In this document: positions 1-64,000 of the stretch, one piece after another
How positions within the stretch are numbered: the stretch's first letter is position 1
How the letters are laid out: every line of letters begins with the position of its first letter
NCBI GenBank assembly: GCA_022539475.1
Contig: VCMS01000022.1
Location: forward strand, 1 to 64,000
Direction: 5' to 3'
Source of the DNA: Gracilaria domingensis
Lineage: Eukaryota > Rhodophyta > Florideophyceae > Gracilariales > Gracilariaceae
Length of the DNA stretch: 64,000 nt
Notes under the pieces: model-generated
What the model saw: only the letters and a program-made list of their open reading frames with translations
What the model was told of the DNA's origin: nothing
Databases searched by the model: none
Position numbers and translations under genes: made by a program

Positions 1-73
1 CTCCTTCGATGAATATGGGACAAAGGTGTGGAAGGGAGATTGAGAAAGTCCACTTGTTAGCGTACAACTGTGC

Positions 74-890
74 ATGAAGGACCTGAGGCACACACACGAA
101 ACGTTTGTGAATCAGAGTGAGATTTTATGGGGTGAGGCACAGCTTGTCCTAACAGACCCTCCCTTTAACACTCGAAGGAAGAGGAACAAACGGAATAGTG
201 GTCACGATGTCTTCAGTGAGGAACACATGATCCGTACGGCTGACTTAATAAGTTCCGCGCTTCGGTCAGGTGGGCACTTCATTATATTCTGTGCCATGGC
301 ACAGTTTCATGTGTGGCACAGGATACTTTCGGAAACGGCGAGTACGAAAGATGAAGCTGGAAGCGAAGGTAAACCAGAACTCATGCCTTCGTTAAAGTGG
401 ATGCGAATCCACTGGTGTTCATCCGGGATCGCAGTAATGTTGGAGGGAATCCACGGAAGTTGGGATACAGCCCGTGACGAGTACGCCGTTCATGGGGTGA
501 AGCGTGGATTGCGACCATCGGAGGAAGCCAGTCTTACTCCATTTGAGGAGAACAATTTCATTCCTTCTACTTTCCCGGCTAACAGAATGTAATTGACCGG
601 GTGCCCAAACCGAGAGCGGGGAGTGGTTGACATGGAAGGTACATGAGCCAGGTAGTTCAGTACCAGGTGGGCAGTACATAAGACCGGAGCAGAAGTCGAG
701 GGAGTTGATGAAGGAGTTGATATGTCGCTTCACAAGACCGGGTGATCTTGTCATGGACATGTTCGCGGGAACTTTTTCTACGGGTATGGCGTGCCTATCG
801 CTGACAAAGCATAGGAAGTTCTTGGGGTGCGAGAAGAATAGGCCATGTTTCAGCCATGCGAAGCACCATCTAACGACTCTTATGGCCGAA
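74..890 (+). CDS. DNA N6-adenine/N4-cytosine methyltransferase-like region, joined to a SET domain
   Basis: This region resembles beta-class DNA amino-methyltransferases of the bacterial and phage type. The catalytic DPPF motif comes first (sequence DPPFNTRR near base 155). About 600 bases later comes the AdoMet-binding block, with FAGTFSTG preceded by a Lys-Ser/Arg-Glu-Leu-Met helix and followed by FLGCEKN (about 660-850). That order, DPP motif before the FxGxG motif, is typical of the beta class. The signal runs in more than one frame, so the copy is interrupted a small number of times, or carries sequence errors, or is spliced. It runs straight into the SET domain on the same strand, which suggests one fusion protein. 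The true start may lie left of the window. It sits next to a TNP2-like transposase and may be transposon cargo; an old viral insertion is an alternative. The methylated base cannot be told from sequence. Confidence 0.6.
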
Positions 891-1756
891 GTTATTCGCG
901 GGGGAAGAATGACATCCTGGTTGAACAGGAGGTGGTGGATGCGGCTTCAACGACTTATGAACGGGTTCCACATCGGGACCGAGGTCGGCTTGAATGGGAG
1001 GCTCCATTTGGTTACCCCCAGTACCAAGTGATGCCTGGACATATTACTCAGTTCCTAGGAAGATACTGGAAGGACTGGGACTTTGTCGAGAAGTGTGGAC
1101 AGCGTACTGTAGATCTTTGGGAGGAGAAGTACCGAGGAGCTCTGAATCTAATGGATATGCATATGCTGTTGACTGTTGAAGCCAATCGCTATCGCTTACA
1201 TATAGCACATTCTAAGATTCGACATCCCCGTGCTGGTATGGGGGTGTTCACGGAACATAAGATATTGGCTGGGGAAACTATCTGTCATTTCTATGGAACT
1301 TTGGTATACACGGATCTGACGAACCGGAAGGAAAGACACTTAACGTATGGAAGTGGCTGTCTCGGAGCAACTCCAGTGCGGTACAAGTTGTTTTCTATGA
1401 TGGTCACTGTGACTGGTACGGAGTTTCTGCACCTGAGGAACAGACCAGGACAGGCTCAGGATAGAAAGGAGAGCGAAGTCTACATTGTCCCGGCGCCTTT
1501 TTGTATCGGGGGCTACATTAACGACGCCGGATATCATGCCGGGGATCCCGATTTATCGGAGCCCCGGTCAAACAGGACTCGAAGTGCCAATGTGCAGGTC
1601 GTGGAAGCGAAGTCCGTGATACAGTTCAAGTCAGACCTTTCTAACTATGCTCTACTTCGTTGTAGAGCAGTAAGAGATATTGAGAGGGGCGAAGAGTTGT
1701 ATTTCAACTACGGAGAGCAGTACGCCTGGGACTGGGCTCTGACATTGGAGCAATAG
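845..1756 (+). CDS. SET-domain protein, C-terminal part of a methyltransferase-SET fusion
   Basis: The frame is about 303 codons. Its C-terminal two thirds form a SET domain (protein lysine methyltransferase fold). Visible parts are the opening GMGVF with a following AGE and Tyr-Gly strand near 1237-1310, an INDAGY block near 1517 where SET proteins usually have N-H-S/C, an RSANVQV block near 1581, and the closing GEELYFNYGEQY near 1690-1730, which matches the GEEL..DYG end motif. The usual NHxC pocket reads as IND, so activity is uncertain. The first 60 residues overlap the end of the methyltransferase in another frame, and the ATG here is probably internal to a longer fusion. Viral and transposon-borne SET proteins are known in algae, but I cannot name a subfamily. 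Confidence 0.6.
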   Translation: MFQPCEAPSNDSYGRSYSRGKNDILVEQEVVDAASTTYERVPHRDRGRLEWEAPFGYPQYQVMPGHITQFLGRYWKDWDFVEKCGQRTVDLWEEKYRGALNLMDMHMLLTVEANRYRLHIAHSKIRHPRAGMGVFTEHKILAGETICHFYGTLVYTDLTNRKERHLTYGSGCLGATPVRYKLFSMMVTVTGTEFLHLRNRPGQAQDRKESEVYIVPAPFCIGGYINDAGYHAGDPDLSEPRSNRTRSANVQVVEAKSVIQFKSDLSNYALLRCRAVRDIERGEELYFNYGEQYAWDWALTLEQ

Positions 1757-1936
1757 ATGAGTTCAGTACCAAATAGAAAGTAAATATGCTTGTGAGTGTT
1801 GCAGCTGCCTGCAATACGCGTTGTTGTACATGTACACTGGAGCTCTTCATCTGTAACGGCGATATTTGCGACCCATTGGGCACCTCAAATTCCTAAAAAG
1901 CAGGAACTGCGGAGTCTCCCGGAATATCTGAACCAT

Positions 1937-1971
1937 GCACCCCCCCCCCCACCCCCTCCCCCCCTCCCCAA
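1937..1971 (+). promoter_or_regulatory. Poly-C tract before the start codon of the coiled-coil gene
   Basis: A run of about 35 bases that is nearly all C lies roughly 36-70 bases upstream of the ATG at 2007. Similar C-rich tracts on the coding strand precede several other genes in this window, so it may be a leader or promoter feature. The role is inferred. Confidence 0.35.
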
Positions 1972-2006
1972 CAATTTCGTTTCATTACCCTGTTTATCTC
2001 CACAAC

Positions 2007-4235
2007 ATGGGTATAACGCCGAGAAAGCGAAATAGTACGCAGCGGAACAAGAGTGGACAGAAGAAGAGAAGAGCATCGGATGATACGAATCAGGCTACAA
2101 CCACCGCACTTCCTAAACGGAAGTCGTACTCGACGAAGGAGAGAGTCAGTGAGCGTCCTTCTACAGGACTCTCTTGCCCATCTCGCAGCGGAGCGTCTTT
2201 CGGGATTGCGTCAAGAATTCGTGGATCAGCGAACGAGGTCGTGCCGTCAACTGCCGATAATGCAAATCTTGCATCTGTCTCTGCTCCTCAAGAAGATGAG
2301 GTAACTCGGCCCAGCGGGTCAGGACAGGAGGGCATGACAACTGGAACCGAAGAGGTTCGTATGACACCAAAACCTTCATGTCCCCGGCTGATATCGAAGA
2401 CCGGAGCTACTGGGGCGCGGGTTACGCCGCCCAGTGGATCTGGACAACAAGGGACAATGACGAGAAGTCGTGAGAGCCCTAGTATATTAAGATCGTCCCG
2501 TCCATCCCTGTCTTCTAGAACTGGGGCCGCTATGAACCGTATCATGCCTCGCAATGGGTCCGGACAAGGGAGAAACACAATAAGAAATCGAGAGACAACT
2601 GATAGACGAGTTACTTTTCGACCTTCCCCTCTTTCCAGAATGGGGGCCGTTGCAGCTCGTACGAGACCCAATTCATCTGATATACCATGCCATGGAGGAG
2701 GACAGACACGGGAGTTGGAGCTCGGAGCCGTGCCAAGGGTGGACACAGAACGCCTGCAGCCTCTCGTGTCTAAGGCTATGGCACATGAGGATAGTTCCGA
2801 TAACGAAATAACACCGAATCCTGCGGCATTACCGGGGCCTGTCGCCGAAGAAGCTAGGGAAATAACGGAAGATATCCAAACTGGTGTGAATTCAAGCTCT
2901 ATGAACAGACCTGATCTTTTAAATGAACTGAATTGCTTGAAAGAAAAGGTTAAGACGCTACAAGAGGACTTGATGGTTCGGGGAATTCTAGTGAAGGTCG
3001 CCCAAAAGCAGAGTACGGCTTTGAAAACGAGGCTTGAAGAGAAGGATCTAGTCATTGAAGGGCTAAGAGGGGCACTGAAACAGGAGGGAGATAGAAGTAC
3101 ACGTGCTGGTGAACCTGGGCAGACAGGTCGAAAGAAGCATAAAATTGAGGTGTGCGACGAGTTTCGAGGGGTTGCTCGAGCAGTGTATCACAACATGCTG
3201 ACGTGGGCAAGGAGAAAAACAAGTGAGCTATGGCTCGAAGGTGAGTCGCTCACCCGAAATTGGGGTAACCGTGCCGAGAAGGTGGAAGACGCAACTGAGA
3301 GTGGGGAAGGGCTTATTGAGCCGGAGGAAGGTGGTTCATACATGGTTCCTAAAAACCCCGTGGAGCTCTTGGGCAGTTTTGGGATGTTCACACCGTCGGT
3401 AGAGGGGGGGCCAGATGCTTTGCTGAAGAAAATGGTTGAAATCGAGTTGAAGGAGTTGAGCTGGGAAGGTATTAGAAAAGCATCTCTTACCGACAGGTGT
3501 ATACTGGAACTTTGTGCAGATATGTGCCTTAGGCAGAGAATGCGGCAGACCATGAGTGATGTCGTGGGCGTTCGTAAGAGAAATACGAGGGATAAACTAT
3601 TTCTGCTCCTGGGGTACGATCTGATTTGGAGAAGAACAAAGCTGGTAGAAGAGAATGCTGACGAACTCACAATGCAGTTGAAGGAAGCGCAGGAGAACAT
3701 ACTGCGTCTTGACGAAAATGGTGTACCGAACACTTCATGGTGGAGAAAAGCCCCATTTGTTCGTCTAAAGTACTCCAATGCGGACAATGTCGAGGATATG
3801 CCGACGGAAGATCAAGACTTGTTCTTCCGAAACCGTGTCGGGGTACAAGTGCTGAAGGAGTTTATTGGGTATGATGTGGAAGACAAGGATACGGGCACCT
3901 TTTTAGATGGCACAATACTGTTGCTCGCACGTTTGGACGCTTGGGTGTTGACGGTTGTGAGCCTTCTAAGTACGGATGTGTCAAGGGGTGGCCAGAGACA
4001 GAAACTGTTTACAAAGAAGTTTGCCGAACTGCTACCTCTGTGTTTAAAGAATGTTCTGGGGGATGTTAGGCAACGTGTCTTGAGGACCAATTCCAGCGAC
4101 TTTCATAATTTTGGAACGACAACGGAAGATTGGACTAAGGTTCTTGGTAATGATATGAGAGAGGCTACATTTGGATATCGAATGCCGTCGAACGGAAGAC
4201 TTTACCTCACTGTGAAAGAACAATTTTTTTATTGA
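2007..4235 (+). CDS. Unrecognised coiled-coil, nuclear-looking protein of the mobile island
   Basis: I do not recognise this protein. From the ATG at 2007 it is 742 residues. The first 60 residues are rich in Lys, Arg and Ser (for example KKRRAS), as in a nuclear localisation signal. Residues about 80-240 hold three imperfect repeats of about 41 residues, each with a GSGQ core followed by a basic Ser/Arg/Pro stretch. A short coiled coil follows around residues 295-350, and the C-terminal 350 residues look globular and helical. It lies downstream of the methyltransferase-SET frame on the same strand and converges with the transposase. A role as accessory DNA-binding protein of the same element is inferred only from position. 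The frame is intact and long, in contrast to its neighbours. Confidence 0.6.
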   Translation: MGITPRKRNSTQRNKSGQKKRRASDDTNQATTTALPKRKSYSTKERVSERPSTGLSCPSRSGASFGIASRIRGSANEVVPSTADNANLASVSAPQEDEVTRPSGSGQEGMTTGTEEVRMTPKPSCPRLISKTGATGARVTPPSGSGQQGTMTRSRESPSILRSSRPSLSSRTGAAMNRIMPRNGSGQGRNTIRNRETTDRRVTFRPSPLSRMGAVAARTRPNSSDIPCHGGGQTRELELGAVPRVDTERLQPLVSKAMAHEDSSDNEITPNPAALPGPVAEEAREITEDIQTGVNSSSMNRPDLLNELNCLKEKVKTLQEDLMVRGILVKVAQKQSTALKTRLEEKDLVIEGLRGALKQEGDRSTRAGEPGQTGRKKHKIEVCDEFRGVARAVYHNMLTWARRKTSELWLEGESLTRNWGNRAEKVEDATESGEGLIEPEEGGSYMVPKNPVELLGSFGMFTPSVEGGPDALLKKMVEIELKELSWEGIRKASLTDRCILELCADMCLRQRMRQTMSDVVGVRKRNTRDKLFLLLGYDLIWRRTKLVEENADELTMQLKEAQENILRLDENGVPNTSWWRKAPFVRLKYSNADNVEDMPTEDQDLFFRNRVGVQVLKEFIGYDVEDKDTGTFLDGTILLLARLDAWVLTVVSLLSTDVSRGGQRQKLFTKKFAELLPLCLKNVLGDVRQRVLRTNSSDFHNFGTTTEDWTKVLGNDMREATFGYRMPSNGRLYLTVKEQFFY

Positions 4236-4400
4236 CAGTGTGAGCCGAAGATTGGGGTCTATTAGCGATTATTTCGTTGGTGAATGCGAGGAAGGGGATA
4301 TGGAGTTCAAGGAAATGGACATGAACGATTTCGGAAGTAACACAGGATGACAAGAAAAGGCACCACAAGGTGAACATGTAGAGGATGGAGCCCTTAATGT

Positions 4401-7400
4401 TTAAGGCTGTACAAGATCAACGTGGTCAGTTGGTCCTTCATCTGAATCATGATAGAATCGATTGATGTAGAATCGGTGTTGAAACCATTGAAGTGGAGGA
4501 CAAAAAGGTGGAGCAGGGTAGTTTGATCGAACAACATGGACAGTTCCCTGTAGTGCAGAAGCCGGAACCATCCCGTACCAAGGAGTTAACTCTACGATAG
4601 TCTCCGCTTTGGAATGACGAGGGAACGGAAGAGTGTGCTTCTTTTCATCGTTTGTAGCCCACCGTAAAGATATGCATTTCAATATGTGGTCGATGTTTGT
4701 TGCGGGGGGTAAAACCTCGAAATACCGGACGAATGCCACCTCTGGTGCGGTAAGTGCAGAATCAAGGAGAGATATTCGAATCAGAGCGACTACCTGGGCA
4801 ACCCAAGTCTCTGAATCTTCTCCGCTTACCAATACAGTGGAAAACTTTGGCTTTCTACTGGGACCAAATGCTGGAGAAGCGAAGACACGTTGGATGATGG
4901 GGTATTTGGGTCGTCCCAGCTTAAGTGCCTTAGAAGACGAATCGAAGTGTTCAAGAGTCGGAACGAAACCGCCTTTCACGAGGGCCGAATTCACCAGAGT
5001 TATCCTTGTCTTTTCTGGGAAGTATGTAATAGAGTGCTCATCCAGTGTTTCTTTCACGAGACTGAGGAAAGGAGGAAGGGCCTGTTCACCAATTTGATCA
5101 AGAATCGACCTTGTGTCCGTACTTGAGAACATTTCTCTAACAGCAGTCCATGTTTTTGAACTGGACATACTTGAAACACAATGTTGAAGAGCTCGTAAAG
5201 TGAAAGAACGCCCTCTCATTGCAAACCGAGGAAGCTGTGTGGAAGTTCCTGGTAAACCTGGATTACGCTGGTAAGGAGTATTGCCATTCCATTGCTTTCT
5301 AACATGTCCGTGCTCAATGGAGCGAATAGTCTCCTCCACAGCCGTTGCTGTTCTTCTGGACGTCTTTTTGTAGTGTCTCTTAAATAGCAGGTGTGCATGT
5401 TCGTATATGCCTGCGTCGTAGTACTTGATACTTCCCAGACGGCGAATATCGTCCACGAGATGATCGAGAAGATGAAACTTCAGAGTTCCCAGTCTGGAGG
5501 GATGAAAATCCGCCAGAGTCTTTGTTGCGGAACGCTTGAAGGTTTCAATCTCCGAACTAAGACACAGGAGAGAGCTTTCAGTCCAATACGGGTCACGATT
5601 GTATCTGAATAAGGTCGAGAGCAAGTCCGAGTACTGAGAGAAAACGGTTGTGATTGGGGCAACGTCCTGTTCTCCACAGCATATGTCAAAGAATGCTCCT
5701 ATGAAGGGAAAGACCATGTCAAGTGCTTTGTAGTTTTTGGCCTCCAGCATTCCACGGAGACCGTCTTTCGTGAAGATACCATTCAAAGATTTGCCTTTCT
5801 CCTGCGTGGAGAAATCGATATGTAAACCTTTGGCAGGAGAATCGCGTTCTATGGCAGCTAGAATTGCGTTTGCATGGTTGAGGAGTTGGGTGCGTATCGT
5901 TCGAAATGAACGCGATGCAGATGTTCCTATTGTGGTGCACAGGGTGTCTGACTGCAGTCTCTCGATTGTGGCCGTTTTTATCAACTTTGAGATGCCGAGA
6001 TGCAAGTTGTGTAATGGTTAGAATGAGAACAGACTGTATGGAGACAATCCCGGGATCATTCCAAGGCTTACGGAAGTTTCGAGGAACGAAGGAATGAGAG
6101 ATATGGAATTTGAACGCATCAGAGTATCCGCTTGAGATCTCCTCTCCCTCGCACGACGTGGACGTCTTTCCGCCTCGTCTTTTTGTGCATGTTGCAAGAT
6201 AGCTGTGTATGTCTTTCGGATGCTTTTCGTGTGCTTTTGAGAACGTCCGTTGAATGAGGTGGGAATAGGACTGCATAAAGATGAGCGAGGGGCTTTGCAT
6301 CTATGACACGGGCTTTCCGTTTTGGTCCCATGAAGAATGGGCAGAATGTCCTTAGCCTCAGGAATATCCGCACAATAACTTGCAAGCAGAGGATGGCACA
6401 CTCGACTTAGTTTGTCTTCCCCGATGAACTGAAAACCTTTCTGCGTGAGATTTAGAATGGGCTCCAGGACTTGACGAAGAGATTCTTGAAGGATTTGCAT
6501 CCTGGACTCGCGTAGAGACTTGCTAGAAACAAATGGCATTGCGTCTGCTTCAGATGCGGAAACCTCGATCAGTGTGGTAGGGAAGTATGCCACTACTGTG
6601 AGGTCATCACGGATACACTTACGGCGAAGCTCGTCGGAGAAGTTGAGAAATATGAGGTGAAGAGGATAGGCGGTAACCGATGTTTGCTTTAGAGTTGTTG
6701 AAGACTTCTCGGTGTATACCTGCAGAAGACCTACGAAAGATTCACTGTAACTTATTTCTTGGGAGTACCACACTATTCTACTATCCAAAGAGCCCATGAC
6801 TATTTCCTTAAGTTTTGAGGTGGCGTCTCTTGCGAGAGAGCCGGACATGGGGTGAGATATTTTCGTAGAGTGGGTCTGAGGTATAGGGTGGAAGAATGTG
6901 TTTTCGTTGTTAGCCAACTGCAGCTGTTTCACAAGTGTCTGAACGGGGTCTCTCGTGTAGAAGGTGGCGCTGAACTTACATCCTTCTGGCGAGACAGTTC
7001 TGCGATTGAAACCGTCCTTTGAGGCCTATCGTTCGAAAATGGCGTTCTTCAGTTCTGTACAGCGCTTGGAACTTGTTATGGTCTCGTTGAATCGCTTTTG
7101 CGAGAATTGCGGGTCCCGAAGTAGCCCAATTAGCTCGTCCGCCTCACGATGACCAAGGTTGGAAGCTACTGAAGCCAGACAAACCGTGAGATAATCCATA
7201 TGCAAATCACCGAGGGTCTCCTCAAAAGGCACTGGGCGGGAACTGCTTCCGTGTTCTCGCTCTAATGACGCGGGACCCGGGGAAGGAGAAACACAATGCG
7301 AAGTGTCCGGAATGGGAGGGGCGCACGGAGTGGGGTCGACGATGTCCTCGGACACTGGAGGCTCGGGAAGGCGACAAGGGGCAGTGACCGTTTCGGAAGA

Positions 7401-7664
7401 TGCGGGCGCGGGCGCGGAAAGCTTGAGACGCTTGCTTCTCCGAATGGCCCGGCTATTGTCGTCTTCCAGCGCTGCTTTCAGACGAAACGGGCAATGGTTG
7501 ACATGCTGTTGAAGAGATAAGACTCCTCGGCGAGTAACGAAGGGGCACCCACGCTTCTTATGTGTACAGTAGTAGACCATGGGAAGAAGAAATGAACGAG
7601 AAACGACGACAAAGACTGCAACGGAAGGGCGTCCGAAGGGAGAAGGAGGTCGAGCGACAGTCAA
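4401..7664 (-). mobile_element. TNP2/Plavaka-like (CACTA superfamily) transposase gene with two in-frame stops
   Basis: One minus-strand frame from 7664 to 4401 encodes a transposase of the TNP2/Plavaka type and is broken only by in-frame stops: TAG near 7026-7028 and TAA at 6018-6020. The N terminus has a C2H2-like finger (CTHKKRGCPF, then H and C) near 7570-7490, followed by a Ser/Pro-rich linker. A TFYTRDPV block bridges the first stop. Next come TAYPLHLIFLNF and VVAYFPTTL, matching the Y-P-hydrophobic and A-Y-h-P-T blocks of Plavaka proteins, and a zinc-ligand pair PCHRC near 6300. The last third has KFHLLDHL, YDAGIYEHAH and FKRHYKKTSRR, matching the conserved C-terminal TNP2 region. There are no frameshifts, so the copy is either recently dead or read through. 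Terminal repeats were not identified with certainty. Confidence 0.7.
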
Positions 7665-8272
7665 TATCGACGTGTTGCTCAGAACGGAGAATATATTTTG
7701 AGTTTAAATCACGTGCTTTCGTTCAAAAAGGAACGTAGGTACACGTCGACCTCAACACAAGGGTGTACTTCTCGTATTATCTACCACTGGTTATAAACCT
7801 CTGGTTTCCCAACGTTGTACGCTGTACACTTGTCCAATCTCGCACAGAAAAATAAATCTCTTCCCTCCGCCGCCGCCCCCGCCCGTCCGACGTCCGATCT
7901 TTTGTTACCGTCGTGATCCGTGCCCTCCTCGCGTTCTACTCCGCTCCGTCGTACGTTTTTCCGCCCTCGCACTCGCTACGAAGTGCGAGGGCGGAAAAAA
8001 GTACGACGGATTACGAAGTAGCGTGCTGAGAATGGATTCCATTAAGCGGACATGAAGCGTACCTTATTCTCTTTCTCCGCCCTCGTCGGACGCCTCCATA
8101 AAGCGGACAGCATCCGTATCTCACGGATGTATTCCGTGCAGTCTTTCCGTGCAGTCTTTTCGTACGTGCTTCCATTTTCTTCTACGTATCTTTGTTCTAA
8201 ACTAACCAATCCTCACCACGTCTCTTCGCGCTCTGCGACATGTGAACGGCAGGAAAAAGGCTTTGGGTTACT
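7665..8272. other. Non-coding region between transposase and tandem repeats
   Basis: This is the 5' flank of the transposase. It contains the strong hairpin at 7945-8010 and two copies of an AAGCGGACA word (8044 and 8100 area). No coding region is supported. Confidence 0.4.
7945..8010. repeat. 29-bp inverted repeat (hairpin)
   Basis: The left arm 7945-7973 and right arm 7982-8010 are complementary at 28 of 29 positions, with an 8-base loop. The arm centre contains CACT facing AGTG across the loop, the words that end CACTA-type elements. It lies just upstream of the transposase start. It could be a pair of abutting terminal repeats, a foldback element, or a regulatory hairpin. Confidence 0.8.
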
Positions 8273-9163
8273 TTTGCGAGTTACTAGGTCCCTCGACTTT
8301 TCTAGCGCAACGTTTCTGTTTTGCTCTTATCAATGGTACGTTCTATCGCATTTCAACTGTATCCAACGGAGCATTGAATAACTTATGGATACTTTCTGCT
8401 TGCGTATACAGGAAAACGACCAATTTCATTTCGTCTCTCAAGATCGATCTCTGGCTGTTCGGGGTAGGCGATTCTGGTACTTGGTTGGGACATAGGCTGC
8501 TCTCTCGTTTATCGCATCTTGCGGTATGTTTGCTGCTTGGGCATTCTTGGTGTCCTTGGTTGTGAGTTCTCGCTTCGACACCTTTTCGCGCTTTACGATG
8601 ATGGTGGGATGGTAATCTAACCGATCTCTTTCCTTCTTCTTCTTCCGTTTGCGAGTTACTAGGTCCCTCGACTTTTCTAGCGCAACGTTTCTGTTTTGCT
8701 CTTATCAATGGTACGTTCTATCGCATTTCAACTGTATCCAACGGAGCATTGACTAACTTATGGATACTTTCTGCTTGCGTATACAGGAAAACGACCAATT
8801 TCATTTCGTCTCTCAAGATCGATCTCTGGCTGTTCGGGATAGGCGATTCTGGTACTTGGTTGGGACATAGGCTGCTCTCTCGTTTATCGCATCTTGAAAT
8901 ATGTTTGCTGCATGGGCATTCTTGGTGTCCTTGGTTGTGAGTTCTCGCTTCGACACCTTTCGCGCTTTACGATGATGGTGGGCTGGTAATCTAACCGATC
9001 CCTTTCCTTCTTCTTTTTCATTTTGCGAGTTACTAGGTCCCTCGACTTTTCTAGCGCAACGTTTCTGTTTTGCTTTATCAATGGTACGTTCCATCGCATT
9101 TCAAATGTATCCAACGGATCATTGACTAACTTATGGATACTGTCCGCTTGCGTATACAGGTAA
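8273..9163. repeat. Tandem repeat, about 375 bp, 2.4 copies
   Basis: The unit starts with TTTGCGAGTTACTAGGTCCC at 8273, recurs at 8648 and again at 9022, giving periods of 375 and 374. The third copy stops near 9163. Copies differ by only a few substitutions and small indels, so the duplication is young. Open frames across it differ only because of the repeat and are not genes. Subterminal repeat of the transposon or a small satellite are both possible. Confidence 0.85.
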
Positions 9164-9205
9164 ATGACTTTTCATGCGGACGTAGCTCACGAGTTGCAGG
9201 TGCAG

Positions 9206-9361
9206 GTTCCTCAAGTAGAGAACCATGCATCTGGGCATGGTTCCCTACATGAGGAACGGAGAGGATGAGGCGCTTCGCGCCTCATCCTCTCGGAGTGCGT
9301 ATTTGTTCTACCGATACAGCCGATGGGGGACGTGCAGTCTGCGGCATCTGCCGCAGATTGC
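9206..9361. repeat. Three consecutive hairpins
   Basis: Hairpin 1 pairs 9206-9228 with 9235-9257 (21 of 23 bases, 6-base loop). Hairpin 2 pairs 9259-9273 with 9277-9291 (15 of 15, 3-base loop). Hairpin 3 pairs 9334-9346 with 9349-9361 (12 of 13, 2-base loop). They are end to end or nearly so and are unrelated in sequence. They lie between the tandem repeats and the gag fossil. No hammerhead core or tRNA motif was seen. Confidence 0.75.
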
Positions 9362-9493
9362 GCCTACACCGGCTCCATCATGGGGATATGGTACATGTAA
9401 TATAGCGAAGTAGTGGTTAGCAAAAGCGGTCGATAGAAGAATAGATACGAATAAAACGGTATGATTTCATAATGGGCATCATCTGTACTAGCA

Positions 9494-12400
9494 CTAGTAT
9501 TCCATGAGTTGCAGGGTATCATTCCGCAGAAGGTATCGTGTAATGTGCACCTTAATGGAAACTGAACCTAGACTTCGCGAAATACAGTTCAGGTAGCCCT
9601 CGACTAAAGAACTAGCACGAGTGGAAAACCGACCAGTATTTACTCCACAGCGATTCTGGACGACCCAAGCAATTATCTGCAGATTTTGAAATAATTGATC
9701 TCGATATTTTTTCAAAAAATTTACTGGACGACCCTTGCCAATTTCTGGACGACCCTCGCCAAAAACTAGCATCTGCAAGAGACAGACGCTGTTTAGCCTG
9801 GTTCCGAGGTTGCTCAGTTCGAACGTTCTGCCCTGTAACAGGATTGCCAAACTTGGCACTTTGTTCTTCATAATTCTTACTCGGAACACGAGCACGGTCA
9901 GCTGGTGACAAGGACTCATACCACCCGATAATTTTCGGTCACTACCGAGCGGGCAACATGCACACGGGTGCAATATGACCGGGTCCGTAACAAATATGAC
10001 AGATGGTCGTCACCGACTTTATCGAAGGATCGATTATCATCTGGCAGCCGTTGCGGTTGCGCATTCACCCATCTTGGGAGTGATAAACGGCTGCCGTTGT
10101 TCGCGTAAGCGAGTGGAGCGGCCTGTACCCGTACTTCTTCCATATAGAGTGCGGGGTCACCTTCCGAGGTCGGAGTCGACGACGACGGAATGTCAGAAGA
10201 CCCGTACGAATCGGGAGCGCTTTCAACGAAGTGGACATTATCCAGATCCGGGTTCACCGAGTTTCCACGTTCCAAGGAAAGAGGTGAAAATGACTCGTTG
10301 ACGAGCAGCGCCCTTGAGCGACGGGAATTCGGCGGGCGCCCAGCACGGAAGACTTCGCCTTCAGCCTGGGCATACTGGATCAATTCCAGATACGTAATCC
10401 TACGTCTCTCTTCGCGATATCGCGCCACTAAAGCCTTGATAGAAGGGTCCAACCCATCCACGAACATCGTGCATCTCTCCTGAGCGGAGTATACATTTCG
10501 ACAGCGATGAAACGCTTTATTCAACCGAGTTGAGTAAACCGTTTCGGTCTCTTCAGTTCTTTGTTTCGTATCTCGTAGAGCGAGCGTCGCGTTGTGAATC
10601 GCGCTTCCTGTTGCATAGGACTTCAGGAGATATTGGACCGCTTCCGGCCAACAACTGAAACCTCCCTCAGATGCACGCGACGACCCTCGGACCGAGTTGA
10701 ACTGATCTTCAGCCATCTCTGACAGAAAATAAGGTAAAGCGAGAAACGCTTGAGCCTCGTTCATACCGAGAATGTCGGCTTCCTGCACAAAGCGGGCCAG
10801 GAAGTCCAGTACCAGAATTGGATCTTCGCCATCGAATTTCTTCGTAAGGACGATATTCACTCTTCTGATGTGGTCCTTCACCTTACCGGTGCTTCGCGAG
10901 GTGCGACTCGACGATGAATCGTCCAGTCGATAATAAAGATACGATAACAGCTTCCTGTAGAGAAGATTCGTTGGTTTCAACTCCTTGAGTGGCACATGTC
11001 GTGTTCTACTTCGTTCCGCGGGATTGACTCCCATACTGTTCTCGGTCTTCCTCACTGTCCAAAGAACTGGATGAAGTAGATTTCGCAGACCGAACGCTAG
11101 AATTGGAAATCGATGAATCCGCGTCGTAACGGAGTTCCTTTTTGGATCGTCGATTTCCGTGATACGGAGACTGGCGTGGCGAGCGCTTAAAAGCTTCTTC
11201 CTTGACATTCCTCGCATCAGTTGCGTTATCCATCCAGATGATCTCTTCTAGAGTAGACAACCGAGTGGTTAAGCGATCGATTCCAGCTCGATGCTCCTGA
11301 ATAGAGGAATGGTAAGCTTGAACAAAAGCGGCTGGTGCACCCAGACTTTCCAAAATGGAATTCACGTCTTGAAGTAAGACACGAATGTCATTTGTCGGAT
11401 CTCCGATTTCAGCTTGCTCAAGCTTTCGTCTGAGATACTGCAGATCCTCTAACAACGAGTTTTGCGCAAGCTGACTGACACGCAGTTGAGCCTCGAGGTA
11501 AGAGTATCCAGGGGTTTCAACCACATCGTCTGGTCTCTCCGTGGCCGGAGTACCCGTAACGGGCGGAGCTCCTGCCGTAGAAGCGGCTATCAGACCTGAA
11601 GTGATTGAGGAAGCTCTCCGGGGTTCCGGGACCTGTTCATTGCCAGGCGACCTTGCAGATATGGAGGCGCGAGAACGCGGAGACCTAGGCGGAGGCGCAC
11701 CAGCATCTCTGGCCACACCGTTTCGAGAGTTCGGCGCAGGTGGCGCCATACAGGGCCACGGTGTACCGAACAGGGGTAAGATCAAATTAACAACGAGAGA
11801 TCTCGATACTCCAAAGAGTAAGTAACGAACAACAAATAAAACACTCTAGAGAGTCAACTGTTCCACAGTAGCTTCCCAAAAGCCAATTGATCACTAATCG
11901 TGAGACTCCTCGACAAGAACGAGAACGAAGGAAAGAATCAAACCCGTTCTAAGTCGGGAGACCACTTGTAGAGCAAAACCCCAGCGATGGAATCGTCTCT
12001 CAAGGCGTTCGAGTCCTTGCCCTCTAGACGAGGTGAACTAAGTGGTGAGCCCTCCGAACACGGATAATGCGGGTGTAAGACCGCCAGTGGTACGGGATAT
12101 ACCTACGGAGGTTGAGGGGTGAACGGGCCTGATCCACGAGTCCGGCGAAAAGTGACAGAATAGTCGAGAGGAAAGGTACCGTAGAGCGGTGTAAGCCCTA
12201 GGTAGGAGGGGAAAGAGAAGGGAAAAACAAAGGAAGAACCCTCGGCGGGGCGTGCGACAAGCGGCAACAGACCTGGCGACTGGAGATGGGCGTTGTGTAC
12301 TAAGCCCACGAGACAGTAACTCTGTACAGAGACGGAAAAACCACCTGACACAGGTAAGCAGTAATCTGCAAGTAAAGACAAGTAAAACAATGGTCCGAAA

Positions 12401-12699
12401 ACGGAAATAAGCCCAAGGGCAACAGCTGTGTAGGTCAGTAGTGCCCGAATGATCCCGAGGGATGAATCTAGTTCGTACCGTACGCGGTGACCCTCCTGAG
12501 GGAGCTGTGCACTTCGCGCATGGGAACGTAGTTCAGAGCCAAACTCGGCTACCCTTTACTGAAGGAGGAGGTGACCGGGAGGTCACCCCTTATATCGCAA
12601 CCGATAAATTAGTTAAACTAAATTAAATAATCTAATACACACCTAAGCAGGTCCATACAAGTGGTGCACGTGACAACCCGCGGCAGCGGCCAGTAAAAT
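9494..12699 (-). mobile_element. Fossil LTR-type retroelement, gag region and leader
   Basis: A minus-strand virus-like fossil. The region from about 11.8 to 9.5 kb reads as a gag-type polyprotein: a Pro/Ser-rich and helical N-terminal part, then a retrotransposon-gag-like helical domain, with a cysteine/histidine region at its end. The stretch from 11.8 to about 12.7 kb would correspond to the leader and part of the terminal repeat. No protease, reverse transcriptase or integrase region is visible before the tandem repeats and hairpins to the left, so the element is a partial copy. It is broken, with several breaks. A matching second terminal repeat was not found. It appears moderately old. 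Whether it is Ty3-like or Copia-like cannot be decided from gag alone. Confidence 0.6.
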
Positions 12700-14667
12700 A
12701 TGCGACAATCATACCAAAACATTTGTAAACACACCCATTTCTACACACGCGTACACGCGACCAATACTCATCTACGCCACGTCACGGCCGACCCCTCAGG
12801 GGGCCATACCTCAATACTGCCAAAACGTATCCCATCCTTGGGCCAATTCTCATACCTTCCGAGTACCCGGAATCATCTCCACCAGGGATTTATGAAAACC
12901 ATTCCCGTGCATCGGGCGAGCACGTTTTGCTCTACAAAGACTCTGTTCAGGAAACGCCTAAAGTACCTATCTGATGCGAGGAATCCAAAGGACAAAGAGT
13001 CCTTTCGACTCTATGAGAACTTTTTAAGGTTGAAGGCCGAGAACTCGAGGAATGAGATGTATTGTACAACCAACGAACAAGACAATTTACATTTTGTGGC
13101 ATGGTCATTTGAGGAATGGATCCTCGACTATGAGCGCTTCGGTATAGTACCAGGGGTTTCAATTGACTGCAAGGCAGTCGCAAATCGTTTCGGAATACCG
13201 CTGGTAACCATAAATGGGAGAGATAACCAGGGAAATGTCACTACGTTCTTCATGGAATAACTTCCCAACGAGACAACCGAGAGCTTCTGCTGGATCCTCA
13301 CGAAGTTTAAGGACTGCCTGTCCATTTTCCCGTCATGCTTCGTCCTTGACCAATGCAAAGCTTGTTTTAATGCTCTCCGTATGATCTTTCCCATATCATA
13401 TTTAACTTTCGATGATTGGCACTTAAACAAGAATCAGGCCTCTAATGTACCTCGTTGGTGCTCAAAGATCCATAAGCCGGAATGGAATGACGCAATGCAA
13501 GCTGACTTATATGAATTGCGAGGAGCTCCCACAATTGAGGTGTTCAGACGAAGACGCGGCCACTTCGACACAAACTACTTCTCTAATTTCAGTCAACCCG
13601 CTCCGAAATGGTATAAGGAGCTGTACCATGATTAGCCCACAATGATAATCCTATGCTACAGGCTTGTATATCTCCTAAGGAGATTTCTATTCCAAGGAAC
13701 GGGCTACACAGAGTCATCAAATTACCGTTACCACAAGCTGATTCTCGGTCGACGCATTCCTCTGTCAGAGGTTCCTGTAGAGATGAACAGAATAACTGTC
13801 CGCCTGAAAGAAGAGCGAAGAGCAAAAAACGTTGCCGACCACACCGCAATCTCAAACAAACTTGCGACAGCGCAACTCCGTCTTTCACCCAAATACAGAG
13901 AAAATCTTGCCTCTCGGATCACGGCATTCGCCCTGAAGAAGTTTCTCGATATAAGCGTGAAGTGGGCACCACTCTATACTGTATCAAATGATTCCATTCC
14001 GCGATGTGGCGATACGGATTGGCGTATGTTTGAGATAGATCCCGAGGATCTAAAAATCGATTCAGTTAAGCTCGTTGCCATTCTCTTTATCAATCGAATC
14101 ACAACGCGTTCCAATACAATTGAGACACAAAATATCGTTCTGTACACCCCTGAAGAGGATCCCAAGACCCTAACTGCATACTGCACATGCCCCCGTTTTT
14201 GTTCAGAATGGTTTCCCTGCTTCCACGTCACGCGAGTTGGAACGGTATACTCTGAGTTATGCCAGCGCTGGTCGGACCTGCCCCAAGTTGAAGGTCACAG
14301 ATTTCGGGTGGAGGATCTCTGGCACCCATATTGGTTCAGAGATAAGAAAGCATGGAAGAAAGAACAGATTCTACATTTGCGAGCGGAGATGGGTTCCATT
14401 GGAAGCAAGGTTGAAGTGGAAATTGAGCAGCTTCGCAGAAGAGGAAAATCAGCATCAGATCCTCATCCAAGCGAAGTCCAGCAGCTTCTTGGTGGGAAAT
14501 CGTTAGATGAATTTCTAGACTATATAGTCACGCATCGCAAAGCAAGGTTCAAATGTATACATCGTGGGCTCACTGCCGTGCACTTATCAACCAAATGCAC
14601 CCTGTCGCTGATGGAAATTTTGAAAATTCGCTATAACGTCACAAAATATACTTCAAGAACGGTTTAG
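12700..14667 (+). mobile_element. MULE (Mutator-like) transposase gene with two in-frame stops
   Basis: A single plus-strand frame runs from 12700 to 14667, interrupted by TAA at 13258-13260 and TAG at 13633-13635, without a frameshift. It is a MULE/FAR1-type DDE transposase. The first acidic block reads SIDCKAVANRFGIPLV, followed after the first stop by LPNETTESFCW. The second acidic residue is in FVLDQCKACFNAL, then comes DDWHLNKN, matching the W-H-x-x-x-N helix of the family. Near the C terminus CTCPRFCSEWFPCFHV fits a SWIM zinc finger (CxC...CxH). Terminal inverted repeats were not identified. It is a recently inactivated copy or one expressed by readthrough. Confidence 0.75.
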
Positions 14668-15906
14668 CGCTACTTAACGCCGATGGGATATGAAATACGG
14701 ACGATAGAAAACATGCATATCATTCCATGCGCCATAACCGGAACATGATTCACAAAGCCTTGCTAAATCGTCTCGAGGATCCTGTAGTTATTAACAACGT
14801 AAACAAAAGAACTCTTAGCAGCGTCCGAGAAAAAAGTGTCGTTTAGAGAAACGGTCTTTTAAAAAGTACAAGAAAGCAAGGAAGACGGATGATTAAAATT
14901 GCGATGCGTCTTCTGCACAGAACGATAATGTCAAAGATCCAGACGCTTTTGAATTGTGAGATTAGGAAGATCGACCTTGCATAAAAACCTATTTTTGTGA
15001 TTTTACGCGCCTTAGCTTGCGCTGTTAGTATAAATGATCATTTAGATTTGCAATACATCGGAATGAGTTGATGTGATTGCTTGGAAAGCAGGCATCGACA
15101 TCTCAACGCCAAAATTAAAATGGCGCGCTATGCGTTTGGGTCTGCGTTTTTTTTTGAGGTTCCAAGCGCTTGAATGGGTTTTGAACGTTTTAAGTAGATT
15201 AACGTGACGAATTTACGTCGTATAGGCTGATTGGGGGAGCTTAGGTGGTGTCTGTTTCCGAAAAATTCTCATAAATAGTGTGTTTAATTTGTAAGGATTT
15301 TTTACTTGTCGAAGCGCTATTGGGCGGATGTTAACGAAAGTACGTGAGGAGGGTCACCCATGTGGCAGGCGAGGATTCGCCGGCGTTTTGGCACTTGCCT
15401 CACACTGTGTAGATTCTCGCTAGGCCTTGTTTTTGTCACTGTTTCGAAATAAGTCCCATTTTAGGCACTCTTAGCCTGACTAATTAAACGACGGGGGTTT
15501 GCAAACCTTACCTTGTTTTGAAAAGAGTCTAGCTTTTCCTTATTTAGAAAGGGCTGATGCTCTTCTGTAGTCTGTTGACCACTCACGCACGTTTACACTG
15601 ACTACATAGGCGTCACATAGAAGTTTTTTGAATGGAAGAACCAAAAGAGTGCTGTTAAAACTATTGAATTTATGAATCGTGCACCTAAAATAAACCAAAA
15701 TTTTACACAAATCTACTTCGGCTCCATATGAGGCCAGGGAGCCGGTCGGATAGACAACTAGGAATTTGGGTGTGCACAAGCGTGCTTGAGGACAGAGATG
15801 CCTGCTGTCAACATTTATAACTCGTTTTCGAGCTTGCGGGTTTCTTCTGCGGAAGTTACTGACTTAAAGGAGCCTCAGAGCATTTCTTGTTTTTTGAGCA
15901 ACCGTA
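14668..15906. other. AT-rich intergenic region
   Basis: About 1.2 kb with no supported gene. It includes the likely 5' flank of the FAM185A-like gene and short T-runs. No clear repeat ends of the MULE element were seen here. Confidence 0.4.
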
Positions 15907-16977
15907 ATGATATCTATCGTTGGTACAAAAGCATTCCACTCGGCATTTCGATTTTCATGTCGTCAGATTCACATTCGAAGCTGGCAATTTTCGAGTGCGC
16001 CGCAAGGATCGTTGAGAATTTTGCTCCCTTTAGCTTGCAATCTCAGCATATCTACTTTGGACCCCCATCAATCGGATTGGACCCGGACAAACGTTCACCT
16101 CCACGTTCCTACATCTGAAAGTCTGAGCGAAGATGAGGCTAGAAATGTGGCGACTAAGCTTGATGTGCGTGTTGGACAAGAATTAGAAGAAGGGTCGTCT
16201 GCCCGCATTGAAGCATCTGTTGTGCCAAGCGATCAGGAGCTTGACAATCTTTTTGTGAAGCACATCCCGGAGTTGCGAGTCGAAATCCCAGGGTTGCATA
16301 ACCTGTGGATCGAATTAGCTCAAGGAAGTATACGTTTGCGGGACACGATCGAAGGCGATTTACGAATTATCTCAGAAAGCGCCGCTGTGTTCGTGAGCAA
16401 GTTGCGAAGCACAAGTGCAAGGATAAAAACAAAGAACGGCAACATCGAGGCCCGTATTTTGCATGGTAATTTGAATATAGAGGCACAAGCAGGAGCAGTG
16501 AAGCTTGCCAAAGCACAGGGAAATGACATTAAAGTGCAGTGTGGTGGACAAATCAAGGCAGGTTCTTTGTATGGTGGGCGGTTGACTCTGCGGAGCGGCA
16601 GCGGATTATCGGCTGATGCCATACATGGGGAAGCAGATATAGAAGCCAAAGGAGCTGTGATATCTGCGCTACAAGGAAGCTTAAAACTTAAAAGTAAAGG
16701 GAATGCATGTTTGACATTGGCTGATACAGGCACGGAGCTTGTCGATGTTGACGTTGACGGAGACCTGCATCTCGGGGTCAGTAAGGGTCTTGATGCCACT
16801 TATGATCTGAAGGCAAACAGTGTCCGGGATGAAATCGGCGTGCTTCATGAAAGGGAACGCGGAGGTACTCTCGACGGAGAGAGCTGTTCAGTGCACGTGA
16901 AGGCTACGGGCAGCGTTACATTGCGTGATGAGCAGTGGGCGGGAAGAATGCTGGGGCTTGCTTCAGGCAGAAGCTGA
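15907..16977 (+). CDS. FAM185A-like mitochondrial beta-helix protein
   Basis: The product is 356 residues. The first 30-45 residues are rich in Arg, Ser, Phe and His and lack acidic residues, as in a mitochondrial presequence. From about residue 125 to 310 short strands repeat with alternating hydrophobic residues, Gly and Asn, such as TKNGNIEARILHGNLNI, AGSLYGGRL and SADAIHGEADIEAKG. This pattern fits the DUF4097-type right-handed beta-helix found in FAM185A and bacterial adhesin-like proteins. The AGSLY and HGxxDI blocks are especially like FAM185A. The biochemical function of that family is unknown to me. The start was chosen because the presequence begins there; an overlapping upstream frame at 15786 is not supported. 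Confidence 0.55.
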   Translation: MISIVGTKAFHSAFRFSCRQIHIRSWQFSSAPQGSLRILLPLACNLSISTLDPHQSDWTRTNVHLHVPTSESLSEDEARNVATKLDVRVGQELEEGSSARIEASVVPSDQELDNLFVKHIPELRVEIPGLHNLWIELAQGSIRLRDTIEGDLRIISESAAVFVSKLRSTSARIKTKNGNIEARILHGNLNIEAQAGAVKLAKAQGNDIKVQCGGQIKAGSLYGGRLTLRSGSGLSADAIHGEADIEAKGAVISALQGSLKLKSKGNACLTLADTGTELVDVDVDGDLHLGVSKGLDATYDLKANSVRDEIGVLHERERGGTLDGESCSVHVKATGSVTLRDEQWAGRMLGLASGRS

Positions 16978-17342
16978 ATCACGAAGGTTAATCTCTTCCC
17001 CTTTACTACGGATACTCCACACCGTGCCCTCCCTTTACGAAGGAAGAAGCGTGTATGAGAACGAGAGAGATAACAGTCGTATGATTGTGAACGACAGATG
17101 GAGAGAAAGAGCTCGGTTCTGTCGCATCAATGGAGAAGACGCTATGCGACGTGACGACCATGTGCATTCTACAGGTGTGCATGAATTTTTGGCGCCATTT
17201 TTTATTTTTACCGAAAGGCCCTGCAGAATTGCGATTCACTTTGGCCAAGCGAGCTCGTTCCTTCTTCAGGTGCTCCGTACCAATTCAATCCTCTCAAGAT
17301 ATTTTCTGTCGTTGCGACCATTGCGCCGTCTTCCTTGACACA

Positions 17343-17963
17343 ATGGCTCCCAGAAAAGGACTCTCATTCGACGAGAAACGTGATCGACTAATGGACCTCT
17401 TCGCGGAGACGGCCGAGTTTTTCACTCTCAAGGAGCTCGAAAAGATTGCCCCGAAAAGGAAGGGAATAGTTTCACAGTCTGTGAAAGAAGTACTGCAGAG
17501 CCTCGTGGATGACAATATGGTGAACACAGACAAGTGCGGAGTTCAAACTGTCTTTTGGTGTCTGCCAAGCGAAGCCTCCCAGAAGCGACAAGTGAAATTG
17601 AAGCATGTCAAGGAGCAAATCGAAGCGAAAACCAAAGAGCGAGCGCAGCTGAGGAGGGAAGTTGAAAAACTACAAGTCGGACGTGAGGATACGGAGGAAA
17701 GGCGAAATGCATTCGCGGAGCTTGAAAAGTTGGAGGATAAGAGAAAGGAATTTGATCAACGACTTGAACACTTTGCTGAATTTGATCCAGAAGAAATGGA
17801 GCGTCTCAAGGAGCGAACGAAAGCAGCTCGAGAATGTGCGAATCGATGGGTCGATAACATATTTAATTGTCAGTCATGGGCAGTTAACAAGTTCTTCATG
17901 GACAAGCGTGACTTCAACAAGCAGTTTGGAATCCCAGAAGAACTCGACTACATAGAAGGATAA
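17343..17963 (+). CDS. MND1: Meiotic nuclear division protein 1 (MND1)
   Basis: The product is 206 residues, the usual length of MND1. It begins MAPRKGLSFDEKRDRL, close to the conserved N-terminal winged-helix region (KGLS.EEKR..M...F.E..dfF.LKELE), followed by an ..P..KGI..qSVKEVLQ.LVDD.. block and then a coiled coil from about residue 80 to 150. The C-terminal helices contain A..CANRW.DNIF, also typical. In other eukaryotes MND1 pairs with HOP2 and helps DMC1 and RAD51 in meiotic recombination, so its presence suggests a sexual cycle. An upstream in-frame ATG at 17130 would add 71 residues that look like leader, so the start at 17343 is preferred. No intron is seen. Confidence 0.9.
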   Translation: MAPRKGLSFDEKRDRLMDLFAETAEFFTLKELEKIAPKRKGIVSQSVKEVLQSLVDDNMVNTDKCGVQTVFWCLPSEASQKRQVKLKHVKEQIEAKTKERAQLRREVEKLQVGREDTEERRNAFAELEKLEDKRKEFDQRLEHFAEFDPEEMERLKERTKAARECANRWVDNIFNCQSWAVNKFFMDKRDFNKQFGIPEELDYIEG

Positions 17964-18451
17964 ACATTTGAGACGAGGCCCATTCTGAAATATATCATTA
18001 CAATCAAACCAAGCCGATCCCTTGGAACAATAGTCACCTTGACCAAAGAAACCAATCTAGATACGACAAGAGAAGTGTCTTGAAGCATGTGCATGTTCTC
18101 AAATTCCGCTTCCAAACTATCTTCTTCCTCGTTGCAATTGTTCTCGACTGGACGAGAGTAGTGCCTCTCATCTAATATCGCCACGGATGTAGAATAGTCT
18201 ACATGTGCCTGAATTCTGTTCGAAGCGTTTGAGAGCCTCAAATATCATACCTTTGTTTTCTTGATGCTCCGGCATTGACAAGACTTGGATTCTTTGCTCC
18301 GAGTAATTGAAAGCGAATTACGCTTCTCACGGCTTTTACTGGCCTTGTCTTCGGGAGGTGGAGGAAACTTTCCCTTACGACTATTGATTAACGAAAGCAC
18401 CTTGATTACATCTGATAATCTTAATGCCGCCGTGCGGTCTAGGCGAAACAT
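17948..18451 (-). CDS. Possible small spliced gene antisense to the MND1 3' end, unrecognised
   Basis: A 67-codon exon (18451-18251) ends in AAG before GTATGA. A 42-base intron (18250-18209, ending TTCAG) joins it in frame to a second exon that runs to a stop at 17948. A further 53-base GT-AG intron at 18037-17985 is possible and would extend the frame into antisense of MND1. The predicted protein of about 150 residues is basic and Ser/Lys-rich in the first half and acidic (NEEEDSLEAEFE) in the second. I do not recognise it. The in-frame join is the main support, and the call remains weak. Confidence 0.3.
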
Positions 18452-19702
18452 GCATCAAGCTGTGTATTAACCAGCTTTCTGTCAAAGCGCAGTTTGTAAA
18501 TTTAACAAGGGCTGTTAACTCCGTCTTGTATGTGCTTTGCTCGAATGTGGTGTAATCCCGTCACGGGTGATGGTATGGTCATTTGATAACGGTTGAGAGT
18601 ACAATCCTTACCTTTTCACTTTCTCTCTCTCTCTCATTTATGGAAACGGTAGAGCTAAATTTTCCCTTCTAATCTCATGGGTGCGGAACGGATTCTGTTC
18701 TTCAGAGTTTTCAGTAGAGCTGTTTACTGTTCAACAAAACGTGAAAACAGTCAAAGCCCGGAGCCCGGCTGTCAGTGTGTATCTACTGTGGTTTAGACCG
18801 CAAATCGCAATTTGCACCTCCTAGCAACGCAGGAATGTCGACTGCCAACATTGAGAAGAAGGTCAAGATCTTGTAATCGACTTTTCACACTCAAATCAGT
18901 GTTACTGAGTCCGTTTGATTCTTTCACGTACCCGAATTAGGCTCTTCGAACCCGCCACTACTCTGTCTCCTTCACAAAGCAGATCCGTGTGCGAGGACAG
19001 TCAGAGAGCAACGCATTCCTAAAGTTTGACCTATATGTAGAACTCTATCCAGTGATGACTGTAAAGTCTTAAGAGCTTTCTTTCTTTCTAGGTATTTAAA
19101 CATATGTCTCTCTTTTTTCAGATGTGTTCTATCTCCTGAGGAAGCTATCGCATTCTCTTCGTCTTTATTGTAGCCATTTAGGGAGCTAACTTTGGTAACA
19201 TCACCATCTATAAATCATTAGCAATCTTCTTTCTTCTTTCTTGGTTCAAAGCATGTCAAATCAATTCCATTCACCCAGCAGTGACGGAAACGGCAGAACG
19301 CGGAGAGGATTCTGAGATCGCCAAGTCTACCTTGACCAATGTCACGGAGCGTCACAGGTTGCATTCGTCTGGGTTCGACACGTCACTAGACGTTCCCTCT
19401 CCGACAAATCTCATGATTCTAGCGACGTTATGATTTCGACCATGGGAAGCATTCAAGTTGAATCATGGTTGAACGCTGACAGATAATTTGGAAGACAACT
19501 TGCGTGCAAACGTGCGGTATCCACGACATTTTCAATTGCAAGAGAAGTGGAAAAGGATGCTTCGGCTATCTTCCATGTAAGTATACCCCTCAAGTACTCT
19601 CCTGAATTGTGCACGCGATTGCATGTCTATCAAATAGGAGAGGAAGAACTCAAATGAAACAACATTGTTTAGAACTCTTCTCATGAGAGTGCATTCATTC
19701 GT
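18452..19702. other. Intergenic region, nothing recognised
   Basis: About 1.25 kb of AT-rich DNA with a (TC)n stretch near 18620. No gene, tRNA or repeat is supported. Confidence 0.4.
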
Positions 19703-20632
19703 GTGCTATGGAAACAGTATAAAACGGAGGAAATTGAGAGACACCTGACAAAGAAGTTCCTCATTCCTGTCGCCTGCATTACTTCATCATTCGAGACGAA
19801 AACTCAAACAAGAGAAGATTGCACGACCGACATGGAATACGTCAATAACATGGAAGTGGTTGACGATTTACTGGCTATCTTGAATCCCGAGGTGGCTATG
19901 AAGGTGAAAGGGGCGGCAGCTAGGGCAGAGGCCCAGGCAGCGAATGATGAGGTCTCTGGCGACCTTCGGTTTAGTGGGAACGAGGAGAGGAAGGGAGTCC
20001 CATCTGAGGCACGACGGACGCTGCCAGGATTCGCGCGCCCCTTCGGGAGGAAAATATTGAGCTTCATCAAAGAAGTGCCTGCTCGCGTCGGGGGACAGTT
20101 GGCAGCCTGCTTCGGGAAGCTCAATGGGAAGGGGAAGTGGGAGGAGTGGCAGGTGGAGGAAGACACTGACGACGGGGCGGCTGAGGAGGCGGGGTCGTGG
20201 AGTCCAGACTTCGATTCGGCCGTAATGGCGTTCGAGGAGGAGGAGGATTCGGAGCCGCATTTCGATTACGCGGCTCTGGAACGCGAGGATGAGCAGGCGT
20301 GGAAGGAGTTTAACGAGTGGTGGGACGAGTTTTTGAAGCCACTTCCGGTTATCTGGGTGGATGAAAGCGAGCTGATGGCCGTACTGGAGCAGGAAGAAAT
20401 GGAGCGAAGAATGAGAGGTTGGGGGACTGGCTCTTTTCGCTCCATAGTGGACTTGGACGGCGGGGACTGTGAAGTTGAGTGGGTCGTTACGGAGGAGGAG
20501 GACTTCTGGGGGACATTGCCCAGCGCAACAAAAGGGAGGGTGCGGCTGGAGGTGGAAAGAATAGAGGCTGCGATGAAGGCCGAGGCGTTAAGGAAGCGCG
20601 AGGCCGCGAGCAGAGCGAGGCTGCGGCGATGA
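19703..20632 (+). CDS. Acidic protein, member of an unrecognised two-gene family (paralogue at 41.2 kb)
   Basis: The product is up to 309 residues; an internal ATG at 19832 (MEYVNNMEVV) may be the real start. It is strongly acidic in the middle and has many Trp residues. Two blocks are shared with the small protein at 41031-41486. Block 1 is FARPFGRKILSFI (here) against TRARSWARKLKSLI. Block 2 (about 20258-20400) has Tyr, then L-x-R-x-DE, W, N-x-W-x-D-x-FL-x-P-x-P, VD and EL followed by EE. The C terminus is basic and helical. I do not recognise the family and assign no function. The base composition changes from AT-rich flank to GC-rich coding sequence. Confidence 0.65.
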   Translation: MLWKQYKTEEIERHLTKKFLIPVACITSSFETKTQTREDCTTDMEYVNNMEVVDDLLAILNPEVAMKVKGAAARAEAQAANDEVSGDLRFSGNEERKGVPSEARRTLPGFARPFGRKILSFIKEVPARVGGQLAACFGKLNGKGKWEEWQVEEDTDDGAAEEAGSWSPDFDSAVMAFEEEEDSEPHFDYAALEREDEQAWKEFNEWWDEFLKPLPVIWVDESELMAVLEQEEMERRMRGWGTGSFRSIVDLDGGDCEVEWVVTEEEDFWGTLPSATKGRVRLEVERIEAAMKAEALRKREAASRARLRR

Positions 20633-20805
20633 GCGGGGAGCCGCGCCGACGTAGATGAGATAACCGATCCTGACCGGATCTCGAATTAACTTGTTGTACA
20701 TACCGTACACTGTAATCTATTCTGTTTGCTATTCGTTGTTTCCAAACATGTGACGGGTGCTATTCAGGACGACGTCCGCGTCTAATCTTCCTCCGCAGTC
20801 TCAAG

Positions 20806-21672
20806 TTGTGCACCCCCGAATCTCGAGTTGCACCACCACGGAGGCCGCTTGAACTGTTCCTCAGAATGGAAAAGCCTTCCAGAAAAGCATCAAGGCGACG
20901 GAGAATGCCGCAATCCAAGCTGCGTCCAGGACCGGAGGGCGACCTACTTCTCCCAGACTGCAGAGGAAAGATTACGTACTACAAACACTTTCTGTCTCAA
21001 CAAGACGCCGATGAACTTCTTAGAGCAACAGAGAATGCCCGTTCATGGGCGCGGACTCCAGTCACTTTCTTTGGCAAGCAGGTGCTGCAGCCGAGAGACA
21101 CCGCCTTCTTCGGGACAAAGCTCTATACGTATAGCGATGAACGAAGAAAACCCACTGGCTGGCATGAAGATCCACCGGCTTCAAACGCCCTTCATGAGAT
21201 TGGAAAGCGAATCGAATCGCTTCTGGGACTGCCACAAGACTGGTTCAATGTAATCCTTGCGAACCGCTACAAGAACGGACGTGACTTCATGGGCTGGCAT
21301 TCTGACAACGAAAGGTCTCTAGGAAAGGAACCCATCATAGCTTCTATCTCACTTGGCGCCGAAAGAAGGTTCTTGGTGCGTTTGAGAAAGGCGTACCAGC
21401 AAGAGCAGCCGCCCGAAAAAGTCGAGTACGTTCTAGCGCACGGATCTTTGCTCGTCATGAGCGGCAAGATGCAAAGCTACTACCAACACGCGCTTCCTAA
21501 GGTTGCACTTTCAAAATGTAATGAACTGCGATTGAATTTTACCTATCGCCGCGTTGTGAATGAGAGTGACCACTCCAAGGATCAACCAGGCGTGGAAAGA
21601 CAGCCATGCAGCGAAGAGACAGATGTGTCCCTTACGACTTGTGATGTCGATTCGAAGCGATTACGAATTTAG
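20806..21672 (+). CDS. AlkB-family Fe(II)/2-oxoglutarate dioxygenase (ALKBH2/3-like)
   Basis: This enzyme class removes alkyl groups from DNA or RNA bases by oxidative demethylation. The catalytic core is present. NRYKNGRDFMGWHSDNE gives the HxD iron ligands with the ALKBH2/3-type spacing. ASISLGAERRF follows, the second His ligand is in YYQHALPK, and RLNFTYRRV supplies the Arg residues that bind 2-oxoglutarate. An FFGK...PR.TAFFG block upstream matches the nucleotide-recognition lid of ALKBH2/3. The ATG at 20806 gives 288 residues; a second in-frame ATG at 20866 starts MEKPSRKASRRRR, a basic, possibly nuclear leader, and could be the true start. There is no intron. DNA repair is the expected role. 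Confidence 0.88.
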   Translation: MCTPESRVAPPRRPLELFLRMEKPSRKASRRRRMPQSKLRPGPEGDLLLPDCRGKITYYKHFLSQQDADELLRATENARSWARTPVTFFGKQVLQPRDTAFFGTKLYTYSDERRKPTGWHEDPPASNALHEIGKRIESLLGLPQDWFNVILANRYKNGRDFMGWHSDNERSLGKEPIIASISLGAERRFLVRLRKAYQQEQPPEKVEYVLAHGSLLVMSGKMQSYYQHALPKVALSKCNELRLNFTYRRVVNESDHSKDQPGVERQPCSEETDVSLTTCDVDSKRLRI

Positions 21673-21795
21673 AGATACACGCTGTTCCTTCTTTTCCTGA
21701 GGCTCCATATCCAGCATGTCGCGTGGCGATTGCTAAGGTTTTGATGTGGTGTCTAGAGACTACTGTGTCTCACACACATACTATGGGCGAGTTTC

Positions 21796-23028
21796 TTAGA
21801 ATTTGAACAACACGAGCGAAATCGCCATTACCAACATCCCGGCCATGAAGAAGTGTGAGGTTACTTTGTCCTCTGGGTCGTAGCGATGTGCAGTTGGGAG
21901 CAGTTCCTTGATGGAAATGTAAACCATCATCCCAGCTACGATTCCAAAAAGGATTCCGTACACCAATGGAGTGACAACTTTTCGCAAAACAACCCATCCA
22001 AGGAAAGCACCAACAAGCTCAGTCATACCCGATAACGTTGCCCACATGAAGGCTTTAACTCGAGATCCGGTTGCATAGTAAATTGGCATGGCAACACATA
22101 TACCCTCTGGGATGTTATGAATGCCAATGGCAATGGCCACGCTGATTCCGATGGAAGGATCAACCAGTACGGCGACGAAAGTGGCGAGGCCCTCTGGGAA
22201 GTTCTGATGCGGTTCAAATCAAACCATTATGTAAGACACGGCAGTTAGAATTCGGCAGAAAAGTAGATCTGGAGAGAGATACGCACGTGAAACGCTAGGG
22301 CGATGCCTGCAAATATTCCCATCCGTAATAATGCCTGGGGGTCGTGGGCGGTCGTCTGATATACATTTGCCACGACGAGGCCATCATGACCAACTCTGGG
22401 ATCAATTTCAATGGGCTCGTCTGGAGGCTCAGTTGGAGAGGTGGTGTGGAAAACTGGCAAGACGGCATCTGAATTTGGTTGATCATCGCTTTGGGGAGAG
22501 GGCGAAACTCGATCAGAAACTGAGGAAAGTGAATTGCCAGACGACGATGGAGTGTCATTCCGGTCAATGTCGTTTGTTCGTTTCTTTTCATCACGAGCAG
22601 ACTTTTTTCGTGAAATCCAATGTTCGAAGAAATGTAGGGAAACATCAAACAAGTACGTTAAGAGAATTCCACCGAAGAAGCACAAAGTTGCATACAGAAA
22701 TGCTAGTCTTGGATGAAAGAGTGAGAGATGTTAGTAGAAAAGAAGGGAGAAGGGAAAAGCAGAAGATGAAAATGACATACTCTTCTCTAACGCAGGCTTG
22801 GAAATTCTCAACGGCCTTGGCAGCAAAGATCTCTACGAAGGAGACGTATACCATAACACCTGCCGCGATCGAGAGACATGCTGCTAACAATAGATTCTTT
22901 GAATCCCGCTTGTACGGCATGAAAAACGCTAGAGCGGCCCCGAGTGTAGTGCTCAGTCCAGCAGCCGTAACAATACCGAAGGCAAGGCCGACATTTCCGT
23001 TTTGGGTTTCTGCGACGCAGGCCTCCAT
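21796..23028 (-). CDS. ZIP-family metal transporter, three exons
   Basis: ZIP proteins carry zinc or other divalent metals into the cytosol. Three exons read in frame: 23028-22781, 22707-22287 and 22203-21796, with GT-AG introns of 73 and 83 bases. The first join gives REELAFLYATLCFFGG. The second gives AFHNFPEG, the HNxPEG metal motif of transmembrane segment 4, followed by HNIPEG in segment 5. About eight hydrophobic segments are visible. Between segments 3 and 4 lies a Ser/Asp/Pro-rich loop rather than a His-rich one, like the ZupT/ZRT3/GufA branch. The 5' region may have one more exon ending near 23244, since a GTAAGT donor there joins in frame, but no ATG was found for it. It ends with a hydrophobic segment VMAISLVLFKF. 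Confidence 0.88.
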
Positions 23029-23336
23029 CAGTAACTGAAGTACGAATTAAAGAGTGGCAAGCAAACTTGGTCGAGAAGGGTGCGGACTGAAATCACGCTG
23101 GGAGTTCGGCTTTTGAAGATTACCGAATGTCCCGTCGATCTTCGAAAAAAAGGGGGATGAAGAGGATTCGGCCGGAAGCGTATCGGACAGCTGATTTTTC
23201 CACGAGGAAGTGCGTGACTTGAGAAGGGAAAACTTACGGCATCCAAAACGGCGTTGTCTACGGGCGAAGCTTCAAGATTAAACCTGGCGGAAGACCCAGT
23301 TGTAGACGGTGACGATTGCTCTTGCGAAGGTAGAAG

Positions 23337-23348
23337 GCTATCCTTACC
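23337..23348 (-). promoter_or_regulatory. GGTAAGGATAGC motif upstream of ZIP gene
   Basis: A 12-base word on the minus strand, identical to those upstream of both channel genes. Promoter element or 5' splice site of a leader intron (it begins GGTAAG). Confidence 0.35.
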
Positions 23349-25367
23349 GTCGGTAAGTTACTGAAGGTATCGTCGGTACAGTATATATCTACAGTACACG
23401 TGCTCGTGGAATACTGGGGCGGAACTCGCAGGGGGACTCTGCGCTCGCAATTGCAGCTCAGAATTGCCTTGTCGATTGTACGCAGATCTTACTGTCGGCC
23501 GCACGTGTCTCGGCAGTGCAGGGTTCTCGGCAGTACGCCCTTCGTTTCGGTTGACAACTCATGACACGAGCTGTGTGTGAACTAGGAGGCTTCGTGGAGT
23601 TGACTGGCCTGGGGGATGAGGGAATGTCCATCTTTACAAGGGTGTCTATAAGGATTATCCCTTAAGGTCCTTGCATCCCGCCCAAAGTTGCGAACGATAC
23701 AGGTTGAGATAAATCTATCAGTCACGAGAGCTCTTTGCCAGAATGTGCAGTGTTGCGTAAAGGATATCGTCAACTATATTTCGTCCAGTAGCCAAGAGAA
23801 CATGCCGCAACTTGCATCGCTGGGAATAGGCCAAAGCCGCTAATCTTGCCAGATTTCTAATGAGATCAGAAGGACCGACTGGATGAGTCGACAACTTGTA
23901 CGCAAAAGCTGTGATTTGCTGCGCACACAACATCAGTATCTCGTCCTCTCATGGAATAGGTTTTTGGAGCACACGAAATGCCCAAATATGGGAGCAAAGG
24001 ATGCGGGCAAAGCCTGGAGAGGACGAGCGGGCCCACTCGTGATTCACGTCCAGTATCTCCACGTACAAGTTCAATGCTCTGTAACTAACAGGTTGCCCGC
24101 TGCTACATAGATACCCCCCGGTGTGCAAAGGTTACGACGGTACCAACAGCAGATACACGACTTCGCAGCGTATGCGAGTGTTTCGCTGAATATTCATGTG
24201 TTACGAGTGGTTGAATGCAGCCCATTTCTACGTCTGCTACCGAAGCCGGTTGGGCCCACTTCTAGCAACTTATCATATGATGTACGTAACCAGTGGATGC
24301 TGAAGTTTGTGGACACACAAACGTTAAAAGCGAACACACCACACGAATTCCGTCACCTTTCGTGCGCAGAATATGTTCTTCTGCATAGCCTGCATAGCTT
24401 GGTTGTCTTATGTAAGTCGCATGTTTAAGTTGTTGTGGCAGCAATGTGAAGCGTAACATTTCCATGCTGAAAGTTGCGGCTCAGGTTGCGGTTAATGTAA
24501 ATAAGGGTTCTGGTTGCTCCGCTCCAGGCCCCTCCTCTGGAGCAAAGAAACTGTTCCCCGATGAGACGCGAGAATAAATCATGCTTCTGTATTCCATGAC
24601 GAAGAATGAACGAGACGTTTGTCTTACTGAGGATTCGATCAGATTTGATGTTCCGGTTTTCAACACCGAATAGCGAATGCTTATTCGAAGCATAGCGTTT
24701 CTCGTTTGGGAAAGGGCTACAGCAGTCAAAGCCAACGAGTCAGAGTGAGTGGATACTGAATCCATTCTCGATATTTGGGGATGACTCGTACGTCCTATGA
24801 ACAGATGTTGATGATGATGACCCGCTCTTCGACTTTCGTCATATACGTCTTGGCCATGGGTCAGAGTGAACGGAGTGCTAGACGTTTGCGCAAGGCGCAT
24901 ACAGCTCGTTACGCTCAACGATTTTTGGGTTTGAGCTTCAGTAGTGCCGCAATCGATACTGTTTAAGTGAAGCCACACGAGATAGTCAACTGCCACATTG
25001 TGAACCTCCACTTCTTGAGAGAACAAGAACTCTTGAGGCAGTCATCTGATGTCAAAAGCTGTGTTCTGGTCAAGAACAGCATTCGATAATATGTTGGATG
25101 CCATGCGGAACGTAATGTTACAAGCATCATGCAAAGGGGCGTGCATGCGAATGAAAGTTTGCATTATGCATCATGGTATCATGAAGACATCAACGGTTGA
25201 CCGGCTACCCTTGCCGAAAAAAGCGATACACTCTACTGCTAACTTCGAACATCTGGACCATCTTCACAAGCTCGCTCCATCCCCCTAAGAATGTGCGTAC
25301 CCGAGCTATCGCTCGATCCTCTGTTCCCACATCACCGTCACATGAAAAGGATATCACCGATACAACA
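23349..25367. other. Intergenic region between ZIP promoter and channel gene 1
   Basis: About 2 kb. A 181-codon minus-strand frame at 24481-25026 and shorter ones at 23.6-24.4 kb have no recognisable domain, composition or splice support, and I do not call them genes. Confidence 0.35.
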
Positions 25368-27286
25368 TTAGGCATTCGAGTCGTCACAAGCGGATGAAGC
25401 ACTGTCATCGATCGCGTCTTGTTTGCCTTGAACCCAACTCTTTTCCTGTGATGCAGAACCATGACCATTTCCTTGGTCTCTGAGTGGTCCCTGCGGATCC
25501 AAAATCATGGCCACAAGAATTATTCCTCCCACAGAGAACGCAAGAATGAAGAAGAACCGCAATTTGTTGAAAGTGAGAGTTGCTTCCTTTTGGGCACTAC
25601 ACTCCGGTAGCATCCGGAAGTACTTCTCTCTGTAAGTTGAGATTTGAGCTGATTTCAATTCCAGAGTGGCCTTGCTCATGGGTGCAGTAAGATTAGAGCC
25701 CGCAGGAAGAAGCAGCGACAACCCACCTGGCAAAATCGGTTCTCCCACAGATACGAATTTTCCGCAATACCTTCCTCGTGTTGCTGTGGTGAGAGTAGAA
25801 TCCATGGCTATGGCAAAACTGCAATCGCCGTTTTCAACGGCTTCGAATATTTCCTCACTCGAGTCTAGGAAGCGTGGCGGACGTCCCTCGTGGCACTTGC
25901 TACAAATGTATAAAGTTGTTCGAAATTAGATACGGAAGATATATCCTGTTCGTTAGCACTCATATCTTTCTTGAGTGGTTTGGAAGTATTGTGCGACTAA
26001 ACAGAGTGCGAATACATACCCAACAGCGACATGTTTCTCCCAAAAGCTTTGCAATGCGCCGCCCTTGAGCATGCAAACGTCGGATGGCTGGACACGACAT
26101 GTTTGGAAGTCTAGAATGGATTCATACCTGGAAGTTGCCGTTTCCTGTATCAGTGACGCTCTGCATTAATGGCCGGAAAACAAAGGGAAAACCGTAACAG
26201 ATCGGTTAGGAAACCCATAGCTACAGTTATCCGATGCCATGCATGGGTCAAAAATACATTTCAAGCGTTAAAACTTACGTCATACTAGCTTCGTAGATGA
26301 GCGTTAGAAAGAGCGCACAAGCGGCAAGAATAATGTTGAGGAACCATTGACGTGTAGATCCGCCGCTCGATACCACACTCTCATCTGATATAAACAGCAT
26401 TCGGTTCACTACAGGTGTCATTTGAAACATTTGGATAGAGCCAAATGGGTTAGAAACGGAGCAGAGAATATAGAGGGGTAGTGACGACAGCAATAACGTA
26501 CTGGTACTCTGGCAGGCCTTCCGCACGCGATAAAGTGTTGAGTTCTTCAGCAGAAAATGCGACAAGCGTGCATATCGGCTACGTGATTTTGGTAGCGGAG
26601 TATACGGCACAGCAACTGCGAAGTGCCTGTCCAAAAACTTGAGCAGAGCAAACATGGCAAACAGGCAAGCAATCGAAATCCATGCTGCCGCGTCGAAAGT
26701 ATTCAGGAAGAACGAATGCTTTCCAGAAAAAGAAGAGTTTGAAACGTGAGTGAACACAATACAACTGTCGTACATAAACGGAGGTAGGAAATCGACGATT
26801 CCATAGCGATCGACGGTTTCGGAGAAGCCGCTTATGCCAATATCACAGCTACAATTGGCAGATTGAATAGCTTGTCCAGTAGTTGTGTTTGTGCATTGTT
26901 GCAGGTTCTTGACGAATGCGTTAAAACCAGTTGGGTCTTGAGGGAATGGTTTTACGCTTTCACATTTCCAATTGAGAAATGCTTGATGTTCGCGTACGTA
27001 CTCTGCGATGATGCCGTCCAAACCATTCTGAATAGTTGGAATTATGTGACACATGCGAGGTTGTAGTTAAGTATGCATCTTAGAGGGTTGGGTGATGTAT
27101 GAACTGAATTAATTTGAGACTTACGTTGGTATAGATTCGGGGGTTTAGAACACTGACTGGCGGCGCCAGTAGGACGCAGCATCGCAAAGGTGGTTGTGAT
27201 GACAATGAATTCCGAAGGTTCTGCGCGGATGATACCATCGTTAATGCGGCGAGACACGAAATGATGAAGCAATCATATCGGTGCAT
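25368..27286 (-). CDS. Ionotropic glutamate receptor-like channel, copy 1, four exons
   Basis: Four exons join in frame: 27286-27125, 27027-26279, 26160-26020 and 25899-25368, giving 527 residues. Residues 1-22 are a signal peptide. The first ligand-binding lobe begins LRCCVLLAPP and contains CDIGISGFSETVDRYGIVDF (about residue 115), matching the iGluR block in which the Arg binds the ligand carboxylate. Membrane segment M1 is at about 170-186 (WISIACLFAMFALLKFL), a short hydrophobic loop at 232-255, and M3 at about 281-303 (WFLNIILAACALFLTLIYEA). The second lobe has GGALQSFWE, GEPILPGGLSLLLPAGSNL and FAIAMDS. M4 is LRFFFILAFSVGGIILVAMIL near residue 445. There is no large N-terminal receptor domain, as in short bacterial and insect-IR types. 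The canonical SYTANLAAF gate is replaced by LIYEAS. Ligand and ion are unknown. A neighbour copy follows at 28.5 kb. Confidence 0.75.
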
Positions 27287-27525
27287 TTTCAAAGTTTTTG
27301 GGAGACCCGTGACTCACGGGCCGTGAGGAGGCGAAGGCTGTAATACAGAAGACACAGAGCAGCGTTACACTTTCGCAATGGTCGGGGACAGGACGCTTTC
27401 CTGCTTCAATGGGGTTCAAAGGTTGTGTACTGCTTCACTTCAATCAAGGAGAGGCGCAGATGAGGGCTAGACCTCTTACCGATTTCTCGCGCTTGTAGCA
27501 GCTGGATCTGCTTTCTGCACGGACC

Positions 27526-27537
27526 GCTATCCTTACC
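27526..27537 (-). promoter_or_regulatory. GGTAAGGATAGC motif upstream of channel gene 1
   Basis: Identical 12-base word, about 240 bases before the start codon at 27286. Confidence 0.35.
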
Positions 27538-28470
27538 CCCGGCGCTACGCCTGTGCCGTTAAGCGAAGTGAGACACTCGGATTCTTGAGAGTTTGATAAA
27601 TCACTTAAGGATACCCGTTAACATACCATTGGACACTGGCGCGATTTTGGACAGCTCTGCATAACTTGTAGGCGAGAGTCAAATGTACGGCGGTACTCAT
27701 GAATCGTAAGTACCGCCGTACATTTGACTCTCGCCGATAGGGTGTAGCCTTCTAACACCTTGTTGCCAGCAAGTTGTTGGCTTTGCTGGTTTCAAAGTTT
27801 ACCAGATTCTGCCGTTCAAAAACAGTATCCTTACTGTGGGCCATATGGGCTCTTCTTCTGAAGTGTGAGAAAACACTTGAGCCACGCCCACCAGCAATCT
27901 ACCGAAGTTAGTCACTGACTAGTAGTCAGGCAACCACAGGAACACGCATGATAGATACTGGATGGCAGACATGCATGCGTAATGTTAAAGAGTCTACACT
28001 GTAGACTATCGCAATTGCGTTATTGCTCTCGCTCTACTCTTTGACGTAGTGTGGAACGAAGGTCAAAGACCGGACTGAACCATTCAATCCTCACTTCACC
28101 TGTGGACGTCCCGATTCATGACGTCCTCCGAGACTGATGAACACGGATACCTCAGTCTCTCTACAGCATTGCCGGCTATCGAGATGTGTTCGACGAAACT
28201 TGATCAATGTGTTGTCGCGCAAAGTCCTGTGCCAAAGTGAAGCCTCGCACAACTCCATCTTCGAGTTCTTGGCTGTGAATCAGCTCATAATTCATAGCTG
28301 AAGAAGTGCCCAGAAGAAGATGAATAGCATTCCAAAATTCTTGGATCAATTACGAAGGTATCCGTCATTGCCCATTGTATCCTTGGACATGGTTAATATG
28401 GTGCCGCAGCGATGAAACATTATGCTGAAGTGAAGCGAATACAACACGTACTAAGGTTATTGATACAACA
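27538..28470. other. Intergenic region between the two channel genes
   Basis: It contains the perfect inverted repeat 27671-27735 and no supported gene. Confidence 0.45.
27671..27735. repeat. Perfect 27-bp inverted repeat, 11-base loop
   Basis: The arm 27671-27697 is the exact reverse complement of 27709-27735. The loop is 27698-27708. A hairpin this long and perfect could be a foldback element, a small-RNA precursor or a cruciform. Confidence 0.9.
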
Positions 28471-30405
28471 TTAGGCACTCAAGTTGTAGCGACAGCACGA
28501 AGCATTTTCGTTATCAATGTATTGGTCATCACAAGAATCGCGTCCGCCCTGAACGAACCTCTTTTCCCGTAAGGTCGACTCGGGTCCCTTTTCTTCGTCT
28601 CTGAATATTCTTAGCGAATCTAGAAGCATAGCCGCAAGGATCACCCCTCCGACACAGAACGCAAGAATGAAGAACAAACGCAATTTGTTGAACGTGAGAG
28701 TTGTTCCCAATTGCAGGCTGCACTGCGGTAGTCTTTGGAGGTACATCTCCCTGTAGGATGAGACTTGAGCCGATTTCAATTCTAGTGTGCCCTTGCTCAT
28801 GGGTGCAGTAAGATTTGAACCCGCAGGAAGAACCATGGATAACCCACTCGGAAGGATAGGTTCTCCTACAGGTACGAATTTTCCGCAGTACCGTTCTCGT
28901 GTGGCTGTGGTGAACGTAGAGTCTATTGCTACTGCAAAATTGCAAAAGCCGTTGTCAACGGCTTTGAATAGCTCGTCATTCGATTCCTGAAAGCGTGGCG
29001 GATTTCCCTCGTGGAACTTGCTACACATATATGAAGATAATTCGAAAGCAATTACGGAAGATACACCCTGAACGTTAGCATTCATATCTTTCTTCAGTTG
29101 TTTGGAGGTTTTCTGCGACTAAACAGAGTGCGAACACGTACTCCACAGCGACATGCTGCTCCCAAAAGCTTTGCAATGCACCTCCCTTGATCAAGCAAAC
29201 GTCGGATGGCCGAATACGGCATGTCTGGAAGTCCAGAATGGATTCATACCTGGAGGTTGCTGTTTCCTGTATCAGTGACGCTCTGCATTGATAGTCGGAA
29301 GAGAAGGGGTAACCCGTAAGATGCCAGTTAGCAAGCTTATAGCTACCTTTCGCCATGGCATTGGTTTGCCAGTGTACGAACACTGAAACTTACGTAACGC
29401 TGGCTTCATAGATGAGAGTTAAAAAGAGAGCACAAGCGGCAAGAATAATGTTGAGGAACCATTGACGTGTAGATCCGCCGCTCGATATCACACTCTCATC
29501 TGATATAAACAGCATTCGGTTCACTACAGATGTCATGTGAAACATTTGGAAAGAGCCAAATGGGTTAGAAACGAAGCAGAGAATAAGACAGCTGATTGCG
29601 ATCATGGTAACTTAACTGGTACACTGACAGGCCTTCCGCAAGCGATACAGTGTCGAGTTCTTCAACAGAAAATGCAAGAAGCGTGCATATCGGCTACGTG
29701 ATTCTGGCAGCGGAGTATTCGGCACAGCAACTGCGAAGTGCCTATCCAAAAACTTGAGCAGAGCAAACATGGCAAACAGGCAAGCAATCGAAATCCATGC
29801 AGCTCCGTCGAAAGTGTTTAAGAAGAAAGAAAGCGTTCCAGAAAACGAAGTGTTTGAAATGTGGGTGAAGATAATAATACGGTCGTACATAAACGGAGGT
29901 AGAAAATCGACGGTTCCATAGCGATCAACAGTCTCGACAAAGCCGCCTATACCAATATCACAACTGCAATTGGCCGATTGAATAGCTTGTCCAGTAGTTG
30001 TGTTTGTGCACCGTTGCAGGTTTTCGACGAATGCGTTAAAACCAGTTGGGTGTTGAGGGAATGGTTTTACACTTTCACATGTCCAATTGAGAAATGCTTG
30101 GTGCTCGCGAACATAGTCTGCAATGATGCCATCCAAACCATTCTGAATAGTTGGAATTACGTGATACAGTACATACAAAGATGTGGTTAAATACGCAGCT
30201 GGAGGGTTATTAATTTATGAATCTGAGTTGATTGGAAGCTTACGTTGGTATAGACTCGAGAGTTTATAACGCTGATTGGCGGCGCCAGTAGGACGCAGCA
30301 TCGTAAAGGCGGTTGTGAGGACAACGAGTTCTGAAGGTTCTGAGCGGAAGATACCACCGTCAATGACGCGAGACACGAGATGATGAAGCAATAATATCGG
30401 AGCAT
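28471..30405 (-). CDS. Ionotropic glutamate receptor-like channel, copy 2, four exons, possible extra intron or stop
   Basis: This is the tandem duplicate of copy 1 with the same exon lengths for the first three exons: 30405-30244, 30142-29394, 29282-29142, then 29020-28471. Most exon sequence is about 90 percent identical by eye. The signal peptide, CDIGIGGF block, M1, M3, second lobe and M4 are all present. One 39-base block (about 29588-29626), just after M1, does not resemble copy 1 and contains an in-frame TAA. If the block begins a short intron (GTTAAG donor, TGTAG acceptor about 100 bases on, length divisible by three), the gene is intact. If not, the copy is truncated in the pore region. 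The predicted full product is about 500-533 residues. Confidence 0.7.
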
Positions 30406-30526
30406 CTTAGATTCCTGAACCTGTGTAAGGGTTTCCTGTGCCAGTCAAGATCTACGTATGCCTTTGCCCCGACAACCACCACCCACCAGCGTGCACTGTA
30501 CACGTACTGAAGGTACGAAAGTAGAT

Positions 30527-30538
30527 GCTATCCTTACC
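30527..30538 (-). promoter_or_regulatory. GGTAAGGATAGC motif upstream of channel gene 2
   Basis: Identical 12-base word, about 125 bases before the start at 30405. It is followed on the same strand by TACCTTCAGTA, a word also present near the ZIP copy. Confidence 0.35.
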
Positions 30539-32858
30539 CACTCAAGACTCTTTTTCGAGAATCGTCTTAACAGCTTTTGCTCATCGGACAATGGCGAAAG
30601 TTTTCGAGAGTTCCTCCTCTAGTTCACAATGTCCGCCTCATTGCTTCTGTTTTTGGCCTAAATACTGTAGCTTCGTAGAGCTTATCCAAAGGGTTTAGTA
30701 CCTTTGACGGTACAAGAGAATTGCAGACGTGGGGTTACGACATTTCATCTTTCCGAGTGCAAGAAACCTGCTGCGTTGCTGGCACCAACAAAAAAACCCG
30801 TCTACTATTAAGGGTAGACACGCGGTTCACATCAAACCACATTCGTGTGTTCCGAAAACACTTGAAAGACAGGAGACAACACCTGAACCTATGATACTGT
30901 ACAGCAGTATACGGTTGGCATTGAGCACATGCCTGACGAGCCCCAACGAAAACATTATACCTTTTCTCAGGACTTCAAAAGCAGGTGCCCGACGAAGATC
31001 CCAAACGGTTAATTGACCAACATGGTTAATAATCTGTATCCCCCATCCTCTCTTCATCCTGTTGTCTCCATTACATGTAACGGAGGCAACAAAATGAAGA
31101 GAGGGAGGATATTATGCCGACACAGTGAGTACATAACGAAGTCAGAAAAAACCGATTTTCTTTCTGCGTATACAGCCCCTTGAAAAGGAGAGGAGAAAAT
31201 GAATCCAGCAAACATTTTGACCCGATAAGATTAAAATGGTTCTTCTCAGATATCTTTCTACAGACGGTAGCCTTCCGCTGACGTCATCATAAGGCTTTTA
31301 TCCCTTATACGTTGAATGCGAGCATGAGTTACCTGATGGTATCGCTAACAAGTAGGCCGCCATTTCAAGTCACTTCAACGTCAAATACTGCTCATATCAG
31401 AGTGCAAGATCCAGGACATGTACTTTTACCCCTCTCATATCGCTGCAAACAAGAAAAAGTGCAAATCACCAATCAATATGTAATTGACCTTTTTTCTATA
31501 AGTCTCATGCTAGTGCGTTCTCAAAGAAGTTGCGCTTAGATTAAGTCTATTTCACACTAACGAAAAACGTTAACAGTGTTCAGTATTATCGTATTAATTC
31601 GAATCAGATCGCGATTTCAAATGTACAAAAGCACCATACTGGTTCTTAACATTCCAATACAAGTCCCTGATGCTAAGATCAGAAATAAAATGAGCACCAA
31701 TCAACGCCTGTGCTTCCTAGGAGGATATCATAGTACTCGAAAATGGACTTCGAGGAGCCATCTTTTTCAAACTTTTCTGTGAAGACTTAGCCGGAATTCC
31801 CTGTCAGTGCTCGACAAATAAAAGAGAAATTCGCTCGCTTACCTTCTTTTGTTTTGGTTACACCACCGTCATTGATAGCAATTGCTTGCGGTATACTTTT
31901 GCATTCTAGATCATCGCTCAGACGAATTTTGCTCTAGCCTGTTTAAGGGTACACGGTTTACTATGAAAACTAAGTTTTTCTCTATCCAAAATTTCTTCTC
32001 TTTGAACGCTGCAGTCTGAAAATTGCAGATAGTAAATACGTATTTTCTTGTTCTTTAACCCAAATGATTGGGTAAGACAACACAGAAAATCGGTAGACGT
32101 TTTCTTCCAATCATGGAATTTATGCTTTCTTGCTCTTTATCCGGTGTTCCAAAGCGTCTATGTGTTTATGACGTGCTTACTTATTTGGTCAATGGACAAA
32201 ATCAGGGATCCGTTTACAGCTTATGTTTTCTCGCTTTCCATGAAAGCTGCCAAGCATGATTTATGCTAGCCTTTTTAGGGTATAGTTTCTGTTATATCTT
32301 TTCAGATGTGAAACAGGGAAACAGCAAGGCCATCAGAATTATCACAGCAACACGTTAAGCACAACAACATCATTGAAAAGAAATAAAAACTCGTGCATGA
32401 GATCTACATTCTTTACCGGCACTGCTAGCGTAAAGTGTAGCTTCTATGCAGCGAATGAGAAAGCAACAAAACTTGAGCAAATGCGTGTCATGCAAGAACA
32501 ACAATGACATTGTGGTGAATCGTGAGTCACGAATCGTGACTGCCCGCCAGTGCATCATTGATGATTCCACTATAACAAAAGTCGTGTAATACGGGAACAC
32601 GTAAACAGTGTCAGTTTCTGGCGGTAAGTTTCTGTTAGGAGCATTTCTACAATTACAGAGTCCCTTGTCTTGGGCGGGGCAGATTCCTGCTGCAGTGGAT
32701 GTTGCTCTCGCATCTGTGCCTTCTCCTGTCCTTCGGCAAGTGCTCCTCGGTCTGGTCGCAATCTTGCACGACTCGCGCGGGTTCCGCTGAACGGCTGCGT
32801 CGTCATGATTCCGTCTGCCTCCGAGCGGTGAATTAACGCTATCGTTTCACATATATGT
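30539..32858. other. AT-rich intergenic region
   Basis: About 2.3 kb without a supported gene. It contains the imperfect hairpin 31045-31110. Small open frames are short and unremarkable. Confidence 0.4.
31045..31110. repeat. Imperfect inverted repeat with almost no loop
   Basis: The arms 31045-31075 and 31076-31110 meet at TACATGTA and pair over about 27 of 31 positions, with a 3-base bulge near the outer end. A foldback or MITE-like element is possible. Confidence 0.6.
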
Positions 32859-32906
32859 TTGCTCCTCATTCTTTCTGGCTTGTTTTTTAAGCTCTTTTTT
32901 TTTATC

Positions 32907-34532
32907 ATGTCATCATCATCTACAACTGTTGCTGAATTGAAGCATCAGTTCGAATCTCATTCGCATGAGGCTGCTTCACTTGCATCCACGTTAGCGCGCC
33001 GTCGCGCTGATATTGCTCTCAAACGTGCTGAGGCTGCCACTATTGCCGTTTCTTTAGAGGCCGCAAAAGATGAATTAGATTCTTTGTTACGAGATGAGTC
33101 GGCGATACGCTCTTCGGCACCACAATCTCCGAAACGATCTTCCGTACAAGCTGATTTCTTTCCGGATCCTGGATTGGTCCGGGCCTTATCTGGCCAGCTT
33201 GACGTAACACGGGAGTGGCTTAAGTCTGCTGCTGATCGTCGTTCAAAACTTCGTGAACAACTGAAGGCATTTCAAGGCTCAAAATCCCATGGAGAAAACT
33301 CTTGTGCAGACCAAGCTCTACAAGATATATCTCTGCCTGCGCGATCAACACGGAGCAAATCTGTCGATGACGAATCCCAGTCATTACAGAGTGCGGAGCT
33401 CGCGCTTTTGGCAACCCTCAGACAAGAAAGCGAGACACAATCCACATTTCGACAGGATCATTCTCGAATATGGCGGGATGTCACCATGCCTAACCTAGCT
33501 CTCATCTCGCGCGATCCTCGGCCAGATTCTTCAGAGCAAGTATCGTTGGGAGTTGTTACGGAACGTATTTTCGAAGGCGTTACGTGCTTCACTCCAACGG
33601 CGTCCAAACCGGGTGCACATGAGAACGAGATGAGAATCAATAGCTCTGAATCAATCGAAAAGCCCTCTGAAAATGACATGGAGCTTGTAATTCCTCATTT
33701 TGCAGCGCTGAAGACGAGAGCAAAAGAAGATGACTTTGAGGTACGCATAATAGCGCCGAAGGTCGCGTTGTCAAAAGTCATAGAAATGGTTTCTGATAAT
33801 GATATAGCGAAGAGGGTACCAAGCTCTCCGTTGCCCACGAATGGCCCTCCTACTCGTGTTTCGGGCGCGAAAGATGATGAGAGCTCGTCTGCGATGGACC
33901 GTGTGGCGGCACATGAGGAAACTACACGATCCAAAAAGCACAAAGAGGCAGTTTCAAAGATATCACACCGTTTATCTCACTCTTCTCACGTACTAACCCC
34001 AGAGCACTTTGTAGAAATACTCTCACTCGGCGTCCCAGCGAGGTTTCAGGAATCAGCTCTAGAACTTGTTTACTCGACTAACTTGCATGGAATATCCCTA
34101 CATACCTTGTATCATCGTTCTGAGAAGCGATCACCCACTATAATTGCCATTCGGGATACACATGGGAACGTCTTTGGATGCTATGGATCTCATCCTTGGA
34201 AAGCCACTGCCACCAGATATTATGGTTCGGGCGAGAGCTTTGTCTTTGGCGCCGAAGACGACAGAAATTTGAAGGTTTTCAAATGGAGTCGAACAAACTC
34301 ATACTTTCAGTTCACTTCTAATACATTCTTGGCTCTCGGGGGAGGTGCTGGAAGTCACTTTGCGCTATGGTTGGATGAAGATCTTTTGATGGGAACAACT
34401 GCGAGTTGTGCCACATTCGACAGCCCTCCATTAACATTTGCGTCTGCAGATGAGGAGAAGAGCAACACAGAGTTCAAGATTGTATCTCTTGAAGTATGGG
34501 CCTTCGTTCCCCGTAGAATACATTCCATGTAG
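32907..34532 (+). CDS. TLDc-domain protein (OXR1/TLDC family)
   Basis: The product is 541 residues from the ATG at 32907 (MSSSSTTVAELKHQ). Residues about 5-80 are a helical, probably coiled-coil region, and the middle is Ser/Glu-rich and disordered. The last 190 residues form a TLDc domain: LTPEHFVEILSLGVPARF, then LVYSTNLHGISLHTLY, GCYGSHPW, YYGSGESFVFG, FKWSRTNSYFQF and a final FKIVSLEVWAF. These blocks match the TLDc order (L..lp.r....l.yst..hG.sl..ly..., G.f.s..w, ..yG.ge.flF, ...N.yf). TLDc proteins act in oxidative-stress resistance and, in animals and yeast, bind the V-ATPase. An upstream in-frame ATG at 32859 would add a hydrophobic 16-residue leader, so a membrane-anchored form cannot be excluded. 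Confidence 0.88.
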   Translation: MSSSSTTVAELKHQFESHSHEAASLASTLARRRADIALKRAEAATIAVSLEAAKDELDSLLRDESAIRSSAPQSPKRSSVQADFFPDPGLVRALSGQLDVTREWLKSAADRRSKLREQLKAFQGSKSHGENSCADQALQDISLPARSTRSKSVDDESQSLQSAELALLATLRQESETQSTFRQDHSRIWRDVTMPNLALISRDPRPDSSEQVSLGVVTERIFEGVTCFTPTASKPGAHENEMRINSSESIEKPSENDMELVIPHFAALKTRAKEDDFEVRIIAPKVALSKVIEMVSDNDIAKRVPSSPLPTNGPPTRVSGAKDDESSSAMDRVAAHEETTRSKKHKEAVSKISHRLSHSSHVLTPEHFVEILSLGVPARFQESALELVYSTNLHGISLHTLYHRSEKRSPTIIAIRDTHGNVFGCYGSHPWKATATRYYGSGESFVFGAEDDRNLKVFKWSRTNSYFQFTSNTFLALGGGAGSHFALWLDEDLLMGTTASCATFDSPPLTFASADEEKSNTEFKIVSLEVWAFVPRRIHSM

Positions 34533-34924
34533 GACTACTTCTGTGTTGATAAGGACTTCCAAGACCTGTTTGGACTATTTCGCACTCCTGGTGAAGTTGT
34601 TAGTTTTTTGTTATTGTCATTGCAGCGGCGTCATAGAGAGACTACGTAGAAACTAAAGACGTTGATAAAGATAGGTATGGCACAGAATGTGACCCAATCC
34701 GAAACCTTCTGTGGCTTTCTCTAGCACCAAAAATGCTATGTAGTGATAGAGGAATAGGGTATCGTTGCGGGCTCTCTGCTTGTCGAACGCCTCTTATGAG
34801 ACCGTTTCTTTAATACTGAAAGGACATCCTTGTCATTAGCAGTTACCAAAAACGACACCTATCCCGGTGTCTCAAACGTGTTAGATGGTTGGCAGTGTCA
34901 TGGCCACTACACCAGTTGAAAGAG

Positions 34925-35357
34925 TTAAAGAGCCCCACCAAGCTATGAATGTCATCTCAACATGTGTTAGAAGCTCTGCTGCACCCTGGAGAACTGCAAA
35001 CAGTTGTCTGGGAAGGGGAAACGTACCATTATGGCATCCATTTCTTCGTCGGAAATCTTCGCTCGCTGCGGGGCTTTGTCTAGTCTTTGAGATGTTCGAA
35101 CCACTCCAGGAGGAGAGGGAATATTGGTCTGCGCGACGGGCTGAGAAGTCACTTTTGCTGCTCCTACCGCAGCATCTGATGAGTTTCGCACTGAAAAGCA
35201 AAGATTCATCTGTCAGTTGTTCTGCTACATTGCACGCACTTGCAGGTAGACCCCGCAACAAAAAGAATCCCCTTCACTTACGAGCTGGATGCGAAGCCCC
35301 TGCAGCTCGAGCCTTTTCAATCGCATATCGAAATCTTATAAGCGGCTGTCTCATCAT
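34925..35357 (-). CDS. KGD4: KGD4/MRPS36-like subunit of 2-oxoglutarate dehydrogenase, three exons
   Basis: Three small exons (35357-35282, 35190-35027, 34942-34925) with GT-AG introns of 91 and 84 bases give an 85-residue protein. It starts MMRQPLIRFRY, matching the PLIRFP motif near the start of human MRPS36/KGD4. It ends RAKISDEEMDAIMLGGAL, matching the EEM..I..GG end of that family. Between them is a Ser/Pro/Ala-rich linker. In yeast and mammals this protein tethers E3 to the E2 core of the 2-oxoglutarate dehydrogenase complex in mitochondria. The last exon codes only five residues, which complete the conserved GG motif, so the splicing is well supported. The basic N terminus can act as targeting sequence. 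Confidence 0.75.
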
Positions 35358-36182
35358 CCGTAGATTTAAAAGGATCGGAGCTTAGACGTGCTCAGGAGGC
35401 TTGTAGATGGGCTTGTGGGCCGTCCAGAAGTCACGAAGATGAAGTTAATGCACAGAAAAGGAATTAGCTTCACCGTTCCATAAAGGAGGAGAGAGAGAAA
35501 AGGAAGGCACTAATCACAAGGGCGCCCCAGTTAAGTTATGTTGCAACAAACTGAGAGTACTTGTCGCCGAGGACTCGTTTGGCTCTCCCAAACGTGTCCA
35601 CTGTAAGAATTGTTGTAGAGCCTCTGCCCTGTGCTGCCTTCAAAACTATGAACTACGTATCGCACTTCTACTACCTAACTCTTTAACAGTCCAGGGGGTG
35701 CCGTATGACTTCGCATGAGCTCGTGCACCGCTTCCTCGACAGGGAGAGGAACACCAACACCATTTTGTTTCACATGACAAAGGCTATATCTTTGAAGACT
35801 GCCTACACTCTGCTGCTGTGGGAACTGGGTTCATGTGTAGTCAGTGTTTCAAGTCAAGAACAGTCGCCAACAGCGAAAGGACAATAAGGCTTTAGCATAT
35901 GGCAGTTCAAGCTACGTCTCTTTGCCTGCCACCCGCGCAAAATTCTTTCTAGAGAGCTAGCGGCTCGGCAAAGTCCATGTGTCTCGCTCCCTGAAGAAAC
36001 CGTTGTCTCAGGTTCAGACCGCGAGAAAGTCATAACTTTACACTGGAGCGCAAATAGGCGGACGGGTGCTCATTAAAGAAGGACACGCATAAGCAGCATC
36101 ACACACAAGTCGGGCACCATCCAAATTCAGTAAGCCAACAGGCTCACACAGCCAAAAGCGCATCTCAAGGATGGCAGGAGAA
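35358..36182. other. Intergenic region
   Basis: About 0.8 kb holding the KGD4 promoter side and the 3' flank of the WD40 gene. No gene is supported. Confidence 0.4.
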
Positions 36183-39059
36183 TTATCTCGTATTCAAATC
36201 TACATTAGCCATCATTTCGTTCTTTTCTGATAGTACAAGAAGAGCAGAAAATGTGAACTTCCTAAAGGGATTCGCCCGTAGAGTTTGCACATACAACTCA
36301 TTCTGGACACCGAATTCGCGATTATCCATGTCAACTTCAGCGAAAAATGCACCAGTGTGCGCATTGAAGACACGAACCTTTTCTTCAGCGCTTGCCCCAG
36401 AGACAATATAGTCCCGATTATTCATGTAGTAAGATCGAGTGAAATTGTAATCGTTGCCCGCACGTGGGATCTTAAACTCTGTCATCAGTCGTCCATCAGA
36501 AGCCGAGTATTGGCGAACTTCATTGTCAATAGCAGACACCAAAAGGCACTCATCATCAGGTGAAAAACACGCCATCACGTTCTCAGTCCGACTTCTCGTC
36601 GTAAACACTGGTCGTCGCCCGCCCCCAGGTCTCGATTCTCGCAAGTCCCATTTCTTCACACAGTGGTCAAAACTCGCGGTTATGAGCACATGAGGATTGT
36701 GATGAGCAAACTTCGTGACATTAATGCCTCGATGATGACAATCCTTCATAACCTCTACTTTTCGACCAGTAGCCAGATCGTATAAACCAACATCCCGAGT
36801 TACTCCGCTAACGGCAAATCGCGCATCATCTGCACTGGTATGGATCGATGTCAAATGATCAAAGGGTTCAGACGTATACACACAGCCACCCCTCCTCCTA
36901 TCCCTCATCCAGCTAACACTAAACACATGTATAGCTCCAGCATTTGATCCCGCGAGGAACAGGTCACTCTGTTTGTTTAACCAAGACAGTCCGTACACCT
37001 GGTTCACCTCACGTGCGCCAGCAGCGGCGCCATTCGCATTGCGACCAAACTGTAATCTCCTTAATGAATTCGTTTTCGAGATTACAGCCCCCGGCTCACG
37101 ATCTCCCAAGCCCCCCTTCAAATGACAAGAAGCCTTAACAACACCACTCTCCATATCCATCACAACCAAGTATCCTTTCTCTGTTCCATACACAAGCTCG
37201 CCCGGGATTCTCGGATTGAACTCAAATTGACGAGGGCGATCGCCAATCTGACACAAATATTCTATGCGAGGAGCGCCAGGTCGAGTGAGCAGAACTCGCG
37301 AAAACTGGTCTTCAAACCCGTAGTCTTGCTCGCCTTCATAGCCAGTGCTCGCCCACGCAGCAGAATCCTTTGCTCCGCGCGGCGTTGGTAACAAACCACT
37401 CCATGGTTCCGTGGGCGCAGAAGGACCATCGGTCATACGCGATGACAAGGCAGCAGCCTGAACGCGACGCATTCTTTCAATAAATGAAGCATCACGTTCG
37501 TTCGGTGCAGAGGAAGTCGCTGCCAGGGCAACGGTCAAACCCGTAGCGACGCTCAGTCTTGAAGGTCCGCCACCAGACGGTATACCAGCGGCAGCAACGG
37601 CAGCCATCAAATCCATGACAGGTTCTCCCTGCGAAGCAGTACGACGCCTCTTCCGTAATCTAGGCTCCGAAATGGTGCAGGCACTGCTCCGCGAAAGTCT
37701 GGAGTCATGCGAAATACCCAGTTCACGATCTCGCAACAGTGACGCGGTGCTCTTCCTATTCGAAACACCAGAGGGCGTTCGATGATGTTCGAAATGGTTG
37801 CGCGCAAGTTGACGAGCCTTATCAAGTTCTTCAGGGCCTATATTGACGCCATCAAGCATGTGCAACGGCTTTTTTGTGACGGAAAGCAAAAACACACGGT
37901 AGTGAGGCACGAGCGCTACGGGGGTAGGATTGACGAAAGCAATAGGAGCCCAGCCATTGGGCAGGTGACGTGGTGCATCATGCTGCGAATGATCAATCAT
38001 ATCGATAGGTTCTGTTACAGTGCGTCGGGCGACCGAAGGGTTTGGCGATAATGATGTGTTGATAGTGGCAGCGGTAGCAGCGACAGGGGCGGAGGCAGCA
38101 TTGGGCATAAGTGCATCATGACACGGCTCAGGACATGGTTGCTTTGAAGAAGAATAAGCGCAGTTGTACAGTCGTGAATGAGAATGATGCTGGCGAGGGC
38201 GAAGCGAGTGCTGCGTACACATGGCAGAGTTACGTTCAGCGGCATCATGCATATCGGTGGCAGAGGTAGAAAGTGAGCGACAGAGGTTTTTCATAGAATC
38301 ATAAGTAGTCAAGTCATATATACTGCCGGCAAATAAGGCAGCAACTAGAGAAGGCAAGGCATCCAGAAACTCGGCCGTTCTCCACAAGTTGGAAAACTTG
38401 GTGCAGCGGAGCGACACCCAACGCAGATCCTTAAGAAGAGCGAGAGCGTGATAATGAACGGAGGATATAGGACATGCATCCATACGCAAGCCAACGAGTT
38501 TCGAATGCGGGTGTGAGAGAGGATAAGAATGAAAGAAAGGGTTCCAAGGACGCAAGGCTATGGCGTTGAGATTGCAACATGCAGCAAAGTCAATCTCAAC
38601 ACAGAGATCAAGCGGAAGACGAAACGAAGCAGCCATGAGAGCAGCAGCACCATCGGCACTCAAGTTGGTACAGTGCGAAAAGTCCCACAAACACGGCGTC
38701 GAGGAACACGCGGCAGCAGCACGAGCAAATTCAACATGGTACGGCGTAAGTGCACGAAACGGAGCGTCTAAACAAGCGGTATGAAATGTGTCCAACGCAG
38801 GCAACGAGCAAATGCGAACAAAGTGTCGCAGGAAGAGACGAACAGCCGGCCATGACGCGCCGTACGCAACGAGCAACGCGCACGCAAGCGCGGCGGCGTG
38901 GGAGTCGGAGAGCGAGGAACGAGTGAGAGAAAAGAAGGACGGAAGCGTTTGAAAGAGGGAGGGATGCAGTCGATGGTCGGCGGTGGAGACGGCTAACAAG
39001 TTGCAGACGCGCGTGTAAGTGGCAAGCGCAGCCTCTGAAGGACGGCGGCAATCCGCCAT
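36183..39059 (-). CDS. Large LRR-like plus WD40-repeat protein
   Basis: The product is 958 residues with no intron. The N-terminal 260 residues are Leu/Ala/Cys-rich helical repeats that look like degenerate leucine-rich repeats (LVGLRMDACPISS, LRWVSLRCTKFSNL). Residues about 260-560 are low-complexity His/Ser/Arg-rich. The C-terminal 370 residues form a WD40 propeller, with blades such as GELVYGTEKGYLVVMDMESG, VYGLSWLNKQSDLFLAGSNA, ARFAVSGVTRDVGLYDLATG, LITASFDHCVKKWDLRES and CLLVSAIDNEVRQYSASDG. The exact family was not identified. Proteins with this layout often serve as scaffolds or ubiquitin-ligase receptors, but nothing here proves that. Confidence 0.8.
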   Translation of the reverse strand: MADCRRPSEAALATYTRVCNLLAVSTADHRLHPSLFQTLPSFFSLTRSSLSDSHAAALACALLVAYGASWPAVRLFLRHFVRICSLPALDTFHTACLDAPFRALTPYHVEFARAAAACSSTPCLWDFSHCTNLSADGAAALMAASFRLPLDLCVEIDFAACCNLNAIALRPWNPFFHSYPLSHPHSKLVGLRMDACPISSVHYHALALLKDLRWVSLRCTKFSNLWRTAEFLDALPSLVAALFAGSIYDLTTYDSMKNLCRSLSTSATDMHDAAERNSAMCTQHSLRPRQHHSHSRLYNCAYSSSKQPCPEPCHDALMPNAASAPVAATAATINTSLSPNPSVARRTVTEPIDMIDHSQHDAPRHLPNGWAPIAFVNPTPVALVPHYRVFLLSVTKKPLHMLDGVNIGPEELDKARQLARNHFEHHRTPSGVSNRKSTASLLRDRELGISHDSRLSRSSACTISEPRLRKRRRTASQGEPVMDLMAAVAAAGIPSGGGPSRLSVATGLTVALAATSSAPNERDASFIERMRRVQAAALSSRMTDGPSAPTEPWSGLLPTPRGAKDSAAWASTGYEGEQDYGFEDQFSRVLLTRPGAPRIEYLCQIGDRPRQFEFNPRIPGELVYGTEKGYLVVMDMESGVVKASCHLKGGLGDREPGAVISKTNSLRRLQFGRNANGAAAGAREVNQVYGLSWLNKQSDLFLAGSNAGAIHVFSVSWMRDRRRGGCVYTSEPFDHLTSIHTSADDARFAVSGVTRDVGLYDLATGRKVEVMKDCHHRGINVTKFAHHNPHVLITASFDHCVKKWDLRESRPGGGRRPVFTTRSRTENVMACFSPDDECLLVSAIDNEVRQYSASDGRLMTEFKIPRAGNDYNFTRSYYMNNRDYIVSGASAEEKVRVFNAHTGAFFAEVDMDNREFGVQNELYVQTLRANPFRKFTFSALLVLSEKNEMMANVDLNTR

Positions 39060-39803
39060 GGAAGGCGGACGACAGCAACAGTCAGCTCAAGCGAGGCCGG
39101 GGGCGGTCGCGTCGCGGCGCGCACCAACAGGGCGCAGCAATGGCGGCCACGACGAGGGACGCACGACGAAGAGGGAGCGGGGAGGGGGGAGGGAAGGGCG
39201 TGTGGGGGAGGGAAGGGAAAGGGAGTGCGGGAGGGGGAGGGTGGAGGGGGGTGGTGGAGGGGACAGTGCGGGCGACTAGACATGCATGGTGGAGGGGGAC
39301 GCGCGAACAACGGAGGTTGGAGGGGGGATGAGGTGCGATGGTGCGGCGGACGGGGGGCCGCGGGCGATGGCGGGTGTCGGGTGGCGGGCGTGTTCCACGA
39401 GGTGGTGGAAGCGCGCGGCGTTGCGCTGGCTGCACACACTTGGCGGCAGAAGCGCGCCACAGCGGATCACAGTGCGCGCGCCGCGCCACGCGCGTGCGCG
39501 CCGCTGGAAGGTTGGCTCCGCCGTCGCCGCGTGGCACGCTTGGCATGCGTGGCATGCGTGGCATGCGTGGCATGCATGGCCACGAGCGCCGCTCTGCTGG
39601 GTGCGCACTGCGCACTGCGCACTGCGCACTGCGCACGTGTGAGAAACAGCGCGAATCAGAAACAGCGCGAGTGTGCAATATAGGGGCCGCATGGTGGCGG
39701 CGGGGGCTCTCAAGTTAGCGCGGCTTTATAAAGTAGGAAAGTACGTCGATGGTACAGGGGGGTGGTAGTACACAGGCGGGAGCGGTGGAGGCGAGGCGGC
39801 CAC
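39060..39803. other. CpG-rich intergenic region with G-rich strand and microsatellites
   Basis: The plus strand at 39170-39360 is a long G-rich tract, so the WD40 gene leader is C-rich on its coding strand. Two simple repeats follow at 39540-39579 and 39601-39637. A TATAAAG at about 39726 has no obvious gene. No frame in this stretch resembles the missing middle part of an adenylate kinase. Confidence 0.5.
39540..39637. repeat. Microsatellites, 9-bp and 7-bp units
   Basis: A GGCATGCGT unit is repeated about four times at 39541-39579, and a GCACTGC unit about five times at 39601-39637. Confidence 0.85.
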
Positions 39804-40487
39804 TTACGGCAGCGCGGGCGCCGAGTAGTTGGCACGGAGAAGATCACCCGTGCTGACGTGAACGGCTGATGTGGCGGCGCTCAGCAGCTCGCCCTGCGTG
39901 CCCTTGCCGCAGCCCGGCGCGCCCATGAGCAGCACGCGGCGCTCCACGCCCATGGCGTGTCGCACGCTCTCAAAAACGCTCTCAATGCCCGATCCGTCGT
40001 CGTGCACGACCTGCACCGGGATCTCACCGCCGACCAACACGTCACAGATCTCGTCGGCATGGCGCTCGTAGATGCTCAGCCGCTTCTCGATCACGGCCGG
40101 GTCGTCGTCGGCACGATGCGAGTACAGGCGGCGCGCGAGCAGACGAGAACGGAGTGTGTGCTCGTGCAAATGTAGCTGGATGGCTAATGTAGGCCTTTGC
40201 TCCACGTCCAGAAGAAGCTTTGCTTGCTCCGGCGTGCGTGGATACCCATCCAAGATGTACCCGTTCTGGCGGACATCGGGCTGTGCTAGGCGGCCTCGTA
40301 ACAATGATGTGACCGTGCCGTCATCCAAAAGCTTGCCGGACGCCAAAGTATCATGATGAGGAGAAGCAGCGCGCGGCGGCGCCGTCAGCAGACACGGCGG
40401 CACAAGCGGAGCCGCGCCAGTAGCCGCCTGTGACCGAACGGCGCGCAAGCCGTGACGGGCGGGCGCGTACAATCTTGTCGTTAGCAT
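39804..40487 (-). CDS. Adenylate kinase with swapped halves (circularly permuted?), organellar
   Basis: The ATG at 40487 begins MLTTRLYAPARHGLRAVRSQ, a good organellar presequence, and the product is 227 residues. After about 45 residues comes the second half of an adenylate kinase: ASGKLLDDGTVTSLLRGRLAQP, NGYILDGYPRTPEQA, a short lid with RADDD and RLSIYERHAD, and the final helix ending SVFESVRHAMG. Without a break the N-terminal half follows: RVLLMGAPGCGKGTQ (Walker A P-loop) and HVSTGDLLRANYSAPALP, then stop. In normal kinases the P-loop half comes first. Total length equals one kinase domain. The new ends fall in the loop between STGDLLR and GKLV. The stop TAA lies inside a GTAAGT donor-like sequence, so splicing onward is an alternative, but no continuation is visible before the WD40 gene. 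All core motifs are retained. Confidence 0.8.
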   Translation of the reverse strand: MLTTRLYAPARHGLRAVRSQAATGAAPLVPPCLLTAPPRAASPHHDTLASGKLLDDGTVTSLLRGRLAQPDVRQNGYILDGYPRTPEQAKLLLDVEQRPTLAIQLHLHEHTLRSRLLARRLYSHRADDDPAVIEKRLSIYERHADEICDVLVGGEIPVQVVHDDGSGIESVFESVRHAMGVERRVLLMGAPGCGKGTQGELLSAATSAVHVSTGDLLRANYSAPALP

Positions 40488-41030
40488 GTGGGCGCGACCA
40501 AGAAGCGGAAGGGGGGGTGGGGAAGGGGGAGGGGGAGTTGTCGAACCCACTGTGCGCGCGGCGGCGGCGGCAAGCGCGACGGCGCGTTTTATGGCGAGCG
40601 CGGAATGGCCAGCGCGCCCGCACGTGGCGGATGTGCTCCTTCCGGCGCGGCGGATGTGCATCGCGGGCCGACACGTCAGCGCGCGCAAACGAAATGTTGC
40701 CGCCACGCGATCATTTTTCGGTTCGAGCTTCCATAAAAACGGCCGTGCAAATGTTTTGTGGCGGCAGCCAGCGGCTGTGATTTCTCGCGTCCAGTGGAAG
40801 GCGCGCGCGGCGTGCGTTTTGGCGCCAACTGCGGCCGCGGCGCGTAGATGCGCCTCGGCTTTCCGCGTCGAGCCGCTTTTGCTGCGGCATGCGCGCGCTG
40901 CTTCCACCTGCGCCGCGTTGCGTTTTCGTCCTCTTTCCACGCTGCTCTGCCCGACTTGCCGCCCCGCCCCCCCAATTCAGAGCTCCGTGCACGCTCGACG
41001 CCTTCTGCCCACGCAATGGGTGTCATGTAG

Positions 41031-41486
41031 ATGGGCGTCGCACAAATCATGCCTGTAGAAAACGATGCAATAGAAACGCGCTCTTCAGAATTAAATCCGT
41101 GTACACGCGCACGTTCATGGGCAAGGAAGCTCAAGTCCCTCATTCCCATTTCGCATCATCCGCGGGGCGCTTTGGCCGCGCTTGCGTGTACCAGCAGTGA
41201 GGGCCGCCCACCTCATCTAAACTACAAGCGTTTGCAACGCGGCGATGAGGAAGAGTGGCAGCGCCTTAACCACTGGTTTGACTTGTTCCTCGCTCCAGTG
41301 CCTTTTACGAAGGTGGACGACACTGAGCTCCTGGCCGCCACGGCCGCCGAAGAAAACTTCTTCGAAACGGCGTACAGCAAGCCTGGCGCAAAGACGCCGG
41401 AGACCAACGTTCGGCTTGCGGCTGATCTCAACAGCCGCAGCGACAAGCACGCCAAAAGACGAACAACTTGTTTCACAGGTGTTTAG
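41031..41486 (+). CDS. Small protein, second member of the unrecognised family at 19.7 kb
   Basis: The product is 151 residues. It shares with the acidic protein at 19703-20632 a first block (ARSWARKLKSLIP) and a second block (about 41214-41360) of the form Y-x-x-L-x-R-x-DE-x-x-W-x-x-x-N-x-W-x-D-x-FL-x-P-x-P, followed by VDD.ELLA and EE. The C terminus is different and basic. The region upstream is CpG-rich and shared divergently with the adenylate kinase gene. Because two distant loci keep the same pattern while the DNA differs, the frame is probably a real gene. I do not recognise a function. Confidence 0.6.
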   Translation: MGVAQIMPVENDAIETRSSELNPCTRARSWARKLKSLIPISHHPRGALAALACTSSEGRPPHLNYKRLQRGDEEEWQRLNHWFDLFLAPVPFTKVDDTELLAATAAEENFFETAYSKPGAKTPETNVRLAADLNSRSDKHAKRRTTCFTGV

Positions 41487-44076
41487 GGCTCTTACATCGA
41501 TCACAGTAGTTGCATGGCAAAACGTTTGTCCGCCTTTTCGGCGGGAGAATTTAAAAACTTCTTTACGGACATCCCCATTTCCAGAAAAGGCATTGTCCTC
41601 TGGCGGGTATAGAAGCTCAAAAGCTCTTGTCCGTTGAACTCGAGCCAAGCAGAAAGATGTTAGGTTGCTACAAGGTATAGAATAATTTCTACGCAACGGT
41701 TCCAGTTCTTCTATGATACAAGTTCTATCATTCACGCTTAAACGTTAGCTTAGATGATCTCTAGTGCTACTCTCGTCCACTAAAGAGCTGTTTTTCAAGA
41801 AAGGCACACAGAGCCGTATTTGTGACTACCAAAATAGTAAACTGAGCAGTCACTCACAAAAATGGCAAATCGACTAGTAACCACGCTCCAAAAACCCAGC
41901 GCCCCTGGTACTACCCCCTGCGTAGTACGCATCATGACTGTATTAATTGACTTCGGCCATGCGCTCAGCAAAATATCACAATACTAATCCAAGCTTCTGA
42001 TTCAGCCACCAATCCTCACAAACTATAGTCAACTATGGCACACTACAGAAACAGTTCCAACTTGGCTAAAACAGGCCTAGATGGCCGGAAACGAACCATG
42101 CAGCTCAGCTCGTCTGTATCAATTTGTTGGCAAGTACCTTTGTACCTTTGAAGGTTACCGTCATTGTTACAGAGACAACTCATCCATGTTTGGCGTGACG
42201 GGCGTGCCAAGGGCCCTTCAAAAAAGTTCTTCAGTAGCTCGGCTGAGAAAAGCTTTGAAAGGTCTTCTTCTCAACTGGGATATCTGAAGAGATCTAAAGC
42301 AATGAAAAATCGATATTCCAAGTTGTACATACTCTGCATTCGAAAGCTTTTGCAAAGGACCTGTGACAATTGAGTACGATTGAATGAAAGAAAGCTTCAC
42401 ATATTGAAGAAGGAATGTTTTGTCTACATTATATTATTGCTTGACCATGCATGTTTTGATTTCATATCGATGGTTCGGTCCTCCGATAAGACTATCACCA
42501 TACTAGCAAGACATTCTGTGATGAGTGTAGGGAAGTAATCTGTCACGTTGCAGATAAACAGTAGAACAGGGAATGTTTCGTTTGTTGTGCAGGAAACCAA
42601 CAATCTCACCAGAGGTGAAACGTTTTCGAAATAGTTCAGTAACAGGGTTCGCCTCGAAGCAATTATTAACGCCAGTCCGTAGGCTACTAGGGGGGGAGCA
42701 ACGGCAAGCAAGGGCAAGGGCAAGGGACTAAGTATTAGTAATACTGCGTGTTAAAGAGTCCAGCTTCTGGACCAGGGGTTGGCTCGGGTAGGCCTTTGCA
42801 TATGCGCTATTTGAGCCGTACAGGACAAGCAACGAACTAGCTCACGTGACGCACTATATCTGAAGCGGCTTCGAGATTCTTGAACCTCCGCCAAGATTAT
42901 TGAGATTAATCCAATTTCTTCGCACGCTAGCAGGATATAATATCTTTTTTGGAAGACATCGACATCATGACCGAGGTTGATCATCATCGTCGTGATAGAC
43001 ATGATGTCGTGTTGGTTCAGAGCAGTCGTGAACCAGCCAAAAAGAATCGATCCTCCATTTGCTGTTGTATTGGGCAGGATATGATAAAATTCATCGCGGT
43101 CATTGTGAAAGAATATTTCTTTTGCTTGCCTGCAAGCACGGCATGTCCGTGAATTTATCTTGAGATGCTCCTGACGGACTTGACGTCTCCTCACAAATTC
43201 ATGATCGGGAAAACTCTTCCAACTCTCGAGATGACTTTCTGCAAGCCGAACGTGTTAACTGCAGAACTCGAAGAGCGATGTCAGTCTAGTGCGTCCAACA
43301 AGACCACTGCCACTGACGGGCTATGGTCTTGTGCAAAGGCGTCGCTGCAAATGTACCTGTACTATGATCGATATCAACCAAATCATCAACTGGGGTTCAC
43401 CAATCGGTTATGTATAGACATATCGTAGCTACGATACCAGTAATTGAAATGACTTCTGGTGGAGACGAAGTGGGAACGATAAAGTCATTCTCTGAACGTT
43501 GGGCTCAGAGCCTGCTTATGCCGAGCGGAGAAAATTGGTGAATGGACACTCGATGGGATAGCGATCGTGAAAAAGATGAGCAGTTTAAGTGACTGCTGCA
43601 TCTGAAATAGAGAGAAAGAGCAGTTAACTGGGAAATCGCCAGCAGCTTTTTCTCCCATTGGCGCTTGCAGGGGAACGTTAAAGCAAAGAACCAGAGGGTA
43701 TCATAGATGACGTAGCCCGAAAGGTATGGACTGGATTCGAAGCTTAACATGAATGATAAGAGAAGAGATGGAGGAGATCCGTGGGTTTCCGGCCACGATG
43801 CTCATGCCCTGATGCTCTTGTCCCAGGTTGTTGCGCCCAAGAACAGCTGCTTATACCACATTGAAGTGCGAGTGAGGTGTTCATCCGACGAGCAATCGAG
43901 AAAGCGTTCTCTCAACGAAAGAGGGAACAGGATCACCATGTCAGGGCCAACACAATGGAACTACACGTAGTAGGGAGTTCATTTATGAAGTAACTCGAAA
44001 AGACTACATGAAGGACTTCTTCTGCTTCTGGATAAATATACAAATCCCCCACTTCAGTCAGTGATTAAATATAAAA
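41487..44076. other. Intergenic region with possible decayed membrane-protein gene on the minus strand
   Basis: About 2.6 kb. On the minus strand several short frames are hydrophobic: 43750-43505 (SGYVIYDTLWFFALTF), a signal-peptide-like MQQSLKLLIFFTIAIPSSVHS near 43595, 43194-42751, and 42723-42424 (FPVLLFICNVTDYF). They do not join clearly into one gene. They may be an intron-rich gene or a decayed one. No family was recognised, and a distant third channel copy is only a guess. Confidence 0.25.
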
Positions 44077-46839
44077 CTATCGATATCCATTGGAGTAAGC
44101 TTGGAACCGGTCGTATCCTGCGGAACGCCATGACAGTCTCGATTCCTCTATGAGATCAAGTCCAAACTTGATGCATTGTTCTTCGGGCACTCCAACAGCA
44201 AAACGGCTTCGCAAGGATTCTACAATTGAATGCCCCCCAGTCATACACGGCATCGTTGTTCCCTCGGTCATGATTTCTACAAGCGTCGTGATTTTGTCTT
44301 GGTGTTTTCTTACAGCCAACATTCCCAGCACGAAAAGCTCTTGGAAATATCTATACCCTTCTGTTTTTGACGCCTCCGCAAGGTCCTGAACATTCTTTTG
44401 TGCACAGATAACCTGCAAGTACTCTTCCGTGAGTTTGAAAGGAACATTCTCAAACTTGATCGCACCAGGTGAATTTGTCAACATAAACCCAAAATCAATG
44501 TGAATCACCCGCCCTAGAGCGTCAATCATAATATTTCCGTTGTGCCTATCTTTGATCTGCAAGAAGTACGTAACCAGAGAATAACCTGCCATAGATCGTA
44601 TAAATCTTCTTTGTGCAGCTCTGAAGGAACGGCTTCCAATCTTACCATAGGCGCGTTCAAAGTAATCGAGCAAGGATACAAAATTTGGCGTCCTCTTCTT
44701 CAGTGAATGGACAGACACAGAATCAGTGAGAACCTCCACAAACCCTGCTTCTGACGACACACTCATCACAGTAAAGGGTCTAAGGAAAACGTGGACACCT
44801 TCTTCATCAAAAATCTTCTTGAACTGGGAAATAAGTTGAATTGCTAGCTGCTCTTGTCGAAGATCATCCCCAGCCTTGACAATGAACGGCATAAGCTTAG
44901 TCCCCGACCAGTTCTTGAACGGGGATTTGGACAGGATGCGCTCTTCCTTCCAAGTCCACAGTTCGCCATACACACCCAGAATCACAGCCTGCCTAGCTTT
45001 CTGTTCTGGGTTCTCAGGGTGAAGAGGTTCTTTAAGGCTTTCTTCAGCTCTGGCAAACAACTCAGGCTGTCGAGTATACGCATCGCCGTAAATCGCATTC
45101 CGAACATTGGCCAATTGACGTTCACGAGGAGTCATCTCGCTCAATCTACGTACCGACGTGGGCCCAGCAGATTTACTGCCAGGTCTTTGGCCTCCCGATT
45201 TTGACGGGCTTACCTTTCTTCCAACCTTGATGGATTCTTTCTTAGTCAGGCCATTGTTCGGACTTTCAGGCTCTAACGGCTTCCCATCATTCCTCTCGCT
45301 CGCCTCCTTCATGGCAGCCACTCTCTGTTCACAGAATAGGAGCTTATCAGAGCACAACATTTCCGTCGGAAGAACTTCAATATTGACAAGGTAAGGCGCT
45401 CTGGTACGTGACGTGAGAATAACAACTTCTTCAGAATGGATTCGCAATATTCGCAACGCTTTTGAACTAGCACGGGTCAATGGCAGGTGCACGCTACGCA
45501 AAGCTGCCTCAACACCAAGTTCGGCAACCTCGCAAGCATTGGGGACCGTGGCATCGTTCATTAGAGGGATTCCAGGTTCACCCTTCATACGTCGCAGGAG
45601 AATATCGTTGATCTTATCCAAGCCCGCCGTTAGATGAGCTTGTCGCTGATCCTGCTGAAGTTCGCGTGTTGACAAAGAGAGACTAACAAAAGCCTTTGCA
45701 ATAGAAATAGAATCGTTGAAGTAGTCGAAGCGCTCTTGTTTCATAGTTAGCAGAGTTACGGGGTCATAATCCATGTTAGCCTCCGCAGTATTCTGGGGAA
45801 TGAGTTTGGAATTGCTCTGGTTTGGCTTCAGCTCTTCTAAATCATGCGGCAAATCGCTGACGGTAGCGGACATGGCATCTGATGTGGGCGCGATGTTGTC
45901 ATTTGTCAACGGCTGATTCTCATCAATAGTCTCCAGATGTGCCGAGTCGTGGCGACGGTGAAGAGGTGGTTTGTTCTCGGTAGGTTGTTGCGTTATCGAC
46001 ACTTGTTGCACTTGAGCTGATAACTTCTCAGTTTGTTCATTAGTAGTGGTAGGTACAGCGGAAGTATCGGGTTGAGACGACGACTCAGAGTCAGCTTCCA
46101 GTTCAAAATCAGACGCAGTGATGTTTGAGTCAGGCTGTAAGTTGACGCGCCCCTCAATCAATGCGGTCATGGTCGACTTCTCCGGCGAGTCGCCGACACC
46201 CAGCTGCCCAGCGCTGCTCGACGGGAAGAGAGAGGCTCCATTAACATGGGTCTTTCTCGAAAACGGAGACTCGTTCGCAACAAGCGCGGCTGAAATTCGG
46301 GTGGCAGCCGCGCGCAACATGACGTGCTTAGATCCGTTCACGGCGGCGGTCTCGCAGCGAGTGCGAAGCAAACGGCATCTGGATTCGACTTGTTTGTTCG
46401 GGTTTTGAGAAGCATCCTCGACAGCGGCCTGCAGAAACCAGAACACCTGCAGCGCGACGTGCATGGAGTCGGCACAGCGATCCATAATAAAGCGCTCCAG
46501 GCCGGGCGAGTCGCGGGCATGATGCACGAGAAGGTTGCAAATCTGGGGCATAAAGGTCTCCAAATCGGCATCGTCCAACTTATAAAGCTCGTTACACAAA
46601 TAGTCATGCACACCACGCGACTCGCGGTAGCGATACAGATAGGTTACGGCCATAAAGGCGTCGAAGAACTCGGAGCGAAAGAGCCTGAGCAACCCGCCCA
46701 TGGAGAGCGGGGTGGAGACGGGTGCAACCAACGGCCGTTCGGCATCGAGATCGCGAACCCTAATCTCCAACGGCTGACGGGAAGCAGAATGCGACGGATG
46801 CGCCTCACCACTGGTGGCGGGCGACCGAAAACCCCACAT
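44077..46839 (-). CDS. Phosphatidylinositol 4-kinase, type III beta (PIK1-like)
   Basis: The enzyme makes PI4P from phosphatidylinositol at the Golgi and related membranes. The product is 920 residues, similar to PI4K-beta. The N-terminal lipid-kinase-unique helical region holds PQICNLLVHHARDSPGLERF and ALQVFWFLQAAVED (about residues 95-165). A long disordered middle follows. The catalytic domain has FIVKAGDDLRQEQLAIQLI, the catalytic loop YFLQIKDRHNGNIMID, and the metal-binding HIDFGFML. The C terminus ends RSAGYDRFQAYSNGYR, similar to the conserved end of the family. There is no intron. A CpG-rich flank separates it from the next gene. Confidence 0.93.
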   Translation of the reverse strand: MWGFRSPATSGEAHPSHSASRQPLEIRVRDLDAERPLVAPVSTPLSMGGLLRLFRSEFFDAFMAVTYLYRYRESRGVHDYLCNELYKLDDADLETFMPQICNLLVHHARDSPGLERFIMDRCADSMHVALQVFWFLQAAVEDASQNPNKQVESRCRLLRTRCETAAVNGSKHVMLRAAATRISAALVANESPFSRKTHVNGASLFPSSSAGQLGVGDSPEKSTMTALIEGRVNLQPDSNITASDFELEADSESSSQPDTSAVPTTTNEQTEKLSAQVQQVSITQQPTENKPPLHRRHDSAHLETIDENQPLTNDNIAPTSDAMSATVSDLPHDLEELKPNQSNSKLIPQNTAEANMDYDPVTLLTMKQERFDYFNDSISIAKAFVSLSLSTRELQQDQRQAHLTAGLDKINDILLRRMKGEPGIPLMNDATVPNACEVAELGVEAALRSVHLPLTRASSKALRILRIHSEEVVILTSRTRAPYLVNIEVLPTEMLCSDKLLFCEQRVAAMKEASERNDGKPLEPESPNNGLTKKESIKVGRKVSPSKSGGQRPGSKSAGPTSVRRLSEMTPRERQLANVRNAIYGDAYTRQPELFARAEESLKEPLHPENPEQKARQAVILGVYGELWTWKEERILSKSPFKNWSGTKLMPFIVKAGDDLRQEQLAIQLISQFKKIFDEEGVHVFLRPFTVMSVSSEAGFVEVLTDSVSVHSLKKRTPNFVSLLDYFERAYGKIGSRSFRAAQRRFIRSMAGYSLVTYFLQIKDRHNGNIMIDALGRVIHIDFGFMLTNSPGAIKFENVPFKLTEEYLQVICAQKNVQDLAEASKTEGYRYFQELFVLGMLAVRKHQDKITTLVEIMTEGTTMPCMTGGHSIVESLRSRFAVGVPEEQCIKFGLDLIEESRLSWRSAGYDRFQAYSNGYR

Positions 46840-47495
46840 CTAGACGCGGGTGTGAAGCGCAGCGCAAGCAGAGGGCGAGCGGACGCGCGCGCGACAACGG
46901 CGAAGAAGCAGCAGCAAAGGGCAGCGCAGGGCGTGGCAATGGGTGCACGGAGCGTGTGAAGATGGAGGCGAGCAACGAATGAGACCGTGACATGGTGCGC
47001 ATTGTAGCGCGCGCGGCGAAGACGCACGCGCGTGCGTGCGAGCCGCTCATGGGCGCGGCGCGCGCGGCCGCGCGCGGCGTGCGTGGTGTTGGGCGCGCTG
47101 GTGGGGACGTGGACAGCTGTCGACGGCCGGTTGGCCGACTTGTTTTGATGCGGCGCAACACGTGGGCGTTGCGTCGCATGCGATGAAAGCAATTCACACG
47201 CGGACTTGAAAGATTCGTCGAATTCTGTCCGTCTGCCTTGTTGCGCGAGCTATCAACAGCTGCCGTCAGCACTTTTATTTCGGCCGCAGCCTTTTTGGCG
47301 CAGCGTCCTTGTTATCATCAGCTGTCCTTTTGTGTTTTGACGCCTCCTGATGACGTAAGGATGCTTCGCAACAAGTAGCCCTCTATCTTCGGTGCAATCG
47401 CGCATAGAAGTGCTGACTTCTGCTAACGTTTGCTGTACAAGTTAAGGGATTGCTACTGTGATGCATCATGAACAAGTGCTCGCCAGCTCAGTCTT
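46840..47495. other. CpG-rich intergenic region
   Basis: It holds the PI4K promoter and the 3' flank of the secreted-protein gene. A GTAAGGATGC word at 47356 on the plus strand resembles the 12-base motif near 23-30 kb but is not identical. No gene is supported. Confidence 0.4.
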
Positions 47496-48470
47496 CTACC
47501 CCTCGTACGGCAGCAACATGTCCACTTCGTCTGTAGCAACAACCTCACAGGTGTTAGTCGACACCAACACCACCTTCTTCTTTCCCTTTCGTTTCACACA
47601 CATTTTGTCACCCTCCGCTACACATTCAAACCTGGCTTCGCAACTGCGTGGCTTGCATTTTCCAGATGTTGCTGTAGCGTCTTCCATGTCGTAGCAGTTG
47701 CCACCTTTCTCTTCATTGAACTTGCACACACAGAATCCATCGTTTCTTTCATCACTTTGCCCATACACATCTTCTCTCGGCACTGGTACTCTGCCCTTTC
47801 CTTCGTCCTCGTCCTTGTCATTATCCTTCGGTATCCCCCCGCACTTCTCTCCACCCACCACGAAACGGAACAGAGCCTCCTCGGCTGGCTTCTTCTCCTC
47901 ACCTTCCAATCTCCAGATATAAAACGCCTTTTCATCAAGCTTCTTCTTGATTCTCACTTTCCGTGCCTTCTTCCAGTGGCAAAACTTCAGTTTTTCGCCA
48001 GTGTCCTTGTCTTTGAACACCTTTACTCTCTTCCATTCTTCTTTCTCCCACTTTTTCCACTTTGGAAGGTCGACTTTGGTGGTGAACTCCTCAACGCCGG
48101 TACGGTACGTGTCTCCCGTTCTGGCCATTTTGATAGTTGCCAAAAAACCAACCTTTTTAGGGTTACCAATCTTCTCTCCTTCGAACGCCACCACGTCATT
48201 CTTTCTCAGCTTCGTAGTAACTTCTGTCGTGGAAGACTCAACTGTAGCTTCCTGCTCCCCATTCACGAATACAGTTACTTTAGACTCATACGCTGTGACT
48301 TTGATGACAGCCTTCTCTCCACCTACAGTTCTGTCGGTGACTTGAAGAGAGGGAGAGGCGTTGGAATGCTTCTCGTCAACATTACCTGTAGCCAATAGAG
48401 CTCGAGCATGTGCGACAGTGACCAAAGTAACTGCGACAAGGAAAAGGGAGCATATTACGATCTTCATCAT
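47496..48470 (-). CDS. Secreted Lys/Glu-rich protein with cysteine-rich C terminus, unrecognised
   Basis: The product is 324 residues. The first 23 residues (MMKIVICSLFLVAVTLVTVAHA) are a clear signal peptide with an AxA cleavage site. The middle is charged, with many Lys, Glu and Val, and short beta-like stretches (KVTVFVNGEQEATV). A Trp/Lys-rich part lies near residues 135-170. The last 120 residues contain 11 cysteines, with CVCKFNEEKGGNC and CKPRSCEARFEC, suggesting a disulfide-bonded domain. No known family is recognised. A cell-wall, mucilage or other extracellular role is plausible for an algal secreted protein but unproven. No intron is needed. A second Met at position 2 is an equally good start. 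Confidence 0.7.
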   Translation of the reverse strand: MMKIVICSLFLVAVTLVTVAHARALLATGNVDEKHSNASPSLQVTDRTVGGEKAVIKVTAYESKVTVFVNGEQEATVESSTTEVTTKLRKNDVVAFEGEKIGNPKKVGFLATIKMARTGDTYRTGVEEFTTKVDLPKWKKWEKEEWKRVKVFKDKDTGEKLKFCHWKKARKVRIKKKLDEKAFYIWRLEGEEKKPAEEALFRFVVGGEKCGGIPKDNDKDEDEGKGRVPVPREDVYGQSDERNDGFCVCKFNEEKGGNCYDMEDATATSGKCKPRSCEARFECVAEGDKMCVKRKGKKKVVLVSTNTCEVVATDEVDMLLPYEG

Positions 48471-49380
48471 TCACTAACTGCGCTAGATTGTGATGTTCGG
48501 TTAATGCTAAGTCACGGAGGAGAAATGCTACTGAAGATAAAGGGCAGCCTTAAACCTCTTAGGGTCGAATCAAGCCGCTTGAAGCTGGTCAAGGTGAATT
48601 GATGAAGAAGAGAAGCCTTCTATAGTGTCCGTGAAAGGTCCGCAAGGACGCTACACTCTCGTGGGAGGAGAATGATAATTTGTTCTTGTTGAGCTTCGAC
48701 CCCCCAAAAAATGGCCAGACAACAGAGTCGAAAGAAGGAACTAGAGAGGATTTCGGTACCAAAGCCGGTTGGTGTACACTCTCGCATCCTTCTACTTACT
48801 TCTCGTGTCCTACTGCTCTCTACTCTGATCGAAAGGTATTTCACGTCCTATGTCCATACAACTCACGACACGACATGTAACATTGCTATGAAGGACACAA
48901 AGATGTCGTGCACATTGCTTCATGCTACGACTCCCAAACCGCCATGAACAGAGTCAATCTCATCATTTCGAGTGTCGATCCTGCAAAAGCGGGAGAGAGA
49001 CAACACACTTCACATGTGTGTCCCGGTGGGAACAGAGAAAACATGTTTTTGCATTACTCTGACAAAAACGAGCACCAAGTATGCAAAAAAACTCTTGTTT
49101 CCATTTATCATCAGGCTGTCTCTAGGTCAAGTGCCGCAAAACGAGCGTATGCAGCACGTTCGAGACGGGTAAACGATTTCTGTGCAAGTCGTTTCGATCG
49201 ATAACTTGCTGTCTTGGAATCTAGCGTAGAACTCTACGTGCAGAACACCCGCTGAACAAGCACGGCCCTTTTCAAAGAGAGCAAACTCGATCACTATACT
49301 GCAGACAAAAATAGTTCTGTTTTGTAAACTACGCCATGCTTTCTTTCTTCGGGCGCTCCGCATCAACGCACGCTGGAGAG
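48471..49380. other. Intergenic region, nothing recognised
   Basis: About 0.9 kb between the secreted-protein gene and the S15 gene, both on the minus strand. No conserved frame. Confidence 0.4.
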
Positions 49381-50067
49381 TCAAAGGTTCCGCAATTTTT
49401 GAGAGATACGAATGTTCAACCCTGAAACAATGTTGTTAAACCTCTCATTGTCATTCCTCTTCAAGAATTTCAACAGCTTACGTCTAGTTGCTACCATTCT
49501 CAACAGTCCACGAGTAGAGGAAAAATCTTTCGGATTTGCTTTGAGATGGATAGTCAAGTACTCAATCTTCTTAGTCAAAGTGGCAATCTGGAACTCCGGT
49601 GAGCCACAATCCGTTTCGTGTACCTTAAACTTCTGTTGAGCTTCCTGAATTACCTGCTTGTTCTTCCAGGATCCTGGAGGTTCAATGATGATTTCACCCA
49701 TGTCCACGTCATCATCCTCGTCTATCAGACCCATCAGACCAGGCTTTGTGATGAAGAAGGACTCTTCACCAGACGAATCCCCCAATGAAGTACTGCTGGC
49801 ATCGTCTCGCGAATCTTCTCCGATCTTAGCAGAAGAGGAGTTTCCACTGCTTTCAGGTGCGGAGCTCGAAATCGGTGGATCGACGACATTCTCACCATCC
49901 GTCGGCAAACTAGAACCCGATTCCAATGGGGCTTCAGCCATCATTCGAGCAGCTCCATTACGCGCTGTTGCGAATGCAGGTCTTGAGCTGCTCGTTATCC
50001 TGGAGCAGCGAACAAATTGGGAAGATCCCAATGCGAGCGTCGGCGTGGCAAAAGCCGGCTTCATCAT
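49381..50067 (-). CDS. Nucleus-encoded organellar ribosomal protein bS15 with leader
   Basis: The product is 228 residues. The last 85 form the bacterial-type S15 domain: KFKVHETDCGSPEFQIATLT, then the helix IEYLTIHLKANPKD and the rRNA-binding loop with S.RGLLRMVATRRKLLKFLKR. Bacterial S15 is about 89 residues, so the first 140 are extra. Residues 1-40 are Ser/Arg/Ala-rich without acidic residues, as in a plastid or mitochondrial transit peptide. A following acidic Ser/Asp/Glu stretch is unusual. The C terminus carries about ten residues beyond the usual end. A plastid location is likely but a mitochondrial one cannot be excluded. No intron is seen. Confidence 0.85.
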   Translation of the reverse strand: MMKPAFATPTLALGSSQFVRCSRITSSSRPAFATARNGAARMMAEAPLESGSSLPTDGENVVDPPISSSAPESSGNSSSAKIGEDSRDDASSTSLGDSSGEESFFITKPGLMGLIDEDDDVDMGEIIIEPPGSWKNKQVIQEAQQKFKVHETDCGSPEFQIATLTKKIEYLTIHLKANPKDFSSTRGLLRMVATRRKLLKFLKRNDNERFNNIVSGLNIRISQKLRNL

Positions 50068-50687
50068 GTGGAAAGTCTAGGGAGTCGCGACCAGTACTAG
50101 CGGACGAGCGAAGATAACCCGTGGGACCGTCCAGAAAGAGGCGGAGAATGGAGCAAAGAAGCGAGGCTGAACTGATGGAAAAACACGAAGTGAACAAGAA
50201 GCTGTTTGACGCGATTTTTCTTCTGATGACGGATGGGAAAAAGGAGATATGGGGCAAATGTCGTGGAAATTGACGCGGCCAGATGTGAGCTCCCAAAGAG
50301 ATATGAACGCGAATGAAAGCCAAGCACTTGGCATTAAGATTTTCTGATTTTTGATCTTTTTGTAGCTTTGGCAATCGTTCCCCGACAAAGTTTGCTTCTT
50401 GGCAGAGCCAAACGTCAAGAAAAATCTCTTCTTCATCCGAAGTTCCTCGCCAACTATCCAAACGCAAAATCCGCGAGAGGCCAAGAACGAACCAAATGCT
50501 TCGGGAACATGTTGCGTACTCTTCCTTTAAGCGACGATTTTGAGAATCGTACAATTCTATACATACAAATATATAAGCCGTTTTCATGATAGCAGAGGCA
50601 CTGACATCGACAAAAACACAGGCCTTCTCCACTCTTGATTCCGACACCCACCTTAACAAAACGCAAACCCTATCTTGCATCTTTTGA
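50068..50687. other. Intergenic region between S15 and golgin genes
   Basis: About 0.6 kb with the S15 promoter. The frame at 50713-49958 on the minus strand overlaps the S15 leader in another phase and is a shadow. Confidence 0.45.
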
Positions 50688-53600
50688 CTACCAGCCTTTA
50701 GCCTGTTCCTCACCTTCTTCAGTCTCCTTCATCAAAAATTCTATCCACTTGTCACTAACGGTGCCAATTGGCGGAAGAGATGCATCGTCAAGCTCTGGAG
50801 CTTGCACCAAAGATCCCAGTCGATCCATAAGGGCTCTTCTTTTGAGGCCAACCGCTATGTTATCTGACTCTGAGAAAGCCAACATTCTCGACATCAACTC
50901 AAGAACGTCCCGCTTTCTTACTGATCCCACTCGAAAGTAGCTCACAAGCAACTGTCTGACAACCCTTCTGTCCACGAGCTGCCCGCCGGCATCTGGATGA
51001 TTCAACCGAGATAAGCTCTTCTCCAATTCCAGCTTGAGTTCTACTCTTTCATCGGCCAGACGCCCAATTGCACCTCGCAGCTCCTTAATTTCTTCGTCCT
51101 GGACCTTTAGTTTGTTCTCAGTCACATTGACTGATGATACCCGCTCCTTTGCGTCACTCAAAATCGAGTCCATGTCGTTTAGCTTTCGCTGCAGTTCAAT
51201 CGTTCTTTGTTCTACGAGCGAATCCTGAGCAGCCTCCAACTGCTCGATTGCTATTCTAAGATTCTCTTCAGCTTGACGATGTGTTTCTGCCAAAAGCTCA
51301 CATTCTTTGGCTTTAGCCTCTGCTTCATCAGCGGTCGATTGCAACTTGGAGCAAAGTGTCAAAGTCTTTTCCAGTTCCGAAGATGATTCTTGGAGTTCTG
51401 AGGCCAGGCGCTCCACTTCCTCCCGTTGCGCGACAGCAGACTCTTCCTCATGTTTTTGAAGTCGTCTATGAGCTTCCTCGAGGTCTTCGCCCAATGTAGT
51501 CACCTGATCTTGCAGGTAAACGATCTTCTCTTCAGCTTCATCTAGCTCGTTCGTCCGACTATTCAGTTGGGAGGTGAGCTTGGTACACAATGCACGAAGT
51601 TCCCCAGCTTCTTTTTCTGATCTCTCAAACTTGTCTGTCATCCTGTTCAAGTTGTGACGGAAGTCTTCCAGCTCATCTTCAATCTGGGCAATCACGTCTT
51701 CATAGTGCTTCTTTGCTTCCTCATGACCTTCTGATCGGGAATTATTGGCTTTCCGTTCTAGACGCTCATTAGAACCCCGGAAGGCGTCTCTTTCTTGTTC
51801 TGCAATCTCAGCTCTGTCAGTAAGTCTTTCCACCTCGTTCTCTGCATTTTGACACCTCTGCGTAGACTCTTCAAGATGACTCCGAGTTCTGCTCAGTTCA
51901 GCAACAAGCGATGCTGTTCCTCGAAGAACATGAACACCAATATTGCTCTGCACCTCGCGGTCTGCATATTCACTACCATCATCTGTAAACGTTTCGAAGT
52001 GTTCCACGTCCAAAGATTTCTGAATCATACCCCAAACAGTTTTCAGACTCGAAGTGAGCTTCTGCAGCTCCTGTCGCGCTTGCTCAACTTCCGATGTCGA
52101 CGCCTCTGCCATCTTTTCAATCTCCATCCGCAAACTTTCACGAGCCACCCTGAGCTGCTCGTCTAGTTCAGATTCTCGAATCTTTGATGTAGTGAGGGCG
52201 CTTGTAAGCTCCTCAAGCTGTTGCCGCACTGAGTCTTGTTCTGAGGAAGAGCTTTGAAGATTTCTTTGCGTTGTCATCAATTCCTTCTCCAATAAGGCAC
52301 ATCTCCCTTCAACTTCTTGCCTAGACTCCTTTTCTTCGGCTTGTTTAGTCAGTTCCATACCATATTCGTTAAGTTGTTGTTTGGTTAGCTCGTACTCTTG
52401 GGATGTTGTTAGTGCCTGACGGACTACTCTGGAAAGCAGTTCCGCATATACGGTAACAATACGAATAGCACTCGAAGGATCCACTTCTTGGTTCTCATCT
52501 GGTACTTCCGGCCATTTAAATGCGTTACTGAAGGACGTCGGCGATTGTTCTACGAAAGCTGAAGCATTCTGCAGTGACGACTTGATCTTGTCATGAACAT
52601 CTGCGACCATTCTCTGGTAGGATGAAACCTCGGATTGCAAGGTCGCTATTTTCCCATTCGCTTCTTGTCTTGATTTCTGTTCTGCTAGTAGCTCGGCCTT
52701 CACGAGGCCTACCTCGACTCCAGATGTCTCCTTCGAAGTACATAGGTCAACTTCCAGTGTCTTAACTTCCTTTCTGACGGCCGCTAAGTGATCTTGAAGT
52801 TGGGCAACCCTCTGCCTCAACTCGTTTTTCTCTTGCTCAGATACACTATTCTGTGAAACAGCAGCATCCTTTTCTTTCAGCAAAACTTCCACTCTTCCAT
52901 GCAACTGAGAAATTTCATTCGCTGAAGAAGCACTCTTCTGCTTCAAAGAGCTTTCCTTTTCAAGTAATTCAGAGACCTCTCTACGGGACTGTTCCAACTT
53001 GCTCGCAAATTCTTCAAGTTCTTCTGTCTTTGACTGAAGCTTCTCCAGCACTAACACATGTTCTGCGGCTGAGCTCGATAGCTCTTGGGCTCTGAAGTTC
53101 GCATTATCGCGTTCTTCTCGGATGCGTACAACATCTGCCTTCAAACCATCTCGTTCGGTAGCCATAGATTCCAGCTTTGAGTGTAATGTCATGAACTCTT
53201 CCCCAGCAGCTCGAAGTCTTGTACTGGCTTCATCTCTTTGTCTTTGAAAGGTCCCTCTCTGCAGAGTAAGCTTCTCAATCTTGTTCGATAAGGAACTGAC
53301 TTTGCGTTGTGTTAGAACCAATGACTTCGTCTTCTGTTCACATTCTTGAGCTAAGGCCTTTTCCCTTGCGGAGACTGAGTCTGAGTTTGCAGTAGCAGCC
53401 GTCCTTTCTTGAATCAAACGATCTCGTTCACTTGAAAGAGCTTCAAATCTTTTCCTTAGCTCCGCGTTCTGATCTCGCATAGAAGAGTAGCGACTTCTAG
53501 CTTCATCTCGTTCACCTTTCAAAGAGGTACTGTCTCGCTTCGCATCCTGCAGGTCACGAATGGCTTGTTCATATCTGGCACTGAACGACTCAATCTCGTT

Positions 53601-56297
53601 TTCCAATCCAAGCTTTTCCTGATAAAAGCTGTTTCTTTCTTCAATAATATCGTGAGTGCGATCATTCATTGCCTGAATTTGTTTGGAAAGGAGATCAATT
53701 CTCATATCCTCTTCGTCCTTATCCTTCTCTCGACTGTTCAATGCGCGCTCCAATTCATGAATTCTGAGGTCCTTCTCCTGCAGAGCCGCAAGGCGATTAC
53801 GCTCATCCGCGTACAAGTCCTCGTACTCTTGCGCATGAACCTTGATTGACTCTAGTGCTTTCTCCCTTTCAAGATCAGCGATTTCACGCTCGTGACTAGC
53901 AATTTGCAATTGCTGTTTCAGATGCTCTTCTTGCAACTGGGCTTGGGATTGCACATGTTGCAACTGGCGTTGCAAATCATCTGTTTCATGCACGAGAGAA
54001 TTTCTCTCAGATGAGAGTCGTTCTATATCGGATCGCATTGTATCCATCTGCTCTGTAATCATCGCCTCTCTTTCACGCGCTGCGTCCTCATTTCCTCGCA
54101 TAACTTCTATCAAGTGGCGTGCTTCTTTGATTCCGTCTCCACCCCGTTCAACGGCGGCATCTCTTTCCGCCTCTGCGTCTTGTTTCTCACGAACCGCGAT
54201 CTCAATATCTCCATGAAGTAATTCTCTTTCTCGCGCAAGCGATTCGTTCTGCTCCTGAGTTCGCTCCAAATCGTCTTTCAGAGTAAGAATCGATCTTTTA
54301 AGATCTTCGTTTTGCTGCTCTTCGCTACTCTTCGCAGCCGTCGCTCTATCCCTCTCTTCAGTGAGTCGCTGTATCTCACTTCTCAACGCCTCCATTTCGT
54401 ATGCTGACTTCGGGTCCTGGTCTCGACTTGTAGTATACACCGGGAAAGCTTCTCTCGTCTCTACTTGCGCCTCAGTTGTTCTTTGTTCTGTCAAAATGGG
54501 TTTCTCACTCGCGTCGTTCTCCACCACATCGAATTGCTCGTTGTTTTCCGAAATGTGCTCATTTGCCAGAGATGGTGGATCCGGGATATTGTTCGACATC
54601 CAAAAACTATCCGCTACCTCCTGCGATGGCTGCTGAAACTCATCATGAGTGGTAAACGGGGAGCTGTCGGCCTGTTGAGACTCATTATGGGTAGCAATCG
54701 GCGAGTAACCGACCTCGTGAGACTCATCATAAGTAGTAAACGGCGACTTATTGAGCTCTGCATCTCCCTTCATTCGCAAGCTCGTCGAGAAATCTGGTTG
54801 CACGGAATCGTGGTTTTCAAAGGTATCAAGCGTTTCCGGTTCAAAGGCAATGGATTCTTCATGCACTTCCGTAGCAACGGAGGTTACAAACCCAGATTCT
54901 CTTTCAATTGTACCAGACGCTTCCGGTTCAGTGGGAGTAGATTCTTGTCGTACTTCAGATGTAGCGGAGAATACTAGTTCGGGTTCCCTCTCAAATGTAC
55001 TAAACGTTTCTGGTTCAGTAGGAGTACATTTTCGTTGCACTTCGAACGTAGCGGACGATACAAATTCAGATTCCCTTTCAAGGGTGTCAGACGCTTCCGT
55101 TTCAAAGAGATTAGATTGTTGTTGCACTTCGGGGGAAGCGGGGGATACAAATTCAGAGTGCCGTTCAACGGTGTCATACACTTCTGCTTCAAGAGCAGTA
55201 GCTTCTTGTTGTACTTCGGGGACAGCGAAAGGTACATATTCAGATTCTCTTTCTTGTGACACAGTTTCCTTCAAAACATGTTGCGCACAAGTGCTAGCAT
55301 CTGGAGAATCGCTTGGATCTGTGGCGGCGACCATGTTCGTTTCGGCAACTTGCACATGTTCTGGTAGGTCAGGAGGGAAAGAGCTTTGAGTTTCTTCTGG
55401 CTTGCTTGGTTCAACCGAGAACCAATCCACATCCTCTCCAGTCTCTTGCGCAGGTGGTTTCGGCTCCTCGCTATACATTTCTTCCACTTCATCACCGTCA
55501 ACATTCCAACCGTCGTCACCCCAGTCAAGGAACTCATCTGCACCCGCGTCTGCTTTCAGCGGCTTTTCTTCAGAAGGGGTTTCATCTGTTAGCCCAACTG
55601 TCCCCTGCGGCTCTTTTCCAATTTGTAGGAAACTGTCTTCTTCTTCAACTGCCTGGAAAGTGTCTTGTACCGACCATTGAACATCCGATACTGGCTCTAT
55701 ATCATTTAACACTTCTTCTTGCGGCGACGGTTCCGCTGCCTGAACTTCCGCTGTGCCGCTGAACACATCTATCTCGGGGGGTGCCGCCTCAGGTGACACT
55801 GTTTCTGAAGGTGTCTGCTGCGAAACTGATTGAGAATCATCCGCAGGTATGAACCCATTCTTCTGTTCTGCAATTGGATTTGCCGGGGTAACAAAGGATG
55901 TCGGAATAGGAGGTGCGAGCGCAGACGCTTGTGGTTTCGATGGAGCGATACCCGTTACAACGTATCGAGACCGCCGAGTTCCCTTTCGAGTATTAGCCTC
56001 TGCGGGGGCCTGCGGAGGGGCTTCAGGGATTGGTGGAGGCGCTAGCGCTGCGGGTGGAGGGGGTGGAGACGTTGGTGGCGGAGGCGACGTCAAGGCATCT
56101 TCTTCAAAACCGTTTTGATTCCAGTCGTCCCAACCGTCCTGTTGTGGTTCCTGTTCAGAGTGGGAATGCTCGACAGGGTGCACTGGGTCCCCGTCATCTT
56201 CTGCTGCTGCAGCCTGCAGTACACCGTGGGCGACTTGAGCAGCGGACTTTGCATGTTCGCGAACGCGCTCTCTGAAAGACCCAAGCTTCGTCCACAT
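50688..56297 (-). CDS. Golgin with GRAB domain (GMAP-210/Rud3-like), 1869 residues
   Basis: A very long single-exon gene. The N terminus (MWTKLGSFRERVREHAKSAA) can form an amphipathic helix, as in membrane-curvature sensors of GMAP-210. Residues about 40-640 are acidic, Pro/Glu/Ser-rich and disordered, with two tandem repeat families: about five copies of a 36-residue unit around 55260-54820 (core FVSSAT.EVQ...EPE...T.ER) and three copies of an 18-residue unit with DES/HNES. Residues about 660-1750 are nearly continuous coiled coil. The C terminus has VDRRVVRQLLVSYFR, RDVLELMSRMLAFSESD and a following VGL, matching the GRIP-related ARF1-binding (GRAB) domain. The expected role is tethering of vesicles at the cis-Golgi through ARF1. 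Confidence 0.85.
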   Translation of the reverse strand: MWTKLGSFRERVREHAKSAAQVAHGVLQAAAAEDDGDPVHPVEHSHSEQEPQQDGWDDWNQNGFEEDALTSPPPPTSPPPPPAALAPPPIPEAPPQAPAEANTRKGTRRSRYVVTGIAPSKPQASALAPPIPTSFVTPANPIAEQKNGFIPADDSQSVSQQTPSETVSPEAAPPEIDVFSGTAEVQAAEPSPQEEVLNDIEPVSDVQWSVQDTFQAVEEEDSFLQIGKEPQGTVGLTDETPSEEKPLKADAGADEFLDWGDDGWNVDGDEVEEMYSEEPKPPAQETGEDVDWFSVEPSKPEETQSSFPPDLPEHVQVAETNMVAATDPSDSPDASTCAQHVLKETVSQERESEYVPFAVPEVQQEATALEAEVYDTVERHSEFVSPASPEVQQQSNLFETEASDTLERESEFVSSATFEVQRKCTPTEPETFSTFEREPELVFSATSEVRQESTPTEPEASGTIERESGFVTSVATEVHEESIAFEPETLDTFENHDSVQPDFSTSLRMKGDAELNKSPFTTYDESHEVGYSPIATHNESQQADSSPFTTHDEFQQPSQEVADSFWMSNNIPDPPSLANEHISENNEQFDVVENDASEKPILTEQRTTEAQVETREAFPVYTTSRDQDPKSAYEMEALRSEIQRLTEERDRATAAKSSEEQQNEDLKRSILTLKDDLERTQEQNESLARERELLHGDIEIAVREKQDAEAERDAAVERGGDGIKEARHLIEVMRGNEDAAREREAMITEQMDTMRSDIERLSSERNSLVHETDDLQRQLQHVQSQAQLQEEHLKQQLQIASHEREIADLEREKALESIKVHAQEYEDLYADERNRLAALQEKDLRIHELERALNSREKDKDEEDMRIDLLSKQIQAMNDRTHDIIEERNSFYQEKLGLENEIESFSARYEQAIRDLQDAKRDSTSLKGERDEARSRYSSMRDQNAELRKRFEALSSERDRLIQERTAATANSDSVSAREKALAQECEQKTKSLVLTQRKVSSLSNKIEKLTLQRGTFQRQRDEASTRLRAAGEEFMTLHSKLESMATERDGLKADVVRIREERDNANFRAQELSSSAAEHVLVLEKLQSKTEELEEFASKLEQSRREVSELLEKESSLKQKSASSANEISQLHGRVEVLLKEKDAAVSQNSVSEQEKNELRQRVAQLQDHLAAVRKEVKTLEVDLCTSKETSGVEVGLVKAELLAEQKSRQEANGKIATLQSEVSSYQRMVADVHDKIKSSLQNASAFVEQSPTSFSNAFKWPEVPDENQEVDPSSAIRIVTVYAELLSRVVRQALTTSQEYELTKQQLNEYGMELTKQAEEKESRQEVEGRCALLEKELMTTQRNLQSSSSEQDSVRQQLEELTSALTTSKIRESELDEQLRVARESLRMEIEKMAEASTSEVEQARQELQKLTSSLKTVWGMIQKSLDVEHFETFTDDGSEYADREVQSNIGVHVLRGTASLVAELSRTRSHLEESTQRCQNAENEVERLTDRAEIAEQERDAFRGSNERLERKANNSRSEGHEEAKKHYEDVIAQIEDELEDFRHNLNRMTDKFERSEKEAGELRALCTKLTSQLNSRTNELDEAEEKIVYLQDQVTTLGEDLEEAHRRLQKHEEESAVAQREEVERLASELQESSSELEKTLTLCSKLQSTADEAEAKAKECELLAETHRQAEENLRIAIEQLEAAQDSLVEQRTIELQRKLNDMDSILSDAKERVSSVNVTENKLKVQDEEIKELRGAIGRLADERVELKLELEKSLSRLNHPDAGGQLVDRRVVRQLLVSYFRVGSVRKRDVLELMSRMLAFSESDNIAVGLKRRALMDRLGSLVQAPELDDASLPPIGTVSDKWIEFLMKETEEGEEQAKGW

Positions 56298-57195
56298 CCC
56301 GCTAACACTTGACGCGTGAGTCTATATGAGATGAGATCGTGATTAGAACAGTTAAAGGTAGTCTGCAATGGGGTGTTTAGACCGAAGAAGGGAAGTCTAA
56401 ACGCGTTAGAACCTTCTTCTTGACCCTGTTTGGGAAGAAATTACTTTGGCTGAACAGAACGTGCGAATCACTCTGCACCGAGTCTATGCACTTGGTCAAA
56501 ACGAAATTGAAATCAACAAAAAAACATGCATTGAGTTCATCCGTCTGTAATTCTCTCCAGTGCTCACAGTCACACAAACTGCGAATCACAGGAGTGACCG
56601 ACTTCAATCATCATCGCTTTCCTTCCGTGCTAACTTATTCTCCACATATTTCAACAACGTCGGGAGAGCAGACTTTTAGCGAGTCTGTTTCCTCCCTTCG
56701 TTGTTATAACCTGTGAATAGCCTGCGCTAAATAAAGACATCATTTCTTTCGTGCGATTGCTTCTACGCAGAAAGAGATTGCAAACTTTGCAAGCCGTGTG
56801 AGACTTGGTTTTTATTGATGCTCAAGCAGTAATGAACACTGTTCACATACCTTGTTCCGAACATGTCCTTGGCGCCATACAGATATCTCTATCCCTGGAG
56901 CAAAAGCAATACTAGTACGCGAATTGACCGTGAAATGCGATCGGTTCGTCCAGGACAGGCGCAGCAGATTGCAAAGCAAAAAAACAACTGAGTGGCATGT
57001 CGTGACATATTCAACCTGTCAGAACAGCAAAACGGTCCACTCAGAACTCTTCAAAAATGCTTTCGATGAAAACGTTGATACAGCTCTTCGTTGCTCAATT
57101 CTTACCGTAACGAGACCAGAGGGTCTGCTGTAGCAGAGGAATACAAGAAACACATGTGTATGACATCAAAAGAAAAGTCCGTGCGAGGTTGTATA
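56298..57195. other. Intergenic region
   Basis: About 0.9 kb between two minus-strand genes (golgin promoter and 3' flank of the AP endonuclease-like gene). No gene is supported. Confidence 0.4.
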
Positions 57196-58095
57196 TCACA
57201 AGATGCCGTCCGTCAACTCGATAATCATGGGGCAGTGATCACTTCCTCCAACGTGATCAAGAATCTTAACGCTCTTCACCGCAGGAATCATATCATCCGA
57301 CACCAAAGCATAGTCAAGTCTCCACCCATGATTCCGTTGGCGAGCGCCAGATTTGGAATCCCAGTAAGTGAAAGCGCGCTGCTCTGGATTCAAAGTGCGA
57401 AAGATATCAACCATTCCACAGGTTTCCAGAGTATCTTCAAAAGAAGTTCGCTCCAAACGAGAGTAGCCCGCACGATCTGCGACGCTTTGCTCGTCGTACA
57501 CGTCCAGAGGCGCTCTCGCCACGTTGAGATCGCCAACAAGCATTACGGGCTTGCCTCTTTGTCTCATGTTTCTGATGTGCTTTCTCAGCGCCTGATCCCA
57601 GGACATGCGCAGCCTGAGGCGGCTGAGAGAGGTGCCGGAGTTGAGGTTGTACACATTGATGAGAAACAGGCACGGATACTCAATCATGACCATGCGCCCC
57701 TCTTCATCGCCCACAATGTGGTTGATTTTGCGTTGACACACGTCTATCTTCTGGCGCGAATAGGTGACAGTGCCGGCATAGCCCAGTCGGGAGGTGCTGG
57801 AATGGAACACAACGTGCGGAAAGCGCGGCAGCAGATCGAAGAACAGGCTTTCATGTCGCTGCTGCAGTCGCGTGTGCTGCAGACACACGATTTGCGGGTC
57901 GTGCGTGCGAATCAAATTGGGCAGGGCGCGCGGGTCGTTTCGCGCGAGGGCGCGAAGTCCATTGACATTCCAGGACAGAATGGTGTGTGTGTCTGCGGAA
58001 GCGGTGCTGCAACGCGGCGCCCGACGAGCGCGACGCGCTTTGCTGCCAACTGGGATCGCGGACGGAGGCGCACAAAATGCGGTAAATGGGAGCAT
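57196..58095 (-). CDS. AP endonuclease/exonuclease III-like protein with Glu to His at the catalytic metal site
   Basis: The product is 299 residues from the ATG at 58095. The first 38 residues (with KARRARRAPR) look like an organellar leader. The fold matches class II AP endonucleases (APE1/ExoIII): LSWNVNGLRAL, then IVCLQHTRLQ, GYAGTVTYS, FLINVYNLNSG, VGDLNVARAPLDV, AGYSRLERTSF, GWRLDYALVS and GGSDHCPM. These hold the Asn, Tyr, Asp-Asn, Asp and His of the active site. The CLQET motif, whose Glu binds the catalytic metal (Glu96 in human APE1), reads CLQHT here; the codon is CAC. A two-base change is needed, so a read error is unlikely. Activity may be lost, weak or altered. It is divergent to the SVIP-like gene. 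Confidence 0.85.
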   Translation of the reverse strand: MLPFTAFCAPPSAIPVGSKARRARRAPRCSTASADTHTILSWNVNGLRALARNDPRALPNLIRTHDPQIVCLQHTRLQQRHESLFFDLLPRFPHVVFHSSTSRLGYAGTVTYSRQKIDVCQRKINHIVGDEEGRMVMIEYPCLFLINVYNLNSGTSLSRLRLRMSWDQALRKHIRNMRQRGKPVMLVGDLNVARAPLDVYDEQSVADRAGYSRLERTSFEDTLETCGMVDIFRTLNPEQRAFTYWDSKSGARQRNHGWRLDYALVSDDMIPAVKSVKILDHVGGSDHCPMIIELTDGIL

Positions 58096-58104
58096 GCTGG
58101 AGGC

Positions 58105-58124
58105 GGGGGGGGGGGGGGGGGGGG
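58105..58124 (-). promoter_or_regulatory. Poly-G20 (poly-C on coding strand) 10 bases before the AP endonuclease start
   Basis: Twenty G on the plus strand. On the gene's own strand this is C20 ending 9 bases before the ATG at 58095. Confidence 0.4.
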
Positions 58125-58381
58125 CTGCGGAGATCGTTTCTCGCACAAACGTGGCCGTGGCGGCCAGCTCCGCCTCGCAGCGTCTGCACTCGCGCACAGA
58201 AACGCAGCGGCCGCACGCGCCAAAAAGCGGGGCAGGACAGCGAAAAGGCGCGCTGCAAATTGCAAACGTTTCAAAAGCAGGCGCGCACCAGACATACAAC
58301 GCGCGGCCCCCCCCCCCCCCCCGCCCGCGCGCCTCGCTCAGGCGCCGTCGACAGCACGCAAGCAGGGCGGCGCAGAAGACG

Positions 58382-58866
58382 ATGGGAAACCTGTGCTGCG
58401 GCGAGGACGAAGTGGCGGCGAGGAAGGCGCCCAAGCAGACGGTGTCCGGCGCGCCGCCGCCGCGCAACGTGATGACGCCCGGGACGGCGGAGCGGCGCGA
58501 GCAGGCGCTCAAGGCGGCGGAGGAGCGCGACCGCCAAGGCAAGGTGCGCGGCACGCAACGCCAGCAGTAAGTACCGCCACCCCCTGCGCGCGCGCGCACG
58601 CTCGGCGCGGCATGGCGAAGCTGGCGCTCTAACCCCCCCGCCCCGATGCGTGCGTCCCGCGCGCGACAGCCCCAAGCCGAAGCGCAAGTCGTTCGACAGG
58701 CCGCCAGCCGCCAAGGGCGGCGTCGACGTAGCCGTAAGTCACGCCCCACCCCCACCCGCACGCCGCCCCCCCCCCCCCCGCAGCCGCCGCCGCGCGCAGA
58801 AACTAACCGCACGCCGCGCCGCCCGCCACCGCGCACACGTACGCGCGCGCGCAGGACTGGATGTGA
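58382..58866 (+). CDS. Acylated SVIP-like small protein, three exons
   Basis: Exons 58382-58566, 58670-58733 and 58855-58866 join in frame (introns of 103 and 121 bases, GTAAGT donors, CAG acceptors) into an 86-residue protein. The start MGNLCC is a strong signal for N-myristoylation at Gly2 and palmitoylation at the cysteines. A helix RREQALKAAEERDRQG follows, then KVRGTQRQHPKPKRKSFDRP and a C-terminal DW. The layout, acylated start and a helix of the VIM type, resembles SVIP, which in animals anchors p97/VCP at the endoplasmic reticulum. The match is to pattern rather than to long identity, so the family call is tentative. The gene shares a 286-bp divergent promoter with the AP endonuclease-like gene. 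Confidence 0.6.
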
Positions 58867-59432
58867 TGACGAGCAGCAGCAAAGTGTAAAGCAGCGGCCG
58901 CAGCCGCCGGCCGCCGGCCGTAGGGTTTGCCGCGCAATGCACAAAGATGCGCATTCTCCCCACGCGCGCCAATGGGCGGCAGCGCGCCACGCCCCGCCAA
59001 TCAGCGCGGCGCGCGCGCCAGCAGCGCCGCGCCGTTACCGGCCGCGTGCAAATTGCACGCGCAGCGCGCCCAATGCGCGGCGCCCGCCGCCGCGCGCGCA
59101 GCGAGCGGCGCGCCGCGCGTGACGGCGCCGTCGCAAGAGCGCCGCGCGGCGGCGCCGCGGCAGTCTGCTAGTCGCCGCCAGCGGCGCTGCCAGGCGCAAC
59201 CCTCTTACCAGCTACGCTCCCCCGCACCGCGCGCCACACACCCGCGCTGCGTGCGTCCAACTTGCAACCCGCGCGCGTCTACCCCGCCCGCCCCGCGTTC
59301 CCCCCCCCCCCCCTCCCCCGCAGCACTTGCTTCGCCCGCCGCGCCGCCCGTTCCAACCCCTCCGCGTGTCCGCCCGCCGCGTCCCTCCCCTCCCCTCCCC
59401 CCCCCCCCCCCCCACCACCCCCCAACGCACGT
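58867..59432. other. CpG-rich intergenic region with poly-C runs before the kinase
   Basis: Very rich in GCGCGC. C-runs lie at 59300-59313 and 59397-59413, the second ending about 20 bases before the kinase ATG. Confidence 0.5.
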
Positions 59433-60899
59433 ATGGTGGCGCTTGTCGGCGATTACGAGCCCATCTCCACGCTGGGCGTGGGCGCCACCGGCAAGGTGAA
59501 GCTCGCGCGCCACAAGCTCACTGCGCAGCTCGTCGCGCTCAAAATCATCCGCAAGCATGTGCTGCACAACAAGCCGCACCTGCTCCAGAAGATCCGTCGC
59601 GAAATCGCCATCATGAACCTGGTGGCCGCCAACTCGCGCCACATTCACCGCCTACGCTCGCCCACCGCGCAAACGCGCCCCCACCAGCAGGTCGGCATTC
59701 TCAACCTCATCGACGTGTACGAGACCGACGTCGCCATTGTGCTCGTGCTCGAGTACTGCCAGGGCGGTGAACTCTTCGACTATCTCGTGCAAAGAGGGCA
59801 TTTACCACAGTCTCAGGTGCTTCACTTCTTCCAGCAACTCGTATACGCCCTACAGTTTTGTCACAACCGCGCCGTCTGCCACCGCGATCTCAAGCCCGAG
59901 AACGTGCTGCTCACGGCCGACGGCCGCGTCAAGCTCGCTGATTTTGGAATGGCCGCCATCACCACCCCCGGCGCCCTCATGGCCACTTCCTGCGGCTCGC
60001 CGCAGTACTGCGCCCCCGAGGTGTTGCTTGGCGAGCCGTACGACGGCCCCGCCGCAGACGTATGGTCTCTCGGCGTTGTGCTTTTCGCAATGACCACAGG
60101 CGGTCTGCCGTTCGATGACGACAATTTGCAACGTCTCATATCCAAAATTCAGTCCGCCGCTTTCTACATTCCCCCCGAGGTGCCGCAGCCAGTCGCCGAC
60201 CTCATGCACGCCATGCTGTGCGTCGATCCCGCCAAGCGCATCACCCTCGAGCAGATTAAGGAGTTGCCATGGTTCAACTCTCAGCCCTGTCGAGCAGATG
60301 TGTACAGTGAGAATCACTTTAGTGTTCGACATATTGTTGGCCATTTTCATGACGCACCCGTCTCAAAGCCCGATCCTCAAATCTTGCGCTACTTGGCTGA
60401 TCTGGGACTCGGTGACTTTCCTACCCTTCGTCGCAGATTGGCTTCAAACGAGCCTTGTTTGGAGCGCGACTGCTACTATCAGTACGCAGAGCTTGACCAT
60501 GAAGCGCTTGAATTTCATCAGGTTGATCACATTCCAATGTCGCCGCTTACCGTTTCTCATGACAATTCGCCCAAGGTTCGTCAAGCTGCGCGCGATTCCG
60601 GCAACAAGCGTGAGCAGTGTTTTGCTCACTCTGTGCAACACGCTGTCAACAACGCTGTCAAGGACGCTGTCGAGAACAACAGCGTTGACGACAAACATCA
60701 GCAGCGCAAGTCTGATGTGCTCGAAGAAAACTGGGTGCCGCCAAGCGATTGCTTGGACTTTGACGTGAGTTGGTTTGCCGATTGGAGCGCAGCATTGCCC
60801 TCCGAAAGTGAGCATGAATCTGTACCCAGCCCCATACTGCAACCGCCGCCGCACAAGCGTAACGCACAGCCGTCTTTTCCAAGCTTGGCGTTGCGATGA
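59433..60899 (+). CDS. CAMK-type Ser/Thr kinase, BRSK/SAD/Nim1-like
   Basis: The product is 488 residues. The kinase domain starts at the N terminus: LGVGATGKVKLARH (glycine loop), VALKIIRK (Lys), RREIAIM (helix C Glu), CHRDLKPENVLL, LADFGMA, GSPQYCAPEVL and DVWSLGVVLF. An insert of about 24 residues separates helix C from strand 4. After the kinase domain a UBA-like segment (ILRYLADLGLGDFPTLRRRL) is as in the SNF1-related BRSK/SAD and fungal Nim1/Gin4 kinases. The C-terminal 150 residues are disordered with a conserved-looking DFDVSWFADW block. The activation loop has a Ser/Thr pair (MATSCG) that upstream kinases could phosphorylate. The ATG at 59433 was chosen because the upstream in-frame part is only Pro-rich poly-C translation. 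Confidence 0.88.
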   Translation: MVALVGDYEPISTLGVGATGKVKLARHKLTAQLVALKIIRKHVLHNKPHLLQKIRREIAIMNLVAANSRHIHRLRSPTAQTRPHQQVGILNLIDVYETDVAIVLVLEYCQGGELFDYLVQRGHLPQSQVLHFFQQLVYALQFCHNRAVCHRDLKPENVLLTADGRVKLADFGMAAITTPGALMATSCGSPQYCAPEVLLGEPYDGPAADVWSLGVVLFAMTTGGLPFDDDNLQRLISKIQSAAFYIPPEVPQPVADLMHAMLCVDPAKRITLEQIKELPWFNSQPCRADVYSENHFSVRHIVGHFHDAPVSKPDPQILRYLADLGLGDFPTLRRRLASNEPCLERDCYYQYAELDHEALEFHQVDHIPMSPLTVSHDNSPKVRQAARDSGNKREQCFAHSVQHAVNNAVKDAVENNSVDDKHQQRKSDVLEENWVPPSDCLDFDVSWFADWSAALPSESEHESVPSPILQPPPHKRNAQPSFPSLALR

Positions 60900-61337
60900 G
60901 GACCGAGACTCGTGGGGAGAGAGAGTGCTTGTACGTTTGTACAACGATCGAGAAAGGTATGATAGCGTCCAATAGAGCACATGTACAAAAATGACACGGC
61001 GGTAGCGGTCGCTAGACTAGTCGCTCTCGAATAGGAGGTCACGGCTGATACAAGTTGTTGGCGACACCGCACCCTTTGTTCTGCACTGGATGAAGTTGTA
61101 CGGAGTCGACTCAATGCGTTGTAGCGCATAGTCTATGTAGAGAAAACAAATTCATGAAGCGAGGCAAGTGTTTCCATGAGTTGCACGTGTTTAGACATGA
61201 TGGACTCGGAGAAAATGACAATGTATGTGACGATTGGTGGTAATAATTTTTCATCAGCATGTTTGACAGTGAATATATACAAAATACAAGTACATTGTAT
61301 GCCAGGTTAGCAAAGTACTGTAGTTGTTTTGGTGCTC
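60900..61337. other. Intergenic region between convergent genes
   Basis: The shared 3' flank of the kinase and U2A' genes. No gene is supported. Confidence 0.45.
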
Positions 61338-62159
61338 TCAAGCTCCCTGGCTGTCCGACACGGTTTCGATGTTGCTGGGGGACGCGATGTTGGAGGACTT
61401 GAGCATTTGACGGATTGTGCCGTTCTTGACGGCGTTGTGGATTCGTATCACCTCCTCGACAGTTTTCGCGGCCTCGATGCGGGCTCGAACAGTGGCTGCT
61501 TCCGATGGAGAGAGTGCCACTGAGCGCTTGGATTTTGGCGCGTCCTCTGTGCGTTCGGTTGTGGTGTGGTTCTCAGCGCTGGTGTGTTGTCGAGGACGCT
61601 TTTGGCTTGGAGGTTGAGGCTGTGATCGTTTGCGCTTTTTCGCGTTTGCTGTTTGGGAGGATGAGTGTTTCGTGGATGCGATAAGTTTGCGCTCGTCCAG
61701 GGTGACCTTGGTGAAATTGAAGATGGTGAGGGAAGGAATGGCTTGCAGCACGGCTCGTCGTACGCCCGGAAGACTGGCGACAGGATTGTTCAAAATGGAG
61801 AGCACTTGCAGCTGCTTGAAGCGCGACAATTCAGAAAGGTTCAGCTGTTGCAGCGTCTGAATGCGATTGGAAGTGAGAATGAGCGTTTGCAAATTGGGCA
61901 ACGAATCGGCGACGCCTTTTGTGATGTTTGTGATGCGGTTGCAGCCGACGTAAAGCGTGTGGAGACGGGGAAACGGTGGAAATCCGTCGCCGAGCTGAGA
62001 GATGATGTTGGACGAGAGATCGATTACGTCGAAGGCATCTCGGGCGACGGCGAGGTTCTCGATGGCGGGGGTGGCCAGGTTGCGGAGCACGAGCTCGCGA
62101 TCGCCGAGGCAGTTTAGCGCCTGGGGGGCGGAATGCACGACGTCCGGCGTGAGACGCAT
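61338..62159 (-). CDS. U2 small nuclear ribonucleoprotein A' (U2A')
   Basis: The product is 273 residues, beginning MRLTPDVVHSAPQALNCLGD, which matches the conserved start of U2A' (M.L....i..s.q..N....REL.LRg). Five leucine-rich repeats follow, including IDLSSNIISQLGDGFPPFPR, LHTLYVGCNRITNI, LQTLILTSNRIQTL and LQVLSILNNPVASLPGVR. After the repeat cap (VTLDERKL) comes a basic, disordered C terminus with KKRKRSQPQ, typical of the family. U2A' binds U2 snRNA stem-loop IV together with U2B''. An in-frame ATG at 62201 would add 14 residues, but the family start fits 62159. It is divergent to chlH. Confidence 0.9.
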   Translation of the reverse strand: MRLTPDVVHSAPQALNCLGDRELVLRNLATPAIENLAVARDAFDVIDLSSNIISQLGDGFPPFPRLHTLYVGCNRITNITKGVADSLPNLQTLILTSNRIQTLQQLNLSELSRFKQLQVLSILNNPVASLPGVRRAVLQAIPSLTIFNFTKVTLDERKLIASTKHSSSQTANAKKRKRSQPQPPSQKRPRQHTSAENHTTTERTEDAPKSKRSVALSPSEAATVRARIEAAKTVEEVIRIHNAVKNGTIRQMLKSSNIASPSNIETVSDSQGA

Positions 62160-63093
62160 GTTACGGCGGACGTGGATAGCTCGGACCGAACTAGTTGGCA
62201 AGGAGGATCAAATTTTGTGGCGTGCGGGGAAGGCGCACGCGACGACGCGCGCGCACAAACACGCGTCAACAGTGCTCGGTAGCGTTTGGTCGCCGCGCGC
62301 ACTAGAAGCCACTGGGCGAGCGCTGTAATGCCAAGCAAAACGGGATCCGATGGCTGTAAGCACCGCGGCGCCGGATTGCAATAATATTGCTAGTAAGGTT
62401 ATCGATATGTACAGCAGTTGATATCGGTTCCATAGCTCGAGATAGCAGCTCGGAGCTGCGCGCGACTGCGCGCATCGAAGGTCCACCACCCGCGGCGGCG
62501 GAAACGCCTCCCGCGCGGCGGCACCCAATCACGCGCCGCCGCGCCGCGCAATATCTGCGCGCGCGCTTGCCACGCACACGCGCGCCGCCTCCCCCCCGCG
62601 CTGCGGCCGTGCGCGCGCGGCGCGTGCAGCTGGCGCGCTGCGCGGCGCGTGATTGGGCGCAAATCTCCGTTGGCGGCGGGGCCGCGCACGCTGAGTGGCG
62701 CCGGTGCGCCGAAAATCGCCAAAAGTTCCCGTCGAGCTCGGCGCGCGCGCCGCGCGAGGCGCGTGAATCGACGCCGTTGCGCCACTGATTTGGGGGCGCG
62801 TCTGCGCGCGCGACAACAGCTCGGAAAGAGTGCAGCGCGCGCGCGCTTGATTAACGCCGCAGCCGCTGTCGCTGTGCGGGCGAGTCTTGCTTTGCCCATC
62901 TGCTCGCCGTGAGCTCGGCGGGCGCTGTGCTTTTGCCGCTTGCGTTCTCATCGTGTCTACTCCCACTGCGTTTCTCTGCGTCACGACCCTTTTCCCCGCT
63001 CCCCGCTCCCCGCTCCCCGCTCCCCCTTCCCGGCGACCCACGCGACTTGCGCGCTGATTTCTCCCTCGTGTGTCGCTTGACAATTTGTACAAT
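62160..63093. other. Divergent promoter region of U2A' and chlH
   Basis: About 0.9 kb, CpG-rich in the middle (62450-62830). A 7-base unit (CCCCGCT) is repeated about four times at 62994-63028, 65-100 bases before the chlH start. Frames here are GC-driven shadows. Confidence 0.5.
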
Positions 63094-64000
63094 ATGAATA
63101 AGCTTGGTTTTGTTCCTGGAGCGGGCTCTTCCGTTCTATTCCGACCGCCAGTCGAGCTCACGGATCGTGGCTTCGTATCGGGATACTCTTCAAACCTCCC
63201 GCTTCGAAGCACGCCTTGCTCGCAGCGCCCGTCGACGCGTGCGACCACCACCAAGGCCATTGTGGGAAATGGCCTGTTCACCCAGTCAAAGCCCACCGAT
63301 CGCAAGGTCGTCGCCCCTTCTGACGGTCGAAAGTGCGTCAAGATTGTGTACATTGTGCTGGAAAGCCAGTATCAGAGCTCCATGACCGCTGCTGCGAACA
63401 GGATCAACGCCGATAACCCGGACATCAGCATGGAAGTTTGCGGCTATTTGCTCGAAGAACTTCGTGACCCTGTAAACTACCAAATGCTCAAGGACGATCT
63501 CGAGGACGCCAATATCTTCATCGGAAGCCTTATTTTCGTCCAGGATCTGGCCGAGCTTGTTGTCAGCGCTGTCAAGCCAGTCCGCGATCGATTGGATGCC
63601 TGTGTTATCTTCCCGTCCATGCCGGACGTCATGAGATTGAACAAGCTGGGTTCCTTCCAGATGAACCAATTGGGCCGTACTAATAGCACAATTGCAAAGT
63701 TCATGCGGAAGAAGAAGCAGGAGAATGGCGCCTCATTCGAGGACAGCATGCTCAAGCTGCTTCGCACCCTGCCAAAGGTGCTCAAGTACCTCCCCAACGA
63801 CAAGGCGCAAGACGCCCGTTCGTTCATGCTCTCGTTCCAATATTGGCTGGGCGGATCTGTTGATAATATTCAGAACTTCTTGCTCATGATCACTGACAAG
63901 TACGTGGCTGCTTCTCCTCAACAAACAGAGCAGGTTGCCTTACCAGTCGTGTACCCTGATGTTGGTATCTGGCACCCGGTGGCTCCTCGTATGTTCGAGG
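63094..64000 (+). CDS. chlH: Magnesium chelatase H subunit, 5' part
   Basis: The gene runs off the right edge; 302 codons are visible of about 1300-1400. ChlH is the large porphyrin-binding subunit of Mg-chelatase, which inserts Mg into protoporphyrin IX at the start of chlorophyll synthesis in the plastid. Residues 1-60 (MNKLGFVPGAGSS..., Ser/Arg/Thr-rich, almost no acidic residues) look like a plastid transit peptide. The mature start reads CVKIVYIVLESQYQSSMTAA, matching the conserved VKIVYVVLEAQYQS block. IFIGSLIFVQDLA, CVIFPSMPDVMRLNKLGSF and LKYLPNDKAQDARSFMLSFQYWLGGS follow, all typical of ChlH. An ATG at 63094 is the first in frame. No intron is seen so far. Confidence 0.95.
   Translation, partial: MNKLGFVPGAGSSVLFRPPVELTDRGFVSGYSSNLPLRSTPCSQRPSTRATTTKAIVGNGLFTQSKPTDRKVVAPSDGRKCVKIVYIVLESQYQSSMTAAANRINADNPDISMEVCGYLLEELRDPVNYQMLKDDLEDANIFIGSLIFVQDLAELVVSAVKPVRDRLDACVIFPSMPDVMRLNKLGSFQMNQLGRTNSTIAKFMRKKKQENGASFEDSMLKLLRTLPKVLKYLPNDKAQDARSFMLSFQYWLGGSVDNIQNFLLMITDKYVAASPQQTEQVALPVVYPDVGIWHPVAPRMFE

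Follow-up and report, generated by a model that had tools for sequence, protein, structure and literature searches.

An adenylate kinase gene of the red alga Gracilaria domingensis with its two halves in swapped order: a probable natural circular permutation

In a window of 64 kb, the whole stretch of DNA analysed here and the start of a contig of 1,013,300 bases (C22; genome of 77.9 Mb in 680 contigs), an open reading frame on the minus strand was found to encode an adenylate kinase (AK) whose C-terminal half stands in front of its N-terminal, P-loop half. We consider it probable, at roughly three chances in four, that this is a real red-algal nuclear gene encoding one complete AK domain in naturally circularly permuted order.

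Order and completeness of the two halves

The frame runs uninterrupted from ATG to TAA. It opens with a basic presequence, continues from the third helix of AK to the C-terminus of the domain, passes directly into the P-loop half and ends there with the stop codon (Table 1).

Table 1. Features of the permuted AK frame in window coordinates
Feature	Position	Strand	Remark
Whole open frame of the permuted AK	39804..40487	-	227 aa plus stop
C/T-rich tract, 20-50 nt before the start codon	40507..40537	-	0.97 C+T in 30 nt
Presequence, residues 1-45	40353..40487	-	5 Arg, 0 Lys, 0 Asp/Glu
C-terminal part of AK (third to last helix), residues 46-179	39951..40352	-	profile 53-188, E 2.7e-27
DGYPRT motif, residues 80-85	40233..40250	-	motif
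RADDD of short LID region, residues 125-129	40101..40115	-	motif
N-terminal P-loop part of AK, residues 180-227, immediately after the last helix of the C-terminal part	39807..39950	-	profile 3-42, E 3.3e-11
P-loop GAPGCGKGT, residues 189-197	39897..39923	-	motif
NMP-binding motif STGDLLR, residues 212-218, close to the new C-terminus	39834..39854	-	motif
GTAAGT, donor-like hexamer containing the stop codon	39802..39807	-	sequence

A profile of our own, built from 57 bacterial AKs of normal order (model length 191) and searched without filters, matched the frame first with model positions 53-188 (E 2.7e-27) and then with positions 3-42 (E 3.3e-11). Both matches bear out what an earlier note on this DNA had claimed, that the halves of an AK are swapped within one frame, and the motifs quoted there (GKLL, DGYPRT, RADDD, GAPGCGKGTQ and STGDLLR) were all present. 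Against Pfam ADK (PF00406), the 227-aa protein scored 91.8 bits (E 6.2e-26), also in two stretches: the best one aligned residues 46-149 with profile positions 47-144 of 151, and the second piece (window 39822-39929) covered positions 1-36. The best NCBIfam model, TIGR01351 adenylate kinase, gave 120.9 bits; a score under its cut-off of 168 is expected if the order of the halves is broken.

With the halves returned by a script to the usual order, the protein could be aligned along its length with five AKs of the same genome (C87, C23, C250, C12 and C320), which carry the homologous domain, all in normal order. At the cut, where STGDLLRANYSAPALP meets SPHHDTLASGKLL, a gap of one residue was left. 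The permuted protein also kept 32 of the 37 positions that are conserved in at least 85% of the 57 bacterial AKs, among them the P-loop, DGxPR and the conserved LID arginines; in the same columns C87 kept 32, C23 34, C250 27, C12 27 and C320 26. The earlier proposal that the halves add up to one domain thus agrees with both computations.

The signatures of the family are in place: GxPGxGKGT as GAPGCGKGT, STGD..R and DGxPR..Q as STGDLLR and DGYPRTPEQ, and the LID arginines with RxDD...R as RADDD, the conserved R columns being kept. It is the order of the P-loop half and the DGxPR half that is reversed. The frame holds two segments of one domain that are swapped, do not overlap and are jointly complete, as in a circular permutation; model positions 3-42 and 53-188 are covered, the residues at the cut between them are divergent, and the core is complete in the AlphaFold2 prediction given below.

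The ATG at 40487 was taken as the probable start because the C/T tract precedes it. An alternative in-frame ATG at 40661 would give 285 aa, and the frame stays open upstream as far as 40976. Within 150 nt upstream, the maximum C+T content per 30 nt was 0.97 for the AK frame, 0.97 for an ORF encoding a WD40 protein and 1.00 for a protein kinase ORF; it was 0.57-0.83 for the other 18 window ORFs examined, and 0.93 at the 99th percentile of 5000 random 150-mers. Nearly pure C/T tracts were seen before these three ORF starts (39168-39198 for the WD40 ORF, 40507-40537 and 59382-59413), and they are possibly a shared promoter or leader feature.

In the presequence, the amphipathic stretch of residues 2-19 had the highest hydrophobic moment, 0.56, just beyond the 95th percentile (0.55) of 2000 shuffles of the same letters. 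Judged by its composition and this moment, the presequence is possibly an organelle (mitochondrial-type) targeting signal.

The codon score of the AK frame (-0.081) was the best of the six frames, the others scoring -0.243 or lower; the score penalises stops, which lowers the other frames, and its yardstick is 20 unverified window ORFs. In each of three segments, the AK reading frame likewise scored best among the three forward frames. The overall score is slightly negative, and the gene is GC-rich relative to most window ORFs. In windows of 20 codons, GC3 was 0.50-0.70 up to codon 120 and 0.65-1.00 beyond it; the larger change falls inside the C-terminal part and not at the joint, although the highest value is that of the full window just behind the joint.

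Predicted structure and possible consequences of the swapped order

The alignment given to AlphaFold2 consisted of 35 bacterial AK fragments (25 C-parts and 10 N-parts) picked from 80 loci. Its rows were selected by their alignment behaviour, with the C-parts trimmed before the last helix and the N-parts having their motifs in register. In a single prediction, the 227-residue product, for which the earlier note had suggested a structure check, was given a compact AK-like fold (mean pLDDT 80.2, pTM 0.73). By blocks of ten residues, pLDDT was 83-96 for residues 51-160, 77-79 for 161-180 and 90-93 for 181-220; it was low in the presequence up to residue 40 (34-51) and in the last seven residues, 221-227 (46).

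The predicted elements of the C-terminal part are helices 45-49, 56-67 and 70-75, strand 77-80, helix 86-93, strand 101-106, helices 109-123 and 130-153, strand 158-162 and helix 168-181; those of the N-terminal part are strand 184-189, helix 195-206, strand 209-212 and helix 213-219. We take this order to be the AK set, read from its third helix round to its second. Since the alignment consists of AK fragments only, it partly predetermines that each part folds like AK. The joint has no support from the alignment because the C-part rows stop before it, and the packing of the two parts and the joint are AlphaFold2's own prediction.

When the model was compared with the PDB by Foldseek, adenylate kinases came out on top (8pvw, E 1.4e-3; 5x6k, target TM 0.61), with no match at E <= 0.001. 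The alignments to the 8pvw and 5x6k chains spanned about 136-142 columns (target TM 0.53-0.61). Such short alignments fit a sequential aligner that matches one part at a time, and their size fits the C-terminal part. With short-LID members of PF00406, such as the short E. coli AK (8pvw) and AK1 (5x6k), the permuted AK shares the motifs, the catalytic residues compared and the predicted secondary structure, but the order of the two halves differs.

In the predicted structure, a linker of about three residues (GVE) would connect the old N- and C-termini, bridging helix 168-181 and strand 184-189. The chain would be opened within the AMP-binding lid, in the loop that links helices 2 and 3, and the presequence would stand in front. 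If, as we infer, the gene is expressed and its product is targeted and active, the chain would fold as an ordinary AK and catalyse 2 ADP <-> ATP + AMP or a closely related NMP kinase reaction; the site may be an organelle. In ordinary AKs the AMP-binding lid is inserted into the chain and held at two hinges. Here it would become two arms, one at each chain end; since the cut lies within the lid, each arm would hang on one hinge, and such a two-armed lid may alter lid opening. We lean slightly towards a working, organelle-targeted, naturally circularly permuted AK that is kept by selection in the red-algal lineage and whose dynamics may differ, its lid being formed from two chain ends.

AK serves as a standard model in studies of folding and domain motion. 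If the reading as a permuted gene is true, a permutant that evolved with its cut in the AMP lid would offer a natural test of the idea, found in excerpts of PMC4230728, that domain insertion and cooperative folding are connected. The naturally permuted P-loop enzymes, which are GTPases in the sections consulted of PMC2430557, would gain an NMP kinase. Such a rearrangement of a textbook enzyme in nature would be rare: a known family with its halves in a new order.

As for the origin of the permuted AK, we infer that the gene was likely duplicated in tandem and then lost its outer halves. The part of PMC3320104 that was consulted names duplication as one of the two main models of circular permutation. 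A profile search without filters found no remnants of the lost outer halves in the window.

Alternative readings of the locus

The alternative that survives best, although we hold it to be unlikely, is that the frame is one exon of a spliced tandem AK, containing the C-terminal half of a first domain and the N-terminal half of a second, with the other halves in unseen exons. Tandem AKs exist in other eukaryotes. The earlier note was right to place the stop TAA within GTAAGT, a perfect donor hexamer, but it put the GT at 39806, whereas its G is position 39807; the hexamer occurs 24 times in the window on both strands together. There is also a CTAAC a short distance ahead of the AG sites at 39709 and 39707, and the same intron position in both copies would explain the exact complementarity of the halves equally well. 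If GTAAGT is a donor, however, the missing C-terminal half should follow. The donor was joined in a script to 20 AG sites at 39033-39724 (introns of at least 40 nt); 19 products were long enough to score and none of them was AK-like (best E 2.4), which counts against an unseen exon in that stretch.

Elsewhere in the window, no other AK piece was found among 2331 six-frame stretches of at least 15 residues (next best E 0.45), a length limit which tiny exons could escape. A second set of AK halves, as a tandem AK would need in the same gene, is thus absent from these stretches, and a genome search with PF00406 (E <= 10, best candidates scored) gave just one further, weak match on the contig, at 421 kb and 380 kb away (E 0.22). 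By eye, that match is AK6-like.

The AGs upstream of the C-terminal half end at 40550, 40474, 40428 and 40332, with none between the last two, just before that half. Acceptors at 40428 and 40332 would be of phase 0 and the GTAAGT donor is of phase 2, so that a shared intron position in two tandem copies is not supported. The next long ORF on the strand, that of the WD40 protein, begins at 39059, 745 bases downstream. Most genes are intron-less in the four Gracilaria species covered by the available text of PMC10388701 (70.6-76.6%), which also speaks against an exon of a larger gene. Splicing to an unseen exon and a truncated tandem kinase, both offered as options in the earlier note, have lost ground by these results. 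Splicing from GTAAGT to a tail unrelated to AK is possible.

Slightly less probable still is that the frame is the decaying remnant of a tandem kinase pair, open by chance and without function. The genome does hold AK copies with stops (C159, C20, C315 and C49) and one split over two frames (C278), and the long branch of the permuted protein (2.05 changes per column; see below) fits relaxed constraint. On the other hand, the reading frame stayed open over its 227 codons in only 9 of 2000 letter shuffles, the 32 conserved positions were kept despite the long branch, and the two ends together fall no more than one residue short of a full domain.

That an assembly artefact has swapped or chimerised a normal gene is improbable, even though the contig was taken as assembled. 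In a DNA search of the genome, which skips simple repeats and very common words, the locus matched only itself; repeats within 38000-43500 were short (20-36 nt) and imperfect (about 70-85% alike), and the contig is long. It can also be argued that the collapse of a tandem array of normal units would give the normal order, and that a false join would hardly be in frame and complementary, with a start and a stop.

Least of all do we credit back-splicing or trans-splicing that restores the normal order in RNA, with the genomic order as a storage form only: a donor-like GTAAGT does lie directly behind the N-terminal half and an AG at 40332 in front of LLDD, but splicing at that AG would delete the GK of GKLL, the order in the DNA already yields a complete predicted fold, and we know of no precedent for it in AK.

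The reading first put forward in the earlier note, a natural circular permutation whose new chain ends fall in the loop from STGDLLR to GKL, is supported: the complementarity of the halves, the conserved residues, the predicted fold, the match of the locus to itself only and the missing half not found nearby all fit it.

Relatives, literature and other AK copies

For prokaryotes, the order of the halves was surveyed in the best 80 of 569 confirmed AK loci (among 590 stretches). A first motif count on these 80 gave 57 of normal order, 17 without the P-loop pattern in the chosen frame, 6 without a frame and none permuted. With the profile, which was itself built from 57 of the same 80 loci, all 80 were colinear: 79 had both halves in normal order, one had less, and none was permuted. 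A search of viral contigs with the permuted protein gave no relative.

Within the genome, both halves found their best match in the same paralogue, C23, at 51-53% over 36-37 residues for the N-terminal part and 32-39% over 72-123 residues for the C-terminal part. In a tree of 86 rows, the permuted AK was unplaced, its branch of 2.05 changes per column adjoining another long branch. Horizontal transfer or placement in a subfamily was dropped for this reason, the position being flagged as one long branch meeting another, and no origin is claimed from the tree because it leaves the protein unplaced.

Transposon-made permutation libraries of Thermotoga AK have reportedly been described in two papers. 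The cut in the permuted AK presumably falls about 15 residues after that of CP-NMPcut, an in silico permutant. In the excerpts of PMC4230728, CP-NMPcut and CP-LIDcut are simulated permutants of E. coli AK with their ends joined by four glycines; in the simulations, folding is less cooperative for permutants whose lid is singly linked, and domain insertion supports cooperative folding. Like the permuted AK, they indicate that a short linker can connect the chain ends, at least in simulation; CP-NMPcut is cut between residues 29 and 30, whereas the cut here lies inside the lid loop. A split Thermotoga AK, according to the portion consulted of PMC6313779, reassembles from fragments into a working enzyme in E. 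coli. That protein is engineered and the two permutants are in silico, whereas the permuted AK is read here as natural.

Keyword searches of the open-licence literature found no natural permuted AK named in the titles or the beginnings of abstracts among the papers listed. The parts seen of PMC4230728, PMC2213659, PMC1079889, PMC6313779, PMC10119929 and PMC7815116 deal with simulated permutants, split AK and designed P-loop prototypes, and name no natural permuted AK. Closest in kind are naturally permuted GTPases: in the excerpts of PMC2430557, the YRG (YjeQ/YqeH) proteins have the order G4-G5-G1-G2-G3 and retain GTP binding and hydrolysis, and cpRAS has G3-G4-G5-G1-G2. Going by those excerpts, they share with the permuted AK the P-loop NTPase fold and C-terminal motifs ahead of the P-loop, but they belong to a different family, are GTPases rather than NMP kinases and are cut at another point.

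The genome seems to have gone through repeated duplication of AK genes. Apparently decayed copies were seen at loci L011-L013, L015, L018 and L019 (C159, C20, C315, C49 and C278), the first four contigs having stops in the matched stretch. At C320:24367-24870 (+; L014), an AK-like domain sits in a 766-residue frame with a C-terminal part that is NAD-kinase-like by eye (GGDG, NLGSLGFLTPF); its AK part is without the conserved R of RxDD and the R column that follows. At C250:44984-45445 (+; L009), a part that is nucleoside-diphosphate-kinase-like by eye shares one frame with AK; the frame resembles an Nme5-like protein of Chondrus crispus mentioned in the available text of PMC7024210. At C23:134101-134628 (+; L008), the frame of the AK continues into a hydrophobic C-terminal region, DUF3054-like by eye.

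Around the permuted gene, the neighbours in the window include eukaryotic-type genes (WD40, PI4-kinase, protein kinase, TLDc and LRR). Ten other window ORFs were compared with Pfam; four matched (PI4-kinase, protein kinase, TLDc and LRR) and six had no match. In the spacer that separates the AK gene from the next ORF, repetition of short units (CATGCCACG-like and GTGCGCA-like) was noted by eye at window 39530-39625, and a repeat listing gave one short family there (39590-39624). Phycobilisome-linker matches, which fit a red alga, were found 14 times on ten contigs of the genome, four of them on C680, which is probably the plastid.
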